The notes below the pieces were generated by a model. The model did not search any database. It saw only the letters and a list, made by a program, of their open reading frames with translations, and had not been told where the DNA came from. DNA of 64,000 bases from Rhodobacterales bacterium (lineage in GTDB: Bacteria > Pseudomonadota > Alphaproteobacteria > Rhodobacterales > Rhodobacteraceae). The stretch spans positions 1 to 64,000 of the forward strand of contig PDRY01000013.1 of assembly GCA_002748265.1 (NCBI GenBank). The letters run 5' to 3'. Shown one piece after another: positions 1-64,000 of the stretch (the stretch's first letter is position 1; each line of letters begins with the position of its first letter). The position numbers and the translations under genes were made by a program.

Positions 1-67
1 CTGAATGATCTGTTCGTCGGTGAACCTCGTCTTCAGTTGTCCGTCCTTCAGTTGGGCGGACTCTACA
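1..67 (-). mobile_element. Edge of an IS3-family insertion sequence (start of orfA)
   Basis: On the minus strand the bases leaving the window read in frame as LKTRFTDEQIIQ. This is the conserved opening of IS3-family OrfA, the HTH_Tnp_1 helix-turn-helix protein, usually written K-x-R-F-T-x-E-Q-I-I. About 30 bases further out is a TGTAGAGTCC tip, typical of an IS3-family terminal repeat beginning with TG. Only the first dozen codons lie in the window, so completeness cannot be judged. No ATG is visible in frame; the start may be CTG or lie further upstream. Confidence 0.6.
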
Positions 68-372
68 CAAAACTGGAAGAGATTTAGGGGCTCAGGTCAC
101 GGCCGCACCATCCATATTCTTGCTGCGAACGCTGCTTCGCTGGGGGGAGGGGAGGCCGGTGACGTGGGATGTCACGCTGTCCGGCTCTTCTTTTGCAACA
201 GCTGCCTCGACGAATTGAGCGGTGAGTTCGTGGCGAAGCGGGATCAGAATGTGACTATCTAGATTGCAATTTCACAGCAGATGAGGTGTCAGCACCTCCG
301 ATGATGCAGGGCTAACAGGGTTCAGAGTTCCTGATTTTGGTCGGTGGGCGCCACCGCCCGCCCGCCCGCCCG
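68..372. other. Intergenic stretch without a supported gene
   Basis: Between the IS3 edge and the end of the metallophosphoesterase gene there is no convincing coding region: the open frames here lack ribosome binding sites and recognisable family motifs. A short CCGC tandem repeat (about 350-372) abuts the stop codon of the phosphoesterase gene. The stretch may be older mobile-element debris, but I cannot support that from the sequence. Confidence 0.4.
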
Positions 373-1188
373 CTAATCGGCAAATGGCCACGGTCCTGAG
401 AACTCTCCTGTGGGTATTGCGTCGGAAACTAAACCGGGGCCCGGTATCGTGACCCAGCGGCACGCCGTGATGCATCCGGGTTCCAACACGAGCTGCGGCT
501 CCTGATCGGCCCGATGATCGGTCAGTACGGCATGGCATGTCGCAGGTGATATTTGGCAGGTCACACGGCCGATCTGACCGGTGACCGCACGGTGAACATG
601 GCCCGAGATCATGCGCACGGGGGCGGCGTGCGCCTCGAGCCGCGCCATCATCGCGGCGCCGTTGCGCAGGTTGTCGGCATCCATCGCCCTTATCCCCGTA
701 TGCATCCATGGATGATGCGTGGCGATGACCGCAGGTTGCGGCCCGATGGCCGTCAGCGCGGCATCAAGGAAGGCCGCCCCTTCGGGCGAAAGCTCACCGT
801 GATGCGCGCCCTCCAGCAGGGTATCGAGGCCGATCACGGAAAACGGGCCAAAATCGCGAGCCCAGTGGATTGGTCCGCTTGCAGGCATCCAGGGCGCATC
901 AGAAAAGGCTGCGCGCATCGCCTCCCGCTGGTCGTGATTGCCGGGCACGGCCTGCCATGGCAGCTTCAGATCGGCCATGATCGCGGCGAAATGGGCGTAT
1001 TCGTCGGGCGTGCCGTGATCCGTCAGATCTCCGGTAACGATGACGCAATCAATCCCGTCCAGGTGCGGCTCTCTCGCGTTGATCGTCGCAACCGCGCGGC
1101 GCAATGCTTCGGCTGTATCCGAGCGTCCATAGGCCAACGCGCCGGGGGCAACGATATGCGTGTCGGTGATCTGGATGAAACCGGGCAT
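373..1188 (-). CDS. Calcineurin-like metallophosphoesterase (CpdA/GpdQ type)
   Basis: 271-aa cytoplasmic phosphodiesterase. The five metallophosphoesterase motifs are in order: D-x-H (D9, H11), GDLTD (53-57), GNHD (83-86), HH (158-159) and GHVH (196-199), which together bind a dinuclear metal centre. Length and motif spacing fit the CpdA/GpdQ class, which hydrolyses cyclic nucleotides or glycerophosphodiesters. It is the last gene of the ABC-transporter operon, and its ATG overlaps the ATPase stop by one base (TGATG), so the two are translationally coupled. The context suggests it cleaves the imported compound; a glycerophosphodiester or similar phosphodiester is my inference. Confidence 0.85.
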   Translation of the reverse strand: MPGFIQITDTHIVAPGALAYGRSDTAEALRRAVATINAREPHLDGIDCVIVTGDLTDHGTPDEYAHFAAIMADLKLPWQAVPGNHDQREAMRAAFSDAPWMPASGPIHWARDFGPFSVIGLDTLLEGAHHGELSPEGAAFLDAALTAIGPQPAVIATHHPWMHTGIRAMDADNLRNGAAMMARLEAHAAPVRMISGHVHRAVTGQIGRVTCQISPATCHAVLTDHRADQEPQLVLEPGCITACRWVTIPGPGLVSDAIPTGEFSGPWPFAD

Positions 1189-2219
1189 CAGGCGGCAGCT
1201 TCCTTAGGCAAGATGAGCAGCGCCTCCGGCGCGATGGACAGACGCACATCGGATCCCGGCTTGGGCGCGGACAAGCCGGTGTGCAAGGCAAAGAGCGGAG
1301 CCTCGGTCGCACCGGCCAGGGCGATGCGGTAATGCGTGCCAAGGAAGGTCACGGCTTCGACCTTCGCCGCAACGGGCCCTTGCGCGTCGAGCCGGATATC
1401 CTCGGCCCGGACCAGAACCTCATGCCCCTCCGCCGCGTTGGGCAAGGCCAGCACCCCGCCCGGCAGATGCAGCTGATCGGACTCGATCCGCCCAGACAGC
1501 GGCATCGCATCGCCGACAAAACGCGCGACAAAGCTGGTGGCGGGATTCCGATAGAGCGCCTCGGGCGTGCCGATCTGGGCAACCTCGCCGTGGCTCATCA
1601 CCGCCACCCGGTCAGCGATGGCCATGGCCTCGTCCTGGTCGTGGGTCACGAATATCGCGGTGATCCCGAACTGGCGCAGCAAGAGCGCCAATTCGTCGCG
1701 CAACTGCCCGCGCAACGCGGCATCAAGTGCCGAAAGCGGCTCATCGAGCAGCAGCACGCGCGGACGCGGTGCTATGGCGCGGGCCAAGGCCACGCGCTGA
1801 CGCTGGCCGCCCGACAGGGCCGAGATTGCGCGATCCGCATAGGCCTCAAGGCGGCACAGGGCGATGACCTCATCCACCCGCGCGTCAATCTCCGCGCGCG
1901 GCAGTTTCTGCATCTTGAGCCCGTAGCCGATGTTGCCGCGCACCGACATGTTGGGAAACAACGCGTAGGATTGGAACACCATGCCGATCTTGCGGGTTTC
2001 GACGGACTGATGCGTGACATCCTCGCCGTCAAAGACGATTTGGGCCCCTGGATCAGGGACTTCCAGCCCGGCAACGATGCGCAGCAATGTGGACTTGCCG
2101 CAGCCCGACGGGCCGAGGAGAGAGACGATCTCGCCTTTCGCGATCTCCAGGTCGGTGGGCAAAAGGGCCCTTGTGCCGCCGGGAAAGGTTTTGGCGATGT
2201 TCGTCAGTTTCAGTGTCAT
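1188..2219 (-). CDS. ABC transporter ATP-binding protein (spermidine/iron-type importer)
   Basis: 343-aa ATPase. Walker A GPSGCGKS lies at residues 36-43, Q-loop at about 83, signature LSGGQ at 135-139, Walker B LLLDEP at 156-161, followed by a TOBE-like C-terminal domain. This is the layout of the PotA/FbpC/MalK importer class. The ATG at 2219 was chosen because it overlaps the permease stop (ATGA); the open frame runs further upstream only as a shadow of the permease. It energises the two permeases encoded just upstream. Confidence 0.92.
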   Translation of the reverse strand: MTLKLTNIAKTFPGGTRALLPTDLEIAKGEIVSLLGPSGCGKSTLLRIVAGLEVPDPGAQIVFDGEDVTHQSVETRKIGMVFQSYALFPNMSVRGNIGYGLKMQKLPRAEIDARVDEVIALCRLEAYADRAISALSGGQRQRVALARAIAPRPRVLLLDEPLSALDAALRGQLRDELALLLRQFGITAIFVTHDQDEAMAIADRVAVMSHGEVAQIGTPEALYRNPATSFVARFVGDAMPLSGRIESDQLHLPGGVLALPNAAEGHEVLVRAEDIRLDAQGPVAAKVEAVTFLGTHYRIALAGATEAPLFALHTGLSAPKPGSDVRLSIAPEALLILPKEAAA

Positions 2220-3004
2220 TGCATAATCCTCTGAGCGCGGGCACTGGCCCACTGCATGGCCATCAGCAGCGGCACGATCATCACGAAGAAGACCAGCGTG
2301 TAGGCTGAGGCGATCTCGAGCCGCATGGAGGCGTAGCTGTCGGCCAGACCCACGGGCAGCGTTTTCAAGTAGGGCGTGTGCAGCATCCAGGTCAGGTTGA
2401 ATTCGCCAATGGACAGCGTGACCACGGTCAGCGCTCCGGCGAGGATACCCGGCAGCGCGTTTGGTACCACGATATCGACAAAGCGCCGGGCCGGTCCGGC
2501 CCCGAGGCTCGCTGCGCCCTCTTCCAGTGTCTTCAGGTCGATGGCCGCCAGAACCGAGAGGACAGAGCGCACCATGAAGGGCAGCGTATAGAGCACATGG
2601 CCAACCAGGATAAAAAGCCAACTGGTGCGGAAATCGGTCCAGCCGCCGTAGAGCTGAAGCAGCGCCAGTGCGAGCGCGAGGCCGGGAATGGCCAGCGGCA
2701 GAGAGATGAATTCTTCCAGCACGCGCGAGGCCCGGCCGGGATTGCGCGCCAACGCATAGGCGGCGGGCACACCGAGGATCAGCGTCACAACGAGGCAGGC
2801 TAGAGCCAGCCCGATCGACAGGAAGATGCTGTGGGAATAGAGCGTCCAGACCTCGCCGATCCATTTTAGCGTCAGACCCGAGGACAGGCCGCGGAAATAG
2901 TTCACCGTCAGCCCGGCGAGAACCGACTGGATAACCGGGATCAGCAGGAAGGCGCAGGCCAGCAGAGTGACGAGCAATGGGATGAATTTCGTCAGTGACC
3001 TCAT
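2216..3004 (-). CDS. ABC transporter permease, second subunit
   Basis: 262-aa inner-membrane permease of the PotC/FbpB type with about six membrane segments. The EAA loop is visible as EEGAASLGAGPARRF around residue 170. The ATG at 3004 is preceded by a good GGGAGG ribosome binding site. It lies 4 bases after the stop of the other permease and overlaps the ATPase start by 4 bases, so the three are one translational unit. It pairs with the 267-aa permease to form the transport channel. Confidence 0.9.
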   Translation of the reverse strand: MRSLTKFIPLLVTLLACAFLLIPVIQSVLAGLTVNYFRGLSSGLTLKWIGEVWTLYSHSIFLSIGLALACLVVTLILGVPAAYALARNPGRASRVLEEFISLPLAIPGLALALALLQLYGGWTDFRTSWLFILVGHVLYTLPFMVRSVLSVLAAIDLKTLEEGAASLGAGPARRFVDIVVPNALPGILAGALTVVTLSIGEFNLTWMLHTPYLKTLPVGLADSYASMRLEIASAYTLVFFVMIVPLLMAMQWASARAQRIMQ

Positions 3005-3008
3005 AGCG

Positions 3009-3812
3009 CTATCCTCCCACCGCCACGGTGTCGCCTGACAGGCTGCGCGCAATCAGCAGCAAGGCCCATGTCACCAGCCCCAGCACCACCGACAGGGCCG
3101 AGGCCATGGCGATGTTCGCTGACAGGGTGAACTCGGTATAGATCACCATCGGCAGCACATCGATATCCGTGGCGAGCGTGAAGGCGGTGCCGAAAGCGCC
3201 CATGGCTGTGGCAAAAGCGATGGCCCCGGCGGCGATCAACGCGGGAGCAAGCGCCGGTAAGAGCACGTCGATGACAATGCGGAGCGGCGATGCGCCCAGC
3301 GTTTGCGCGGCCTCCTCAAGCGCCGGATCGATCTTTTCAGCGGCCGCCATGACGGTGAGCAGCACTCTGGGGATCGAGAAATAGAGATAGCCGAGAAACA
3401 GCCCGAACACGGAATAGGCGAAGACAACGTGGCCGGGCGTGATGGAGTTCACAAGGCCCTGCCGCCCGCCCAGCAGAATGATCATGAAGCCCACCACGAC
3501 ACCCGGAAAGGCAAGCGGCAGCGTTAGGATCGACAGCAGCGCATTGCGCCCAAAGAAACGATGGCGCACCAGGAACAGCCCAGCGGTGGTCGAAATCGCA
3601 AGCGCCGTGACAGTGACGGCCAGCGACACCAAGACCGTCTGCAGCAGTGTCGACAGATAGCGCGGCGTCTGAAGGATCTGCAGATAGATCGCCCAACCTG
3701 AATCACCCTCGCCAGAGGCGAGGATCAGTCGGCCCAACGGGATCGCCAGAAAGGCCAGCGTAAAGATGGCGAGCGGCGAAAGGCAGAGCAACACAAAGTG
3801 GCGCTGCGACAT
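3009..3812 (-). CDS. ABC transporter permease, first subunit
   Basis: 267-aa inner-membrane permease with a PotB-like arrangement of about six hydrophobic helices. The EAA-type loop reads LEEAAQTLGASPLRI near residue 180. I chose the ATG at 3812 because a GGGGGA ribosome binding site sits just upstream; the frame extends further but into the intercistronic hairpin. It follows the binding-protein gene after 62 bases containing a strong stem-loop, so it is probably expressed at a lower level than the binding protein. Confidence 0.9.
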   Translation of the reverse strand: MSQRHFVLLCLSPLAIFTLAFLAIPLGRLILASGEGDSGWAIYLQILQTPRYLSTLLQTVLVSLAVTVTALAISTTAGLFLVRHRFFGRNALLSILTLPLAFPGVVVGFMIILLGGRQGLVNSITPGHVVFAYSVFGLFLGYLYFSIPRVLLTVMAAAEKIDPALEEAAQTLGASPLRIVIDVLLPALAPALIAAGAIAFATAMGAFGTAFTLATDIDVLPMVIYTEFTLSANIAMASALSVVLGLVTWALLLIARSLSGDTVAVGG

Positions 3813-3836
3813 GAAAAGTCCCCCGGTTGGCGTGAT

Positions 3837-3864
3837 GCGGGCGGGGCTGGATCGCCCCGCCCGC
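3837..3864 (-). terminator. Intercistronic hairpin between binding-protein and permease genes
   Basis: A perfect 11-bp G/C stem (3837-3847 with 3854-3864) closes a 6-base loop. There is no U-run, and the downstream genes continue the operon. It is therefore more likely a partial attenuator or an mRNA 3'-end stabiliser that raises binding protein over permease than a full terminator. Confidence 0.65.
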
Positions 3865-3874
3865 AACGGTGTGA

Positions 3875-4870
3875 TTACTTGACTTCGGCCAGATAGCGTT
3901 CGCCGAATGCGGCCTGGACGCGCTCCATCTCGGCATAATCCAGTGCGACGGCCCGCTCATAATCGGACGCGGGCAGGAACTTTTCCGCGACCTCGGCGGG
4001 CAGCTCCACCGGGCGGGCGGGCTGCAAATACGCATTGGTCCAGATCGCCTGACCCTCATCCGACAGGATGAAGTCCAGCACGCGCTTGCCCGCATCTTCG
4101 TTCGGAGCACCTGCGACAAGGCTCATGACATAGGGCACGCGCACCGAGCCTTCGCAGGGCAGCACGAACTCGAAATTACCATCTTCCTCGTATTTGCCGC
4201 GATAAGCATTGAAATCGTAATCGAACAGGATCGGGATTTCGCCCGAGACAACCCGCGCGAACGAGGTCTGCTTGGGCACGATCGGATCGTTTTCGGCCAG
4301 GGTGTTGAAGTACTCAATCGCCGGGTCGAAATTGCCCAGATCGCCGCCATGGGCCATATTCACCGCCACGGCACCAGCATAGCCGACAAAGGCCGACGAC
4401 GGATCGAGATAGCCGACCATGCCGCGATATTCGGGCTTGGTCAGATCGGCCCAGCATTGCGGGACAGGCGCACCGCCCAGGGCATCGACGTTCACGAAGA
4501 GGCCCAGCGTGCCGTAATGGATCGCAAACCACTTACCCTCCGGGTCCTTCAGACCTTCGGGGATTTCGTCAAAACCTGCGGGCTTGTAGGCCTGCGTGAC
4601 ACCTTCGGTGCCAGCCTTGATGCCGGTGGTCACGCCGTAATAGGCGACATCGGCGACCGGGCTGGCGCGCTCGGCCAGAAGCTGGCTGAGTGTCTGGCCC
4701 GAGTTCTTGTTGTCATGGGGCATCTGGATGTCGAGCTTTTCGTCAATCGCTTCGAGCATCGAAGCCCAGTCGGCCCATTGCGGCGGACAGTTGTAGCAAA
4801 CGGCGTCTTCGGCAGCAGCCGGGGCGGCGATTGCGGTTGCGAAAAGAACGGTGAGAACAGTATGTTTCAT
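3875..4870 (-). CDS. Periplasmic substrate-binding protein of the ABC importer
   Basis: 331-aa extracellular solute-binding protein of the class that feeds PotABC/FbpABC-like importers. Residues 1-22 form a signal peptide (short charged N-terminus, hydrophobic core, cleavage after AAA), and the mature protein starts near EDAVCYN. The ATG at 4870 lies 4 bases after the LacI stop codon. The ligand cannot be read from sequence. The linked phosphoesterase argues for a phosphorylated or phosphodiester ligand; iron or polyamine ligands are the usual default annotations for this family. Confidence 0.87.
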   Translation of the reverse strand: MKHTVLTVLFATAIAAPAAAEDAVCYNCPPQWADWASMLEAIDEKLDIQMPHDNKNSGQTLSQLLAERASPVADVAYYGVTTGIKAGTEGVTQAYKPAGFDEIPEGLKDPEGKWFAIHYGTLGLFVNVDALGGAPVPQCWADLTKPEYRGMVGYLDPSSAFVGYAGAVAVNMAHGGDLGNFDPAIEYFNTLAENDPIVPKQTSFARVVSGEIPILFDYDFNAYRGKYEEDGNFEFVLPCEGSVRVPYVMSLVAGAPNEDAGKRVLDFILSDEGQAIWTNAYLQPARPVELPAEVAEKFLPASDYERAVALDYAEMERVQAAFGERYLAEVK

Positions 4871-4874
4871 TGGT

Positions 4875-5963
4875 TCATCCTTGTTTGAGATCGGTCTTGA
4901 GCGAGTGAACAGACGGCGGCCAGGGGGCAACCTGGTCGTCGTCACAGCTTTCCATGCACGGGCGAGCAAGCGTGGCACCTGCACGGAAATCGAAGGGCAA
5001 GGGGGGGCGCTGCGTGCTGGCCCTTCCTTGCATCAAATCCAGTAGAGTTTGCGCGGCCTGGCGCCCCATGACGTCAGGCTTGGTCTCGATGGTGGCCAGG
5101 GGCACATCAAGCAGGCGGCCGATCTCGATCCCGTCGAAGCCGACAACCGACAGGTCCTGCGGCACGCTTTTGCCCATCAGACGGGCCGCCTTTTGCACGG
5201 CAATGGCCAGAAAGTCGTTCGACGCAAAAATCGCCGTTAGCCCATCCAGAGATGCGAGCGTTTCGGCCAGCACTTCGGGCGTATTTGCTTCAGCCTCACT
5301 CAACTCGATCAGCGCGGGATCCGGCAGCCCCCGCGCCCGGCACTCAGCGTGAAACCCCGCATAGCGGTTGCGTGACCGGTCCGAGCTGGAGAACCGCAAG
5401 GACAGAAAGGCTGTCTTCTGATGGCCGAGATCGGCGAACCGCCGCGCGACCTCTCGCGCGGCATCGAAATTGTCCACATAAGCGGTCAGGAACCCGTCGA
5501 GCGGATCGTGAAACATCAGTGAGACCGGCACGCCCCGTGCCCGCGCCTGCTTCAAGGCCGGGCTGCGCTCAGGGGCGACCATGGTCGCGATCAGCCCGTC
5601 GACCTCCTTGGCGACGAGGGTCGCAATGGCCTCGTTATCGACATCGCCGTCATAGTTCGAACTGGCGATCAGGAGCTGGTAGCCCGCACCCTTCAAAGCC
5701 TCCTGCACGCCCTGCACGGCCTCAGCGAAGACCGGGTTGGCCAGGGACGGAACCAGACAGCCAATGGTCATGCTGCGCCCTCCTTGCAAGGCGCGGCCAA
5801 TGGCACTGAAGGAAAAGCCCAGATCGCGTGCCGCCTTTTCCACCCGTTCGCGCACGTCAGCGCTCGCCGGGCCGGATTTGTTCAGGACGCGACTGGCGGT
5901 GGCGATTCCGCAACCAGCCTCGCGCGCGACATCCTTGATCGTGATCTTCTGGCGCAGGTCCAA
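4875..5963 (-). CDS. LacI-family transcriptional regulator
   Basis: About 362 aa. The N-terminal helix-turn-helix reads ITIKDVAREAG followed by TASRVLN, which is the LacI DNA-reading motif; the rest is a periplasmic-binding-like effector domain (IGCLVPSLANPVFAE). No ATG precedes the HTH at normal distance. The TTG at 5963, with AGAGGG about 8 bases upstream, gives the usual short N-terminus, so I prefer it over the distant in-frame ATG. It is the first gene of the transporter operon, and an operator-like palindrome lies 16 bases upstream, so it probably represses the whole operon, itself included. Confidence 0.88.
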   Translation of the reverse strand: MDLRQKITIKDVAREAGCGIATASRVLNKSGPASADVRERVEKAARDLGFSFSAIGRALQGGRSMTIGCLVPSLANPVFAEAVQGVQEALKGAGYQLLIASSNYDGDVDNEAIATLVAKEVDGLIATMVAPERSPALKQARARGVPVSLMFHDPLDGFLTAYVDNFDAAREVARRFADLGHQKTAFLSLRFSSSDRSRNRYAGFHAECRARGLPDPALIELSEAEANTPEVLAETLASLDGLTAIFASNDFLAIAVQKAARLMGKSVPQDLSVVGFDGIEIGRLLDVPLATIETKPDVMGRQAAQTLLDLMQGRASTQRPPLPFDFRAGATLARPCMESCDDDQVAPWPPSVHSLKTDLKQG

Positions 5964-5978
5964 GGAATGATGCCCTCT

Positions 5979-5990
5979 GGAAACGTTTCC
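5979..5990. promoter_or_regulatory. LacI-family operator
   Basis: GGAAACGTTTCC is a perfect 12-bp palindrome with the central CpG typical of LacI/GalR operators. It sits just upstream of the TTG start of the LacI-type gene. Binding there would block transcription of the regulator-transporter-phosphoesterase operon until the effector is bound. Confidence 0.75.
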
Positions 5991-6208
5991 ACAACATGTA
6001 CAGATGATTCCCAACAGGAGTATGACACCGCGCGGTTTCCGCACTCTGAGACAAACACTTCGAGCTGGGAGCCGCTTGGCGCGCCCTTGAGAAATGTGGT
6101 GCGCTCGGTCGGCAACAGTCCTGTGGACCTTCCCGACCCACGTGTAGTTGTAGATTCACATCTGGCGCTTTGCGCGATCACTGAAAGGATTTGCCGAGCA
6201 TCTTGAAG

Positions 6209-6906
6209 GGTGCTGTCAGACGAATTCTTACTCGTCTCAGATGCCCGGGCTAGCGCGATTTTATGCCACACAGAATTGCCTCCCGTCGGAAACCGACTGA
6301 TCGCCGAGTTCCTTAAAGTGCAGTCGGCTAAGGAAGTGTTTCTGATGGCTGAAGAGGTTGAAGATGGCGAAGTGAACTGAGGTAAATGTCTTCAGTGAGG
6401 CCATTGACCGAAAGCGGCTCGGTACGATCCAAGTGTGTCGGTCACGATTTCATGCGGGGAGCCGTGCCTAGAGAGTCATTTGCTCAGCATTTTCAGTGCC
6501 GCGCTTCGATCTCGGCGCTTGGACGCATAGCTTTCGAGCACCACACCTTCGTGGTCGATGGCGCACCAGAGATAAAGTCACTCTCCATTGATCTTCACAA
6601 AGACCTCATCGAGATGCCACCGCCAGCTTGAGTGCATACTGGACCGTTGATGTCGGATATGCTTGGCAAAGATCGGGCCAAAGCGGTTCCACTCAAAGCG
6701 CAGGGTTTCGAGGCGGATATCGATCCCGCGTTCGTGCAGATGTCCTCAACTTGGCGCAAACTGAGCGGATAACGGATGTAGTACATCACTGTAAATCTGA
6801 TGATCTCGGGGCGGGTTTTGAAGTGTCCTAAAGGGGAGGGGCTGGTCATGCCACGAGGCTAGGTCTCCGCCTTGAGCTGCTCAAGCTGAGTTCCTCTGAC
6901 AGGACC
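6209..6906 (-). mobile_element. Decayed IS6-family element, copy A
   Basis: Terminal inverted repeats of the form CTGTCAGANGAA lie at 6213 and, inverted, at about 6903. Between them the minus strand encodes an IS6-family transposase in broken frames. From about 6849 come the N-terminal segment FKTRPEIIRFTVMYYIRYPLSL, then HLDEVFVKINGE, LYLWCAIDHEGVVLESY and EIVTDTLGSYRAAFG, interrupted by a frameshift after LRQVED and several stop codons. At roughly 700 bp it is shorter than an intact element of about 800 bp. It lies immediately before the CRISPR array and may have clipped that end of the locus. Confidence 0.8.
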
Positions 6907-6985
6907 CCTGGGGGAGATGCCTAATAGCAGGCAGTCTTAGGTGGCTGCCGTTCGAAGTGATCATATGGTCGGTATGCATTATGAC

Positions 6986-8339
6986 GTTGCGGCTGGACCG
7001 CGAATTTTGAACAGCTACAATCGCCTAGGACAACAAGATTGCCGCCGACAAGTTGCGGCTGGACCGCGAATTTTGAACAGCTACAATCGGTCCGGTGAAC
7101 GGTCACCGACGCGCCAGGTTGCGGCTGGACCGCGAATTTTGAACAGCTACAATAGCCGCTCGTCATAGGCGCCTCGGCCTAGCGTTGCGGCTGGACCGCG
7201 AATTTTGAACAGCTACAATTTGGTTGATCGTCACCCCGTCGCCGCGCACGTTGCGGCTGGACCGCGAATTTTGAACAGCTACAATTGCCTCGCGGTCGAT
7301 GATCGCCATCTCGGCGTTGCGGCTGGACCGCGAATTTTGAACAGCTACAATAACCAGCTTGTGGTCCGCGGGCAGGCGCTGTTGCGGCTGGACCGCGAAT
7401 TTTGAACAGCTACAATGCCGTCTCTAGACGCATGGTCACCATTCGGGTTGCGGCTGGACCGCGAATTTTGAACAGCTACAATGTCCAGCTCCGCGAGGAC
7501 GCCCGCCGCACGTTGCGGCTGGACCGCGAATTTTGAACAGCTACAATGCAGCGGCGCTATGACATCCGTGTGGATCTGTTGCGGCTGGACCGCGAATTTT
7601 GAACAGCTACAATCAGAGCGAACGGATAGTGATCGAGATCGTCGTTGCGGCTGGACCGCGAATTTTGAACAGCTACAATTCGCCGGATGCCGTTGTTAGC
7701 GCGATTGGGGTTGCGGCTGGACCGCGAATTTTGAACAGCTACAATAATTCAGTTGGGCATGTAGTCGGCAGACATGTTGCGGCTGGACCGCGAATTTTGA
7801 ACAGCTACAATCCAGGGCTTCGACAGGCGTCGGCCCCATGAGTTGCGGCTGGACCGCGAATTTTGAACAGCTACAATAAAGACGAACAAACCCAACAGGC
7901 TTTGCTTGTTGCGGCTGGACCGCGAATTTTGAACAGCTACAATGCATATTGCTCCGGGTCGACTTCCTCGATCGTTGCGGCTGGACCGCGAATTTTGAAC
8001 AGCTACAATGAGCGGATTAAAGCCAGCATCCTCAAGGCGGTTGCGACTGGACCGCGAATTTTGAACAGCTACAATGGATGGCAGCAGCGCCACGATGGGT
8101 GCGAGGTTGCGGCTGGACCGCGAATTTTGAACAGCTACAATAACCTCGACGGGGCCAGCGGCATCAGTGACGTTGCGGCTGGACCGCGAATTTTGAACAG
8201 CTACAATTGGGCTGCACATCACCACCGACAAAATCGAGTTGCGGCTGGACCGCGAATTTTGAACAGCTACAATGGTATCGTCCACGGAGATGGCAGAGCA
8301 TTTGTTGCGGCTGGACCGCGAATTTTGAACAGCTACAAT
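6986..8339 (+). CRISPR. Type II-C CRISPR array, 21 repeats and 20 spacers
   Basis: Twenty-one 36-bp repeats begin GTTGCGGCTGG and end CAGCTACAAT, spaced by 29-30-nt spacers (first repeat 6986-7021, last 8304-8339). All repeats are identical except repeat 17 (8040-8075), which has G to A at position 7. The end sequences (GTTG...CTACAAT) match the pattern of Neisseria-type II-C repeats, so crRNAs should read spacer then repeat on the plus strand, towards cas2. Each repeat ends in TACAAT, with CTGGAC 17 bases upstream, resembling a promoter inside each repeat. Open frames through the array are artefacts of the repeat period. Confidence 0.98.
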
Positions 8340-8389
8340 AGATCCTTTCGTAGAGGCTTGTTTTTGCAAGGCTTTACGAAAGGATCTTT
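8340..8389. terminator. Long hairpin at the array end
   Basis: Directly after the last repeat, an arm starting AGATCCTTTCGTA (8340-8360) pairs with 8366-8387 across a TTTTT loop. The stem is about 21 bp, with one mismatch and one wobble pair. It is placed to terminate the pre-crRNA transcript running right, and possibly the cas operon running left, whose last stop is at 8413. The U-run after the stem is short (TTT), so its efficiency is uncertain. Confidence 0.65.
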
Positions 8390-8412
8390 GATGTGAATTC
8401 GATCGAATCGTT

Positions 8413-8757
8413 TCAAAAGAGCACCAGTTGCTTCGGATTTTCCCGAGCCGTTCTGCGGCCTTGGTCTGAGAAGTGCACGATATCACGATACTGTCGGTCT
8501 GTGAAATTCAGGATCTGAACGTCACCGGATTCTGGCAGGTTGCGTTCAATTCTTGTCACCCGGGTTGAAAATGCCTCCTTGCCGTTCACGAACCGCGCAT
8601 AAACCGAGAACTGGCTTCGTTCAAAACCTTCATCCAGTAAGAAGTTGCGGAAAGTGCCAGCGTCCTTGCGCTGTTTTCTTGTGTCTGTCGGCAGGTCGAA
8701 CATGACGAGAATCCACATCAGACGGTATCCTGATAGCTGTGTGTCGGCCGTGGTCAT
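8413..8757 (-). CDS. cas2: CRISPR-associated endoribonuclease Cas2
   Basis: 114 aa, the small ferredoxin-fold partner of Cas1 in the spacer-integration complex. The first beta strand WILVMFDLPTDT ends in the conserved Asp (D21). RKQRKDAGTFRNFLLDEGFERSQ and SVYARF follow in the usual Cas2 order. The ATG at 8757 overlaps the cas1 stop (ATGA), giving a cas9-cas1-cas2 operon. No csn2 or cas4 follows, which places the locus in subtype II-C. Confidence 0.96.
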   Translation of the reverse strand: MTTADTQLSGYRLMWILVMFDLPTDTRKQRKDAGTFRNFLLDEGFERSQFSVYARFVNGKEAFSTRVTRIERNLPESGDVQILNFTDRQYRDIVHFSDQGRRTARENPKQLVLF

Positions 8758-9665
8758 TTTCCCAACCCTGCAAAGGCAAGCGGATCAAGCGGGCGGGGCA
8801 GAGCGAGAGACAGTTTACCTGCCTCGAAGCTTTGGCCCAGTGAGGTCGCAAGTTTCATCAGGGCCACCGAGACGGGGGTGACCCCTTCGGCAAGGGGCAG
8901 GTCTGTGGCGATCAAGGAGGCAAGTCTTTGTTTGGCCTCGCTGTCGACGTCGGTCCCGCGTGTCGCGCGCAGGTTATGCGCCGCCATGTCAATCAGAGGC
9001 CGAAACGGCTCCATGAGGTCGTCAGCGAGAGCGAAAGCGTTGCCGCGATTGGCATGAAAGAGCCCGATCGTCGGGTGCAGGCCCGCCGCAACGACCGCAC
9101 GGGCCGTGGCGGCACGCAGAACGGTGTAGCCGTAGTTCAGCAGGGCGTTTGTCGCGTCCCCCGATGTGTCTCGGCGGAAGCTGTCGCCCATCATGCGAGG
9201 CCAATAGTAGCGCGCGGCCTGTGCCTCGATGTTGGTGCTGTCCCCTGAGGTGATCTTGCGGGTCATCATGTCAAGCGGAGCGGGGGCTTTACCAATGGCG
9301 GCCAGTGCGGCGGCCTGCATTCTCACTTTTGCGGTCACGACCTGTTTCCATGCTTGCTTGAGAAGCGGGGCTTTGGCCTGCCATTGGGCGCGCATTCGGG
9401 CACCTTGCGCGTGATGGCCTTCAAGCGGAAGCAGCACGGATCTCGGCGCGTGATTGGCGGCGCAAAGCACCACCGGCGCGCCGCGTTCGGCGAGCTCGAC
9501 CAAGAGGGAGGACGACCAAGTCGTGCCATGGGCGTGGACGATGACACCAGCAATCTGGTCCAGAGGGGTGCGACCGATCTCGGTCCCGTTTTCAGAGACC
9601 TTCAAGAACCCGCGGTCACGCGACAGGTGCCGCCCGTCGGTTGCGATATCAATAATCTGGTCCAA
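8754..9665 (-). CDS. cas1: CRISPR-associated integrase Cas1 (type II)
   Basis: 303 aa, the integrase of spacer acquisition. The predicted metal ligands are E147 (in GDSTNIEAQ), H204 (GLFHANRGN) and E219 (DDLMEPFRP), the E-H-E pattern of active Cas1. Length is normal for type II Cas1. A GAGGTG ribosome binding site precedes the ATG. The gene starts 80 bases after the cas9 stop. That gap holds a small palindrome, GTGTATTACAC (9709-9719), so a weak internal promoter is possible. Confidence 0.96.
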   Translation of the reverse strand: MDQIIDIATDGRHLSRDRGFLKVSENGTEIGRTPLDQIAGVIVHAHGTTWSSSLLVELAERGAPVVLCAANHAPRSVLLPLEGHHAQGARMRAQWQAKAPLLKQAWKQVVTAKVRMQAAALAAIGKAPAPLDMMTRKITSGDSTNIEAQAARYYWPRMMGDSFRRDTSGDATNALLNYGYTVLRAATARAVVAAGLHPTIGLFHANRGNAFALADDLMEPFRPLIDMAAHNLRATRGTDVDSEAKQRLASLIATDLPLAEGVTPVSVALMKLATSLGQSFEAGKLSLALPRPLDPLAFAGLGK

Positions 9666-9745
9666 TACATCACCTCGCGCTAAAAGACGCGAATCATCAA
9701 TGTGTTGAGTGTATTACACCGGACCTATTCTACCAAACTGCGCTG

Positions 9746-12700
9746 TTAGGTCGTCGCTCCCGGATCGCGGATGCGCCCCATTTCGTCTACGTGGATACGA
9801 CGAAACCCGGATTTGATCAGGGATGTGCCTCCCATAGATGTAAACTTGAATGGGTCAGATGCATCACGGTTCCGGGCGTCTGCATTTGACTCCTGATGAG
9901 GTGCAAAAAACACTCCGTTTGAGCCTATTTTTTGCACATAGCCGATATGTTGCTCACCATCCTTTTCGAAGGCAACCATATCCCGCTTGAAAACTCGCAA
10001 GAGCCGCTTGGCGGCCGGGTGGGGCTTTTTGGGCGGCCCCGATTGGTGGGCTTCGAAGGTTGTGATGACCTGTGGTTTGATCTTGCCATCTGGCATGCGC
10101 CAGATTTCGTAGCAGTGGTTGCTATCGCCCTTATAGGCTTTGAAGACTTTGCCTGTCGGGTCGGCAATCGACACGCGGGCGCTTTCCTGCAAGCTTTCCT
10201 CAAGGCGCACGCGGCGCAGGCCGAAGTAAGGGTTGAGCGATTGATCCGGCAGTGTGCGCACGTTCGCAAAATCGGCCAGCGCCTGTTCGAAGGCCTTACC
10301 GTCCAGACCGTGGGTCACACGGGCCAGATGGCGTTGCAGGTCCGCGTCGCGAATATTGGCGCCGCGCTTGCTCACTTCGATGTCATTGGGCTTAAGTGAT
10401 AACAAGGGTTTCCGGCTAACCACGGTGTCCTTGCTGACCACACCATAGGCGGTGTCATTGTGCAGCTGTCCTGTGGTGCTGTCCCGCCCTGAGCGGCGCG
10501 CGGCGGGGTCAATGCGACCATGGTCAGCGCGGTGGCTGACGATGATCCGGTTGAGCTGGCTCGAGATATCAGCGCGAAACTCTTCCCATGGCGGTTCGGT
10601 GCTGCGGGCCACCTCTTCCGCGCCAGCCTGCTCGTCGCGTTTGGCCATGTCGCTGATCCGCTTGATCAGGCTCCGGTCTGTGGCCGCAACAACGGCGGCG
10701 TCGATCGCGTGATGGCGATGATCGGTGCGGTTCTTCGCTTTCACCGCGCCGTTCTTGTCCGGCAGCAGGCTGTTCAGCCCCCAATGACGTCGGAGCATTT
10801 CTGTCAGGCGGCCGGGCACGGCCCAGACATGGGATTTGCCATCAGCACCGTCATACAGCGTATTCAGGTAGCTTCGCGCAATGCGTGATAGGTATTGGGT
10901 GTCTTTGAGCGCCCGGTCCCGGAAGTCGTTTTCGCCCTCAAACCGCTCCATCGCATCAGGCGCAAACCGCCACGCTTTGTTTTGAGGGAGGTTCTTGAGA
11001 TTGACGGCGATGGCCTCCCACCCAGGGGTGTCGCCCCAAGCCTCCCACGGCGTCTTGTTGGTTTTTTGCCGGTTGAACTCTTTGAGGCACAGCGTGCGGT
11101 TGGCAAACCCGTCATCCAGCGTGCGCGAATAGGGCAGGATGTGGTCCACGTCGCAGGAGCCGTCAAAGAGCATCGCCGCGCTGATCCGCTCGCCGGAATA
11201 CGGGCAGAAACGCCTGAGGCTGTCCTCAGGGTTCAAGTCTTCCCAAAGGCGCAGGACCATGCGGTTGGCGCCGGTGTTAGGCACGCCCAGCTCTTCCAGC
11301 TTGTCGCCCCGCTTGATGGCGGCGTCGGTGTTCTTCTTGATGCTGCGCTGAACCTCGCGCTTCTGGTCCTCCGAGAGTTTGAGGTCGCGCGCGAGTTCGA
11401 CCACGATCTCATCGGGCTTGCCGTAGACGGTGATGATCTTGTTGACCAAACGCCGGAGTTGGTTCAGCCCGATATGGATCGTGGGGTTGGTGATGCGGCC
11501 ATAGCGTGTGATGTCGTCATCGGTGTCATCATAGGTGCCGGGGATGACATGGCGGGTCAGGACCTCCCCATAGTAGGGCAGTTCGTTCAGAATCTCTCCT
11601 GTGCGGTCATCCGAATGGTGCCAGCCGCAGCGCGCCACTGCTTCGCTGTAGGGGATCACATCCGCCTCCAGTTCGGCCAGGATGCGTGAGGTGGCCGTCA
11701 GCCCCAGCCGCCCGTAGCCTTCGGGCAAGGGGGCATGGGCGGTGTCTTCCGCCTTGACCCATTCCAACCCATGCTCTGCCACCAGCCAATCTACAAGCGC
11801 GTCATGCTGGGCCTCGCTCTGCACCTCACGGATGCGGCTGACCACCTCCCATTGTGTGTCTTGGCTCAAAGTTGACCAGCGCGGACCAAAGCGGCGCGGG
11901 TCTGAGAGGCTGGCGCGGACCGGGTCACAGGCGATGGCGTCACGGTTGGCGGTCTCCAGTGTGAAGCTCTGTTCTGGTCTGAGCTTGATGATCTTACCGA
12001 GCGCCTTGAGCTTCATGTTCATGCCCGAGAGCGTCTTGGTGTGGGGTTTGTTGTCCAGCGCGTGGACAATCTGGTCGCGCTCTTCCCGCGTCAAACGGCG
12101 CGCCGGTTCGCCGCGAGCGGCGATCCGCAGGGCGTTGACTGTCTCAACCAAAATGCGCCGCTGGTTGAGCGGATGCGCCGAAGGGATACGCTTTTCGTCG
12201 GTGAAGAGGCAGAGGCCAACCTCGGGGGATTTGAGCGGACGTTGGTGAAAGATGATCAATCTGATCTCGTTACGCAACGCATCGGACAGGGCAGGGTGGT
12301 GCTCTGCCTGCACCTGCCAGAGCTTGTCGAACTCATCGGCCAAGTGGCGGCGATCCGGATAGAAATCGTAGCCCGCCTCTTCCTTTTCGGAGTTGTCGCG
12401 GCGGGCCACAGTCAGACGCGTGCGCACTTGCGGGGTTTCGCGAGGCGTCGGCGCGCTTTGCCGACGTAGGTGCAAGAAGTGGCCGTAGGTTCGCTTGCTC
12501 GCGTCCGGAATGGCGATGGCCATCTCTTCATCAAGGCGTTTGGTCGCGTCCTTGATCTTGCCGCTCTCATTGTCGCCGCGGTCCGTCTTGCGGTTGGATT
12601 TGAACCCCCGCCTCTGGTTGAGGTGAAACAGCGCACGCCCGAAGTGAGACAGCTCGAGCTTGCGGTCCAGCCCCTCGGCGCGGAGCTGGTAAGGGTCCAA

Positions 12701-12985
12701 CTGCTCGAGCGCCTTCGCTTCATCCGGGTCCGCGGGCATCAGCCCGACCTCGGCCATGCGTTTCATCAATGCGGCCTTGCGGCGTAGAAATCTGTCCCGA
12801 CGCCGCCGCTGAGCCCGCGCCGCCCGACGGTCGACCGCCAAAGATGCTTTGGACTTGGGATCGCGGCCATCTGAGAAAATCCGCACGCCGCCATCAACCA
12901 CATCCGTGATTTCGCCATTTTGAATGGCGTAGAGCCACCAGCCAATGGAGTTTGTCCCAATATCAAGGCCCAGTCGAAATTCCAT
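9746..12985 (-). CDS. cas9: Cas9 RNA-guided endonuclease, subtype II-C
   Basis: 1079 aa, the size of compact II-C Cas9 proteins (Neisseria Cas9 is 1082 aa). RuvC-I is at the N-terminus with D8 in LGLDIGTNSIGW. The arginine-rich bridge helix spans about 52-76. RuvC-II has E530 (EIVVELARDLK). The HNH core is CDVDHILPYS with D614 and H615, followed by N629 and N638. RuvC-III has H759 and D762 (HHAIDAAVVAA). All catalytic residues are present, so both nuclease sites should be active. The rest is the WED/PAM-interacting region. The ATG at 12985 has a GGAGGA ribosome binding site; longer versions would run through the promoter. Confidence 0.97.
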   Translation of the reverse strand: MEFRLGLDIGTNSIGWWLYAIQNGEITDVVDGGVRIFSDGRDPKSKASLAVDRRAARAQRRRRDRFLRRKAALMKRMAEVGLMPADPDEAKALEQLDPYQLRAEGLDRKLELSHFGRALFHLNQRRGFKSNRKTDRGDNESGKIKDATKRLDEEMAIAIPDASKRTYGHFLHLRRQSAPTPRETPQVRTRLTVARRDNSEKEEAGYDFYPDRRHLADEFDKLWQVQAEHHPALSDALRNEIRLIIFHQRPLKSPEVGLCLFTDEKRIPSAHPLNQRRILVETVNALRIAARGEPARRLTREERDQIVHALDNKPHTKTLSGMNMKLKALGKIIKLRPEQSFTLETANRDAIACDPVRASLSDPRRFGPRWSTLSQDTQWEVVSRIREVQSEAQHDALVDWLVAEHGLEWVKAEDTAHAPLPEGYGRLGLTATSRILAELEADVIPYSEAVARCGWHHSDDRTGEILNELPYYGEVLTRHVIPGTYDDTDDDITRYGRITNPTIHIGLNQLRRLVNKIITVYGKPDEIVVELARDLKLSEDQKREVQRSIKKNTDAAIKRGDKLEELGVPNTGANRMVLRLWEDLNPEDSLRRFCPYSGERISAAMLFDGSCDVDHILPYSRTLDDGFANRTLCLKEFNRQKTNKTPWEAWGDTPGWEAIAVNLKNLPQNKAWRFAPDAMERFEGENDFRDRALKDTQYLSRIARSYLNTLYDGADGKSHVWAVPGRLTEMLRRHWGLNSLLPDKNGAVKAKNRTDHRHHAIDAAVVAATDRSLIKRISDMAKRDEQAGAEEVARSTEPPWEEFRADISSQLNRIIVSHRADHGRIDPAARRSGRDSTTGQLHNDTAYGVVSKDTVVSRKPLLSLKPNDIEVSKRGANIRDADLQRHLARVTHGLDGKAFEQALADFANVRTLPDQSLNPYFGLRRVRLEESLQESARVSIADPTGKVFKAYKGDSNHCYEIWRMPDGKIKPQVITTFEAHQSGPPKKPHPAAKRLLRVFKRDMVAFEKDGEQHIGYVQKIGSNGVFFAPHQESNADARNRDASDPFKFTSMGGTSLIKSGFRRIHVDEMGRIRDPGATT

Positions 12986-12990
12986 TGCAG

Positions 12991-13059
12991 TCCTCCAAAA
13001 TAACGAAGTTTGTTGGGGGTTGATTCTGAGCAAGGTGGCTGCCATAGTCAAGCTATGGC
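12991..13059 (-). promoter_or_regulatory. cas9 promoter, leader and operator-like inverted repeat
   Basis: Reading towards cas9: -35 TTGACT (13046-13051), a 17-base spacer, -10 CAGAAT (13023-13028), predicted start near 13015-13017, and ribosome binding site GGAGGA at 12991-12996. The arms GCCATAG and CTATGGC (13041-13047 and 13053-13059) form a perfect 7-bp inverted repeat with a 5-base centre lying over the -35 box, as expected for a repressor or activator operator. Promoter assignment is by eye. Confidence 0.6.
13005..13015 (+). other. Seed-match target of the putative natural guide RNA at the cas9 start site
   Basis: GAAGTTTGTTG here is identical to the 11 bases immediately 5' of the degenerate repeat at 13224. 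It lies at about +1 to +12 of the predicted cas9 transcript, on the strand and in the orientation expected for a Cas9 protospacer seed, followed by GGGGTTGA as the candidate PAM. Pairing stops after 11 bases (1 of the next 9 agrees), which would favour binding without cutting. Confidence 0.6.
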
Positions 13060-13285
13060 TCACCTTTGTGTGGGAGTATGCTGCCTGGGTCCACGCCAGG
13101 ATGTCGAAAACTAGACCAGCATGCATCTGTCGCAGGAAAACCATATCATTGGGACAAACATGGGTCCACACCATGTGCCATGCCAATTTCTCTTCTTGCC
13201 TTTTGGCAACGAGAAGTTTGTTGGTTGCGCCTTGGTCGCGAATTTTGAACTGGCTTGACCTTCGAGGTTTGGACCCCTAGCGTCA

Positions 13286-13371
13286 GGTTGTTCAAAATTC
13301 GCGGTCGAGCCGTTAACAAGCATTCGATTGCACCACATTGAAACGCAGGCTACGGCCTGCGTTTTCTTTTT
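13286..13371 (+). ncRNA. tracrRNA (short form)
   Basis: Bases 13288-13316 are a near-perfect anti-repeat: relative to the array repeat, an 18-base uninterrupted match plus a 5-base match across one mismatch and a small bulge. A tail of about 25 bases and a strong terminator hairpin follow, giving about 86 nt. A possible promoter is TTGACC (13255-13260), 17 bases, TAGCGT (13278-13283), which would start the RNA at the anti-repeat; the -10 is weak. It lies divergently upstream of cas9, a common II-C arrangement. Its role is to pair with crRNA repeats for processing and loading of Cas9. Confidence 0.88.
13341..13371 (+). terminator. tracrRNA rho-independent terminator
   Basis: The stem AAACGCAGGC (13341-13350) pairs perfectly with 13355-13364 over a TACG tetraloop, followed by TTCTTTTT. 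It is a classical intrinsic terminator and also the 3' hairpin of the tracrRNA. Confidence 0.88.
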
Positions 13372-13567
13372 GACGCTGCCTCTTCCTTGGGGGCGTCCTC
13401 TCGTTCAATCAATGACTTGATTTGCACTCCAGCGAACTTCCGGTTTCCGCCCATTTCGCCCGCTTGAGCTTTTTTCACAGCCGACTGGACATAGACTTGC
13501 AACGACGCATGTGCGGAGCCATGGATCAAAGCGACCCATGGAGCGTTCTCGCGCTCGAAAATGTAGA
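13350..13567 (-). pseudogene. 5'-truncated ORF remnant of unknown function
   Basis: On the minus strand about 70 codons stay open, with protein-like composition (for example FERENAPWVALIHGSAHASLQ and a lysine/arginine-rich C-terminus ending KRKRRP). It has no start of its own: upstream it runs straight into the IS6 remnant at about 13567, so it may be the tail of a gene cut by that element. I do not recognise the family. Its last codons overlap the tracrRNA terminator, which argues that it may be only a chance frame. Confidence 0.3.
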
Positions 13568-13783
13568 TGAGAATTCGAGATGCCACCGCCAGCTTGAGTG
13601 CATACTGGCCCGTTGATGTCGGATATGCTTGGCAAAGATCGGGCCAAAGCGGTCCCACCCAAAGCGCAAGGTTTCGAGGCAGATGTCTTCGGCCCGGCGC
13701 AAGCAGGGCCGTTAGCGACGGGTCGTGGTGAGAGGATCGGTCACGGCCCCGCGCGGCTCAACCTATGTTCCTTTGACAGGACC
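13567..13783 (-). mobile_element. IS6-family remnant, copy B
   Basis: Bases 13567-13680 repeat copy A (about 6604-6720) almost exactly and in the same orientation, covering the transposase segment RFGPIFAKHIRHQ. The right end keeps the terminal-repeat-like ATGTTCCTTTGACAGGACC up to 13783. The left half of the element is missing. With copy A it brackets the whole CRISPR-Cas locus in direct orientation. Confidence 0.75.
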
Positions 13784-13937
13784 CTGGTCGAGATTGAAAG
13801 GTCGAGCGCTAAATAGAGCCCTGCTCTCTGCGTTGCTCGTATATGGATACAGAGGGCGCTGGCAGGCGCCGCAAAAGGTATGACACGTAACGTCCGTGAT
13901 GCAGAGCCGTGAAGGTTCCTTCCGCTCGACAGTACAA

Positions 13938-15386
13938 CTAGCCTAGCTGCCCCGAGGCGAAGGCCAATGTGGCTGCTGCTGACATCGCCGCGTGCTGGGC
14001 CTCGATCTGTGCGATTTCGGCATCCAGCAACAACTGCCGGGCCAGGCTCACTTCAGCGACACTCGCGAGGCCTTCTTCAGCGAATTTCATCGCTGCTTCA
14101 TAGCTGACCCGTGAGGTTCCAACCAATTCACGCGCAGCGATGTTCGCCGCCAAGGCCGACTGGAGGAGCTCGTAGGCTCCGACAATCTCGGCTTCGGCCA
14201 AAATCCGCAGCCCCTCGGCCTCGGCAAGGGTGGCTGCGTTTTGGTCGCGCGCTATGCGCAGGCGACGCTCTTTTGCACCACCGTCCCAAAGCGGAATTGT
14301 GATCCCAACAAACCCGGAGGCGATCGGACGATCCGTTCTGATAGTTGCCGCACCGGGAAGACGGCTGTCACTCAGGCTCGTGCTGCCAAGAGTGTGGCCC
14401 AAAGTCGCGGAGGCGACGATGCGAGGGCGGAATTCTGCTTCGACGGCGCGGGTGTGTTGTTCGCTGGCACGGGCACGTGCAAAGGCTGCTTGCAGGTCGG
14501 GCCTGCGGGACAGAGACCGCTCGATGTACCCGTCGAGCGCGGCCGGCACCTGATCTGGCAGGCGCACATGTGACGGGAATGCGGCGCGCACCGGGTGCCC
14601 TGCAGGCAAGCCCAAGCGTTGGGTCAGTATTGTCTGAGCGGCGCGGGTTTCCGAGCGTGCGCGGGCGAGGTCAAATTGTGCCTGTGCGACGGATTGATCA
14701 GCGCGGGCCACATCCGGGATCGTTGATAGTCCTTGATCGCGGCGTGCGCGGGCCGATTGCGACAGAGACCGCGCATTGGAGAGCCGCTGAGCGTGCACCT
14801 GTTCGCGCCGGGTTGCCGCATGTAGGTCGTGATAGGCTTGGGTGACCTCGTAGATCAGTGTCTGATGTGCGCCGGAAAAACCAACATTCGCAGCAAAGGA
14901 CAGCTCGCGTGCTTCTGCGCTTGCAGCGTCACGTTTGCCGAAGTCAAACAGCAACCAATGCAATGATACTGCCGCCATCGCGCGATTGCCGCCAAGCGAT
15001 ACCGTCCCATCAGGCAACAGACCTGCAGGATCTTGGTACCCTGCGCGGGTGCTGCGTGCCGCGCCTGCAAGGATCTGCGCGTTGATGCGTGGCAGATATG
15101 TGGTTTCGACCAATCCAACGGCTTCTGCTGCCTGACGTGCTCGTAACCAAGCCGCGCGCGTGCCCGGATTGTTGCGCTGTGCAACATCGATCAACTGCGG
15201 CAAGGTTAGCGGTGTGCTGGGAACGCCCTTTTCTTGTTGGTCGCGTCCGGCCAACACCCTCGCATCCGGTGCCACTTGAAAACCGTCTGCTCCGGCGATG
15301 GGGCGATCTGGTTGGTCTGGGGCCGTCACCGTCTGGGGGGCACAGGCGCACAGCAGGAACACTGCGAGGATCGAGGAATTACGCAA
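13938..15386 (-). CDS. Outer-membrane efflux lipoprotein, TolC/NodT type
   Basis: 482 aa. The N-terminus has a lipoprotein signal with lipobox LLCAC, so the mature protein should be lipid-anchored at the cysteine near residue 14. Two OEP repeats follow, rich in alanine-containing coiled coil (for example REQVHAQRLSNARSLSQSARARRDQG), as in trimeric channel-tunnels. It overlaps the end of the FUSC gene by 8 bases. It supplies the outer-membrane exit for the efflux system upstream, so this operon does not need to borrow TolC. Confidence 0.88.
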   Translation of the reverse strand: MRNSSILAVFLLCACAPQTVTAPDQPDRPIAGADGFQVAPDARVLAGRDQQEKGVPSTPLTLPQLIDVAQRNNPGTRAAWLRARQAAEAVGLVETTYLPRINAQILAGAARSTRAGYQDPAGLLPDGTVSLGGNRAMAAVSLHWLLFDFGKRDAASAEARELSFAANVGFSGAHQTLIYEVTQAYHDLHAATRREQVHAQRLSNARSLSQSARARRDQGLSTIPDVARADQSVAQAQFDLARARSETRAAQTILTQRLGLPAGHPVRAAFPSHVRLPDQVPAALDGYIERSLSRRPDLQAAFARARASEQHTRAVEAEFRPRIVASATLGHTLGSTSLSDSRLPGAATIRTDRPIASGFVGITIPLWDGGAKERRLRIARDQNAATLAEAEGLRILAEAEIVGAYELLQSALAANIAARELVGTSRVSYEAAMKFAEEGLASVAEVSLARQLLLDAEIAQIEAQHAAMSAAATLAFASGQLG

Positions 15387-16896
15387 GGGGCTCTCCTGTG
15401 GCGTGACGCAGTTTGCGGTTCAGGCGGGCGCGCGCTTCGGCGATGCGGTGCGCTTCGTCTTGATCCCGTCGCCCCTCGAAAGGGGCATAGTGTTGAAGAC
15501 GCTCCGCCTCAGCGATTTGGGTAGTTAGCCGCATGGCTGCCCGGCCCGACAGAGTGTGTCCCGCTGTGGCAGCAATATCCACGTCGAATTGGTCCAATAT
15601 ATCATCGACACGATCATTGACCGAAACGGGCCAGAGGATTGTGAAGACCGCCCAGACCGTCACAACACCAACAGCGATGCCTAGGACCCGCTCGATCGCA
15701 GTGGATGGGTCGGTCACTGGGCCAAAGCCCGCCAAGATGACCAAGAAATAGCACAGGGCCAGTTGCCACCCAGCATATGAGACACGTTCCGATCCCAAGC
15801 TGATCCAAGCAGCGGGAAAAGCTCCCAAAGCCACCAGTACCAGGAGATGTCCGAGGTCGCTCAGGTGGGGCATCAGCCCAAACAGGACGAGAGCGCCCAA
15901 CAGTGCCCCCAAAATCGCGCCGGTTAGCCGCAAGGTGATTTTGTGCCGTGTCTCCGCTCCAGTGCCTAGCGCGACAAAGAAACACGTGATCATGGCCGTA
16001 TGAATTTCGAACAGGTCACCAATCGAATAGATTCCATAGGTGATCATGACGGCAACCATAACCTTGACGCCAAAATGAACATGCGTGGGATTGGTCAATA
16101 GATCGGGCCTGAACAGGGGTGGTTTGACCGCTGGAGCCGCGGGTGGTGGCGGGCCCGTGCGTTGAGGCAGATCCGCTTGCGCGCGCGCTAGGTCGAGATA
16201 GCTGGCCTCTGCTTGTGCCGCCAGGAAGTCAGCGTCCTGACCGCGCGCGTGGCCAAGCAATCGTGCCTTCCCGAGCCATCCGTCCATGCGCGTGCCGCCT
16301 TCGTCCAGGAGCGTGTGGGCGGCTTGACTGTGCGGTGCCCCCATCGCGTCGCGGCGTTGTGCTATCAGGTTGGCGGCTTGGTCACGTGGGCTGGCGCCGG
16401 TGAAGATCGCCATGACTGCCAACAAAGCCATCGGCACAAAGGTCACGACCCACATCCAAGCCAATGCGTGGCTCAGCAATGCAGGCACAGGCACCACGTC
16501 GTAGAGCGTGACCGAAAAGGCAAAAACAAAGGTTGCCGTGCCCAGCATCGGTGCGGCGCGGCTTGCGTGTGCCAAGGTCATTCCAAACAACGTGATCCCG
16601 CATAGCAGCCCCAATCGCCAAGGGGGACTATCAACGGCCAAGCGTAACAATGGCTGCGCCACGGGGATCGCGATGGTCGCAGCTACGATCAACATCAGCG
16701 CAGACAGGACCGCGGAGCCCGTGTCGTCTTTCCATGCAAAGAATATCAGGTAGCAAGACAGTGCGGCCTCGGGAATGCGGAGAGCCATCGCGATGCTGAC
16801 GGTTGCCATGCACAGCACGGTGATTTGCAGGCTGCCGCGCCATCGCTCGGGGGTTGGGGCGAACTCGGTCCACAGGGGGGCGGCGCGGGTCGTCAA
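15379..16896 (-). CDS. FUSC-family inner-membrane transporter (AaeB-like)
   Basis: 505 aa with two blocks of about five hydrophobic segments separated by a hydrophilic middle region, the FUSC layout of the AaeB aromatic carboxylic-acid efflux pumps. It is shorter than E. coli AaeB (655 aa), mainly in the soluble parts. The ATG overlaps the stop of the HlyD-type gene (ATGA). Together with the neighbouring DUF1656, HlyD and TolC-type genes it forms a complete efflux operon. The substrate, probably aromatic or phenolic acids, is inferred from the family. Confidence 0.87.
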   Translation of the reverse strand: MTTRAAPLWTEFAPTPERWRGSLQITVLCMATVSIAMALRIPEAALSCYLIFFAWKDDTGSAVLSALMLIVAATIAIPVAQPLLRLAVDSPPWRLGLLCGITLFGMTLAHASRAAPMLGTATFVFAFSVTLYDVVPVPALLSHALAWMWVVTFVPMALLAVMAIFTGASPRDQAANLIAQRRDAMGAPHSQAAHTLLDEGGTRMDGWLGKARLLGHARGQDADFLAAQAEASYLDLARAQADLPQRTGPPPPAAPAVKPPLFRPDLLTNPTHVHFGVKVMVAVMITYGIYSIGDLFEIHTAMITCFFVALGTGAETRHKITLRLTGAILGALLGALVLFGLMPHLSDLGHLLVLVALGAFPAAWISLGSERVSYAGWQLALCYFLVILAGFGPVTDPSTAIERVLGIAVGVVTVWAVFTILWPVSVNDRVDDILDQFDVDIAATAGHTLSGRAAMRLTTQIAEAERLQHYAPFEGRRDQDEAHRIAEARARLNRKLRHATGEPLA

Positions 16897-17921
16897 TGCT
16901 CAGCCTTGTCGCTTGGCCCCAGGATGCGGACCGAAACCGAAAGCCCTACGCGGGTCAGATCCGTCGGCGGGTCGTGCAGCTCGATCTCTACCGGAAACCG
17001 GCGTGCGGTGCGGACCCAATCAATTCGGTTCGCCACAAGAGGCAGCCCCATCAGCTGCGCTTCCTCGGTTGAGCGTATCGCCCACCCGATGCCCGTTACG
17101 ACGCCTTCGATTGCGCGATCTGGCGCGGCCAGCAAATACACACGCGCTGCGTCGCCTTCGCGGATGACGGGCAGGTCGGTTTCACGAAACAGCGCGCTCA
17201 CATGCCAGTGTGCGGTATCCACCAAGGAAAACAGTGGTGTGCCCGTGACAACGTATTCTCCGGGGTTCAACGTCAGACCCGTAATGCGCCCTGCCGTTGG
17301 GGCCCGCAGCGTGGTGTTGCGCAGGTTGCGCTCCGCCAAGGCGACAGATGCCCGCGCCAGATCGACCTGCGCCTGGCGACTGTCGAGGGTGCCGACGAAG
17401 CCGCCGGTGCCCGCGGCGTGGGCCAACGCCTGATCAAGCGTGACCTGCGCATCGTCGACGGCGGTGCGCGCTGTGTCGACTTCTTGTTCGGTGACATAGC
17501 CGTCCTCGAGCAATGGCTGCAGGCGTTCCAGCGTCTGTTGCGCAAGAAGCAGGTTGTTGCGAGCGCGATCGATTTGCTTGATCGCCACATCTGCATTTGA
17601 TTTTTCCAGATCTAGATTGCGTTGTCCCTGTGTGAGTTCGGATCGCGCCGTGGCGAGTGTGGCCTGCGCCTGTGCCAGCTGAAGCTCGTAGGGCTCAGGG
17701 TCCACGCGAAACAAGGGATCGCCCTCGGCAACCAGCGCATTGTTTTTAACCAAAACCTCGACAACGCGGCCGGGCACGGTGGCCGACAGTTTTATGATGG
17801 GCGCGGCGATTTCTGCAGCATCCGTTTGCGGGAAACGCTCGGCTTGTCGCAAGGCATGGATGCACAGCCCGATAGCGGCGGCGATGGTCACAAGGGTAAG
17901 CAGACGGAATACAGCTTTCAT
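16893..17921 (-). CDS. HlyD-family periplasmic adaptor (AaeA-like)
   Basis: 342 aa. One N-terminal membrane anchor (LLTLVTIAAAIGLCIHAL), then a lipoyl half-motif (ATVPGRVVEVLVKNNALVAEGDPLF), a coiled-coil hairpin with repeated short heptads, and the second half (LRAPTAGRITGLTLNPGEYV). The order matches membrane fusion proteins that bridge inner-membrane pumps to outer-membrane channels. Its start is 3 bases after the DUF1656 stop. Confidence 0.9.
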   Translation of the reverse strand: MKAVFRLLTLVTIAAAIGLCIHALRQAERFPQTDAAEIAAPIIKLSATVPGRVVEVLVKNNALVAEGDPLFRVDPEPYELQLAQAQATLATARSELTQGQRNLDLEKSNADVAIKQIDRARNNLLLAQQTLERLQPLLEDGYVTEQEVDTARTAVDDAQVTLDQALAHAAGTGGFVGTLDSRQAQVDLARASVALAERNLRNTTLRAPTAGRITGLTLNPGEYVVTGTPLFSLVDTAHWHVSALFRETDLPVIREGDAARVYLLAAPDRAIEGVVTGIGWAIRSTEEAQLMGLPLVANRIDWVRTARRFPVEIELHDPPTDLTRVGLSVSVRILGPSDKAEH

Positions 17922-17924
17922 GGG

Positions 17925-18098
17925 CTACAGCCCTCCGACGCGGAGCAGATAGGCGCCTAGCCCGATCAATACGCTCAGCGCCGTGTAGAACGGTGCGCCC
18001 AGCCCAGCGACGGGACCGCCATTCAGGCGGATCACGACTTCGCGGATGATCACAGTTATCAGAACGGCCCCCAAAGCATAGAAGATCCATCCTGGCAT
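17925..18098 (-). CDS. DUF1656 small membrane protein (AaeX-like)
   Basis: 57 aa with two hydrophobic helices (WIFYALGAVLITVIIREVV and FYTALSVLIGLGAYLL). A small protein of this type precedes AaeA/AaeB homologues in many proteobacteria; its exact role is unknown. I chose the ATG at 18098 because the product then starts just before the first helix. No strong ribosome binding site is visible. It is the first gene of the efflux operon. No linked regulator is present; upstream lies an IS6 remnant. Confidence 0.75.
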   Translation of the reverse strand: MPGWIFYALGAVLITVIIREVVIRLNGGPVAGLGAPFYTALSVLIGLGAYLLRVGGL

Positions 18099-18338
18099 GA
18101 ATACGCCACGCAGAGACACGACCGGTGTGGATGATAGACCAAGGGGAACAACTGACAATGATAGCATACGTTTGAACGGATTATTGCAACGTTTCCCTCG
18201 GAGTATCAGTCTGTCAGGAAACGATGCAAGCGTTCCATCCCGTGACAAATGAGGACCGGCGGCTAGGGGAGCCTCGCGGTGCAGCTCATTCCAGCGCTGA
18301 CACAAACCAAGGCATCATGTCGGCCGATGGTAAAATTG

Positions 18339-18629
18339 GGTTCTGTCAGACGAATCTTTATTCGTCTCAGATGTCGGGGCTAGAGCTGTTTAGCGAAGAG
18401 TGGGGCAAATCAGGTCCACCAAAAGCGTACGGTTTCGTGGCAAATATCCATGCAGCGTTCATGCGAAACGTAGTCGGCTTTGCGCAGGCTGAGCGGGTAA
18501 CGGATGTAGTACATCACCGCCACTTTGATGATCACAGGGCTTGATTTGAAGTACTTGAACGGAGAGGGGGCACGCGGCGAGGGTAAGTCACCGCCCGGCA
18601 TGGCTCAAGCCAAGTTTCTCTGACGTGAT
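18339..18629 (-). mobile_element. IS6-family remnant, copy C
   Basis: The left end GGTTCTGTCAGACGAATC resembles the left end of copy A. The right end near 18620 carries the inverted counterpart (CAAGTTTCTCTGACG). Inside, the minus strand encodes the transposase N-terminus FKYFKSSPVIIKVAVMYYIRY and CHETVRFWW. At about 290 bp it is an internally deleted derivative. It closes the island on the side of the tRNA-Ser gene. Confidence 0.72.
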
Positions 18630-18648
18630 ACGTGTCAGGGCTTAGTGG

Positions 18649-18735
18649 CGGAGACGAAGGGATTCGAACCCTCGAGACGGTTTCCCGCCTACTCCCTTAG
18701 CAGGGGAGCGCCTTCGACCACTCGGCCACGTCTCC
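18649..18735 (-). tRNA. tRNA-Ser (GCU)
   Basis: 87-nt class II tRNA: 7-bp acceptor stem GGAGACG, anticodon loop CTGCTAA with anticodon GCT, a long variable arm and the T-loop TTCGAAT. CCA is not encoded. tRNA-Ser genes are frequent integration points; here the gene borders the accessory island. Confidence 0.96.
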
Positions 18736-18796
18736 GCTGACCCGTCTATGCGGTCGCGTCGCCGGAGACAAGAGGGGAGCAGCACGCAATGCGTCC

Positions 18797-21064
18797 TTAG
18801 TGTTGCGTCTCGCCAACGTCCTCAACGGTGAAGAAGAAATCCGCGTCATGCTCAGCGAAAACAACATCGTCCGGCACGGTGTCTGGGCCGCCCAGGAACA
18901 CGTTCTGCCCGAAATGCCCGTGCATCCGGGACAAGCGTTCCATCCGGGGGCCGGTCAGGGTGGCATAGAACTCCTGCTGGTCGGGGCGTGTGCGCAGGGT
19001 GTCGATCTTGGCGCGGTGGGCGGCCACGCAGGCCTCATGGGCGGCGCGGATGTCCGGATCTGACAGCAGGCGGGCGCGCTCGGCCTCCATCAGGGGGATC
19101 TTGTTCTGGATCGAGCGGTCCTCAACCCCGTTATTGTTCATGCGGAACCAGTAGGCGAGCCCCTGATCGCGGTCCACGTGGTTCACCCGGCCGCGGTCGC
19201 GCTTCACCAGGAAGCTTTCAGCAGAGCGCACCGCGTAATGGTTGAGCTGCACCATATCGTAGCCATAGGTTGAAGAGGTCGACCGCCACGCGTTGCGATA
19301 CATGCCCGGCGGGAGCGGCTTGCCCGATCCGTTAACCCAGTTGATCGCCCGCCAAAGCTGCGGGTTCAGCCCCTTGGGGCGGTGCACGCCCATCTTCTTG
19401 AAGATGCCGAGCGTTTGGAAAAGGGTCTTGAACCCCCAAGCCTGGTGCGGCTTGTTCGCGAATTCGCGCGCGCAGCGGGTGTAGTCGCGCAGCAGCGATT
19501 CATCATCGCGGTATTCATGCACGTCGGAATTGCCGAACAGCCGCCAGGTGCAGGAGATCAGGTTCACCCCCGGCAGCGCGTCATAGAGCGCCCCCAGCGT
19601 GCCGTCGCCCACTTTGACGTTGATGAATTCGTCCACATCCATCGAGATGGCCCAGTCGGCGTCCTTCACGCAGGGCTCATCGTCCGATGCGGCAAGCGCG
19701 GCGTGCTGCGGTTTCTGGCCGGTTTCGCGAAACGGGTTGTCGCGGTGCTGGACGAAGCCTTTTTCCTGAAGCAGGTCCAGGAACGTGTCGGTGCCGTCGT
19801 CGCAATCGTTGGTATAGACCAGCACATCGGTCACGCCGATGGCGCGGTGGAAAGCCAGCCATTCCAGGATAAACGGCCCTTCGTTCTTCATGCAGGTGAC
19901 GATCACCGTGCGGGTCGGGCCGGGCTTGCGGTCCTTCTTGAGGCTCACATCCGGCATCCGCACCGGGTTGCCGCCCCAGGCGTCTTCGCTCAGATGCAAG
20001 AGCCCCGCATCCTCGATCAGAGAACTTTTCGGCACGATCCGGGCGATGGCTTCGTCCTCGTGGCGGATCGCCATGTAGCGGTCATAGAAGACAATCCGTT
20101 TGGGATCGGGGTTGGCGCCCACCACACGGTTGGGGCGCCAGACAGACGTGTCCGGCAGCTTGCCCGGTGCGATGGCCCAGCGGCTGCGGTGCCCCTTGGC
20201 GTCGAACTGGACGCAGATGTGGTCTTTGTAATGGGCCGGCGCGTCTTCGCGGACGCGCCAGGGATAGACCTGGCGCCCGGCAAGGGTCACTGCGCCGGCC
20301 TCTTCGGCGCGAGCGAACGGGTTGTCTCCGCCGGGGCGGATCAGGTCGTGGAGCTCCAGATTGGCGACCGAAGCGGCACGGTCCAGGAAGCGGTGGCGCA
20401 GCAGCTCCCAGATGTGCAGATGATCGAGCGGAGAGCTCCACGGCTCGCCGGGCGGCACCTCCATCCGGTCCTTGCCGGGGGCGCCGGGGACGTTGAACGG
20501 ATGGGCCTCATGGGGCAGGTCGGGCACGCCGAGTGGCAGATCGCAATGCACGACCACAACGCGCTTGAGCCCCGGAATGCCGCCGACGCGGGTCTCCAGA
20601 TCCCTGACGAAAGCTTCATCGCTGCCGGGCGGGGCGCGGTCAAAGATCAGCGCGGCCTCCATCCCGAAGCGGCGGCAGTGCCAGTCAAGCCAGTCATGGG
20701 CGATGGCGGCGCTTTCGCCGTTTCGGATGGCGATGGCCGTGCGCAGCCCCGCGAAAAGGCCGGTTTCCTCGGGATAGGCCCGCAGGGCGACGGTTTCGCC
20801 GTCGATCTTCAGGCCCACGTGATCCAGCGGATAGTCCGAGCGCAGGTAGAGCGCGGGCGCGTCACCAATGGTGAAAGAGCGCACCAGCTCTACGGGTTCC
20901 GATATTTCAACATTGGGAACCGCCGCGATCTTGCGGAAGAACAGCCAAAAGCGGCGGTCATGGGCGGCATCGTTATGCACCGCGTCGATCAGGTGCCCCG
21001 GGCCCACATCCTGAACGTGAAGAGCGCGCACCAGCACGATCGGGTCTTGGGGATCAACGGTCAT
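18797..21064 (-). CDS. Large glycosyltransferase family 2-like protein
   Basis: About 755 aa. The C-terminal half holds a GT-A-type domain of the Glyco_tranf_2_4 class: RTVIVTCMKNEGPFILEWL from about residue 384, then WAISMDVDEFI with the D-x-D at about 473, and a conserved histidine/arginine-rich end. The N-terminal 380 residues are not recognised and may be a second, divergent sugar or protein-modifying module. It probably builds a surface polysaccharide. The frame stays open upstream across sodB, but that part is antisense; the ATG at 21064 is chosen (an in-frame ATG at 21100 is possible). It is divergent from sodB. Confidence 0.8.
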   Translation of the reverse strand: MTVDPQDPIVLVRALHVQDVGPGHLIDAVHNDAAHDRRFWLFFRKIAAVPNVEISEPVELVRSFTIGDAPALYLRSDYPLDHVGLKIDGETVALRAYPEETGLFAGLRTAIAIRNGESAAIAHDWLDWHCRRFGMEAALIFDRAPPGSDEAFVRDLETRVGGIPGLKRVVVVHCDLPLGVPDLPHEAHPFNVPGAPGKDRMEVPPGEPWSSPLDHLHIWELLRHRFLDRAASVANLELHDLIRPGGDNPFARAEEAGAVTLAGRQVYPWRVREDAPAHYKDHICVQFDAKGHRSRWAIAPGKLPDTSVWRPNRVVGANPDPKRIVFYDRYMAIRHEDEAIARIVPKSSLIEDAGLLHLSEDAWGGNPVRMPDVSLKKDRKPGPTRTVIVTCMKNEGPFILEWLAFHRAIGVTDVLVYTNDCDDGTDTFLDLLQEKGFVQHRDNPFRETGQKPQHAALAASDDEPCVKDADWAISMDVDEFINVKVGDGTLGALYDALPGVNLISCTWRLFGNSDVHEYRDDESLLRDYTRCAREFANKPHQAWGFKTLFQTLGIFKKMGVHRPKGLNPQLWRAINWVNGSGKPLPPGMYRNAWRSTSSTYGYDMVQLNHYAVRSAESFLVKRDRGRVNHVDRDQGLAYWFRMNNNGVEDRSIQNKIPLMEAERARLLSDPDIRAAHEACVAAHRAKIDTLRTRPDQQEFYATLTGPRMERLSRMHGHFGQNVFLGGPDTVPDDVVFAEHDADFFFTVEDVGETQH

Positions 21065-21202
21065 GGTCACGGTTGCACTTGCCTCATTGGCGCGGACCAT
21101 GCCATGCAACCAAGGAATTTGCCAGACGCGGGAACCCGGCCACGGATCCCCGCGTTTGGCAGATACACCGGACCTGAAATCCCAGTGAGAGGAGGCCTCC
21201 CC

Positions 21203-21802
21203 ATGGCTTTTGAACTTCCCGATCTTCCCTATGCCCACGACGCTCTTGCCGATCTGGGCATGTCGAAAGAGACGCTCGAATATCACCACGACCTGCACCA
21301 CAAGGCCTATGTCGACAATGGCAACAAGCTGATCGCGGGCACCGAGTGGGAGGGCAAGTCTCTCGAAGAGATCGTCAAGGGCACCTACCAGGCGGGCGCC
21401 GTCGCTCAGAACGGCATCTTCAACAACGCCTCCCAGCATTGGAACCACATGCAGTTCTGGGAAATGATGGGCCCGAATGGCGCCGTCATGCCCGGTGAGC
21501 TGGAGAAGGCCCTGGTCGAAAGCTTCGGCTCCGTTGAGAAATTCAAGGACGAGTTCGCCGCCGCAGGCGCAGGCCAGTTCGGCTCTGGCTGGTGCTGGCT
21601 GGTGAAAGACACCGATGGCGGCCTGAAGGTCACCAAGACCGAAAACGGTGTGAACCCGCTGTGCTTTGGTCAGACTGCTCTTCTGGGCTGCGATGTGTGG
21701 GAACACTCCTACTACATCGACTTCCGCAACAAGCGCCCGGCCTACCTGACCAACTTCCTCGAGAAGCTGGTCAACTGGGAGAACGTCGCCTCGCGCATGT
21801 GA
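21203..21802 (+). CDS. sodB: Superoxide dismutase, Fe type
   Basis: 199 aa. Metal ligands by alignment with E. coli SodB: H28 (LEYHHDLHH), H82 (WNH), D164 and H168 (CDVWEHSYY). Q78 in NNASQHW is in the N-terminal-half position that distinguishes iron from manganese enzymes. A GAGGAGG ribosome binding site precedes the ATG. No signal peptide, so it is cytoplasmic. It converts superoxide to hydrogen peroxide and oxygen. It is monocistronic, with its own terminator downstream. Confidence 0.96.
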   Translation: MAFELPDLPYAHDALADLGMSKETLEYHHDLHHKAYVDNGNKLIAGTEWEGKSLEEIVKGTYQAGAVAQNGIFNNASQHWNHMQFWEMMGPNGAVMPGELEKALVESFGSVEKFKDEFAAAGAGQFGSGWCWLVKDTDGGLKVTKTENGVNPLCFGQTALLGCDVWEHSYYIDFRNKRPAYLTNFLEKLVNWENVASRM

Positions 21803-21821
21803 TCCGTGACGTTGCAGAACA

Positions 21822-21856
21822 GGAAAGGGGCCGGGGGAAACTCCGGCCCTTTTTCG
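21822..21856 (+). terminator. sodB rho-independent terminator
   Basis: A G/C stem, AAAGGGGCCGG against CCGGCCCTTT, with a short loop followed by TTTTT, 20 bases after the sodB stop codon. Confidence 0.85.
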
Positions 21857-21945
21857 TTCCTGCACCCTGCGGGACAGCGATCACAAAGACGGGGGTGGCT
21901 CGCCGCGCGGCGGCTCGCTATTGTACGTCGGCGGCCGATGGGGTC

Positions 21946-22090
21946 GCGCGTTCTCAGGGCGGGGTGAAATTCCCCACCGGCGGTATGGGGGAGACCCCGA
22001 GCCCGCGAGCGCCCCGGCCTAATGTCGGGGGTCAGCAGATCAGGTGCGAGGCCTGAGCCGACGGTCATAGTCCGGATGGAAGAGAGCGGG
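21946..22090 (+). ncRNA. FMN riboswitch (RFN element)
   Basis: Hallmark RFN segments appear in order: TTCTCAGGGCGGGGTGAAA at 21951, the CCCCACCGGCGGTA turn, GAGCCCGCGAGCG, GTCAGCAGATC with GGTGCGA, and GCCGACGGTCATAGTCCGGATG ending in GAAGAGAG. It sits 65 bases upstream of an EamA permease. FMN binding should reduce expression of that gene, so the transporter would be made when flavin is scarce. Confidence 0.96.
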
Positions 22091-22154
22091 GCAGGGTGCG
22101 TTTAAGCGCGCCCCTGTGCCGTCTTGCCTTGGGTCATGGGCAAAAGGGAAAGAC

Positions 22155-23030
22155 ATGACCATTTCTGTGACAACTCTTCGGGCGCCGCTGGTGGGCGCCC
22201 TCGCCATGGTGGGGGCTGGCGCGGTGTTCGCCGGGGCCAACACTTTGGTGCAACTGGCCACCATGCGTATGGGCGCGGCGCCTCCGGTGGTGGCCTTTGG
22301 GCAGTATCTGGCGGCGACGCTGCTGTTTTTGCCGTGGATCGCGGGTCAGGCGCGCGGCGGCGGCGGAACCCGCCGCTGGGGAGCGCATCTCATGCGCGTT
22401 TTGCTGGCGGCGCTGGGGGTTCAGCTTTGGGTGGCCGGGCTGGCCTATGTGCCGATCTGGCAGGCCATCGCGCTGGTGATGACATCCCCCGTCTTCGTGA
22501 CGCTCGGGGCCTGGGCTCTGCTGGGCGAAGAGGTTGGCCCCGCCCGCTGGGGCGCGGTTCTGGCCGGGCTCGCCGGGGGCGCTGTGGTGCTGGCCCCCTG
22601 GCAAGAGGCGTTTCAGATTCAGGCTCTTTTGCCTCTCGGGGCGGCAGCGCTCTGGGCCGGGGTGTCCCTGATGACCAAGCGTCTGAGCGCGACGGAAAGC
22701 GCCGAGACGCTCACCTTGTGGCTTCTGCTGGGCCTTGTGCCGGTCAATGCGCTCGTCTGGGGGCTAGAGGGCGGGGCGATGCCGGGAGCCTCCGTGCTGG
22801 CGCTGATCGCACTGGCCGGGGCTCTGACCGCGTTCGCGCAATACCTGATCGCGCGGGCCTATGGGCTTGCGGATGCGGCCTTCCTGCAGCCGTTCGACCA
22901 TGTGAAGCTGCTCTTCAACGTGGGGCTTGGCGCGGCGGTGTTCGGGTTCCTCCCGCCCGGTCGGCTGTGGATCGGCGCCGCGCTGATCGTGGGCGCGTCG
23001 CTCATGCTGGTGGAGCGCGAGCGACGTTAG
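22155..23030 (+). CDS. ribN: Riboflavin importer RibN (EamA/DMT family)
   Basis: 291-aa inner-membrane protein with ten hydrophobic segments in two EamA repeats. Most EamA proteins cannot be assigned a substrate, but this one lies directly behind an FMN riboswitch, the arrangement of the RibN riboflavin transporters of alphaproteobacteria. The ATG at 22155 (product starting MTISVTTLRAPL) fits the family better than the earlier in-frame ATG at 22116; the ribosome binding site is weak (GGGAAAG). Confidence 0.87.
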   Translation: MTISVTTLRAPLVGALAMVGAGAVFAGANTLVQLATMRMGAAPPVVAFGQYLAATLLFLPWIAGQARGGGGTRRWGAHLMRVLLAALGVQLWVAGLAYVPIWQAIALVMTSPVFVTLGAWALLGEEVGPARWGAVLAGLAGGAVVLAPWQEAFQIQALLPLGAAALWAGVSLMTKRLSATESAETLTLWLLLGLVPVNALVWGLEGGAMPGASVLALIALAGALTAFAQYLIARAYGLADAAFLQPFDHVKLLFNVGLGAAVFGFLPPGRLWIGAALIVGASLMLVERERR

Positions 23031-23093
23031 AGCCTTGCCAATCCGCGCCGTCCCTGACTTTGATGGCGCGGATCAGCAATTGAGGGCACAGGC

Positions 23094-24005
23094 ATGGAGC
23101 AAGGCAGCGCGAAGCTGGGCATCTTGGCGATGATCGGCGCCTGCACGATCTGGGGCCTGTCGGGCATGTTCTATGCGCAGCTGCGCCATGTGCCGGCTCT
23201 GGAAGTGCTGAGCTGGCGCACCGGGGCGTCGGCGGTGTTCTTCGTTCTGGTGCTGGCCGTGCAAGGCCGCCTGCGCAGCCTGCCCCCCGCTTTCGCACCG
23301 CGCCGAGCAGGGCGGGTGGCGCTCGCGGCGCTCTTTATCTCGACCAACTGGTTCGGGTTTATCTTTTCGATCCAGGCCGGGCACGCGGTTGAGGCCTCGC
23401 TGGGCTATTACATCTTCCCGCTGGTCGCTGTGCTGCTGGGGCGGCTTCTCTTCGGAGAGGCGCTCGGCCCGCTGCAATGGGTGGCCGTGGGGCTGGCCGC
23501 TCTGGCAGTCACGGTGCTGACCTGGGGGCTGGGCGTGCCGCCGTGGATTGCGCTCATGCTGGCGGGTACTTTCGCGGCCTATGGCGTGCTGAAGAAGGGG
23601 CTGGATCTGGGGCCGGTCGTATCCGTCACCGCCGAGGTCCTGATGCTGCTGCCGCTGGCGCTATACTGGGCCTTCGCGCAGGGGCATGGGTTCCATTGGG
23701 ACGGCCGAACGCTGGCGCTGCTGCTGGCCTCCGGGCCGATCACCGGGGGGCCGCTGATCCTGTTTTCCTATGCCGCGCGGCGGGTGCGTCTGTCGACCGT
23801 GGGGCTCATCCAGTACATGAACCCCACGCTTCAGTTCCTCGTTGCGGTGCTGGTGTTCCGCGAACCTTTCACGCCCTGGCACATGATCGCCTTCCCGATG
23901 ATCTGGGCGGCGCTTGCGCTTTACTCCGCCGTCTCGCTCAGAGGCAGCAGGGCCGCGCGCAAGGCGGCTTCCGCAGCGGGCACATCGGCGGCAACGGTGA
24001 AATAG
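23094..24005 (+). CDS. EamA-family permease, RarD type
   Basis: 303 aa with ten hydrophobic segments in the EamA arrangement. Motifs such as IGACTIWGLSGMFY near the start, SLGYYIFPLVAVLLG in the middle and STVGLIQYMNPTLQFLVAVLVF near the end fit the RarD subgroup. The substrate is unknown for this family. It follows ribN by 63 bases but is probably not under the riboswitch alone. Its last 85 bases overlap the 3' end of the convergent LOG gene, so the basic C-terminal tail is encoded opposite another protein. Confidence 0.82.
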   Translation: MEQGSAKLGILAMIGACTIWGLSGMFYAQLRHVPALEVLSWRTGASAVFFVLVLAVQGRLRSLPPAFAPRRAGRVALAALFISTNWFGFIFSIQAGHAVEASLGYYIFPLVAVLLGRLLFGEALGPLQWVAVGLAALAVTVLTWGLGVPPWIALMLAGTFAAYGVLKKGLDLGPVVSVTAEVLMLLPLALYWAFAQGHGFHWDGRTLALLLASGPITGGPLILFSYAARRVRLSTVGLIQYMNPTLQFLVAVLVFREPFTPWHMIAFPMIWAALALYSAVSLRGSRAARKAASAAGTSAATVK

Positions 24006-24493
24006 CCGCGGTTTTCGGCTCCGGCGAAGCCCTGGGTCACGAGGTTGTCGATCAGCGCCACCAGCGGATCCCAGTAGCCGCCCACATTGAGCAGCACGAT
24101 GGGCTTGTCGTGAAGGCCAAGCTGGCGCCAGGTAAGCGCTTCGAAGAACTCGTCCAGCGTGCCCGCGCCGCCGGGCAGCACGACCACGGCATCGGCGTTC
24201 ATGAACATGACCTTTTTGCGCTCGTGCATCGTCTCGGTCACGACGTAGCGGTCCAGATCGCGCTTGCCGACCTCCATCCGCACGAGATGCTCGGGGATCA
24301 CGCCCAGGGTCGGCGCGCCAGCCGCTTGCGCCGTGCGCGCCACGCGGCCCATCAGGCCGACATCGCCCGCCCCGTAGACCAGCCCCCAACCGTTGCCGCC
24401 CAGCATGGCGCCAAGGGTTTCGGCGGCGGCGGCATAGATCGGATCGTTCCCGTCACGGGCGCCGCAGTAGACGCAGATCTTGGGGAGGCTCAT
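23921..24493 (-). CDS. LOG-family cytokinin riboside 5'-monophosphate phosphoribohydrolase
   Basis: 190 aa. The family signature PGGAGTLDEFFEALTW is present, with ICVYCGARDGNDP at the N-terminus and GDVGLMGRVA in between, the layout of LOG (TIGR00730) proteins. These cleave the N-glycosidic bond of nucleoside 5'-monophosphates. In bacteria the physiological role is often unclear. The ATG at 24493 gives the normal length; upstream extensions of the frame are antisense to the LysM gene. The 3' end overlaps the EamA gene on the other strand. Confidence 0.9.
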   Translation of the reverse strand: MSLPKICVYCGARDGNDPIYAAAAETLGAMLGGNGWGLVYGAGDVGLMGRVARTAQAAGAPTLGVIPEHLVRMEVGKRDLDRYVVTETMHERKKVMFMNADAVVVLPGGAGTLDEFFEALTWRQLGLHDKPIVLLNVGGYWDPLVALIDNLVTQGFAGAENRGYFTVAADVPAAEAALRAALLPLSETAE

Positions 24494-24586
24494 GGCATGG
24501 TCCTTTCGCTGGGGTTGCTCCTGCTCTAGCAGGCGCGGGGGAAATCGGGCAAGATGGCGCGCAACATGGCCTGAGGGAGCGATAAA

Positions 24587-25771
24587 ATGGCAATTCAACG
24601 GTGGATGATGGCCGCGCTGATTGGCGCAACCGGGGCCGGAGCCGCCGTGGCTTGGCATCATTTCGGCGCGGCCCCATCCGACCCGGTGGCCGCCGTGGAT
24701 CGCCCGCTTGGACTTATGTCCGAACAGGGTGCTGCTCCGGCCCATGTTGCCCCCGCCGATGCCGCCCCCGCAGAGACGGTCGAGGCCCCATTGCCGTCCG
24801 CGCCATCGGTCGAGGTGGTGCGCATTGATCCCACGGGATCGGGGCTCATCGCGGGCCGTTCCCAAGGGGGCGCGCCGCTGGTCTTGCGCCATGGCGAAGA
24901 GGTTCTGGCCCAAGCGCAGCCCGAAGCCGACGGCGGTTTCGTCTTGTTCTTTGATCTGCCGCCTTCGGACCAGCCGCGCCGCCTGACCCTGTTCCAGGAT
25001 GGCACATCGGGAGAGCCGCCCGCCGTGCTCGTGGCCCCCGCGCCCGCTGAAGAGACGGTCGCAGCAGATGTGACCGAGCCCGCACCAGAACCTGTGGCTG
25101 AGGACGTGCCCGTTCCGGCAGCGTCCGCGCCGGAGGCCAGCGAGCCCGCGCCCGAGGCCATTGCCGAAACAGACCCCGAACCCGAGCAGATGCCCTTTGA
25201 GCCGGTCACGGCCCCGCCGCCGGTGCTTTTGGCCGATGCCGAAGGGGTGCGGGTCGTCCAAGGCGGCGCGGCGCCTGAGGCGGAGGATACGCTCAGCCTG
25301 TCCGCCATCACCTATGATGCCGAAGGTGAGGTGTCGCTGGCCGGGCAGGGCGGCGGCGGGGCTGCCGTGCGGGTCTATCTCGACAACCGCCCGGTGAGCG
25401 AGACACCCGTCACCACGCCGGGCGATTGGCGCACCCTTCTGCCCGAGGTGGAAGAAGGCGTCTACACGCTGCGGGTCGATGCGCTCGACGCGCAAGGCGC
25501 GGTCGTGTCCCGCATAGAGACACCCTTCCGCCGGGAAGCCGCGCAGGATGTGGCGGAGGTGATGGCCGAGGAGACCTCTGCAGATGGGTTCGATGTCGCG
25601 GTGCGCACCGTGCAGCCGGGCAACACGCTCTGGGCCATCGCGCGCGAGACCTATGGCGACGGGGTGCTCTATGTGCATGTGTTCAACGCCAATGCCGACC
25701 TGATCCGCAACCCGGACCTGATCTATCCGGGGCAGATCTTCCGCCTGCCAGAGCTGGGCGCGCCGGGCTGA
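24587..25771 (+). CDS. LysM-domain envelope protein
   Basis: 394 aa. The N-terminal hydrophobic segment (MAALIGATGAGAAVAW) is a signal or anchor. A long low-complexity Ala/Pro/Glu-rich region (about 40-220) suggests a spacer across the periplasm. An Ig-like stretch follows (AVRVYLDNRPVSETPV), and the C-terminus is a LysM domain (TVQPGNTLWAIARETYGDG ... NPDLIYPGQIFRLP) that binds peptidoglycan glycan chains. A GAGGGAG ribosome binding site lies upstream. It precedes the Atm1-type exporter by 41 bases, but a functional link is not evident. Confidence 0.85.
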   Translation: MAIQRWMMAALIGATGAGAAVAWHHFGAAPSDPVAAVDRPLGLMSEQGAAPAHVAPADAAPAETVEAPLPSAPSVEVVRIDPTGSGLIAGRSQGGAPLVLRHGEEVLAQAQPEADGGFVLFFDLPPSDQPRRLTLFQDGTSGEPPAVLVAPAPAEETVAADVTEPAPEPVAEDVPVPAASAPEASEPAPEAIAETDPEPEQMPFEPVTAPPPVLLADAEGVRVVQGGAAPEAEDTLSLSAITYDAEGEVSLAGQGGGGAAVRVYLDNRPVSETPVTTPGDWRTLLPEVEEGVYTLRVDALDAQGAVVSRIETPFRREAAQDVAEVMAEETSADGFDVAVRTVQPGNTLWAIARETYGDGVLYVHVFNANADLIRNPDLIYPGQIFRLPELGAPG

Positions 25772-25812
25772 CGCCGGGCACGGCGCTTGCCCATCCGGCC
25801 TTGCGGGCTTAG

Positions 25813-27636
25813 ATGCCGCTCATGCGACGATTGACAAAAACCGATGCCAACCTGTCGGACCGCAAGGTCGATGGCTGGGGCGTTTTGCGCTCCGTGGCCC
25901 CTTATCTTTGGCCCGAGGGTCACCCCGGCCTGAAGGCCCGCGTGGTTATCGCGATGGCGCTGCTGGTGCTGGCCAAGCTCATCACGGTGATGACGCCCAT
26001 GCTCTACAAAGCGGCGGTGGACGCGCTTGCGGGGGAAGGGACGCCGCCGCTTGCGCTTGGCGTGATCGGGCTGACAGTGGCTTATGGCGTGGCCCGGTTG
26101 ATGACGGTCGCCTTCCAACAGGGCCGCGATGCGGTGTTTGCCGTGGTGGGCCAGCGGGCGCTGCGGCAGCTTGCGGTCGAAACCTTCACCCACATTCACC
26201 GGCTGTCCCTGCGCTATCACCTCACGCGCAAGACCGGCGGGCTCAGCCGCATCATCGAGCGCGGGGTGAAAGGGGTCGAATTCCTCTTGCGCTTCATGCT
26301 GTTCAATATCGGCCCCCTTATGCTGGAGCTGCTGATGGTCGCCGCGATCATGTGGATCGCGTTCGACTGGCGCTACATGCTGGCGGTGGCGATCACGGTG
26401 CTGGTCTATATCGCCTTCACCTTCCGGGTGACCGAATGGCGCGTGAAGATCCGCAAGGAGATGAACGACCAGGACACCGATGCGAACCAGAAAGCAATCG
26501 ACAGCCTTCTGAACTTCGAGACGGTGAAGTATTTCGACGCGGAAGAGCGCGAGGCGCGGCGCTATGACGGGGCCATGGCCGCGTATCAGCAGGCCGCGCT
26601 CAAGACATCCTATTCGCTGTCCTTTCTGAATACCGGGCAAAGCTTCATCATCACGTGCGGGCTGGTCGCGGTGATGGTCCTCGCGGCCATGGGCGTGCAG
26701 GCGGGCACCCTGACGGTGGGCGATTTCGTCATGGTCAACGCCTATATGGTGCAGATCACCATGCCGCTGAACTTCCTCGGATCGGTCTACCGCGAGATCC
26801 GGCAGGCCCTGATCGACATGGATGACATGTTCCGCCTTCTGCGCCAGCCCGAGGAGGTGTCTGACAAGCCCGGCGCCCCTGGCATCAAGGTCCGCGGCGG
26901 GCAGGTGCGCTTTGAGGGCGTGCACTTTGCCTATGACCCGGAGCGCGCCATCCTCAAAGGGATCGACCTGGAGGTCGAGCCGGGATCGACGGTGGCCATT
27001 GTCGGCTCTTCCGGGTCGGGGAAATCGACCATCGGGCGGCTGCTGTTCCGCTTCTATGACGTGACCGGCGGGGCGATCCGCATTGACGGGCAGGACATCC
27101 GCGACGTGACTCAGGGCAGCCTTCATGCCGCCATCGGCGTGGTGCCGCAGGACACGGTGCTGTTCAACGACACGATCCGCTACAACATCGCCTATGGCCG
27201 CGACAATGCGAGCGAGGCCGAGATTGTCGCCGCAGCCAAGGCCGCGCGGGTGCATGACTTCATCGCCGGGTTGCCGCAGGGCTACGACACACAGGTCGGA
27301 GAGCGGGGGCTGAAGCTGTCCGGCGGGGAAAAGCAGCGCGTGGGCATTGCGCGCACGCTGCTCAAGGACCCGCCGATCCTGATCCTCGATGAGGCGACCA
27401 GTGCTCTGGACACCGACACGGAGCGGGAGATCCAGTCCGAGCTGAAAGCGATGGGCGAAGGCCGCACGGTGCTGACCATCGCCCACCGGCTGTCCACCAT
27501 CGCCGACGCCGACCGGATCGTCGTGCTTGAGGCGGGCCAGATCGTTGAAAGCGGCACGCATGGCGCGCTGCTGGCGCAGGGCGGGCGCTATGCCCAGCTC
27601 TGGGCCCGCCAGCAGGCAGAGGAAGAGGCCGCCTGA
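25813..27636 (+). CDS. Atm1/HMT1-type ABC exporter
   Basis: 607-aa half-transporter with fused domains: a six-helix exporter membrane domain (about 40-330), then an ATPase with Walker A GSSGSGKS at about 398, signature LSGGEKQR at about 502 and Walker B ILILDEATSALD at about 520. Membrane-domain motifs (RGVKGVEFLLRF, NFETVKYF) are those of the Atm1/HMT1 subfamily, which exports glutathione- or persulfide-linked species and protects against heavy metals. It should act as a homodimer in the inner membrane. Alternative start: ATG at 25822. Confidence 0.92.
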   Translation: MPLMRRLTKTDANLSDRKVDGWGVLRSVAPYLWPEGHPGLKARVVIAMALLVLAKLITVMTPMLYKAAVDALAGEGTPPLALGVIGLTVAYGVARLMTVAFQQGRDAVFAVVGQRALRQLAVETFTHIHRLSLRYHLTRKTGGLSRIIERGVKGVEFLLRFMLFNIGPLMLELLMVAAIMWIAFDWRYMLAVAITVLVYIAFTFRVTEWRVKIRKEMNDQDTDANQKAIDSLLNFETVKYFDAEEREARRYDGAMAAYQQAALKTSYSLSFLNTGQSFIITCGLVAVMVLAAMGVQAGTLTVGDFVMVNAYMVQITMPLNFLGSVYREIRQALIDMDDMFRLLRQPEEVSDKPGAPGIKVRGGQVRFEGVHFAYDPERAILKGIDLEVEPGSTVAIVGSSGSGKSTIGRLLFRFYDVTGGAIRIDGQDIRDVTQGSLHAAIGVVPQDTVLFNDTIRYNIAYGRDNASEAEIVAAAKAARVHDFIAGLPQGYDTQVGERGLKLSGGEKQRVGIARTLLKDPPILILDEATSALDTDTEREIQSELKAMGEGRTVLTIAHRLSTIADADRIVVLEAGQIVESGTHGALLAQGGRYAQLWARQQAEEEAA

Positions 27637-27637
27637 G

Positions 27638-27656
27638 CCGGGCGTTCGGCGCCCGG
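27638..27656. terminator. Hairpin between convergent genes
   Basis: CCGGGCG and CGCCCGG form a perfect 7-bp stem with a 5-base loop, directly after the exporter stop and before the stop of the convergent NTF2-like gene. There is no U-run, so any terminator function is weak or relies on other factors. Confidence 0.45.
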
Positions 27657-27668
27657 GCCTCTCCGCCT

Positions 27669-28085
27669 CTAGGGGACGTTCACGATATTGGTCACGTTCT
27701 CCCGGAAATAGTCGAGCTGGCCATCCGCCTCGTGCGAGACAATGTAGGTCAGGCTGGTGACCTGTTGCTGCCGGATGCCGTAGAAGAAACGTTGGTTGAA
27801 GCGGGTCAGATGCCAGCCGTCGCCAAGGTCGAAGCAGTCCAGGCCGAGAAGCTCCGTCCCTTTGGGAAACACCTCGGTTCCAAGACGCCCGATCACCGCC
27901 ATGAGAGCGTTTCGTGTGTTGGCGGACTGCCACGCCGTTTCTGCGTCGTCCCTAAAGTGGTCAATACGAAAGTCGATGTCCTCGGCGATCAGTTCGAACA
28001 GCGTCGGATCACCAGCCGCGAATTTTTCGAGGACTCGGCAGATCACGGTGTCGCTGGGCGCAGCAGGGGGGAGATGCATTTTCAT
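27669..28085 (-). CDS. SnoaL/NTF2-like protein of unknown function
   Basis: 138 aa. Size and pattern (an N-terminal helix with DTVICRVLEKFAAGDPTLFELIAEDIDFRI, then alternating beta strands, ending VTNIVNVP) fit the NTF2-like/SnoaL cone fold. I see no catalytic dyad that identifies a reaction. It is divergent from a LysR-type gene with an 83-base intergenic region, so it is the likely regulatory target of that protein. Confidence 0.65.
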   Translation of the reverse strand: MKMHLPPAAPSDTVICRVLEKFAAGDPTLFELIAEDIDFRIDHFRDDAETAWQSANTRNALMAVIGRLGTEVFPKGTELLGLDCFDLGDGWHLTRFNQRFFYGIRQQQVTSLTYIVSHEADGQLDYFRENVTNIVNVP

Positions 28086-28161
28086 AGTCCTTCAATGGTG
28101 CATGAGGGACATTGCGCAGAGCGGATAATAAAAGGAAATTGCGAGGCGATCTATCCGTGAT

Positions 28162-28176
28162 ATAGTCAATGACTAT
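28162..28176. promoter_or_regulatory. Palindrome over the LysR start
   Basis: ATAGTCA and TGACTAT flank one central base, a perfect 15-bp palindrome. It overlaps the first possible ATG (28169) of the LysR-type gene and lies in the divergent promoter region. It is a good candidate for the autoregulatory LysR box. Confidence 0.55.
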
Positions 28177-28990
28177 GATAGATCTCAACACGCTGCGCTA
28201 TTTTACCAGTGCCTATGAAACCGGCACCTTCTCTCACGCCGCCCGTGTGAACGGGGTGAGCCAGCCCACGGTGTCGGCCGCCATTCAAAAGCTTGAGGAC
28301 CGTCTGGGAGCGCCGTTGTTCAAGCGGTCAAAGGTCGGGTTAAAGGCGCTGCCGCTGGCCGTACGACTGTATCACGACGTGGTCGATTCAGTGACCCATC
28401 TTGCGTTGCTGGAGACCCGGCTGCTCTCTGAGCCTGTGCAAACGGTGCGGATTTACTGCGCACCAGATATGCTGATGCACCGGCTTGCCCCTGATCTGAA
28501 CAGCCTGCGGCGCCGGTTTGCAAACCTGCAGTTCACGTTCGCGGAGGACCCGCGCGGGAGCGATCTGGGCTATGTTTCCGACCGGTGCGTGCCCGACGCG
28601 CATGCGTTCATCCCGATGGAAGAGGAGCGGTTCCACGTCGCCGTCGCCCGGTTCCATCCGCTCGCGGCATCTGGGGAAATCGAGCTCGGGGATCTTCGCG
28701 ACCAACCGTTCATTCACCGGCCTTATTGCCCGAATGCAGATCGGTTGGATCTGGTGTCATCGGAAATCACCTTTGTGGCTCAGGCCACCAACGATCATCA
28801 GTTGCTGGAGCTCATCTCGTCCGGTCTGGGGGTGGCGTTCGTCCCGGAATCGCACGCCCATGCCCGCGACGATATTGCGCTTCTGCCTCTGAAGGGTGTC
28901 GAATCTGGGCAGCGCCGGGTTGGGGTCTCGCACCGAAAAACGGTTCAGGCGGCCGAATTGGCGAAACTGATCGCCAAAGCGGGCCGTTGA
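28169..28990 (+). CDS. LysR-family transcriptional regulator
   Basis: 273 aa. N-terminal winged helix-turn-helix (LNTLRYFTSAYETGTFSHAAR ... VSQPTVSAAIQKLEDRLGAPLF), then a substrate-binding-like effector domain, slightly short for the family (usually about 300). Two starts are possible, ATG 28169 and ATG 28175; the second leaves the whole palindrome almost entirely upstream. No strong ribosome binding site is seen. It is divergent from the NTF2-like gene. Confidence 0.9.
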   Translation: MTMIDLNTLRYFTSAYETGTFSHAARVNGVSQPTVSAAIQKLEDRLGAPLFKRSKVGLKALPLAVRLYHDVVDSVTHLALLETRLLSEPVQTVRIYCAPDMLMHRLAPDLNSLRRRFANLQFTFAEDPRGSDLGYVSDRCVPDAHAFIPMEEERFHVAVARFHPLAASGEIELGDLRDQPFIHRPYCPNADRLDLVSSEITFVAQATNDHQLLELISSGLGVAFVPESHAHARDDIALLPLKGVESGQRRVGVSHRKTVQAAELAKLIAKAGR

Positions 28991-29043
28991 GCAAAGGCGT
29001 CGCCCACTTGCGCGGGGCGCTCGAACAGACGTCCGGCCCGCTG

Positions 29044-32000
29044 CTATTCCGCCGCTTTGAGCGCGAGCTCGGGAGCGGAAGGCGCGGGCTCTTCCCACAA
29101 GATCGTCGTTGAGGAGAGCCGCTTTGCCTCCTTGCGCAAGGCCCAGTCCTGAGCGGCGCGGCTGCTCCGGCCCAGCGACAGGCGGGCAAGCAGGTCGCCA
29201 AGCCATTTCGCATAGGTCGTGATCCAGACGCGCAGCGCCAGCATGGCGGGGGTGAAGACCAGCGTCAGCACGGTCGCGAGCCCCAGCCCGAACACTACCG
29301 CCGTGGCGAGGCTCTTCCACCACAGTGAGGTCGGGCTGTTGAGCGAATAGCCCCCGGCCAGGAAATCGAGCGACAGCCCGAACACCATCGGCGCCAACCC
29401 GGCCATGGTGGTGATCGTGGTCAGCAGAACCGGGCGGATGCGGTCTTCGGCGGTGCGGGTGATCGCCTCCACGCGGGGCATGTAGGCGGCGTATTCCTGA
29501 TAGGTGTCGATCAGCACGATATTGTTGTTCACCACGATCCCGGCGAGCGCGACAATCCCGGTGCCGGTCATGATGATCGAAAAGCTCTGCCCCATGATGA
29601 GCATCCCCCACAGCACCCCTGCGACCGACAGCACCACCGCCAGCAGCACCAGCACGGAGTTGTAGAGCGAATTGAACTGCGCCAGCAGGATGATGAACAT
29701 GAGGCCAAGCGCGCCCATGAAGGCCTTTTGCAAGAACGCCTGGCTCTCGGCCTGGTCGGCGATGTCGCCGGTCCACTCGAATGTCACGCCGGGAGGCAGG
29801 GGCGATGCATCCGAGGCAAAGATCTCCTCAATTTTCGCGATCCGCTCGTTGGAATTCACCGGCACCAGCCGGGCCCGGTCCAGATCGCTCTGGGTGAGCG
29901 CGGCAGAGCCTGCGAGAGGTGCGTAGCGGGTGCCGTCGGCAATGCTCAGGGCGCCGTCTTCCGAGGGCTGGAGGAACCCGAGCGTCTCGCCCCCGGCCAC
30001 CAGCTTGACCACGCCGGGCAGCACATCGGCCTTGACCATGAAGCTGCGGCTTTGGTCCACGCGGTCGATCTGGCCCAGTTTGGCGACGGGCTCGCGGGTG
30101 ATGAAATTGGCCAGCGGCACCAGCCCGGCGGGCGTGCGCACCTTGAGCCCATCCAGCGTGGACAGCACGCGGTCTTCTTCGGGAAGGCGCACGCGGATCT
30201 CGATCTCATCGTCAGAGCTCTCCACCCGCATCGTGTCCAGCAAGAGCCCGCGCGTCACCAGCTGCACCATGGCGCCCACGGTGGCGACGTCGGCGCCGTA
30301 GCGGCCCGCTTTTTCGACATCGACGCCGATCTTCCAGTCGATCCCCGGCAGGGGGAGCGTGTCTTCGACGGCGGTGACCGCGGGCAGGCTGGCGAAGAGC
30401 GCATGGCTGTCGCGGGTGGCTTGCAGCAGCGTGGGCCAGTCATTCCCGCGCAGGCGCAGGCTGATCGGCTTGCCCGAAGCGGGGCCGCGCGCCTGGGCGA
30501 GGATCTCGGTCTTGATGCCGGGGATGCGGTCCAGATCGGCCTGAAGCTCCGCGATGATGATATCCCCGTCCAGATCGGGCCGGTCGGAGCGGTCTTCCCA
30601 GGGGATCGTCTCGAACTGCACCTGGCCGATCGTGTCGCGCGGGGCGATGGCGCCGCCGGTGTTGGAGTTGAGCCCGCCTTCTCCGGCGAAGGCAAAGACG
30701 GTTGAGACCCCGGGATGCGCAAGCACCACGTCTTCGGCTTTTGCGACAAGCGCGTCCTTTTCAGCAAGGCTCAGGTTGCCGCGCGCGCGGACATAGACGA
30801 TGGCCTGCTCGGGTTCGCTTTCAACGAAGAAATCGACCCCGTTATTGTTGCGCCCGTAATAGCTGAACGTGAAGATGACAAAGCCGATCACGCCCGCAAT
30901 CGTGACCAGCGGCATCACCGGGTTCGAGGCAATCAGGTGGATCACCCGCCCGAACGGAGTGCGGCGGCGGCCTGCGGTCGTCGGTCTGCGGTCATGGTGT
31001 GGGCGCAGCGATCCCATGGTTGCCGACGCTAGCGTCGCCCCGAGCGCAAAGAGCGCAAAACCCGGCAGGGCGGAGGCCAGACCGCTGGGCCGCGGCCCGC
31101 CCGACAGCCAAGCCGGGTTGAGGATCAGCATTGCGCCCGAGAACAGCAAGGCAAGCGCGGGCAGCACCAGAACGGCCCGCACGGCGAAGGGCAGGCGACG
31201 CTCCATCAGGTCCGACAGCGCGTTGACCTTGCGCGTAAAGCGCCCGGTGACGCCGCCCATCACCGGCAGGTAGACAAGCGCAACGAGCAGCGAGGCCGAC
31301 AGCACGAAGATCAGCGTGGTGGGCAGCATTCCCATGAATTCGCCCGGCATCCCCGGCCAGAACAGCATGGGCAGGAACGCGCACAGCGTGGTCGCGGTCG
31401 AAGACACGATCGGCCAGAACATGCGTTTGGCGGCTTCGACATAGGCGTGCATCGGCCCCACACCGTCGCGGATCCGCTTGTCGGCGTATTCAACGACGAC
31501 AATGGCGCCGTCGACCAGCATCCCCACCGCCAGAATCAACCCGAACATCACGATGTTCGAAATTGCCACGCCCATCAGGGCCAGCAGCATGAAGGCCAGC
31601 AGAAACGAGGTCGGGATTGCAAAGCCCACCAGCAGCGCGGGCCGCAGCCCCAGCGAGGCCAGCACCACGATCATCACAAGCGCAATCGCCGTGAGCACCG
31701 AGCCTTCGAGCTGGCTCACCATGGAGGCCACCGTGCGGCTTTGATCATTCGATGTGCCGACATGGACCGCCGCGCGCATCGTCTCGGGCCAGTCCGCGCG
31801 GGCGGCTTCGACCTCGGCTTTCACCAGCTCGGCGGTGTCGATGATGTTGAACCCTTTGCGTTTGGTAACCTGAAGCGCGATGGTCTTCACCCCGTCGAAG
31901 CGCGCTGTGGTGGTGGCGTCCTCGAACGTCAGGCGGATCTGGGCCAGATCGCCCAGCGTCACCACCCGGTCGCCATTGGTCTTGACCGGCAGATCATAGA

Positions 32001-32715
32001 CATCCTGGGGCGTGTCGAACGACGACGGGATCTTGACCGAATAGGCCCCTTGCGCGGTCTCCACCTCTCCGGCGGCGATCAGCAGGTTGTTGCGGGTCAC
32101 CACGGTGATCAGCTCCCCGGCGGTGACGTTGTAGGCCTCCAGCCGCAGCGGGTCGATGATCACTTCGAGCATCTCGTCGCGCTGCCCGGTGAGCTGCGCC
32201 TCCAGAACGGGCTCCAGCCCTTCCAGCCGATCCTGAAGCGCCTTGCCGACCTGGATCAGGGTCCGTTCAGGTACGGCCCCGGTCAGGTTCACGATCACGA
32301 TCGGAAATTCTGAGAAGTTGATCTCCGTCAGCGTGTATTTGTCGGCGCCATCGGGAAATTTGGCTTCTGCCGAATCCATCGCGTCGCGCACATCGGCCAT
32401 GACGGCCTGCTTGTCCCAGCCGAACTCGAACTCCATCGCGACGCCGCCGTAGTTTTCGGCAGCGGTTCCGGTGAGCGTCTTGAGCCCGTCGATGTCGGAC
32501 AGCTCTGTCTCCATCGGCTTGACCAGAAGCTTTTCGCTGTCCTCGGCAGAGATGCCGGGGAAGGGGACCGACACGAAAAGCGCGGGGATCTCGATGTCTG
32601 GCTCGCCTTCCTTTGGCAGGTTCAGATAGGCGGCGGCCCCGGCCAGCACCGTGAGCAGGATGAACGCCATGACCATCCGCGCGCGGGCGGAGGCCCAGTC
32701 GATCAGGCCGGTCAT
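29044..32715 (-). CDS. RND-family efflux pump (HAE/AcrB-like)
   Basis: 1223 aa, about 180 longer than typical AcrB-type pumps. The RND order is visible: N-terminal helix, porter repeat (SVPFPGISAEDSEKLLVKP), helices 2-6 with the proton-relay region GMLVDGAIVVVEY, then the second half. The extra length lies mainly after the first membrane block (two additional hydrophobic segments and a basic loop near residues 510-600) and in a C-terminal cytoplasmic tail. The second Asp of the usual D-D pair in helix 4 is Gly. It overlaps the adaptor gene by 4 bases (ATGA). Substrate unknown. Confidence 0.9.
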   Translation of the reverse strand: MTGLIDWASARARMVMAFILLTVLAGAAAYLNLPKEGEPDIEIPALFVSVPFPGISAEDSEKLLVKPMETELSDIDGLKTLTGTAAENYGGVAMEFEFGWDKQAVMADVRDAMDSAEAKFPDGADKYTLTEINFSEFPIVIVNLTGAVPERTLIQVGKALQDRLEGLEPVLEAQLTGQRDEMLEVIIDPLRLEAYNVTAGELITVVTRNNLLIAAGEVETAQGAYSVKIPSSFDTPQDVYDLPVKTNGDRVVTLGDLAQIRLTFEDATTTARFDGVKTIALQVTKRKGFNIIDTAELVKAEVEAARADWPETMRAAVHVGTSNDQSRTVASMVSQLEGSVLTAIALVMIVVLASLGLRPALLVGFAIPTSFLLAFMLLALMGVAISNIVMFGLILAVGMLVDGAIVVVEYADKRIRDGVGPMHAYVEAAKRMFWPIVSSTATTLCAFLPMLFWPGMPGEFMGMLPTTLIFVLSASLLVALVYLPVMGGVTGRFTRKVNALSDLMERRLPFAVRAVLVLPALALLFSGAMLILNPAWLSGGPRPSGLASALPGFALFALGATLASATMGSLRPHHDRRPTTAGRRRTPFGRVIHLIASNPVMPLVTIAGVIGFVIFTFSYYGRNNNGVDFFVESEPEQAIVYVRARGNLSLAEKDALVAKAEDVVLAHPGVSTVFAFAGEGGLNSNTGGAIAPRDTIGQVQFETIPWEDRSDRPDLDGDIIIAELQADLDRIPGIKTEILAQARGPASGKPISLRLRGNDWPTLLQATRDSHALFASLPAVTAVEDTLPLPGIDWKIGVDVEKAGRYGADVATVGAMVQLVTRGLLLDTMRVESSDDEIEIRVRLPEEDRVLSTLDGLKVRTPAGLVPLANFITREPVAKLGQIDRVDQSRSFMVKADVLPGVVKLVAGGETLGFLQPSEDGALSIADGTRYAPLAGSAALTQSDLDRARLVPVNSNERIAKIEEIFASDASPLPPGVTFEWTGDIADQAESQAFLQKAFMGALGLMFIILLAQFNSLYNSVLVLLAVVLSVAGVLWGMLIMGQSFSIIMTGTGIVALAGIVVNNNIVLIDTYQEYAAYMPRVEAITRTAEDRIRPVLLTTITTMAGLAPMVFGLSLDFLAGGYSLNSPTSLWWKSLATAVVFGLGLATVLTLVFTPAMLALRVWITTYAKWLGDLLARLSLGRSSRAAQDWALRKEAKRLSSTTILWEEPAPSAPELALKAAE

Positions 32716-34217
32716 TGGTCCGGCTCCGAGGGCAGAACCGGCACGCCATCGGTGACATATTCCTGACCGACAGTGATGACGCGGGCCGGGTCGGGCAGCC
32801 CCGCCACCAGCACCCCGTCCACGCTGTCGCGCAGCAGTGATACGGGGGCGAAGCGGGCGGTGCTGTCATCGGCCACCAGCCGCACGCCCAGATCGCCCGC
32901 ATCGTTCAACGTAAGCGCCGATTGCGGGACCAGATGAGCGCTGCGGGCGTCGGAGGCGACGATGATCTCGGCCGTCTGGCCATCGCGGATCGCGCCATCG
33001 GGGTTGGGGATCTCCACTTCGACCCGGAAGGTGCGGGTCGCCGGATCGGCGGAGCGCGCGACGAAGCTGACGGCGCCGGTGACCTCCTTGCCAGAGGCCA
33101 GCCGGGCAGCGGCCTGCCCGCCCAGCTTGATCCGGCCCAGATCGGTTTCGGGCAGGAAGCCCACCAGTTTCATCGGATCCAGCCGGATGATGGTGGCGCA
33201 TTCGCCGCCAGGCTGCAAAAGGCTGCCGCGTTCGGCGGTGTCGCTTTCCAAAAGCCCGGCGAAGGGAGCGGTGATGGACAGCCGGTCGATCTCCGCCTCT
33301 GCGGCGGCGATGGCGGCGCGGGCGCTTTCCAGCCCGGCCTGTGCGCCGGTGATCCCCGCTTCGGCGGAGCTGATCTGAGCTTCAGCAGCGGTGATTCCGG
33401 CACGCGCCGAAGTGATCCCCGCGCGGGCAGAGGTTGTCTGGGCCTTGGCCCCGGCGATCCCGGCTTCGGCCGAGGCGATCCCGGCTTCGGCCGTCGTGAC
33501 GCCCGACTGGGCCCGCTGGATCCCGGCGAGCGCGCTTTCCAGAGCCGCTTCGGCATTGGCCAGCCGCGTGTCCGAGGCAAACCCCTCCGCCGACAGCTTT
33601 TGCGCGGCGTTCAGGTTGAGCTCCGCCTCGCGCTTGCGGGCCTCGGCCTCTGCGAGGACGGCGCGGGCTTCGGGCACGCGGCCCTGTGCCTGAATGAGCG
33701 CGGCCTGGGCGGCGGCTTCGCGGGCGCCGGTTTCCTCTAGGCGGCCTTGCGCTTCGGTCAGGCGGCCTTCGGCCTCCTCGCGCCCGCCGGTGGCGGAGAG
33801 CAGTCGGGCCTGGGCTTCCTGGAGCCGCGCCTGCGCCTCGACCTCGCGGGCGCGGGCCTCGTCCAGGACGCTCTGGCGCGTGCCCGGGTCGATCTCGCAC
33901 AGGAGCGCGCCTTCGCTGATCTCGGCGCCCTTGCGGCGCGGCTCGGACACCACAGTGCCCGAGGTTTCGGCCCGCACAACCACCTGCCGCGCGGCTTCGG
34001 TCCGGCCCCGCAGCACGATCCCGTCCGCCACGTCGCGGGCGCGAAGCGTCGCGGCGATCACGCGCACGGCGTCGGGGGCGGGTTCCGGCTCGGGCACAGC
34101 CATGGGCGCGGGCGGCGGCGTGATCCCGGCAAAATCCAGCAGCACGTCGCGGCGGAACACCACGAGGATCAGCAGCACGCAAACCACGATAGCCGTAAGC
34201 AGAGAGGACAGGCGCAT
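32712..34217 (-). CDS. RND periplasmic adaptor with heptad-repeat coiled coil
   Basis: 501 aa from the ATG at 34217, which has an AAGGAGA ribosome binding site. One N-terminal membrane segment (LLTAIVVCVLLILVVF), a lipoyl half, a long alpha-helical hairpin, the second lipoyl half (ITAPFAGLLESDTAERGSLL) and a beta-barrel domain. The hairpin carries about ten consecutive 7-residue units such as GIASAEA, GITSARA and GITAAEA, an unusually regular coiled coil. It bridges the RND pump to an outer-membrane channel; no channel gene is adjacent. Confidence 0.9.
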   Translation of the reverse strand: MRLSSLLTAIVVCVLLILVVFRRDVLLDFAGITPPPAPMAVPEPEPAPDAVRVIAATLRARDVADGIVLRGRTEAARQVVVRAETSGTVVSEPRRKGAEISEGALLCEIDPGTRQSVLDEARAREVEAQARLQEAQARLLSATGGREEAEGRLTEAQGRLEETGAREAAAQAALIQAQGRVPEARAVLAEAEARKREAELNLNAAQKLSAEGFASDTRLANAEAALESALAGIQRAQSGVTTAEAGIASAEAGIAGAKAQTTSARAGITSARAGITAAEAQISSAEAGITGAQAGLESARAAIAAAEAEIDRLSITAPFAGLLESDTAERGSLLQPGGECATIIRLDPMKLVGFLPETDLGRIKLGGQAAARLASGKEVTGAVSFVARSADPATRTFRVEVEIPNPDGAIRDGQTAEIIVASDARSAHLVPQSALTLNDAGDLGVRLVADDSTARFAPVSLLRDSVDGVLVAGLPDPARVITVGQEYVTDGVPVLPSEPDQ

Positions 34218-34376
34218 GGGCAGTCTCCTTGGCGGCATGTGCCGCATTCGCGAAAGAGTGCCAAAGCCCGCCCTTCATCGCAATCCCTGTGGCCAATGGC
34301 CACACCGCCTCTTGGCATTCCTCCCCCCGGACCTGTAGAGATGGCGGCAGCGAAGAAACCGCGAAAGGCGAACGCG

Positions 34377-35021
34377 ATGAGCAATACCGACAGCTTCGTC
34401 GATGAGGTGAACGAAGAGCTGCGCCGCGACCAGCTGTTCGGAGCGATGCGCCGTTACGGGTGGATCGCGGTTCTGGCCGTTCTGGCTTTGGTCGGCGGTG
34501 CTGCCTGGACCGAGTGGAGCCGCGCAAAGGACCGCGCGGCAGCGCAGGCGGCGGGCGATGCGGTCTATGCCGCGCTTGAAGCCGATGACAGTGCGGCCCG
34601 CGCCGCGGCGCTCAACGGGCTAGGTGCTGGCGGGCCGGTGCCCGCGCTGCTGGAGGCGTCGGCCCTTCTTGAGGCCGGCGATCCCGAGGCCGCCCGTGCC
34701 GTTCTGACCCCTTTGGCCGACGATGCCGATCTGCCCGCGCGCTACAGCGATCTGGCCGGGCTGAAGCTCGCCATGATTGAGAGCTCCGATCCCGCGCAGA
34801 CCCGCACCCTGCTGGAGCGGCTGGCAACCCCGGGGCGGCCCTACCGGCTGCTCGCGCTCGAACAGCTTGCGCTGCTGGATCTGGCGGGCGGCGATACGGA
34901 GGCCGCGCTGAGCGGCGCGCGCGCCATCCTGGAGGATGCCGAGCTGACGCCGGGCTTGCGCGACCGGATGGAAACCCTGATGGTGTCGCTGGGCACCCCG
35001 CCGGGCGCGGTGAGCGAATAA
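34377..35021 (+). CDS. YfgM-like TPR membrane protein (DUF2133)
   Basis: 214 aa. Short cytoplasmic N-terminus (MSNTDSFVDEVNEELRRD), one membrane helix (IAVLAVLALVGGAAW), then an Ala/Leu-rich TPR-like domain in the periplasm. This is the pattern of YfgM, an ancillary protein at the SecYEG translocon. As in many proteobacteria it precedes bamB and der, here by 15 bases, so the three are probably one operon for envelope biogenesis. The ATG at 34377 has an AAAGG ribosome binding site; ATG 34341 is an alternative. Confidence 0.82.
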   Translation: MSNTDSFVDEVNEELRRDQLFGAMRRYGWIAVLAVLALVGGAAWTEWSRAKDRAAAQAAGDAVYAALEADDSAARAAALNGLGAGGPVPALLEASALLEAGDPEAARAVLTPLADDADLPARYSDLAGLKLAMIESSDPAQTRTLLERLATPGRPYRLLALEQLALLDLAGGDTEAALSGARAILEDAELTPGLRDRMETLMVSLGTPPGAVSE

Positions 35022-35036
35022 AGGATCCCTGAACCG

Positions 35037-36332
35037 ATGCGATTTCCGATCAAGGCCATTTTCCTGAGCGTTCTTCTGGCGGGCTGCGGCGGCGGCGATG
35101 ACGTCATCTTGCCCGGCGCGCGCGAAGCCATCCGTGCCGATGAAACGGCTCCGACCCGTGCCGCGCAGTCGATCCGTCTGAGCAGCGCGCAGGTGAATGC
35201 CAACTGGACCCATCGTCTGGGCGGCGCAGATCACCGCACGCGCCACCCCGCCCTGGGCCGCAATATCCAGCCGGTCTTCTCGGTTAAGGCCGGGGCGCCG
35301 GAAACCCGTCGCACCCGCATCACCGCCGATCCGATCGTGGCGAGTGGTGCCATCTTCACCATGGACGCTCAGGCGCAGGTCGTGGCCCACAGCACGGGCG
35401 GTCAGCTTCTTTGGACCCGTAATCTGGTGCCGCTGAATGATGGCGCGGGCGAAGGTGCCGGGGGCGGGCTCGCCTTTGGCGATGGCAAGCTGATCGTAAC
35501 CACCGGTTTTGGCCGCGTGACCGCGCTTGACCCGTCGACCGGCGGCACGCTCTGGACCCAGAAGCTTGAGGCTCCGGGCGGCTCTTCTCCGACCGTGGCC
35601 AACGGGCTGGTCTATGTTGCGGCACGCGACGCGGTGGGCTGGGCTCTGGACGCCGATACGGGCCGCATCCGCTGGACCCTGAACGGCACCCCGTCGCCCG
35701 AGAATTTCGGCGCCGGGCCGGGCGTGGCGGCCAATGGCAGCATCGCGATCTTCCCCTTCGCCAGCGGCGAAGTGCTGGGCGCCTTTCCCGAAGGCGGCTT
35801 GCGCCGCTGGTCCTCGGTCGTGACCGGAGCGCGGATCGGCTATGCCGCATCGACCATCACCGACATCTCGGGCGATCCGGTCATTGATGGGAGCACCGTC
35901 TATGTCGGCAACATCTCGGGCCGCGCCGTGGCGATGAATGCTGAGACTGGCGAGCGTCTGTGGACCGTGCCGATGGCGGCGAAATACCCTGTCTGGCCTG
36001 CTGGTGGGTCGGTCTTCCTGGTGAACGATGTGAATGAGCTGGTCCGTCTGGACGCGCGCGATGGTGCGGTGATCTGGAAGGTCACGCTGCCCCAGTTCAA
36101 AGAGCGTCGCTTTGGCCGGTCCAACCAGTACTACGCCCATTACGGCCCGGTTCTGGCCGGTGGGCGGCTGATCGTGGCGTCGTCCGACGGGATGCTGCGC
36201 CACTTCGATCCGTCCAACGGGGCCCTCGTTGAGCAGACCGCGCTGCCCGCGCCTGCGGCTTCGGGTCCGGCTGTTGCGGGCGGGGTGCTCTATGTGATGA
36301 CCACCGACGGGCTGTTGACCGCGTTCCGCTGA
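35037..36332 (+). CDS. bamB: Outer-membrane assembly lipoprotein BamB
   Basis: 431 aa. A lipoprotein signal ends in the lipobox LLAGCG, so the protein is anchored at Cys19. Repeated PQQ-type beta-propeller blades follow (for example TALDPSTGGTLWTQKL and VAMNAETGERLWTVP), as in BamB/YfgL. It scaffolds BamA during outer-membrane protein insertion. It sits between the YfgM-like gene and der, the conserved neighbourhood for bamB. Confidence 0.92.
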   Translation: MRFPIKAIFLSVLLAGCGGGDDVILPGAREAIRADETAPTRAAQSIRLSSAQVNANWTHRLGGADHRTRHPALGRNIQPVFSVKAGAPETRRTRITADPIVASGAIFTMDAQAQVVAHSTGGQLLWTRNLVPLNDGAGEGAGGGLAFGDGKLIVTTGFGRVTALDPSTGGTLWTQKLEAPGGSSPTVANGLVYVAARDAVGWALDADTGRIRWTLNGTPSPENFGAGPGVAANGSIAIFPFASGEVLGAFPEGGLRRWSSVVTGARIGYAASTITDISGDPVIDGSTVYVGNISGRAVAMNAETGERLWTVPMAAKYPVWPAGGSVFLVNDVNELVRLDARDGAVIWKVTLPQFKERRFGRSNQYYAHYGPVLAGGRLIVASSDGMLRHFDPSNGALVEQTALPAPAASGPAVAGGVLYVMTTDGLLTAFR

Positions 36333-36405
36333 GCCCTTTTCGCGGGCGCTGCGATAGTGTATCGGGACGGGTCTCTGACCCGCCCCCGCCTCGAAAGCTG
36401 CACCC

Positions 36406-37866
36406 ATGTCCTTTACGCTCGCCATTGTCGGTCGCCCCAATGTGGGCAAATCCACGCTGTTCAACCGGCTAGTTGGCAAGCGGCTTGCTCTGGTCGATGA
36501 CCAGCCGGGAGTCACCCGCGATCTTCGCGAGGGCGAGGCGCGTCTGGGGCCGCTGCGCTTTACCGTGATCGACACCGCCGGGCTGGAAGAGGCCACGGAT
36601 GAGAGCCTTCAGGGCCGGATGCGCCGCCTGACGGAGCGCGCGGTGGAAATGGCAGATGCCTGCCTGTTTCTCGTCGATGCCCGCGCCGGAATTCTGCCCG
36701 CCGATGAAGTCTTTGCCGACATCCTGCGCCGCAAATCCGCCCATGTGATCCTGGGCGCCAACAAGGCCGAGGGCCGCGCCGGGGAAAGCGGGATGCTGGA
36801 GGCCTATTCGCTCGGCCTTGGCGATCCGATTGGCCTGTCGGCCGAGCATGGCGAAGGCATGGGCGATCTGATTTCCGTTCTGGCGCCGCTGGTCGAAGCC
36901 CATGACGCCAAAGCCGCCGAGACCGCGCCTGTCACTGACGTGGCCGTGGACGAAGAAGGCGAGGCCGAAGAGGGGCTTGCCATCACAGCGGAGCGCCCGC
37001 TTCAGGTGGCTGTGGTCGGGCGTCCGAATGCAGGCAAATCGACGCTCATCAACCGTCTGATCGGAGAGGACCGGCTTCTGACCGGGCCAGAGGCCGGGAT
37101 TACCCGCGATGCGATCTCGCTCAAATTTGACTGGGACGGCACGCCATGTCGGATTTTTGATACGGCGGGCATGCGCAAAAAGGCAAAAGTTCAGGACAAG
37201 GTTGAAAAACTGTCAGTGGCCGACGGCCTGCGCGCGGTGAAATTCGCCGAGGTCGTGGTGGTCTTGCTCGATGCGGCGATCCCGTTTGAACAACAGGATC
37301 TGCGTATTGCCGATCTGGCAGAGCGGGAAGGCCGTGCCGTCGTCGTGGCCGTCAACAAGTGGGACGTGGAAGAGCACCGTCAGGAGAAGCTCAAATCCCT
37401 GCGCGAAGCGTTTGAGCGGCTTTTGCCGCAGCTGCGCGGCGCGCCTTTGGTGACCGTGTCCGCCAAGACCGGGCGGGGGATGGACCGGCTTCATGCCGCG
37501 GTCCTGAAGGCCCATGACGTCTGGAACCGCCGGATTTCGACGGCACAGTTGAACCGCTGGCTCGAAGAAATGCTGGCCCAGCACCCGCCGCCCGCACCGG
37601 GCGGACGCCGCATTCGGCTGCGCTATATGACCCAGGTGAAGACCCGGCCGCCGAGCTTCGTAGTCATGTGCTCGCATCCTGATAAGCTGCCAGCGAGCTA
37701 TTCCCGGTATCTCGTCAATGGGCTGAGAGATGACTTTGACATGCCTGGCACGCCAATCCGGCTCTTCATGCGCTCGCAGGGCGACAAGAACCCCTATAAG
37801 GGCCGCAAGAAATCCACGCCCTCGCGCCTGCGCAAGCATTTGGGCAAGGGCCCGGCTGACGCTTAA
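36406..37866 (+). CDS. der: Ribosome-assembly GTPase Der (EngA)
   Basis: 486 aa with two tandem G domains, the defining trait of Der. The first P-loop is GRPNVGKS (residues 9-16) with NKAE as its G4 motif; the second is GRPNAGKS at about 207-214, with DTAG and NKWD. A KH-like C-terminal domain ([21 protein letters not shown]) binds rRNA. It acts in 50S maturation in the cytoplasm. The stop overlaps the start of the following GH114-family gene. Confidence 0.97.
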
Positions 37867-38584
37867 GGCGGCGCTCTGCGCCCTGCCGGGGCTGGCAGGT
37901 GCGCAGAGCTGGGATTGGCAACTGTCTGAGCAGGATCTGAGCGTCGATGTGGAGATCCTCGATCTCGACCCCAATGCCGTCACCCGTGAACAGGTCGCCG
38001 CGCTGAGCGCGCGCGGGATCATGACGATCTGCTATGTCAGCGTGGGCACGGTCGAGGACTGGCGCGCCGATGCCGGGCAGTTTCCTGAGGCCGTCGTGGG
38101 ACGCCGCTATGGCGCGTGGCCCGATGAACGCTATCTGGATATGCGCGCGCAGGACGTGCTGCTGCCGCTGATGGAGGCGCGCTTTCAGACCTGTAAGGAC
38201 AAGGGGTTCGATGCGATTGAGCCCGACAATATGGACATCTACGACCACAACACGGGCTTTGGCCTCACCGCCGGGGACGCGATTGCCTATGTGAAGGCGC
38301 TTGCCGATCTGGCCCATGGGATGGGGCTTCAGATCGGGCAGAAGACCGCGCCCGAACTGGTGCCCGATCTGGAGCCGGTGCTGGATTTTGTCCTGTTCGA
38401 AGAGTGCCATGAGCAGGGCTATTGCGCGGCCGCCGCGCCCTATGTCGCGGCGGGCAAGCCTGCGCTCAACACCGAATACCGGCTTTGGGGGCAGCGGGCC
38501 GCCTGCGCCGAGGCGCAGGCGCTTGGGCTTGCGACGATCTTCAAGCGCCGGGAACTGGGCGTCTGGCGGAAGACCTGCCCTTAG
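37856..38584 (+). CDS. GH114/TM1410-family protein, probably secreted (CTG start)
   Basis: About 242 aa. The core motifs ([36 protein letters not shown]) are those of the Glyco_hydro_114 (endo-alpha-1,4-polygalactosaminidase) TIM barrel, which acts on galactosamine-rich polymers. The N-terminus [17 protein letters not shown] looks like a short signal peptide. No ATG, GTG or TTG lies in frame near it. The CTG at 37856, with AGGG 5 bases upstream and overlapping the der stop region, is the most plausible start; the next in-frame ATG upstream (37730) lies inside der. The stop overlaps the convergent serS stop. Confidence 0.75.
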
Positions 38585-39870
38585 ACCAGATCGCCTTCGG
38601 CGTTGATCACCGTCTTGCCGCCCAGATAGGGCGCGAGGCAATCGGGCAGGGCGACGGAGCCGTCTTCCTGCTGGCCGTTCTCCAGCACCGCGATCAGCGT
38701 ACGCCCCACAGCCAGCCCGGAGCCGTTCAGCGTGTGAACGAATTCGGGCTTTGCGCCGGGCTCAGGGCGGAAGCGGGCATTCATGCGGCGCGCCTGAAAA
38801 TCCCCCGCGACCGAGACGGAGCTGATCTCGCGGTATTTGTCCTGACCGGGCAGCCAGACTTCGATGTCATGGGTGCGCTTCATGCCAAAGCCCAGATCTC
38901 CGGTGCACAGCACCACGGTGCGGTAGGGCAGGCCGAGCGCCTCCAGGATCGCCTGGGCCCGTTCGGTCATCGCCTGATGCTCTGCCGCCGACTCTTCGGG
39001 GCGGGTGATCGACACCATTTCGACCTTTTCGAACTGGTGCTGGCGCAGCATCCCGGACGTGTCGCGCCCCGCGCTCCCGGCTTCGGAGCGGAAGCACAGC
39101 GAATGGGCGGTGAAGCGCAGGGGCAGATCGGCGCCCTCCAGAACCTCTCCGTTCACGATATTGGTCAGGGACACCTCGGAGGTAGGGATCAGCCACCAGC
39201 CTTCGCGAGTCTGATAGCTGTCTTCCCCGAATTTCGGGAGCTGGCCGGTGCCATACATCATCTCTTCGGTGACCAGCACCGGGGCGTTCACCTCGGTCAG
39301 GCCGTGGCGGTCGGTGTGGGTGTCCAGCATGAACTGGGCCAGAGCTCGGTGCAGCCGCGCCATGGCGCCCTTGAGCACCACAAAGCGCGAGCCCGAGATT
39401 TTCCCGGCGGTCGCGAAATCCATGCCGCGCGCGGCGGGGAGCTCGAAATGCTCCTTGGGGGTGAAATCGAAGCTGCGCGGCGTGCCCCAGCGGTGGATCT
39501 CCACGTTGTCGTCTTCGTCCGCGCCGTCGGGAGTGTCCTCGGCGGGGATGTTGGGCAGGCCCATCAGCGCCTCATGGAGCCGGGCATCTTCGGCCTTGGC
39601 CTCATCGTTCAGACGGGCGATCTCCGCCTTGCTGTCCGCCACGAGGGCGCGCAGGCGGTTGAATTCAGCGTCATCGCCGCGGGCCTTTGCGGCGCCGATC
39701 TCTTTCGCGGCCTTGTTGGCCTCCGCCTGAGCGGTCTCAGCGGCGAGGATCTTGGCCCGGCGGGCTTCGTCGATGGCCAGCAGATCGGAGGACAGGGCAG
39801 ACATCCCGCGCCGGGCCAGCCCGGCGTCGAACGCTTCGGGGTTTTCGCGGATCGTGCGGATGTCGTGCAT
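38581..39870 (-). CDS. serS: Seryl-tRNA synthetase
   Basis: 429 aa, normal length. The N-terminal long coiled-coil arm ([23 protein letters not shown] ... [12 protein letters not shown]) binds the variable arm of tRNA-Ser. The class II core follows, with motif 2 around [21 protein letters not shown] and motif 3 around [20 protein letters not shown]. It charges tRNA-Ser, including the GCU isoacceptor encoded at 18.7 kb. Convergent with the GH114-family gene, with stop codons overlapping. Confidence 0.97.
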
Positions 39871-39933
39871 CGGGGTCTCCTTCGTGCGGCGTGACGCGGG
39901 CGTGATGCCCGATCCGCGCGCGCAAGGGAAGCC

Positions 39934-41121
39934 TTACCGTGCGCCGAGCCCCATCCGCATCAGGGCCTGACGCACCGGCTTCACATCGTGGAGCAGTGCC
40001 AGCCCCGCGCCGCGCGCGGCCTGAAGCGGCGCAATGCCCGTCTGTGACGCCCGGTTGAGCAGATCGACCCCGCGCACGCGCAGCTGGGCTTCGGGCCAGC
40101 GGCGGCGGTGGTAGCGGGTCAGCAGATCCGCATCTCCGGGATCACCCGCTCCGTCCAGCAGCCGTTTCAGGCAGCCCAGATCGGCCAGCGACATGTTCAG
40201 CCCCTGCGCCCCGATGGGGGGCACCACATGAGCGGCTTCGGCGGCAAGCGCCACGCGCGCCCCGCAGAACTTGTCCGCGATCTGGGCGATGATCGGCCAG
40301 CTTTGGCGCCGCTGCACCAAGGTGAGCGGGCCGAGCAGGAAGGTGGCGCGTTCGGACGCGGCCGCCGCGAAGGCGTCGTCATCCAGGGCCATGAGCTTGG
40401 CGGCTTCCGGCCCGTCGGTCATCCACACGACCGCCGAACAGGGCTGGCCGTCATAGTCGGGCAGGGGCACCAAGGTGAACGGCCCGCCCCGCAGGTGAAT
40501 CTCGGTCGAGACGTTGTGATGCGGCTGCGGGTGCGTCGCGGCGAAGGTCACCGCGACCTGACCATAGCGCAGGCGGGTCACCTTGATCCCCGCCGCCGCG
40601 CGCACGGGCGATTCGCGCCCGTCGCAGGCCAGCAGCAGCTTTGCGCGGGTCTGGCTGCCATCCGTCATCCGCACACGGACCTCACCGCTGCGGGCGATAT
40701 GGCCTGCATAGCCGGTCCCGGCCAGGAAGGTGACATTGGGCAAGCTATCCAGCCGCTCCATCAGCGCGGCACGCAGGGCGGTGTTGGGGAAGTTCCAGCC
40801 AAAGGCCTGTTCCGACAGATCGGAGCTGTTGAAATCCCGGCTCACATGGCGCTCTGCCGCGTTGATGATCCGCATCTGGTCGAGCGGCGTGGCATGCGGC
40901 GCAAGGTGGTCCCAAACGCCTGCCTCTTCGAACAGGGCGCGGCCCGGCTGCAAGATCGCGGTCGTGCGCAGATCCGCCCCCGGGGCGTCCATCTGCGTGA
41001 CCGGCGGGGCCGGGTCGAGCAGGGTGATGCGCGCACCCTGCGCGCCCAGGATCGCAGCGGCCGAGAGCCCGGCAGGCCCCCCACCCGAGATCACGATATC
41101 GGTGTCGGTCAGATCGCTCAT
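39934..41121 (-). CDS. UbiH/UbiF/COQ6-family FAD hydroxylase
   Basis: 395 aa. FAD-binding GGGPAGLSAA at the N-terminus, the DG motif ACDGRESPVR in the middle, and AEAAHVVPPIGAQGLNMSLAD where the family normally has GDAAH, so the ribityl-binding Gly-Asp is replaced by Ala-Glu. These flavoprotein monooxygenases hydroxylate the ring of ubiquinone precursors. Which ring position is modified cannot be decided here. No obvious operon partners. Confidence 0.87.
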   Translation of the reverse strand: MSDLTDTDIVISGGGPAGLSAAAILGAQGARITLLDPAPPVTQMDAPGADLRTTAILQPGRALFEEAGVWDHLAPHATPLDQMRIINAAERHVSRDFNSSDLSEQAFGWNFPNTALRAALMERLDSLPNVTFLAGTGYAGHIARSGEVRVRMTDGSQTRAKLLLACDGRESPVRAAAGIKVTRLRYGQVAVTFAATHPQPHHNVSTEIHLRGGPFTLVPLPDYDGQPCSAVVWMTDGPEAAKLMALDDDAFAAAASERATFLLGPLTLVQRRQSWPIIAQIADKFCGARVALAAEAAHVVPPIGAQGLNMSLADLGCLKRLLDGAGDPGDADLLTRYHRRRWPEAQLRVRGVDLLNRASQTGIAPLQAARGAGLALLHDVKPVRQALMRMGLGAR

Positions 41122-41244
41122 GCCCGGACCCTAAACCCGCCGCCGCGCCGGGGGAAGCCCACCCGCTGCGGCAAAGCGCCCGAAGCGGTTGCGATAGACG
41201 CCCGCGCGGCCTAGCCTTGCGCGATCTTGTCAAGGAATGCTCCT

Positions 41245-41889
41245 ATGCCCGACCCTCGCCCTGCCCAGCTCGATGCCTATGGCCTGATCCTCGATGCGAT
41301 CGACCGAGGCGTCTATCGCCCCGGCGACCGGCTGGTGGAGAGCGATCTGGCCGACCGCTTTGGTGTCTCGCGCACGCCCATCCGCGAGGCGTTGCAGCGG
41401 CTTGAGACGCAATCCCTGCTTACCCGTGACGGGCGGTCCCTGATCGTGGCCTCTCTGGATCATTCGCAGCTTTCCGAGCTCTACGTCGTGCGCGGCGAAC
41501 TGGAGGGGTTGGCCGCCCGGCTGGCGGCCCGTCATGCCACCCCCGAAGAGGTGCAGGTGCTGCGCGACATGCTGGAGGCCGACCGCGCGCTTTTGGGCGA
41601 TCCCGACGCGATGAGCCGCGCCAACCGGCGGTTTCACAAGCAGATTCACCTCGCCTCGCATAACCGCTTCCTCGTGCAGCAGCTCGATCTGGTGCACCGC
41701 TCCATGGCACTTCTGGCGTCCACGTCCCTGGCGGCGGAGGGGCGCGGTGAAGGGACCTTGGAAGAGCACGAGGCCATCGTGCGCGCGATTGAGGTGGGAG
41801 ATGGCAAGGCGGCGGATAAGGCGCTGCGCAACCACATCTCTGAGGCGTTCAAGACCCGGTTGAAGATCGACGCAAGCGCCGTGAAGTGA
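41245..41889 (+). CDS. GntR-family regulator with FCD domain
   Basis: 214 aa. N-terminal winged helix (LVESDLADRFGVSRTPIREALQRLE) typical of GntR proteins, and an all-helical FCD effector domain with the metal-ligand pattern D/H (RRFHKQIHLASHN and LEEHEAIVRAI). FCD regulators usually sense small organic acids. The ATG at 41245 has AAGGA upstream; a TTG at 41227 is also in frame. Its 3' end overlaps the convergent glycosyltransferase by 41 bases. Confidence 0.9.
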   Translation: MPDPRPAQLDAYGLILDAIDRGVYRPGDRLVESDLADRFGVSRTPIREALQRLETQSLLTRDGRSLIVASLDHSQLSELYVVRGELEGLAARLAARHATPEEVQVLRDMLEADRALLGDPDAMSRANRRFHKQIHLASHNRFLVQQLDLVHRSMALLASTSLAAEGRGEGTLEEHEAIVRAIEVGDGKAADKALRNHISEAFKTRLKIDASAVK

Positions 41890-43636
41890 ACCACCGCCGG
41901 GCACGCGCCTGCCCTGTGGGCGCGAAGATGCCGTGGCTGGTCTTATCCCAGTAGAACGGTTTTGCGGCCAGCTCCCACAGCCCCTTATAGAGCGCAAAGG
42001 CGGCGAGCGGGAAATACAGGTGGAGCGTCGGCGCCCAGCGGATCACGTCGCGCTGCCCGGCTCGTGCGGCGGCCCAGGCCGCGACAGAGATATTCGCCAC
42101 CTCGCCCATCAGGAACACGCCTGCCATCATCCACAGCGCAGGTTTCGGCAGTGCCTCCAGGAACGGGTGCGGGATGCCGAAAATGCCGAGCCAGAAGCTC
42201 CACAGCACCGGGGTCAGGGTGAAGGTCAACAGCGTAGCGCCGAACTGGACCTGCACCCCTAGGAACCGCTTCGCCCCTAGGTCGCGCCACAGTTGGAGCG
42301 GTGCGCGCATGTGAACCATGTAGGTGATGGCGTAGCCCTTCAGCCATCGCGAGCGCTGCTTGATCCACGGCCAGAGCCGGGCATTGGCCTCCTCATAGGT
42401 GGTGCTGTCGATCATCTCGGTGCGATACCCCGCCCGGGCCAGCCGGATGCCCAGATCCGCGTCTTCCGTGACGTTCTGGGCATCCCATGCGCCGACCTCC
42501 TCCAGGACATCGCGTTTGAAGAAGACGGTCGTGCCGCCCAGTGGCAGGACCAGCCCCAGCCGCTCAAGCCCCGGCAGCATCACCCGGAACCAGGTCGCGT
42601 ATTCCAGCGTGAAACAGCGCGCGAGCCAGTTGCTCCGGGCGTTGTAGTAGTCCAGCACGCCCTGAAGACAGGCGACGTCGGGGGCCGCCTGGGCGAAGCG
42701 CCGCGCGACGGTCAGCAACTGGTCCGGGTCCGGAGCATCTTCGGCATCGAACACCCCGACGACATCGCCCCGGCAGAAATCGAGCGCATAGTTCATCGCG
42801 CGGGGTTTCGTGCGGCAGGTGCCGGGCGGGACGGTGATCGGGTGGATCCAGGCGGGCAGTTCCGTTTGGGCGATGGATCGCTGGGTGCACAGATCGTCTT
42901 GCTCCACCACCAGCCAAAGCTCGATCTTGTCGCGGGGATAGACCAGTCGGGCCAGCCGCTTGAGCAAATGCGCGGCAATGTCCTGCTCGCGGTAGAGCGG
43001 CACCAGGATCGAGATAGCGGGCAGTGGCGCGCCATCGGGCAAGGGCGCGGGCGGGGTGCGCCGCGAATGCCACAGGAACGTCAACGACGCGAGGATCTTC
43101 AGCCCCGTGCCCGCCATGGAGGCCGCGACAGCGATCACGCAAACCGTGATCAGGAGCGCCGTTGGGGCGATCCATGCGGCAAGGCCGATTAGCGCCGCAA
43201 CCCCGCAGGCGACGATGCCAAAACGGGCGCCTTTGTGGTTCCTGCAGCTCAGCCTTTCCGCAGTTCGGGTTTCGGCCCGGCTGGACAGATGCGCCTGAGC
43301 GCTCTGGGCGACGGCAGTTTGCAGCTGCAGACGGCTGATATGACCGCTGCGCACGGGCCCGAACAGGTGCTCCAGATCGGGGCGTGCCTTGGCCAGGGCG
43401 CGGGGCGATGTGCCTAGCGCGATCACCTGGCCGCCGATGCGGCGCCAGGGGAGAACCTCGCTGTGCAAGGCGCGCTCAGCCCTCCAGAGCGCCAAAAGCG
43501 TGGGATCGGGTGGGGTGTCGACCAGATCAACAGGGCAGCCGGGGGCGTTCGTCACCAGACGGGGATACCCCCCCGGAAGCGACGTCGTCTGAACGTCGCG
43601 TAAGCCCTCTGACTGGGGCTCTATTTCACCGGGCAT
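41849..43636 (-). CDS. Membrane glycosyltransferase family 2 with MshEN-like N-terminus
   Basis: 595 aa. Residues about 45-115 (LPWRRIGGQVIALG ... HISRLQLQTAV) resemble the GspE_N/MshEN fold, which in other proteins can bind cyclic di-GMP. Two membrane helices follow (about 135-180), then a processive GT2 domain with DAEDAPDPDQ (D-x-D, about 296), TEDADLGIRL and the QRSRW motif (about 427), and further helices at the C-terminus. It probably polymerises an exopolysaccharide across the inner membrane. A CtrA-type box lies 54 bases upstream. Confidence 0.87.
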   Translation of the reverse strand: MPGEIEPQSEGLRDVQTTSLPGGYPRLVTNAPGCPVDLVDTPPDPTLLALWRAERALHSEVLPWRRIGGQVIALGTSPRALAKARPDLEHLFGPVRSGHISRLQLQTAVAQSAQAHLSSRAETRTAERLSCRNHKGARFGIVACGVAALIGLAAWIAPTALLITVCVIAVAASMAGTGLKILASLTFLWHSRRTPPAPLPDGAPLPAISILVPLYREQDIAAHLLKRLARLVYPRDKIELWLVVEQDDLCTQRSIAQTELPAWIHPITVPPGTCRTKPRAMNYALDFCRGDVVGVFDAEDAPDPDQLLTVARRFAQAAPDVACLQGVLDYYNARSNWLARCFTLEYATWFRVMLPGLERLGLVLPLGGTTVFFKRDVLEEVGAWDAQNVTEDADLGIRLARAGYRTEMIDSTTYEEANARLWPWIKQRSRWLKGYAITYMVHMRAPLQLWRDLGAKRFLGVQVQFGATLLTFTLTPVLWSFWLGIFGIPHPFLEALPKPALWMMAGVFLMGEVANISVAAWAAARAGQRDVIRWAPTLHLYFPLAAFALYKGLWELAAKPFYWDKTSHGIFAPTGQARARRWFTSRRLRRSSTGS

Positions 43637-43689
43637 TGCCGCTTGGGGTCATGGCCGTCCCTCCTTAAGGAACGGTTAAAGACCCTTCG

Positions 43690-43700
43690 TTAACGCATGG

Positions 43701-43705
<5 letters not shown>
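43690..43705. promoter_or_regulatory. CtrA-type binding box
   Basis: TTAACGCATGGTTAAC matches the CtrA consensus TTAA-N7-TTAAC exactly, with a third TTAA 10 bases away. It lies upstream of the glycosyltransferase start and overlaps the carA stop codon. CtrA is the cell-cycle/motility response regulator of alphaproteobacteria. Confidence 0.6.
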
Positions 43706-44849
<1,144 letters not shown>

Positions 44850-44988
44850 GGGGGCACCTCGGGCAGGAAGCGAGCAAACGACTGTGATCTACGTCCCGTC
44901 ACGCGCGGGGTCAAGGCGCCTTCCCCCGTTGCGACAAGGAAGCCGACCGGGTAAGAGATCGGGCCTGACCTGACAGGAGAGTGTCCCG

Positions 44989-45450
44989 ATGGAAATCCGT
45001 GACAAAGTGGCCGCGTCGCTCAAGGACGCGATGAAGGCGAAGGACACCGCGCGTTTGTCCACGCTGCGGCTGATCAACGCTGCCATCAAGGATCGTGACA
45101 TCGCCGCGCGCGGCGAGGGGGGCGAGGCGCGCGTCGATGACGCGGCGGTGCGCGGCATCCTGTCGAAGATGGTCAAGCAACGCCAGGAGAGCGCCCGCGC
45201 CTATGAGGATGGTGGCCGTTTGGAGCTGGCGGAAAAAGAACGCTCGGAAATCGTGGTGATCGAAACCTTCCTGCCGCGTCAGCTGTCCGAGGACGAAGTG
45301 GCCGATGCGGTGAACGCCGCCATTGCTGCGACCGGGGCCGAAGGGCTGCGCGATATGGGCAAAGTCATGGGCGCGCTCAAGGAAAAATATACCGGACAGA
45401 TGGATTTCGGCGCGGTCGGCCCGACCGTGAAGGACCGGCTTTCGAGCTGA
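44989..45450 (+). CDS. GatB/YqeY-domain protein
   Basis: 153 aa. The whole protein is the YqeY helical domain related to the C-terminal domain of GatB (MEIRDKVAASLKDAMKAKDTARL ... EIVVIETFLPRQLSEDEV ... GKVMGALKEKY). The family is implicated in tRNA-dependent amidation because of that similarity, but its role as a stand-alone protein is not established. CAGGAGA ribosome binding site. Divergent from carA and 3 bases before the sulfotransferase-like gene. Confidence 0.9.
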   Translation: MEIRDKVAASLKDAMKAKDTARLSTLRLINAAIKDRDIAARGEGGEARVDDAAVRGILSKMVKQRQESARAYEDGGRLELAEKERSEIVVIETFLPRQLSEDEVADAVNAAIAATGAEGLRDMGKVMGALKEKYTGQMDFGAVGPTVKDRLSS

Positions 45451-45453
45451 GCC

Positions 45454-46680
45454 ATGCGCACCGCTTGGGTGCATATCGGCCTCCCCAAGACGGGAAGCAC
45501 TGCATTTCAGAATGCTCTTTTTGCGAAGGACTGGGGCTTTGCAGTGCCCGAGCCGGTTGCGACCTCAGAGCCCAAGCACGAGCCGATCGTGGCGGCGATC
45601 CTGTCCCAGGTCGATGGGCTTTTTGATGTCGACCGGCCGCCCCCCGGATTGGGAGGAGGTGCAGCCCTTGATCCGACAGAGTTTCTTTGGCGGCACTTGC
45701 CGGAACACTGGGGCGCGGATGACATCGCTCGGGTGAACCACAGATTCGACCAGTTGCTTGCGTCGTCCAAGGATATGGTGATCTCTGCCGAAGAGCTGTT
45801 TCATGTTCCGGCCTTGGCCGGGCCGCTGGTGGATCGGCTTGCGCCTGCGTTTGACCGGGTGCGGGTCTTGGTGGTCTTGCGCGACCTGAGCGAGTGGATC
45901 CCCTCTCAGCTGGGCCAGCTGTGCCAATCCGAAAGCGCGGAGCTGGATGACCTGGTTCGCGCGGGGCTTGAGTTAGGCGATCTGTATCCCGCGTTTCGGC
46001 TGCGGTTGGGACCGTGGGTGAAACGGCTTGGTCCCGAGAATATCGTTGCCATGCCCTATCATGCTCCGGGCGACGCGCCCCTGCTGGAGCGGATGTTCGG
46101 CAGGCTGCTTGGCGCAGCACCGGTTTTCCCAGCCCAGCTTCGCAGGAATGTTTCGGGCTCAGGTGAACTGATCGCGGTGATGCTGGCGATGCGCCTCACG
46201 GGGCTGGGCGGCTCGCCGGGGCTGTCTCGTGTCGCCAGAATGCTCTTGTCCGTTGGCGGAGATTTTGGCTCAGGGGCTTTGACCCTGACGCCTGAGCGTC
46301 TTGGTCAGATCGTGGCAGAGAATCACGCGGATCTTGAATGGCTTGAAGCCGGGTTGGGCAGTTCCCTGCGCCATCCGCCCCGCAATCCCGGGCTTCCGGT
46401 CGATTCGATCCTGGGCTTGGCCGAAACAGGGGCGCGGCTGATGCCCGATTTCGCGCACCATGTGGCCGCCAAGCTTTCGCTGGACCTGCCAGATGGCCGG
46501 GATGGCCCGAGCCTGCCCGCCTTGGCCGAGCATCTTGCCGGGCTAACGACCCTTCCCGCCGTGCCTGCCGATTTTGATGGGGCGCATTACCTGCGTCTCC
46601 AGCCCGATGTGGCAGCGGCCAAGATGGACCCTGCCGAGCATTATTGCCACCATGGCTTCTTTGAAGGTCGCCGCTACTGA
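45454..46680 (+). CDS. Sulfotransferase-like protein with C-terminal polysaccharide-type tail
   Basis: 408 aa. WVHIGLPKTGSTAFQNAL at the N-terminus is the P-loop-like 5'-phosphosulfate-binding motif of sulfotransferases; VVLRDLSEWIPSQ is in the place of the 3'-phosphate loop. The last 45 residues (YLRLQPDVAAAKMDPAEHYCHHGFFEGR) form a short motif common at the ends of polysaccharide-building glycosyltransferases. It probably sulfates a surface glycan, but acceptor and activity are unproven. It overlaps the convergent DUF2244 gene by 7 bases. Confidence 0.72.
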   Translation: MRTAWVHIGLPKTGSTAFQNALFAKDWGFAVPEPVATSEPKHEPIVAAILSQVDGLFDVDRPPPGLGGGAALDPTEFLWRHLPEHWGADDIARVNHRFDQLLASSKDMVISAEELFHVPALAGPLVDRLAPAFDRVRVLVVLRDLSEWIPSQLGQLCQSESAELDDLVRAGLELGDLYPAFRLRLGPWVKRLGPENIVAMPYHAPGDAPLLERMFGRLLGAAPVFPAQLRRNVSGSGELIAVMLAMRLTGLGGSPGLSRVARMLLSVGGDFGSGALTLTPERLGQIVAENHADLEWLEAGLGSSLRHPPRNPGLPVDSILGLAETGARLMPDFAHHVAAKLSLDLPDGRDGPSLPALAEHLAGLTTLPAVPADFDGAHYLRLQPDVAAAKMDPAEHYCHHGFFEGRRY

Positions 46681-47186
46681 CGCGGCAGGCGCAAATCGCC
46701 AAGGCGTAGGTTGAGCTCTTCGAACAGTTGCTTGCGCTCTTTGGGGGTCAGGAACGCGCCCAGCTCCACCTCGCGGGGGCCGCCCTTGAGCGTCAGGTAG
46801 TCTTCGATTTTCTGGTCGCGGTGCAACTCCGCGCGCATCCAGTGCGGATTGGCTTCCCAATCGAAGCTGCCGCGCCGGGGATCGTGGTGGTGCAAACTGA
46901 CACGGTCCTCCCAGATCACCAGCTCCTCCAGGATGGCGCCGTCGCGATAGCTGCGCTCGATCGCGGCCCAGACGGCCCAGATGGTGAGCACGAAGAACGG
47001 CAGCACCGCCCAGAGCACCACAGTGCCGATCATGGGCGACAGCGGGATCATGACGATGGCCACCGAAGCGATGATGAACCACACGAAGCCCCGTCGGGGC
47101 AGGGACCTGTAGGGCCAGGCGTGCAGCTCGGCCACGGGGCGGGGGGCGTGGCGCGAGGTGGCCGGGGCGATCCATTCATACGGCAT
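46674..47186 (-). CDS. DUF2244 membrane protein
   Basis: 170 aa. Two membrane helices (VWFIIASVAIVMIPLSPMIG and VVLWAVLPFFVLTIWAVW), then a soluble domain (RDGAILEELVIWEDRVSLHHHDP ... FDWEANPHWMR) characteristic of DUF2244. The family is often encoded close to cytochrome oxidase genes, as here. Function unknown. The ATG at 47186 overlaps the cupin stop (TGATG); a GTG one codon earlier is possible. Confidence 0.85.
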   Translation of the reverse strand: MPYEWIAPATSRHAPRPVAELHAWPYRSLPRRGFVWFIIASVAIVMIPLSPMIGTVVLWAVLPFFVLTIWAVWAAIERSYRDGAILEELVIWEDRVSLHHHDPRRGSFDWEANPHWMRAELHRDQKIEDYLTLKGGPREVELGAFLTPKERKQLFEELNLRLGDLRLPRQ

Positions 47187-47530
47187 CACAGGTCTTCCCG
47201 GTCATGGCGGGTGGATGGCGCGGAGATCACGAGGAAGCGCACATCGCTCGGCCCCGGGGCACTGACCTGATGTGGAGTGCCGGGAAGCACGGCGAGCGCC
47301 TGCCCGGTCGTCAGCCGGTGCTCCGATCCATCGCGTTCAATGTGCAGATTGCCCGACAGCACATAGAAGAGCTGCCGCGCGGTGGCATGGCGGTGGCGGC
47401 GCTCGGACCTGCCCGCGGGCATCTGTTCTTCGGTGACCGCAAGGTCCGGCTCATCCAGCAGGCGCCAGCCGTCGCAGACCTCCTGCCAAAGGTAATGCGG
47501 AGCGGTCGTGCAGTCGATGACGGAGCTCAT
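47186..47530 (-). CDS. Small cupin-domain protein
   Basis: 114 aa, a single cupin beta-barrel. The first motif is GRSERRHRHATARQLFYVLSG (H-x-H pattern) and the second PGTPHQVSAPG. Metal binding is likely. Such stand-alone cupins have many roles, so no reaction is proposed. It lies between the ctaD terminator and the DUF2244 gene, and its stop is fused to the DUF2244 start. Confidence 0.82.
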   Translation of the reverse strand: MSSVIDCTTAPHYLWQEVCDGWRLLDEPDLAVTEEQMPAGRSERRHRHATARQLFYVLSGNLHIERDGSEHRLTTGQALAVLPGTPHQVSAPGPSDVRFLVISAPSTRHDREDL

Positions 47531-47552
47531 GTTGCATCCTATGCGTATCCAC

Positions 47553-47586
47553 GAAAAAGGCCCCGACATTTCTGCCGGGGCCTTTG
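47553..47586 (-). terminator. ctaD rho-independent terminator
   Basis: A perfect 10-bp stem (AAAGGCCCCG with CGGGGCCTTT, 47556-47565 and 47576-47585), followed in the ctaD direction by TTTTTC. It lies about 20 bases after the ctaD stop codon. Confidence 0.88.
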
Positions 47587-47604
47587 GATCATTGCAACCT
47601 GCCC

Positions 47605-49284
47605 TTAGTGGGCGTGGCCTTTGTCCCATTCGCTCTGCTTGGGGAGCGTCTCGAACGTGTGCTCCGGCGGCGGCGAGGGCAGGGTCCATTCCAGCGTATC
47701 CGCCCATTCGTTCCACGGGTTGTTCTCGGTCGCGTTCTTCGGCGCCAGCAGCGTCTTGAACAGCATCACGATGAAGAACACGAAGGACACGAAGGCCAGG
47801 ATGGCGCCCCAGGACGAGACGTAGTTCCACAGCGCAAAGGCGTCCGGATAGTCGATGTAACGGCGCGGCATGCCCTGACGGCCCAGGAAGTGCTGGGGGA
47901 AGAAGGTCAGGTTGGCCCCGATGAACATCATCCAGAAGTGCAGGTGACCCGCCCATTCGGGCATCTTCCGGCCCGCGAATTTGGGCAGGTAGAAGTAGAT
48001 CCCGGCAAAGATCGCGAACACGGCGCCCAGCGACATCACGTAGTGGAAGTGCGCGACGACATAGTAGCTGTCGTGATAGGCGCGGTCGACCGGAGCCTGC
48101 GACAGCACGAGGCCGGTCACGCCGCCCACGGTGAACAGGAACAGGAAGCCGAAGGCCCACATCATCGGGGTTTTGAACTCAACCGAGCCGCCCCACATGG
48201 TGGCGATCCAGGAGAAGATCTTAACCCCGGTGGGCACCGCGATCACCATGGTCGCCAGCATGAAGTAGCTCTGCTGGGAAAGGCTCATGCCCACGGTGTA
48301 CATGTGGTGCGCCCAGACGACGAAGCCCAGAACACCGATCGCGATCATGGCCCAGACCATCGGCAGATAGCCGAACACGGGCTTCTTGGAGAAGGTCGCG
48401 ATCACGTGGCTGATGATGCCAAAGCCGGGGATGATGATGATGTACACTTCCGGGTGGCCGAAGAACCACAGGATGTGCTGGTAAAGGATCGGATCACCGC
48501 CGCCGGCCGGGTCGAAGAAGGTCGTCCCGAAGTTGCGGTCCATCAGGAGCATGGTGATCGCGCCGGCCAGAACGGGCAGAGCCAGAAGGATCATCCAGGC
48601 GGTGATGAAGATCGACCACGCGAAGAGCGGCACCTTGAACAGGGTCATGCCGGGGGCACGCATGTTCAGGAAGGTGGTGATGATGTTGATCGCACCGAGG
48701 ATCGAGCTGGCGCCCGACACGTGCACGGCGAAGATCGCCAGATCCATGGACATGCCTGCTTCGCGCACCGACAGCGGCGGGTACAGCACCCAGCCCACGC
48801 CGGAGCCCAGCTGGCCGTTGCCACCCGGTGCAAGCATCGACGCAACACCCAGAGCCACACCGGCCACGAACAGCCAGTAGGACAGGTTGTTGAGGCGCGG
48901 GAAGGACATATCCGGTGCGCCGATTTGCAGCGGCATCAGGTAGTTACCAAAGCCGCCGAACAGCGCGGGGATCACGACGAAGAACATCATCAGCACACCG
49001 TGATAGGTGATCATGACGTTCCACAGATGGCCATTGGGCACGCAGTCTTCGGCGCCGAACATCCCGCCCAGCAGGCGCGCGCCATCGGCACACATATACT
49101 GGACGCCGGGCTCCATGAGCTCCAGACGCATGTAAACCGTGAACAGGACGGAAATCAGGCCTGCGATCCCTGCGGTGAACAGGTAAAGGATCCCGATATC
49201 CTTGTGGTTGGTGGACATGAACCACCGGGTAAAGAAGCCCCGGTTGTCTTCGTGGTCATGCCCGTGGACGACTGCGTCTGCCAT
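47605..49284 (-). CDS. ctaD: Cytochrome c oxidase (aa3-type) subunit I
   Basis: 559 aa with 12 membrane helices. Heme a/a3 and CuB ligands are all visible: H95 (TYHGVLM), H277 and Y281 (GHPEVY, the cross-linked His-Tyr), H326/H327 (AHHMYT), and the two histidines of VAHFHYVMS. It is the catalytic subunit that reduces oxygen and pumps protons in the inner membrane. It stands alone here, with its own terminator; ctaC and ctaE are elsewhere, the usual arrangement in Rhodobacterales. Confidence 0.97.
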
Positions 49285-49570
49285 GAACTCTCCCCAAGGT
49301 TGCGATTTGGGGGCGAGTCGCGATCGACCACCCCGAAATTAAACCCTTTCTAGAGAGGCTGTTCCTGTTGAGCAATATTCAAGCACGGGAATACCTGCCC
49401 AAAACGACCAAATTGTCGCAGGCAGATCAGGTAACCACGTGTCAGCCGTGGGGAAGGCTTATGCGCTTGATCTAGGGGCGCGGGTGTGGCGCTACATTGA
49501 TCTGCGTCAAACCACTTGGTGCGGCGGGTTGTCGCGTGATAGCCCTAAGGCAGCGAGGGGAGGTGCGCCG

Positions 49571-50494
49571 ATGCGTGCTGTGCTGGCAATCGCGATGATC
49601 ATCGGTTGGGCCGGGGCGGCGTCGCCCCAGGTCGCGGATCCTGCGCTCCTCGCGCCTCCGGCCTCGGAGGCCCCCGCTCCGCCTGAGGCCGGGCGCCGCT
49701 GCGATGTCACCGGGTCGCGCTGCATTGCGGTATCGTCCTATGTGCCCGATGTCTGCGCCCAGATCGACTACGCCGCCCGCGATGCCGGGCTTGATGTTCA
49801 TTTCTTTGTCCGGCTGCTCTGGCAAGAGAGCCGCTTTGACGCCAATGCCATCAGCCCCGCCGGGGCGCAGGGGATCGCCCAGTTCATGCCCGGCACGGCC
49901 CGTCGGCGCGGGCTAGCAGACCCGTTCAACCCGGCGGAGGCGATCATCGCTTCGGCGCGCTATCTGTCTGAGCTGGAGCAGACCTTCGGATCACTCGGGC
50001 TCGCGGCGGTTGCTTACAATGCCGGAGAAGACCGCGCGGCGGCCTTTCTGGGCGGCAACGACTGGCTGCCCGCCGAAACCGAAGCCTATGTCAGCCTGAT
50101 CACCGGCCTGACAGCGAAGGACTGGCGCGAAGGCGCCGCCCCGCCCGATCTGCGGCTTGATCCGGTCAAGCCGTTTCGCCAGGCCTGCGTGTCGCAGGCG
50201 CGCGGGCGCGGGATCGTCGCGTTCCGCCCGCCAGATGGGCAGGCGCGTCCCTGGGGCGCGATCCTATATGCAAATGCGCGGCGCAGCGCGGTAGAGCGCC
50301 GGGTGTCGGGGCTGCGCCGTGCCGGGCATTTGGAGGGCATGGAGGTCAGCTTCGTGCGGCGGCGCATGCCCGCCCAGCCGCGCCCGGTGCACACGGCGCA
50401 GATCGGCGCGGACAGCCGGAGCGGGGCCGCCAGCCATTGCGCGCGCCTGACCGCGCGGGGCGTTGCCTGCATTGTGCTGAAAAACGATCTCTAG
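49571..50494 (+). CDS. Lytic transglycosylase (SLT family)
   Basis: 307 aa from the ATG at 49571, which has GAGGGGAGG upstream. A signal peptide (VLAIAMIIGWAGAASPQ) is followed by the SLT domain, with catalytic E86 in LLWQESRFD, then SPAGAQGIAQFMPGTA and AVAYNAGEDRA. It cleaves peptidoglycan to anhydro-muropeptides in the periplasm. The C-terminal 100 residues contain a SPOR-like stretch (three Cys, YANARRSAVERRV). The frame is open upstream, but without a start region or signal. Confidence 0.9.
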   Translation: MRAVLAIAMIIGWAGAASPQVADPALLAPPASEAPAPPEAGRRCDVTGSRCIAVSSYVPDVCAQIDYAARDAGLDVHFFVRLLWQESRFDANAISPAGAQGIAQFMPGTARRRGLADPFNPAEAIIASARYLSELEQTFGSLGLAAVAYNAGEDRAAAFLGGNDWLPAETEAYVSLITGLTAKDWREGAAPPDLRLDPVKPFRQACVSQARGRGIVAFRPPDGQARPWGAILYANARRSAVERRVSGLRRAGHLEGMEVSFVRRRMPAQPRPVHTAQIGADSRSGAASHCARLTARGVACIVLKNDL

Positions 50495-50503
50495 CGGCAG
50501 GCG

Positions 50504-51160
50504 TCAGGCCGGGTCCGGGAAATGGGCCGCAAAGCGGTCCTTCAGCGCGACGTCGAGATCGGCCATGGTCACCGGCAGCCCGAGATCGACCAGCGATGTG
50601 ACCCCATGCCCGGTGATCCCGCAGGGGACGATCCCGTCGAAATGGCTCAGGTCGGGCTCTACATTGACCGAAATTCCGTGAAAACTGACCCATTTGCGCA
50701 GGCGGATACCGATGGCGGCGATCTTGTCTTCGCGCATCTCTCCGGTGGGGAGGGGGGGCTTTTCGGGGCGCTCGATCCAGACGCCCACGCGCCCTTCGCG
50801 GATATGGCCGCGCAGCCCGAAGGAGGCGAGGGAATCGATCACCCAGCCCTCCAGGGCTTTGACAAAGGCGCGCACATCGCGCCCGCGCTTGTCGAGATCC
50901 AGCATGACATAGACGACCCGCTGGCCGGGCCCGTGATAGGTGTATTGCCCGCCGCGCCGGGCTTCATAGACGGGGAATCGATCCGGATCGCGCAGGTCTT
51001 CGGATTTGGCCGATGTGCCCGCCGTGTAGAGCGGCGGGTGTTCGAGCAGCCACAGTGCCTCATCCGCGCGGCCCTCGCGGATCGCGACGACGCGCTCCTC
51101 CATGACGCGCAGGGCGTCTTCGTAGGACGTGAGCCCGTCAGAGATGATCCACTCCACCAT
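50504..51160 (-). CDS. lipB: Octanoyl-ACP:protein N-octanoyltransferase
   Basis: 218 aa. The LipB signature [12 protein letters not shown] is at 69-80, with the catalytic pair K146 (DKIAAIGIR) and C180 (VPCGI). It transfers octanoate from ACP to lipoyl domains, the first step of lipoate synthesis. Start ATG 51160 lies next to the stop of the universal stress gene. Confidence 0.96.
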
Positions 51161-51161
51161 G

Positions 51162-52013
51162 CTAGCGCATCACCAGAACCGGCACCTTGCACGACCGGAT
51201 CATTTCCGTGGTCGTGGAGCCGATGATGAGCCGCCGCACGCGCGAATGGCCATAGGCGCCCATCACGAGAAGCTCATGGTCATCCTCTTCGGTGAGCTGG
51301 GCGAGGACCGCTTCGGGCTCGCCCTCGCGGATCAGGATTTCGGCCGCGCGCCCGGCGTCCTGCAGGGTCTTTTGCGCGCGCTCCAACGCCTCGCGCACGG
51401 CGGGCGTGTCCTTCCCGGCGGTGACCAGCACCATGCGCAGATCTCCGAACAGGGCGCTTTGGGCCATGCGTTCCACCGCCCGCTGGGCGGAGGCACTGCC
51501 GTCGAAGGCCACGAGCACGCGCGAAACTGGTTGGAAGGCGCTGTTGGCGATCAGCACGGGTTTGTGCGTGGCGCGCAGGATGCGTTCCAGGTTCGACCCC
51601 AGATGCTGCATCGCCACGCCTTCGGTTTCACCGCGCTTGCCGATCACGATGGCCTCGCCGCTGTCTTCCTTGGCGGTGATCGTTTCGATCAGATCGCCTT
51701 GGCGCAGGCGGGTTTCGACGGAGATCCCATCCGCTTCGATAAGCGCGCGGGCGTCGTCCAGAATGGCGCGGCCGTGCTCATGGGCGAGCTTGGCGCGTTC
51801 CGCATCCAGATCGGACAGCTTTTCCAGCAGGCGCGAGCGGGCGCCCAGCCGGATGGCGCCGCTCAGGTCTTGCTGGCCGCCATCCTCGTGCGGGGGCATC
51901 ACGTGATAGAGCTTCACGCCCCAGCCATTGGCCTTGGCGATCCAGGCGGCGTGGTGGCAGACGCTTTCGGCATAGGCAGAGCCGTCAACGAGCGCGATCA
52001 GGGTATTGGTCAT
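51162..52013 (-). CDS. Tandem universal stress protein (UspA)
   Basis: 283 aa made of two Usp domains. The second has a complete nucleotide-binding pattern ([14 protein letters not shown] ... [22 protein letters not shown]), the G-2x-G-9x-G-S/T type of ATP-binding Usp proteins. The first ([13 protein letters not shown]) is more degenerate. It lies 15 bases downstream of the SulP gene on the same strand; SulP-Usp pairs are common and suggest shared expression. Confidence 0.9.
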
Positions 52014-52028
52014 GACAGGCGCCTTTCC

Positions 52029-53519
52029 TTAGTGGCCCAGAAGGTCGTCCATCGCGCCGGGCCGGTCATGCAGCGCCAGCCGATCCACGATGGTCTCCGA
52101 TGCCGCGTTCATGCCGATCAGATCGACGTCGGCCCCTTCCCGGCGGAACTTGAGCACAGCCATGTCCAGGGCCGCAACCGCCGAAATGTCCCAGATATGG
52201 GCGCGGCTCACGTCGATGGTCACCTTTTCGGGCGCTTCGCGGAAATCGAAGGATTTCATGAAGTCCTCGGTCGAGGCAAAGAAAAGCTGGCCCTCGATGC
52301 GATAGGTGCGGTGCGTGCCGTCCGGGGTGATGTCGCTGCTGACCCGGAAGATCTGAGAAATCTTCCACGCGAAGAACAGGCCCGACAGCAGCACACCCAC
52401 CAGCACGCCGATGGCGAGGTTGTGGGTGTAGACCACGAAGAACACCGTCGCGATCATCACGATCGACGACGATCTGGGGTGTTCACGCAGGTTGCGGATC
52501 GACGACCACGAGAACGTTCCGATCGACACCATGATCATGATCGCGACCAGAGCAGGCATCGGGATGATGCCCACGATATCGCCCAGAGCCACCACCATGA
52601 TCAGCAAAAGCACCCCGGCGGCAAAGCTGGACAGCCGCCCGCGCCCGCCGGATTTCACGTTGATCATGGACTGCCCGATCATCGCGCAGCCTGCCATGCC
52701 GCCGATGAAGCCGGTGGCGGTGTTGGCCAGACCCTGGCCGATGCATTCCTGATTGCGGTCGCTGGGCGTGTCGGTCAGATCGTCCACGAGTTGCTGGGTC
52801 ATCAGGCTCTCCAGCAGCCCGACCACCGCCACGGCGATGGAGTAGGGGGCGATGATGGTCAGGGTTTCAAGCGTTAGCGGGATATCGGGGATCAGGAACA
52901 CGGGCAGCGTATCGGGCAATGCGCCCATATCTGATACGGTGCGCACGTCCCAGCCCATGGCGACGGTCAGGGCCGTCAGGACAATGATTGTGACCAGAGG
53001 CGAGGGGATCGCCGTGGTCAGGCGCGGGAAGAGGTAGATGATCGCCAGCCCGGCCGCGACCAACGCATAGGTGAGCCAGCCGACCTTGGCCGGGTCCAGC
53101 TCCGGCAGCTGCGCCATGAAGATCAGGATCGCGAGCGCATTCACGAAGCCGGTCATGACGGATTTCGACACGAAGCGCATGACATAGCCCAGCCTGAGCA
53201 GCCCCGCGCCGATCTGCAACAGCCCCGCCAGAACGGTGGCCGCCAACAGGTATTGCAGGCCGTGATCGCGCACCAAGGTGACCATCAAGACCGCCGTCGC
53301 CGCCGTTGCCGCAGAAATCATCCCCGGCCGCCCGCCGGTGATCGCGGTGATGACGGCAATGGAGAAGGACGCATAAAGCCCCACCTTTGGGTCCACCCCC
53401 GCGATGATCGAAAAGGCGATGGCCTCGGGGATCAGGGCGAGCGCAACGACAAGACCCGAAAGCAGGTCTCCGCGGATGTTGTGGGTCCATTGGTGGCGAT
53501 AGCGGGCAAGTGAGATCAT
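52029..53519 (-). CDS. SulP-family anion transporter with STAS domain
   Basis: 496 aa. About 10-12 membrane helices, including the family-typical start [34 protein letters not shown], then a cytoplasmic STAS domain at the C-terminus ([25 protein letters not shown]). Substrates in the family include sulfate and bicarbonate; sequence alone does not decide. It precedes the tandem Usp gene. Confidence 0.92.
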
Positions 53520-53987
53520 GGCGAAGTCTGCTCCGATGGCGCGCCGCAGCGGGAGGGGCGCCCGATTGATTGCAACAATGCGACGTGGAAGTGCTTTGCG
53601 CGCAGCCTATAGGGGCGCGGGCCGGTCTTGCCAACCCGTCGGCGGGCTCGCGTGGGGCATCGTGATGGCGAGGGGCGGGCCGCGACCCGGGCCCAACCGA
53701 GCGCCGCCGCTGTGGGGAGCGATGATTTGCTGGGTCTCGCGTCATTCCATCTTGAGGAGCCGCGATTCGGCATCGCGGTCCTGTGCCGTGGTCCATGCAG
53801 GGACCTGATGCGTCTTCGCCCAGAGCCCGGCAGGAGGGCAATATAAAGAGAGAGTGATGTTGGTGGTGCCTTTGCGGGCGCCGTTCTGGGGGCCGATCTT
53901 CGCCGCTGAAAAGAAATTCGCGCGATTGTGCATTTCGCTCTTGCAGCCCCCGGCCGGTTTTTCTAAATGACGCCCTACCAAACGGAT
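53520..53987. other. Intergenic region before tRNA-Gly
   Basis: This 468-base stretch holds no convincing gene. Just upstream of the SulP start is a small inverted repeat, ATTGCAACAAT (about 53571). The rest includes the promoter region of the tRNA. Open frames here are short and lack start signals. Confidence 0.4.
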
Positions 53988-54062
53988 GCGGGTGTAGCTC
54001 AGGGGTAGAGCATTACCTTGCCAAGGTAAGGGTCGTGAGTTCGAATCTCATCACCCGCTCCA
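53988..54062 (+). tRNA. tRNA-Gly (GCC)
   Basis: 75 nt including an encoded CCA. Acceptor stem GCGGGTG with CACCCGC, D-loop AGCTCAGGGGTAGAGC, anticodon loop with GCC between ACCTT and AAGGT, T-loop GTTCGAATC. Unlike the tRNA-Ser in this window, it carries the CCA end. Confidence 0.97.
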
Positions 54063-54215
54063 GTTTGGGAGTTCCTGACAATATGTGACGTGATCTTGGG
54101 CAGCAAAATCTGCGCCATTGTCGTGTGATCTGCGGCCCGCTTTGGTCCGCACCCAGGGCGGAGCCGGAGAGATGCTTCCGAACGCCGCGCCTGGTAGGAC
54201 TGATCATGATCAGCC

Positions 54216-54839
54216 TTACGGTGTGAGCTCGGCCTGTCCCTTCACGGCAATGCCACGATCCGACGTCGAGACCATGCCGCTCCGCGTCTTGGTGATCTTG
54301 TAGACCGTCGCCGGAGGCAGATTGCGCCATGTCCACCCGATCCGATGCGCTTCAAGCCCGAGTTGCTGAAGCAGATCCGGCGCGACCGGACACCGGAGGC
54401 CATAAGTGAACTGCACAAAGGCGCCGCCCGGACGCAGGTGATCAAACGCGCCTACAAGGATCGCTTCGACGACATGCCTTGGCATGGACAAGAGCCCCAG
54501 CCCGCTCAGAACCATGCCTGCCTCGCGGCCAAAGAGGCGCATCGTTTGCAGCTCGGTGGCGCTGGCATTGTGGATTTGCGCCTTGGGGTGCTGCGCGGAG
54601 AGCGCTTCGGCAAAGGTGGGGTTGAGCTCGATCATGGCGATGTGCTCTTCAAGCACGCCGCGCCCGATTGCGGCGCGGGTGAACACGCCGGTTCCGGGGC
54701 CCAGCTCGATGATCGGGCCAAGGCCGGGACGGATGTCCTTGGTCATGAGGCGGGCCAAAGCCTGACCTGAGGGCGACACCGCCGCAATCTCTAGCGGATT
54801 TTTGGCCCATTGGCCGAGGAACTTGAACTGGTCACGCAT
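54216..54839 (-). CDS. SAM-dependent methyltransferase, PmtA-like
   Basis: 207 aa. Motif I is IIELGPGTGVFTRAAI, with AMIELNPTFAE as the following acidic strand; the fold is a class I methyltransferase. Length and the N-terminus (FLGQWAKNPLEIAAVSPSG) fit the phospholipid N-methyltransferase (PmtA) group, which makes phosphatidylcholine from phosphatidylethanolamine, though rRNA-dimethylase-like relatives share these motifs. The ATG at 54839 is the first that keeps this N-terminus. Confidence 0.78.
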   Translation of the reverse strand: MRDQFKFLGQWAKNPLEIAAVSPSGQALARLMTKDIRPGLGPIIELGPGTGVFTRAAIGRGVLEEHIAMIELNPTFAEALSAQHPKAQIHNASATELQTMRLFGREAGMVLSGLGLLSMPRHVVEAILVGAFDHLRPGGAFVQFTYGLRCPVAPDLLQQLGLEAHRIGWTWRNLPPATVYKITKTRSGMVSTSDRGIAVKGQAELTP

Positions 54840-55241
54840 TGCTTTGCCTTGTCGGATCCGTTTCTGATCCGGTTGTTCTCCGGTTCCGTGCCACAATTAT
54901 GACACCAGAGTAGTTTGGGGCTGTCGGAGCCCGGGTGTTCAGCGACAGGCACCGTGATTTCGCCGTTTCGGCTTGCAAACGACGGACCCCTTTCGTGCGT
55001 CATGAAGCGGTGGTGCCCCTCCGACATTTCACCCCTGTCGGGGCATTCCATCAGATCTGTGACACGTGGTCTGGGGCGCTGTTGGTGCCCGTTTCGACAG
55101 GGGCGTAGCTCGGTGTGGCGCGATATCGGTCAGTCTCCATCGCATGCGGGGCGCGGCTTGTGACCTTGCGGCACGGCCCTCACAAACCCTTGCGGCAGAT
55201 CACCCATCGGGTGCAGCCTTCCAGGCAATTGGGAGGACAAT
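54840..55241. other. Divergent promoter region between methyltransferase and fadD
   Basis: A 400-base gap with no convincing full-length gene. Near 54853 CGGATC and GATCCG flank a short loop, a possible hairpin or operator for the methyltransferase. At 55231 a strong GGGAGG ribosome binding site introduces the fadD upstream ORF. An acyl-CoA-responsive operator would be expected here, but I could not identify one. Confidence 0.4.
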
Positions 55242-55283
55242 ATGATTTTGATGACACGTTTCGTGCGGGCGCTCCTGTCGTGA
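55242..55283 (+). CDS. 13-codon upstream ORF coupled to fadD
   Basis: ATG at 55242 with GGGAGGACA just upstream encodes MILMTRFVRALLS and stops with TGA at 55281-55283. That stop overlaps the GTG start of fadD (GTGA). The strong ribosome binding site belongs to this ORF; fadD has none of its own. This suggests a leader peptide whose translation feeds or limits fadD. Whether the peptide has any function is unknown. Confidence 0.5.
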   Translation: MILMTRFVRALLS

Positions 55284-56953
55284 GCCTGCAGTCTGATCAC
55301 GCGCTCTGGCTCAAGAGCTACCCCGAGGGGATCGCGCCCGAGCTGGACTTCGCCGAAGGGGAGACGTTCCTCAGCGCCGTCGAAGAAAGCCTGACGGCAA
55401 ACGCCGCCAACACCGCCGTGCGATGCCTGGGCACGGACATGACCTATGCCGAGCTGGACGAGGCCTCCCGGGCCTTCGCGGCTGCGCTGCAATCGCTGAA
55501 GCTGAGCCCCGGCGCGCGGGTGGCGCTGATGATGCCGTCCCTGCCGCAATACCTGGTCTGTCTGCTGGGCGTCCTGCGCGGCGGGTTTGTGGCCACCGGG
55601 GTGAACCCGCTCTACACCCCGCGCGAGATGCGCCACCAGCTGGCCGACAGCGGGGCAGAAGCGCTCGTCATTCTTGAGCAGTTCGCCGCAGGCTTTGAAA
55701 GCATCCGAAGCGAGACGCAGGTCAAACATGTGATCCTCACCTCGGTCGGGGATGTGTTCGGCGGCGTGAAGCGCCACATCGCCAATTTCAAGCTGCGCAA
55801 GTTGGACAAGGCTGTGCCTGCGTTCAAACTGCCCGGCGCGCTGCGCTACCGCGAGATGCTGGCGCGCGGTGCGAAAGCTCCGTGGTCGCATCCGACCCCG
55901 AAGCCTGAAGATGTCGCGGTGCTGCAATACACCGGCGGCACGACGGGGATCGCCAAGGGAGCGATGCTGTCTCAGCGCAACCTTCTGGCCGCGATGCGTA
56001 TGTCGGGGGCCTGGCTGGCACCGGCGCTCGAACAGGCGCCTCGGGTTGCGGCTCCGGTCGGGGTGATGCCGCTGCCGCTCTATCATGTCTATACGCTGTA
56101 TACGACGGCGATGCTGCTCTCTCAGGGCGGCTGCTCGGTGCAGGTGCCCAACCCGCGAGATCTGGGGGCGCTGATCAAGGCGATGAAGGCGCAGCCTTTC
56201 CACCTGATGACCGGGCTCAATACGCTCTATGCCGGGCTGTTGGCCCATCCTGACATGGCCAGCGTGGATGTAAGCCACACGCGTGTGTTTATTGCCGGAG
56301 GCACATCGACGCACCACCACACCGCCGAGGCGTGGCACGCTTTGACGGGCAACTGGATCACCGAAGGGTGGGGGATGTCGGAGACTTCAGGCGCGGGCAC
56401 CTGCAACCCCTGGCCGACACCGGGCTTTACGCATTCCATCGGTGTTCCCATGCCTTCGGTTCTGGTCGAAATCCGCGATGAGGATGGCACACCGCTGCCC
56501 CATGACCAGCCGGGAGAGCTTTGGGTCAAAGGCCCCCATGTGATGTCCGGCTATTGGCGGATGGATGAAGATCCGTTCGACGCAAACGGCTTCTTGGCCA
56601 CCGGCGATGTGGCGATGATGGATGACGCGGGCTTCATCCATATCGTTGATCGCAAGAAGGATATGATCCTGGTCTCGGGCTTCAACGTTTACCCCAACGA
56701 GATTGAGGAGGTCCTCTCCGATCTGGAGGGTGTGCTGGAGGCCGCCGCAGTGGGCGTGCCCGACGCCAAAACCGGCGAGTCGGTGAAGGTCTTCGTCGTC
56801 AAGAAGGACCCCGCCCTGACCGAAGAGGATGTCCGCGCCCACTGTTCCAAGGCGCTGACCAATTACAAACGCCCCCGGTCGGTCGTTTTCCTGGACGAGC
56901 TGCCAAAAACCCCGGTGGGCAAAATCATGCGCCGGATGTTGCGAGAAAGGTAA
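55280..56953 (+). CDS. fadD: Long-chain acyl-CoA synthetase
   Basis: 557 aa from the GTG at 55280, giving the family-like N-terminus SLQSDHALWLKSYPEG; earlier in-frame ATGs add a basic tail with no similarity. AMP-binding P-loop YTGGTTGIAKG, the GWGMSE motif, and the C-terminal ATGDVAMMDDAGFIHIVDRKKD with SGFNVYPNEIEEV are all present. It activates fatty acids to acyl-CoA with ATP. It is the first gene of a six-gene operon of acyl-CoA metabolism, and its start is coupled to the 13-codon upstream ORF. Confidence 0.92.
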   Translation: MSLQSDHALWLKSYPEGIAPELDFAEGETFLSAVEESLTANAANTAVRCLGTDMTYAELDEASRAFAAALQSLKLSPGARVALMMPSLPQYLVCLLGVLRGGFVATGVNPLYTPREMRHQLADSGAEALVILEQFAAGFESIRSETQVKHVILTSVGDVFGGVKRHIANFKLRKLDKAVPAFKLPGALRYREMLARGAKAPWSHPTPKPEDVAVLQYTGGTTGIAKGAMLSQRNLLAAMRMSGAWLAPALEQAPRVAAPVGVMPLPLYHVYTLYTTAMLLSQGGCSVQVPNPRDLGALIKAMKAQPFHLMTGLNTLYAGLLAHPDMASVDVSHTRVFIAGGTSTHHHTAEAWHALTGNWITEGWGMSETSGAGTCNPWPTPGFTHSIGVPMPSVLVEIRDEDGTPLPHDQPGELWVKGPHVMSGYWRMDEDPFDANGFLATGDVAMMDDAGFIHIVDRKKDMILVSGFNVYPNEIEEVLSDLEGVLEAAAVGVPDAKTGESVKVFVVKKDPALTEEDVRAHCSKALTNYKRPRSVVFLDELPKTPVGKIMRRMLRER

Positions 56954-56957
56954 GATC

Positions 56958-58181
56958 ATGGATTTCACCCCCACGCCCCGCGGGCAGGAGATGCTCGAGA
57001 AGCTCAAGGCATTCATGGCCGAAGAGGTCATGCCCAACGAAGCCGCCTATTACGCCGAGATTCGGGCGCTGTGCCCCGGGGCCGATTGGCGCGATTGGCA
57101 GGTCAGCCCGATGATGGAGGCCTGGAAGTCCAAGGCCAAGGCGGCCGGGCTGTGGAACCTGTTCTTGCCCGATGCCGATCACGGAGCGGGGCTGTCGCTG
57201 CAAGACTATGCCCCGATGGCTGAGGAAATGGGCCGCGCGCCGTTCTCAGCCGAGATCTTCAACTGCAACGCGCCCGATACCGGCAATATGGAGGTGCTGC
57301 ATTACTTCGGCAATGAAGCGCAGCAGAACCGCTGGCTGACCCCTCTGCTGGAGGGCGAAATCCGCTCGGTGTTTTGCATGACGGAGCCCGATGTCGCCTC
57401 GTCCGATGCCACCACGATGGAGGCCACGATCACCGAGGATGGCGACGATCTGATCCTCAACGGGCGCAAATGGTGGTCCACCGGGCTGGGCCACCCTAAG
57501 GCCGAGATCGGGATCTTCATGGGGCTGTCAAACCCCGAGGCCGACGCGCATCATCAGCACTCCATGGTGTTGGTGCCGTTCGACACCCCCGGCGTGACCA
57601 TCGACCGGATGCTGCCGACCTTTGGTGAGTACGACCCGCCGCTGGGTCATGGCGAGGTCACCTTCGACAATGTCCGGGTGCCGCGCGAAAACCTGCTTTT
57701 GGGGCTGGGCCGGGGGTTCGAGATCGCCCAGGGCCGCCTTGGACCCGGGCGCATCCACCACTGCATGCGGGCCATCGGCGCCGCCGAGCGGGCGTTGGAG
57801 CTGATGATCCAGCGGGGCAACAGCCGCGTTGCCTTTGGCCGCAAGCTGACCGATCTGGGCGCCAACCGGGACCATATCGGCCGGGCGCGCGTGGCCATTG
57901 ATCAGGCGCGGCTGCTCACGCTTCATGCTGCATGGAAAATCGACACGCAGGGCGCACGCGCGGCCGCGATCGAGATTTCCGCCATCAAGCTGGTGGCGCC
58001 GTCGATGCTGCAAGATGTCGTGGATCGCGCGATGCAGATCCATGGCGGGATGGGGCTGACCCATGATGTTCCGCTGACGGAGCTGTTCATCATGGCCCGT
58101 GCTCTGCGCTATGCCGACGGCCCCGACGAAGTGCATCTGGCCCAGATCGCCCGCCGCGAGCTCAAGAAGTACCGCGGATGA
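56958..58181 (+). CDS. Acyl-CoA dehydrogenase (ACAD10/11-like)
   Basis: 407 aa. FAD- and substrate-binding motifs of the family are visible: FCMTEPDVASSDATTMEATI (flavin side), KWWSTG, and near the C-terminus MQIHGGMGLTHDVPLTELF. It introduces the alpha-beta double bond into acyl-CoA. Its end overlaps the phosphotransferase gene by 4 bases. Linkage of a dehydrogenase to an APH-type kinase mirrors the fused mammalian ACAD10/11 proteins. Confidence 0.93.
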   Translation: MDFTPTPRGQEMLEKLKAFMAEEVMPNEAAYYAEIRALCPGADWRDWQVSPMMEAWKSKAKAAGLWNLFLPDADHGAGLSLQDYAPMAEEMGRAPFSAEIFNCNAPDTGNMEVLHYFGNEAQQNRWLTPLLEGEIRSVFCMTEPDVASSDATTMEATITEDGDDLILNGRKWWSTGLGHPKAEIGIFMGLSNPEADAHHQHSMVLVPFDTPGVTIDRMLPTFGEYDPPLGHGEVTFDNVRVPRENLLLGLGRGFEIAQGRLGPGRIHHCMRAIGAAERALELMIQRGNSRVAFGRKLTDLGANRDHIGRARVAIDQARLLTLHAAWKIDTQGARAAAIEISAIKLVAPSMLQDVVDRAMQIHGGMGLTHDVPLTELFIMARALRYADGPDEVHLAQIARRELKKYRG

Positions 58182-59245
58182 GCGATGTGATCGACCAGGC
58201 CGGCCCGGTGCGCGAAGATGAGGCGCTGCCGCTTGAGCGGCTGTTGCCTTGGATCCGCGCCCACGTGCCGGAGGCCTCCGGCACGCCCGAGATCACGCAG
58301 TATAGCGGCGGGGTGTCGAACTGGACCTACCGGCTGCGGTTTGACGGGGCGGATCTGATTTTGCGCCGCCCGCCAGCCGGTGCACGGGCGAAGTCGGCCA
58401 ATGATATGGCCCGCGAATACCGCCTGCAAAAGGCGCTCGCGCCGCATTTTCCGTTGGTTCCGCCGATGCGGGCGCTCTGTGAGGACGAAGACGTCATCGG
58501 GGCCGAATTCTATCTGATGGATCGTCTGGAGGGCATCATCCCGCGCAAGAACCTGCCGCGCGGTGTGGAGCTGACCCCGGATGAAACGCGCGTGCTGTGC
58601 CAGAATGTATTGGACACACTGGTGCGATTGCACAGCGTCGATGTGCGGGAGGCGGGGCTGGATCATCTTGGGGTCGGCGCCGGGTATGCTCGCCGCCAGA
58701 TCGACGGCTGGTCCTGCCGCTACAAGGAGTTTCGGACCTGGAACGTGCCCAAGGGCACGAAGATCATGAACTGGCTGGACAAGAACCTCCCCGACGAGGG
58801 CCCTTTGTGTCTGACCCATAACGATTTTCGCTTCGACAATGTTGTGCTGAGCCCGGACCATCCGACCCGCGTCATAGGCGTGCTGGATTGGGAGCTGGCC
58901 ACGATTGGCGATCCGCTGATGGATCTTGGCAATCTGCTGGCCTACTGGGTCGAGCCCGGCGATGATCGCATCGCAAAAGCGACCCGTCGCCAGCCCACGA
59001 CGCTGCCCGGGATGATGACCCGCCAAGAGGTGATTGACTATTACTGCGCCGCGACCGGCCGCGATCCGCGCGCGATAACCTACTACCAGGTGTATGGGCT
59101 GTTCCGGCTGTCCGGGATCGTGCAGCAGATCTACTACCGCTACCACCATGGCCAGACCCGCAACCCGGATTTCCGCCGGTTCTGGCTGATCACCCATTAC
59201 CTGCACTGGCGCTGTCGCCGCTTGATGCGTCAGGAGGCGCCATGA
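58178..59245 (+). CDS. APH-family phosphotransferase (ACAD10/11 kinase-like)
   Basis: 355 aa. Kinase-like fold with SGGVSNWTYRLRFDGADLILRRPP as the nucleotide-loop region, the catalytic LTHNDFRFDN (H-x-D-x-x-x-x-N) and GVLDWELATIGDPLMDLG as the metal-binding segment. In ACAD10/11 such domains phosphorylate 4-hydroxyacyl-CoA so that the neighbouring dehydrogenase can remove the hydroxyl. The overlap with both neighbours (ATGA at each side) supports that pathway here; the substrate is inferred. Confidence 0.88.
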   Translation: MSDVIDQAGPVREDEALPLERLLPWIRAHVPEASGTPEITQYSGGVSNWTYRLRFDGADLILRRPPAGARAKSANDMAREYRLQKALAPHFPLVPPMRALCEDEDVIGAEFYLMDRLEGIIPRKNLPRGVELTPDETRVLCQNVLDTLVRLHSVDVREAGLDHLGVGAGYARRQIDGWSCRYKEFRTWNVPKGTKIMNWLDKNLPDEGPLCLTHNDFRFDNVVLSPDHPTRVIGVLDWELATIGDPLMDLGNLLAYWVEPGDDRIAKATRRQPTTLPGMMTRQEVIDYYCAATGRDPRAITYYQVYGLFRLSGIVQQIYYRYHHGQTRNPDFRRFWLITHYLHWRCRRLMRQEAP

Positions 59246-59997
59246 CCGAAACCACCCTCATCACCGGCGCCAGCTCGGGCCTTGGCGCGGGTATGGCGCG
59301 CGAACTGGCGGCGCGTGGTGGCGATCTTGCCCTTTGTGCCCGCCGGACCGACGCTCTGGAAACACTTCGGGCAGAGATCCTTGCCGCCAACCCGGGCCGC
59401 AGGGTTGAGATCGCCCCGCTGGACGTGACCGATGACGGCGCCGTGTTTGAGGTCTTTTCGGATCTGCATGCCCGGATGGGGCGGATCGACCGGGTGATCG
59501 TCAACGCCGGGATTGGGCGCGGCGCGCCGGTGGGGAAGGGCGGCTGGGCCGAGAACCGCGCGACGCTGGAGACCAATCTGATCGCGGCCTTCGCGCAATC
59601 CGAGGCCGCGATGACCTTCTTTCGCGATCAGAGCGCGGGGCATCTGGTCATTATCTCGTCGATGAGCGCCATGCGGGGGATGCGCGGGGCGATGACCGCT
59701 TATTCCACCTCCAAGGCCGCTGTCGCCGCGATGGCTGAGGGCATCCGCTCGGACGTGATGATGAAGAAGGGGATCGACGTGACCACGCTTTTCCCCGGCT
59801 ACATCGCTTCGGAGCTGACGGAGGGGATGCCGAAGGAAAAGACGCCCTTCCTGATCGACGGCGCCAAAGGGGCGCGTCTTTTGACCGATGCGATCCTGGC
59901 GCGCAAAGCGACCGCCACGGTGCCCTGGTGGCCCTGGGCCTTCATGGGCGTCCTGATGCGCCACCTTCCCCTGTCCCTCGTGCGAAAGATGACATGA
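59242..59997 (+). CDS. Short-chain dehydrogenase/reductase
   Basis: 251 aa classical SDR. TGASSGLGAGMARELA binds the cofactor, NAGIG is the structural motif, and the active site reads S (VIISSMSAM) and Y-x-x-x-K (AYSTSKAAV). The N-terminal pattern without an acidic residue after strand 2 (LCARRTD) suggests NADP(H). Fourth cistron of the fadD operon, coupled by 4-base overlaps at both ends. Confidence 0.92.
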   Translation: MTETTLITGASSGLGAGMARELAARGGDLALCARRTDALETLRAEILAANPGRRVEIAPLDVTDDGAVFEVFSDLHARMGRIDRVIVNAGIGRGAPVGKGGWAENRATLETNLIAAFAQSEAAMTFFRDQSAGHLVIISSMSAMRGMRGAMTAYSTSKAAVAAMAEGIRSDVMMKKGIDVTTLFPGYIASELTEGMPKEKTPFLIDGAKGARLLTDAILARKATATVPWWPWAFMGVLMRHLPLSLVRKMT

Positions 59998-60512
59998 CCC
60001 GCATTCAGATCCCTGCACCCGACGCGCCCGCCAACCAGTTGAACACGGTGCTGCGCAAGCTTGCCAAGCTGCCCGAGGGGCTGCGCGCTCCGGCGTTCAA
60101 TCTCTTTTTTGGACGGTTCTCGCCCTTTTATGCCTCGTTGCGGGTCAAGGTCGTGGAGATCACCCCTGACACCGTGAGCTTGCGCCTCAGGGATCGTCGC
60201 CGAACCCGCAACCATGTGAAGGGCATCCACGCCGTCGCTGCGTTGCTGCCGGCCGAATATGCCGCCGGGCTTGTCTGCGGGCAGACCGTGCCCAAGGGGG
60301 CGGTTGTCGTCGTCAAGGGGCTGGAGTGCCAGATTCGAAAGCCGATCCGAGGCGATATCGTCGCCACCGCCCGCCTGACCGAGGCGCAGCGCGCGGCTCT
60401 GAGTACCGAAGAAAAGGGCGATATGAAGCTCGCCTTCACTGTGACCGGCTCTGATGGTCAAACCCCGATCGAGGGTGTTGCCAATATGGCCTGGTTCCCA
60501 CGCAAGAGGTAA
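59994..60512 (+). CDS. Hotdog-fold protein, DUF4442 type
   Basis: 172 aa. A DUF4442 thioesterase-like hotdog pattern: LFFGRFSPFYASLRVKVVEI, then GIHAVAALLPAEYAAGLV in place of the hotdog central helix, and a GDIVATARLTE strand. It may hydrolyse or bind acyl-CoA. ATG 59994 overlaps the SDR stop. Confidence 0.8.
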   Translation: MTRIQIPAPDAPANQLNTVLRKLAKLPEGLRAPAFNLFFGRFSPFYASLRVKVVEITPDTVSLRLRDRRRTRNHVKGIHAVAALLPAEYAAGLVCGQTVPKGAVVVVKGLECQIRKPIRGDIVATARLTEAQRAALSTEEKGDMKLAFTVTGSDGQTPIEGVANMAWFPRKR

Positions 60513-60517
60513 CGCCG

Positions 60518-61408
60518 ATGGACTATCACCTGATCCCCACGCCCGGACCCGCTCCGGAAGACGTCGTCGTAGGCACGGATGGCATGCTCTACGCAGGGCA
60601 GGAGGACGGGTGCATTTTGCGCATCAATCCCGACAGCGAAGAGATTACCGTTGTTGCGCGCGTGCCGGGGCGCCCTTTGGGTTTGGAGCCACTGCCGGAC
60701 GGACGGCTTTTGGTGTGCAATTCCCCTGAAGGGCTGATGCGGGTCGATCCGGTGACGGGCGATTTCGAGCGGCTGGTCTCTGAGATCAACGGGCAGAAGC
60801 TTATCTTTGCGTCCAACGTGATCGCGGATCCGGATGGAACGGTGCATTTCACCGCCTCGTCGATGCGCTACACCCAGCCGCAATGGAAGCGCGATCTGAT
60901 CGAGGCCATTCCGACGGGACACCTTTGTCGCCTGACGCTCGATGGAGCGCTCACGGTGCTGGCGAACGATCTGCATTTCGCAAACGGGCTGGTGCGGCAA
61001 GGGGATGACCTGATCGTTGCGGAGACCGCCGCGCGCCGTCTGACCCGGTTTGCGCCGGACGGAAGCCGCGCGTTGTTCTGCGATCTGCCGGGATACCCGG
61101 ACAATCTGGGGCTTGGAGCTGACGGCACGATCTGGGTTGCGCTGCCGACGCGGTTCAACCCGTCCCTTGAACGGCTGCGGCGTGCGCCGGGGTTCATTCG
61201 CCGACTGGCCGTGCGTCTGCCGGATTCGGTGCAGCCGACACCCGCCCCGCTGGCATGGATCGCTGGCGTGTCTCCTCAGGGGGAGATTGTGCGGGAGTTC
61301 CTGTGGGAGGATGGCGGCTATGGCTTTGTCACCGGGGTGTGCCAGCATCGCGGGCGGCTCTGGTGTGGGAGCCTTTCGGAGCCCGGTTTGCTGACCGTCA
61401 CCCTCTAG
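60518..61408 (+). CDS. SMP-30/gluconolactonase-like beta-propeller
   Basis: 296 aa. Repeated propeller blades with GxDGxLYAG-like turns (VVGTDGMLYAGQEDG, GLEPLPDGRLLVCN, FASNVIADPDGTVHF) fit the SMP-30/strictosidine-synthase-like group. Metal-dependent lactonase activity is common in the family. It is the last cistron of the fadD operon, followed by a strong terminator. Confidence 0.82.
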   Translation: MDYHLIPTPGPAPEDVVVGTDGMLYAGQEDGCILRINPDSEEITVVARVPGRPLGLEPLPDGRLLVCNSPEGLMRVDPVTGDFERLVSEINGQKLIFASNVIADPDGTVHFTASSMRYTQPQWKRDLIEAIPTGHLCRLTLDGALTVLANDLHFANGLVRQGDDLIVAETAARRLTRFAPDGSRALFCDLPGYPDNLGLGADGTIWVALPTRFNPSLERLRRAPGFIRRLAVRLPDSVQPTPAPLAWIAGVSPQGEIVREFLWEDGGYGFVTGVCQHRGRLWCGSLSEPGLLTVTL

Positions 61409-61432
61409 GGCACGCCTTGCCTCATCCGATCG

Positions 61433-61470
61433 TAAGCCCCGCGCGTCATTCTCGCGCGGGGCTTATTATT
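61433..61470 (+). terminator. Strong rho-independent terminator of the fadD operon
   Basis: TAAGCCCCGCGCG (61433-61445) pairs perfectly over 13 bp with 61453-61465, loop 7 bases, followed by TTATT. It lies 25 bases after the last stop of the operon and could also stop the convergent GTPase transcript. Confidence 0.87.
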
Positions 61471-61530
61471 GAGAGCCGGGCACAGCATTTCCGACCCTGC
61501 GGGTGCGCAATAGAGAGCCCCGCTCAGGCG

Positions 61531-62748
61531 TTACGCGGCCGCTTCGCCCCGCCGCCAGATCGGGAAAGGATCTGCCATCTCGGGAAGGGAGTCGGGATCG
61601 CGCGCTTGATCTTCCGGGACGAGGCAATCGTTCAGCCTGGACCTCAGCGCGTCCCAGTCGATCCCGGTGCCGATGAAAACGATCTCTTGTCGGCGGTCCC
61701 CCCAGGGGTCTTCCCAGTGAGAGGACAGGTAGGCGCGGGCGCTGTCATGATCCGGCCAGCGGTTGCGCGGCACCGCCGCCCACCACGTGCCCAGCGGCGC
61801 AACGGATGAGAGCGCACCGGCTAGGGAGAACTCCGCCACCCAATCGGGGCGCGTTGCGATCCAGAAATGGCCTTTTGCGCGGATAACGCCGGGGAGATCG
61901 CCATTGAACAGCGCCAGGATCTTCTCGGGCTGAAACGGACGACGGGCGCGATAGACATAGCTGGCGACGCCGTATTCTTCGGTCTCGGGCGTGTGATCGG
62001 CAAAGCCGTAGAGCTCCTTCGCCCAGAGCGGGTGCTCATGCGCCTTCTCGAAGTCGAAGAGACCCGTGTCGAGAACCTGATCAACCGGCACGTCGGAGCG
62101 GTCGGTTTCGATGATCTTCGCGTCCGCATTGAGGCTGCGAATGATCTTCCGGGCGGCGTCGGCATTTTCGGGTCCGGCATCCGAAATCTTGTTGAGAACG
62201 ACCACATCCGCGAATTCGATCTGGTCGGTCAGAAGATGCACCAGGGTGCGTTCGTCTTCCTCGCCCAGTGTTTCACCCCGATCATGGAGGAAATCGTGGC
62301 TCGAATAGTCGGCCAGAAGGTTCACGGCGTCGACGACCGTGACCATTGTATCAAGCCGCGCGATATCGGACAGGCTCTCACCGTGTTCATCGCGAAACTC
62401 GAAGGTCGCCGCGACCGGAAGCGGCTCCGAGATGCCGGTGGATTCGATCAGCAGGTAGTCGAACCGTTTCTCATCCGCGAGCCGTCGGACCTCTTCGAGC
62501 AGATCGTCCCGCAGCGTGCAGCAGATGCAGCCGTTCGACATTTCGACCAATGTCTCGTCCGTGCGGCTCAGTTCCGTGTCCGCGCGCACCAGGTCGGCGT
62601 CGATGTTAACTTCGGACATGTCATTAACGATGACGGCCACGCGTCGGCCTTCTCGATTGTTGAGCACGCGGTTCAGGAGCGTTGTCTTACCGGCTCCGAG
62701 AAAACCCGAGAGCACGGTCACAGGTAAACGCTGATCTTGCAGGGTCAT
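61531..62748 (-). CDS. COG0523 (CobW/ZigA-type) metal-chaperone GTPase
   Basis: 405 aa from the ATG at 62748, with GAGGATAGG just upstream. GxxGxGKT at 15-22, the metal-binding CxCC at 74-77 ([11 protein letters not shown]), guanine-specificity NKIS, and a CobW C-terminal domain. Zinc-responsive members deliver zinc to essential enzymes when it is scarce. A Zur-like palindrome lies 50 bases upstream, which favours the zinc role over cobalamin synthesis. Confidence 0.9.
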
Positions 62749-62797
62749 CCTATCCTCATGAATTTTAGTGAAAGCTCTGCTGTGAGGTGCAGTGAAT

Positions 62798-62815
62798 GAT
62801 ATGTTATACCATATC
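62798..62815. promoter_or_regulatory. Zur-like box upstream of the COG0523 gene
   Basis: GATATGTTATACCATATC has perfect 6-base palindromic arms (GATATG/CATATC) around an A/T-rich centre, closely resembling alphaproteobacterial Zur boxes. It lies 50 bases upstream of the GTPase start, in a promoter position. Confidence 0.6.
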
Positions 62816-62971
62816 CCATGAAGGCCGCAAGGCATGCGCACTTGATCGTGTCCGGTGGAGCATGCTCGCGACGTCGTTTGCCGTGTCGGGGTCGCGGAGA
62901 GGGGAACAACGCAACCGAACCCTCGTCTGAGTACCCTTGCGTTTCAGTAGGATTTTTTGGATGGACAAGAG

Positions 62972-62989
62972 TATATGTTACAATATAAC
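62972..62989. promoter_or_regulatory. Second Zur-like box upstream of the binding-protein gene
   Basis: TATATGTTACAATATAAC agrees with the first box at 13 of 18 positions, including the ATATGTTA half-site. It lies about 70 bases upstream of the binding-protein start, in promoter position for the divergent gene. Confidence 0.5.
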
Positions 62990-63059
62990 CGATCGCGACC
63001 AGCTCGGTGCGGCCGACGCACCTTGTCGAAATATCGAACAACCAAATCGGAACCTGATC

Positions 63060-64000
63060 ATGAAGACCCTCTCGCTCTGCGTCGCTTTTGTTGCCTGTGC
63101 TGCAAGCGGCGCCACCGCTCAGTCCTACCCCCTCACAATTGAGAATTGCGGGCGCGAGATCACCTTCGAGAGTGCTCCTGAAAGCGTTGTGAGTATCGGT
63201 CAGGGCGCGACAGAGGCGCTCTATACGCTGGGCCTGGCTGACAAGGTGAGCGGCACGGCGGTCTGGTTCACCGACGTCCTACCCGAATTTGAGCAGGCCA
63301 ATGCCGAGATTGAGCGGATCGCTGACAACGCTCCCAGTTTTGAGGCGGTCGTGAACAAGCGTCCCGGCTTGGTGGCGAGCCAGTACGAATGGTATGTCGG
63401 CCCAAAGGGCTCGGTTGGCACGCGCGAGCAGTTCCACGATCTGGGCGTTCCGACCTATATCTGGCCGGCCGATTGCATTGGGAAGGACAATACCGTCGGT
63501 GTAGACGGCACCCGCGAAGAGCTGATGTCCACTGAGGTCATCTATCGCGGCCTGTTGGAACTGTCGCAGATCTTCGGCGTTCCGGCGGCCGGCGAGGCTG
63601 CGGTTGCGGACCTGAAGGCACGTGAGGCTGCGGCAATTGAGCGGGCAAACGCGCTCGATCTAGAGGGCGTCTCAGCGCTGTTTTGGTTCTCTAGCGCCAA
63701 GATGGACGCCGATCCCTATGTCGCCGGAGCCAAGGGCGCGCCGGGGTTCATCATGACCCAGCTGGGGATCGAGAACGTGGTCACCTCAAGCGAAGAGTGG
63801 CCCACCGTCGGCTGGGAAACCATCGCCAAAGCCAACCCGACCTATATCGTTCTGGCCGATCTGCAGCGCCGCAAGTACCCGGCCGATGCCGTTGAGGTCA
63901 AACAGGAATTCCTGCAGAGCGATCCGGTGGCAAGTCAGATGGATGCCGTCAAAGAAGGCCGCGTTCTGGTTCTGGATGCCCACGCGATGGATGCGACCAT
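63060..64000 (+). CDS. BtuF/FecB-like periplasmic binding protein (partial)
   Basis: At least 313 codons, running off the window. A signal peptide (LSLCVAFVACAASGATAQ) precedes a helical-backbone binding-protein fold: ESVVSIGQGATEALYTLGLADKVSGTAVW, then a long linking helix, then VGWETIAKANPTYIVLADLQ, as in siderophore and cobalamin binding proteins. Permease and ATPase genes probably follow. With Zur-like boxes in front and the COG0523 gene beside it, a zinc or zinc-chelate importer is a reasonable inference; iron chelates are the alternative. Confidence 0.82.
   Translation, partial: MKTLSLCVAFVACAASGATAQSYPLTIENCGREITFESAPESVVSIGQGATEALYTLGLADKVSGTAVWFTDVLPEFEQANAEIERIADNAPSFEAVVNKRPGLVASQYEWYVGPKGSVGTREQFHDLGVPTYIWPADCIGKDNTVGVDGTREELMSTEVIYRGLLELSQIFGVPAAGEAAVADLKAREAAAIERANALDLEGVSALFWFSSAKMDADPYVAGAKGAPGFIMTQLGIENVVTSSEEWPTVGWETIAKANPTYIVLADLQRRKYPADAVEVKQEFLQSDPVASQMDAVKEGRVLVLDAHAMDAT

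Follow-up and report, generated by a model that had tools for sequence, protein, structure and literature searches.

We examined a stretch of 64,000 nucleotides (the window) that carries a compact CRISPR-Cas locus. The minus strand encodes Cas9 (9746..12985; 1,079 aa, with RuvC and HNH domains), a Cas1 of the type II kind (8754..9665) and Cas2 (8413..8757), and a plus-strand array (6985..8338) holds 21 repeats and 20 spacers, every repeat ending in TACAAT. Type II-C loci are defined by cas9, cas1 and cas2 without csn2 or cas4 in the operon and by a Cas9 of about 1,000 to 1,100 aa. With its Cas9 of 1,079 aa, its type II-kind Cas1 and its Cas2, the operon is of this subtype; the scan covered the operon and the three genes beyond it, which form an efflux system. 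The genes at 13938-17921, adjoining the tracrRNA, resemble an MdtNOP-type efflux operon and showed no link to CRISPR. Direct repeats at 6609-6907 and 13575-13784 (95% and 72% in parts) lie on both sides of the CRISPR-Cas locus and are possibly the remnants of a mobile element.

A single-guide layout upstream of cas9

The tracrRNA lies on the plus strand, with its anti-repeat at 13290..13319 and a terminator hairpin followed by a T run at 13340..13371. An initial annotation had placed a degenerate CRISPR repeat upstream of the anti-repeat on the same strand, and we confirmed its coordinates (13224..13259). The first 27 bases of this repeat are mostly retained: compared by eye, 23 of them (13224-13250) are those of the array repeat, as are only 2 of the last 9. 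Together, 13221-13250 and 13290-13319 make up a 30-nt inverted repeat with 77% complementarity. The RNA from 13198 to 13371 was predicted to fold into a single long repeat:anti-repeat hairpin plus the terminator, at -77.4 kcal/mol compared with a mean of -50.3 for shuffled sequences (z = -6.1). Guide, repeat and anti-repeat thus follow one another on one strand with a terminator at the end, which is the layout of a natural single-guide RNA.

The guide segment of this presumed RNA, GAAGTTTGTTG (13213..13223, plus strand), recurs exactly at 13005..13015 on the same strand, as had been claimed. The recurrence is 11 nt within the guide, or 12 nt counting the first base of the repeat, and the next 5' base differs. 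The earlier chance estimate of about 1e-4 is correct (250 positions on 2 strands divided by 4^11). The copy at 13005-13015, the self-target, had also been assigned to the predicted start of cas9 transcription, and this placement held: on the minus strand, TTGACT (13051-13046) and CAGAAT (13028-13023), spaced by 17 nt, form a sigma-70-like promoter (13023..13051) by consensus match only, so that the target spans approximately +1 to +12. Adjoining the target is the presumed PAM, GGGGTT (13016..13021, plus strand), assigned from the targets and spacers of relatives. Beside the guide's own copy the adjoining bases are GTTGCG, and the target-side PAM is missing. About 11 matched nucleotides at a cas promoter beside a PAM, the PAM being drawn from relatives and not from the window's spacers, is an arrangement of the tracr-L kind. 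An exact inverted 12-mer (12950-12961 and 13148-13159), located in cas9 codons and beside a conserved element, was taken as chance.

The predicted transcript start near 13204 was not supported: no sigma-70-like promoter was found on the plus strand between 13040 and 13300, where promoters of other kinds may still lie. By eye, a possible promoter for a short tracrRNA (TTGACC, 17 nt, TAGCGT; 13255..13283, plus strand) was noted below the threshold of the promoter scan. The conserved element is GGTCCACACC-like and present in an outer (13086..13098) and an inner copy (13161..13173), both on the plus strand. The inner copy is overlapped by a possible second cas9 promoter (TGGACC, 17 nt, TATGGT; 13140..13168, minus strand; consensus match only). 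In the genome of the window, GGGTCCACACC occurs twice, once at this locus.

Guide and target change together across lineages

Relatives were collected by searching with the window Cas9, which had matches in 25 of 195 relatives, 28 of 394 family genomes and 31 of 390 order genomes (overlapping samples), and at 32 loci in genome_contigs, which overlap with the genome sets. Two layouts were found upstream of cas9. In the short layout (30 loci) the tracrRNA lies near cas9, whereas a longer intergenic region with a standalone degenerate repeat marks the long layout (24 loci). The long set comprises the window (WIN), L008, L032, L036, L039, L041, L042, L046-L050, L052-L057, L059, L071, L074, L076, L086 and L090; the remaining fetched loci were left unplaced, mostly for want of a recognised cas9 start or tracrRNA nexus. 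Among the carriers of the long form are the cultured environmental strains Yoonia vestfoldensis DSM 16212 (L039) and Hephaestia caeni DSM 25527 (L057). Later sampling covered 125 genomes of L048's genus (11 with a match) and 254 of L057's family (25 with a match), and ten further long loci were judged usable (L358, L359, L361, L364, L370, L371, L373, L375, L376 and L378). From the L057-family search we set aside L374, L380 and L381, which have no cas9 start motif, and L372, L383, L390 and L391, in which no nexus was found by pattern (L372 was read as short); L366, L384-L389, L392 and L393 were left out. From the L048-genus search, L360, L362 and L363 were left out, and L354-L357 were taken, from their coordinates, as already in the set.

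On a Cas9 tree of 54 proteins built by a quick method (22 long, 29 short and 3 outgroup; L052, L056 and L080 were left out), 11 changes of layout are required, and 8 or more of these fall on well supported branches. Shuffled labels required 16.7 changes, compared with the 11 observed; the layout is therefore also clustered. Short loci without the module are scattered over the tree. Among the early branches, the sphingomonads, L008 and Paracoccus are long, and one early branch consists of three short loci. We tentatively read this tree as that of an old trait lost repeatedly.

For each long locus, the 11 nt preceding the degenerate repeat were compared with the region from cas9 to the guide, taking the best ungapped match on both strands. 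An own-target match was found in 19 of the 24 loci, at 11/11 in ten and at 10/11 in nine, counts that are not independent since the matched loci are akin to one another. L041, L052, L059, L074 and L076 stayed below 10, with L076 at 9 and the others, in descending order, at 8, 7, 7 and 7; L052 carries only a cas9 fragment, 198 aa in frame. L008 entered the set through its match, and leaving it out gives 18 of 23. The repeat starts of L008, L049, L050, L056, L059 and L090 were set by reading. When guides were placed on the regions of other loci, 7 of 552 pairs reached 10/11 and no pair reached 11/11; single-base-shuffled regions gave at least 10 in 36 of 9,600 trials (10 in 33, 11 in 3). Set against these controls, the own-target count indicates a match kept by selection across relatives.

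The letters of the guide differ completely between lineages while the match within each locus persists. Between close loci the paired changes can be followed base by base. A single guide position separates the window from L046, and the corresponding base of the target is changed as well. L047 departs from these two at another position, in guide and target alike, and L048 and L049 are distinguished by three neighbouring positions, again in both copies. The proposal that an alignment of relatives would reveal a degenerate repeat plus a match upstream of each locus's own cas9 was thus borne out in the 19 matching loci.

In the later sample, 7 of the ten further long loci matched at 10 or 11 of 11 (L359, L361, L364, L370, L371, L373 and L375), and L358 (8/11), L378 (8/11) and L376 (9/11) did not; L366, one of the loci left out, scored 8/11. 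Of the seven, the fixed blind procedure alone recovered L361, L364 and L370, and it also gave L368, identical in sequence to L053. The L359 match was found by visual reading, and L371, L373 and L375 came from a screen requiring G at +2, the second base beyond the target; they are uninformative on that G because the screen demanded it. A whole-locus screen for guide-like 11-mers was rejected as too noisy. A stricter screen took in 54 loci, of which 30 (L161-L190) belong to other families of the class and 24 had been collected before; the cas9 start motif was missing in 7. It gave matches in 13, of which L008 alone was kept, its match lying before a tracrRNA copy, and the others were taken as chance. 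The silence of this screen on other families is weak evidence, because it missed L056 and L090 even though these match.

Two loci showed peculiarities of their own. L008 (G054:C19) has two tracrRNA copies, and the guide of the second has an 11/11 target between the copies, not at cas9; this guide may act on its own RNA or on a cas9 promoter farther away. Upstream of cas9 in L376 (G1343:C29), the likeness of guide and target extends over 18 nt, in inverted orientation; the two bases adjoining the PAM position differ, and no PAM was seen.

The match ends at a fixed length. In the 19 matching loci, 200 of the 209 cells at positions 1-11 agree, compared with none of the 19 at position 12 and 7 of the 76 at positions 12-15. 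At a chance rate of 25% these last two counts have p values of 0.0042 and 0.00045, respectively; because column make-up alone gives 19% identity, the value for position 12 is nearer 0.02 than 0.004. Position 12 matched in one of the seven further matching loci (L373), or 1 of 26 with the first set. In L371, guide-target likeness resumes past position 11 after a one-base shift, a pattern that an insertion into a once longer match would leave; it was seen in one locus only.

We weighed two explanations in which the guide has no function as such. The two 11-nt copies might be the operators of a DNA-binding protein that controls both cas9 and the tracrRNA, the likeness to a guide being accidental, and paired short direct repeats near two promoters are indeed common for operators. 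However, one copy ends at the repeat boundary and only the other has a PAM-like flank, and matching stops at position 11 in 19 of 19 loci. Because the letters are wholly different between lineages while the match to a repeat-bounded guide is kept inside each locus, we consider a protein operator extremely unlikely. The degenerate repeat might otherwise be a functionless relic, left by an old array or by the duplication from which the anti-repeat arose. Its degeneracy fits such an origin, as do the 29 short loci of the tree that manage without it, with the switches on well supported branches, and the similarity beyond 11 nt in L371 and L376, as expected after a duplication. A relic, however, would not stay matched while both copies change, nor would it retain the G at +2 described below, and we regard this explanation as very unlikely.

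The position of the target relative to cas9 varies. A TTGAC-type cas9 promoter with the target 2-8 nt past the -10 box was found, by consensus match, in 8 of the 19 loci (WIN, L032, L036, L039, L042, L046, L047 and L071). In L048 the target is upstream of the predicted -35, several other loci have no placed promoter, and in the Paracoccus loci and L008 the target is not at a recognisable cas9 start. A GTCCACACC-like element precedes the guide in 18 of the 24 long loci, in one or two copies with at most 2 mismatches, including 13 exact copies in 12 loci; counted from the repeat, their positions are roughly -113 to -152 and -45 to -76. Among the short loci, 6 of 30 have one copy at two mismatches and none a closer one. 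The arms of the element are complementary (3.19 pairs in a row compared with 1.98 when permuted; maximum of 2,000 permutations, 2.65). On the minus strand, in 8 of the 19 matched loci, a copy holds TGGACC with a hexamer starting in TA 17 nt on, and by this resemblance the element is perhaps a second cas9 promoter.

Bases shared beside the target

The bases flanking the target are also conserved. All 19 targets have G at +2, 18 have a purine (A or G) at +3, 18 have A or T at +5, and 16 have T at +6, although the A/T at +5 and +6 may partly stem from the promoter. The consensus NGRNNT was written down before we searched for protospacers. We then compared 490 spacers from 26 arrays with 164 sequences (2.44 Mb), mostly Mu-like phage contigs, fetched with two proteins of Thiobacimonas phage vB_ThpS-P1, a phage matched by a spacer of L032. 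Nine spacers had a match at no more than 5 mismatches, and reversed spacers had none. Spacer L032_35 had four exact copies, flanked by GGAGAT, GGAACT, GGAACT and GGAGCT, and L032_34 had five, flanked by TGGGCC, TTTTCA, TGGCCT, TGGCTT and TGGGCG. The other flanks were CGAGCT for L032_10 (29/30), CGGCTG for L032_32 (28/30), GGAGAT for L039_1 (27/30) and CGGCAA for L058_4, a spacer of a short locus (26/31). The protospacers of L032 and L039, which come mainly from the one L032 array, agree well at +2 (G) and +3 (A/G), and at +6 (T) in part only. Spacers of the L043, L046, L034 and L056 arrays had no match in the phage collection.

The expectation that protospacers would agree with GGGGTTGA as the PAM was therefore upheld in part: those of L032 and L039 are compatible with it, and the three matches of the window's own spacers, WIN_3 (30/30, CGCGAA), WIN_0 (28/30, TGGCGG) and WIN_19 (27/30, CTGGTA), do not fit NGRNNT. 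A PAM drawn from these three was rejected; they consist of one phage match (27/30) and two matches at a single place in the window's own genome. Protospacers in the own genome, two of the three, may lack a working PAM or seed, as expected of self-targets. That place (G000:C27:223291-223378, L120), matched by two window-array spacers at 30/30 and 28/30, lies in a region where one weak match to a functionally uncharacterised family of phage proteins was found; the array may target a prophage there, or the contig may come from another source (the genome is 88% complete and 3.8% contaminated). Viral contigs searched with a protein of the self-targeted region and with one 21-base stretch of a spacer gave no match, and a search of 16 genomes of array-bearing relatives gave, beyond the arrays, one 26-base match that failed over the whole spacer.

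Among the further loci, the flanks were GGAAAT (L359), GGAAAC (L364) and AGGCAT (L370), and those from the screen requiring G at +2 were GGGGGT (L371), GGAGTT (L373) and GGGTGT (L375). The flank of L361, CGCGAC, does not fit the PAM. L361 (10/11) and L076 (9/11), distant relatives with 48% identity, both have opposite-strand matches near cas9, and the L076 flank is GACGAC; from these letters the two may use another PAM.

These flanks bear on a further alternative, that the long tracrRNA is an antisense RNA whose guide pairs with the 5' leader of the cas9 mRNA and causes a translation block or RNA cleavage without DNA binding. The orientation would permit pairing with a covering cas9 transcript in 17 of the 19 loci. 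Antisense pairing, however, does not need the PAM-like flank, which is conserved, and the opposite-orientation targets of L053, L054, L361, L370, L371, L373 and L375 cannot pair with cas9 mRNA. Because of this flank and these seven loci, we favour DNA binding and give the antisense explanation little probability.

Probable Cas9 autorepression in type II-C loci

We consider it highly probable that the long tracrRNA is a natural single-guide RNA by which Cas9 binds without cutting and represses its own promoter. The autoregulation suggested for this compact II-C locus in the initial annotation is supported by the covariation in relatives and by the PAM from L032 and L039. On a single strand, the long form would run from guide through repeat, linker, anti-repeat and nexus to terminator, and Cas9 loaded with it would find its site by the 11 matching base pairs and the adjoining NGR(NNT) PAM where cas9 transcription begins. 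By analogy with the II-A case, 11 pairs would be enough for binding and too few for cutting, so that Cas9 is proposed to block RNA polymerase and hold down its own operon. The block would be released when Cas9 is diverted by crRNAs or anti-CRISPRs. We infer that the long RNA is made, that Cas9 is bound at the target and that repression occurs without cutting. Counted against this model are the failure to find a promoter before the guide and the 5 of 24 and 3 of 10 long loci without a match of at least 10.

The closest known system is tracr-L of the Streptococcus pyogenes type II-A locus. According to the available parts of the respective papers, the 5' part of this long tracrRNA matches the cas promoter over 11 nt beside a PAM (PMC8616872, PMC12216829, PMC11417352), or over 9 nt (PMC8730458), and lets Cas9 repress its own operon (PMC8616872, PMC8730458, PMC12216829, PMC11417352). 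The locus described here shares with tracr-L a presumed long tracrRNA whose guide matches the cas promoter over 11 nt beside a PAM. It differs in being of type II-C, in its alphaproteobacterial hosts, in its PAM and in the long and short layouts scattered over related Cas9s; moreover, expression and repression have been demonstrated for tracr-L and are predicted for the II-C case. CreR RNAs, which regulate cas genes in types I-B, I-E and V-A, have a partial match to the cas promoter that leads to autorepression, according to the accessible text of PMC13131331. They resemble the present RNA in being crRNA-like, in the partial promoter match and in autorepression, which is predicted here, but they serve other effectors and have no tracrRNA fused to the guide. 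In the portions at hand, the Francisella scaRNA is described as having a diverged repeat that works with tracrRNA and Cas9 (PMC8730458), and the II-C scaRNA of Neisseria meningitidis as post-transcriptional (PMC13431127). Both are likewise small RNAs of type II loci used in gene regulation, but they are separate RNAs with other target genes.

The available text of PMC8616872 gives tracr-L as absent from other subtypes. Among the matches listed, the searchable literature contained no description of tracr-L-like autorepression in type II-C, although the Workman 2021 and Shmakov 2023 surveys could mention II-C; the word tracr-L did not occur in the available parts of two II-C papers (PMC12080349, PMC13431127).

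A broader interpretation, which we put forward tentatively, is that alphaproteobacterial II-C systems had a natural single-guide RNA for Cas9 autorepression from early on and often lost it with the whole module; selection may keep exactly 11 matched bases while guide and promoter drift in lockstep, and each self-target may record the PAM of its Cas9. In that interpretation a twelfth matched base would start to allow cutting, which would be why the guide is held at 11. If the autorepression model is true, RNA-guided self-control reaches from type II-A to the compact II-C Cas9s of environmental bacteria, and the 11-nt stop in unrelated guides would show, in nature, where Cas9 binding gives way to cutting. 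The self-targets would permit the PAM to be read where phage matches are rare, and the presence of long loci next to short ones amounts to a natural experiment on the cost and gain of restraining Cas9.
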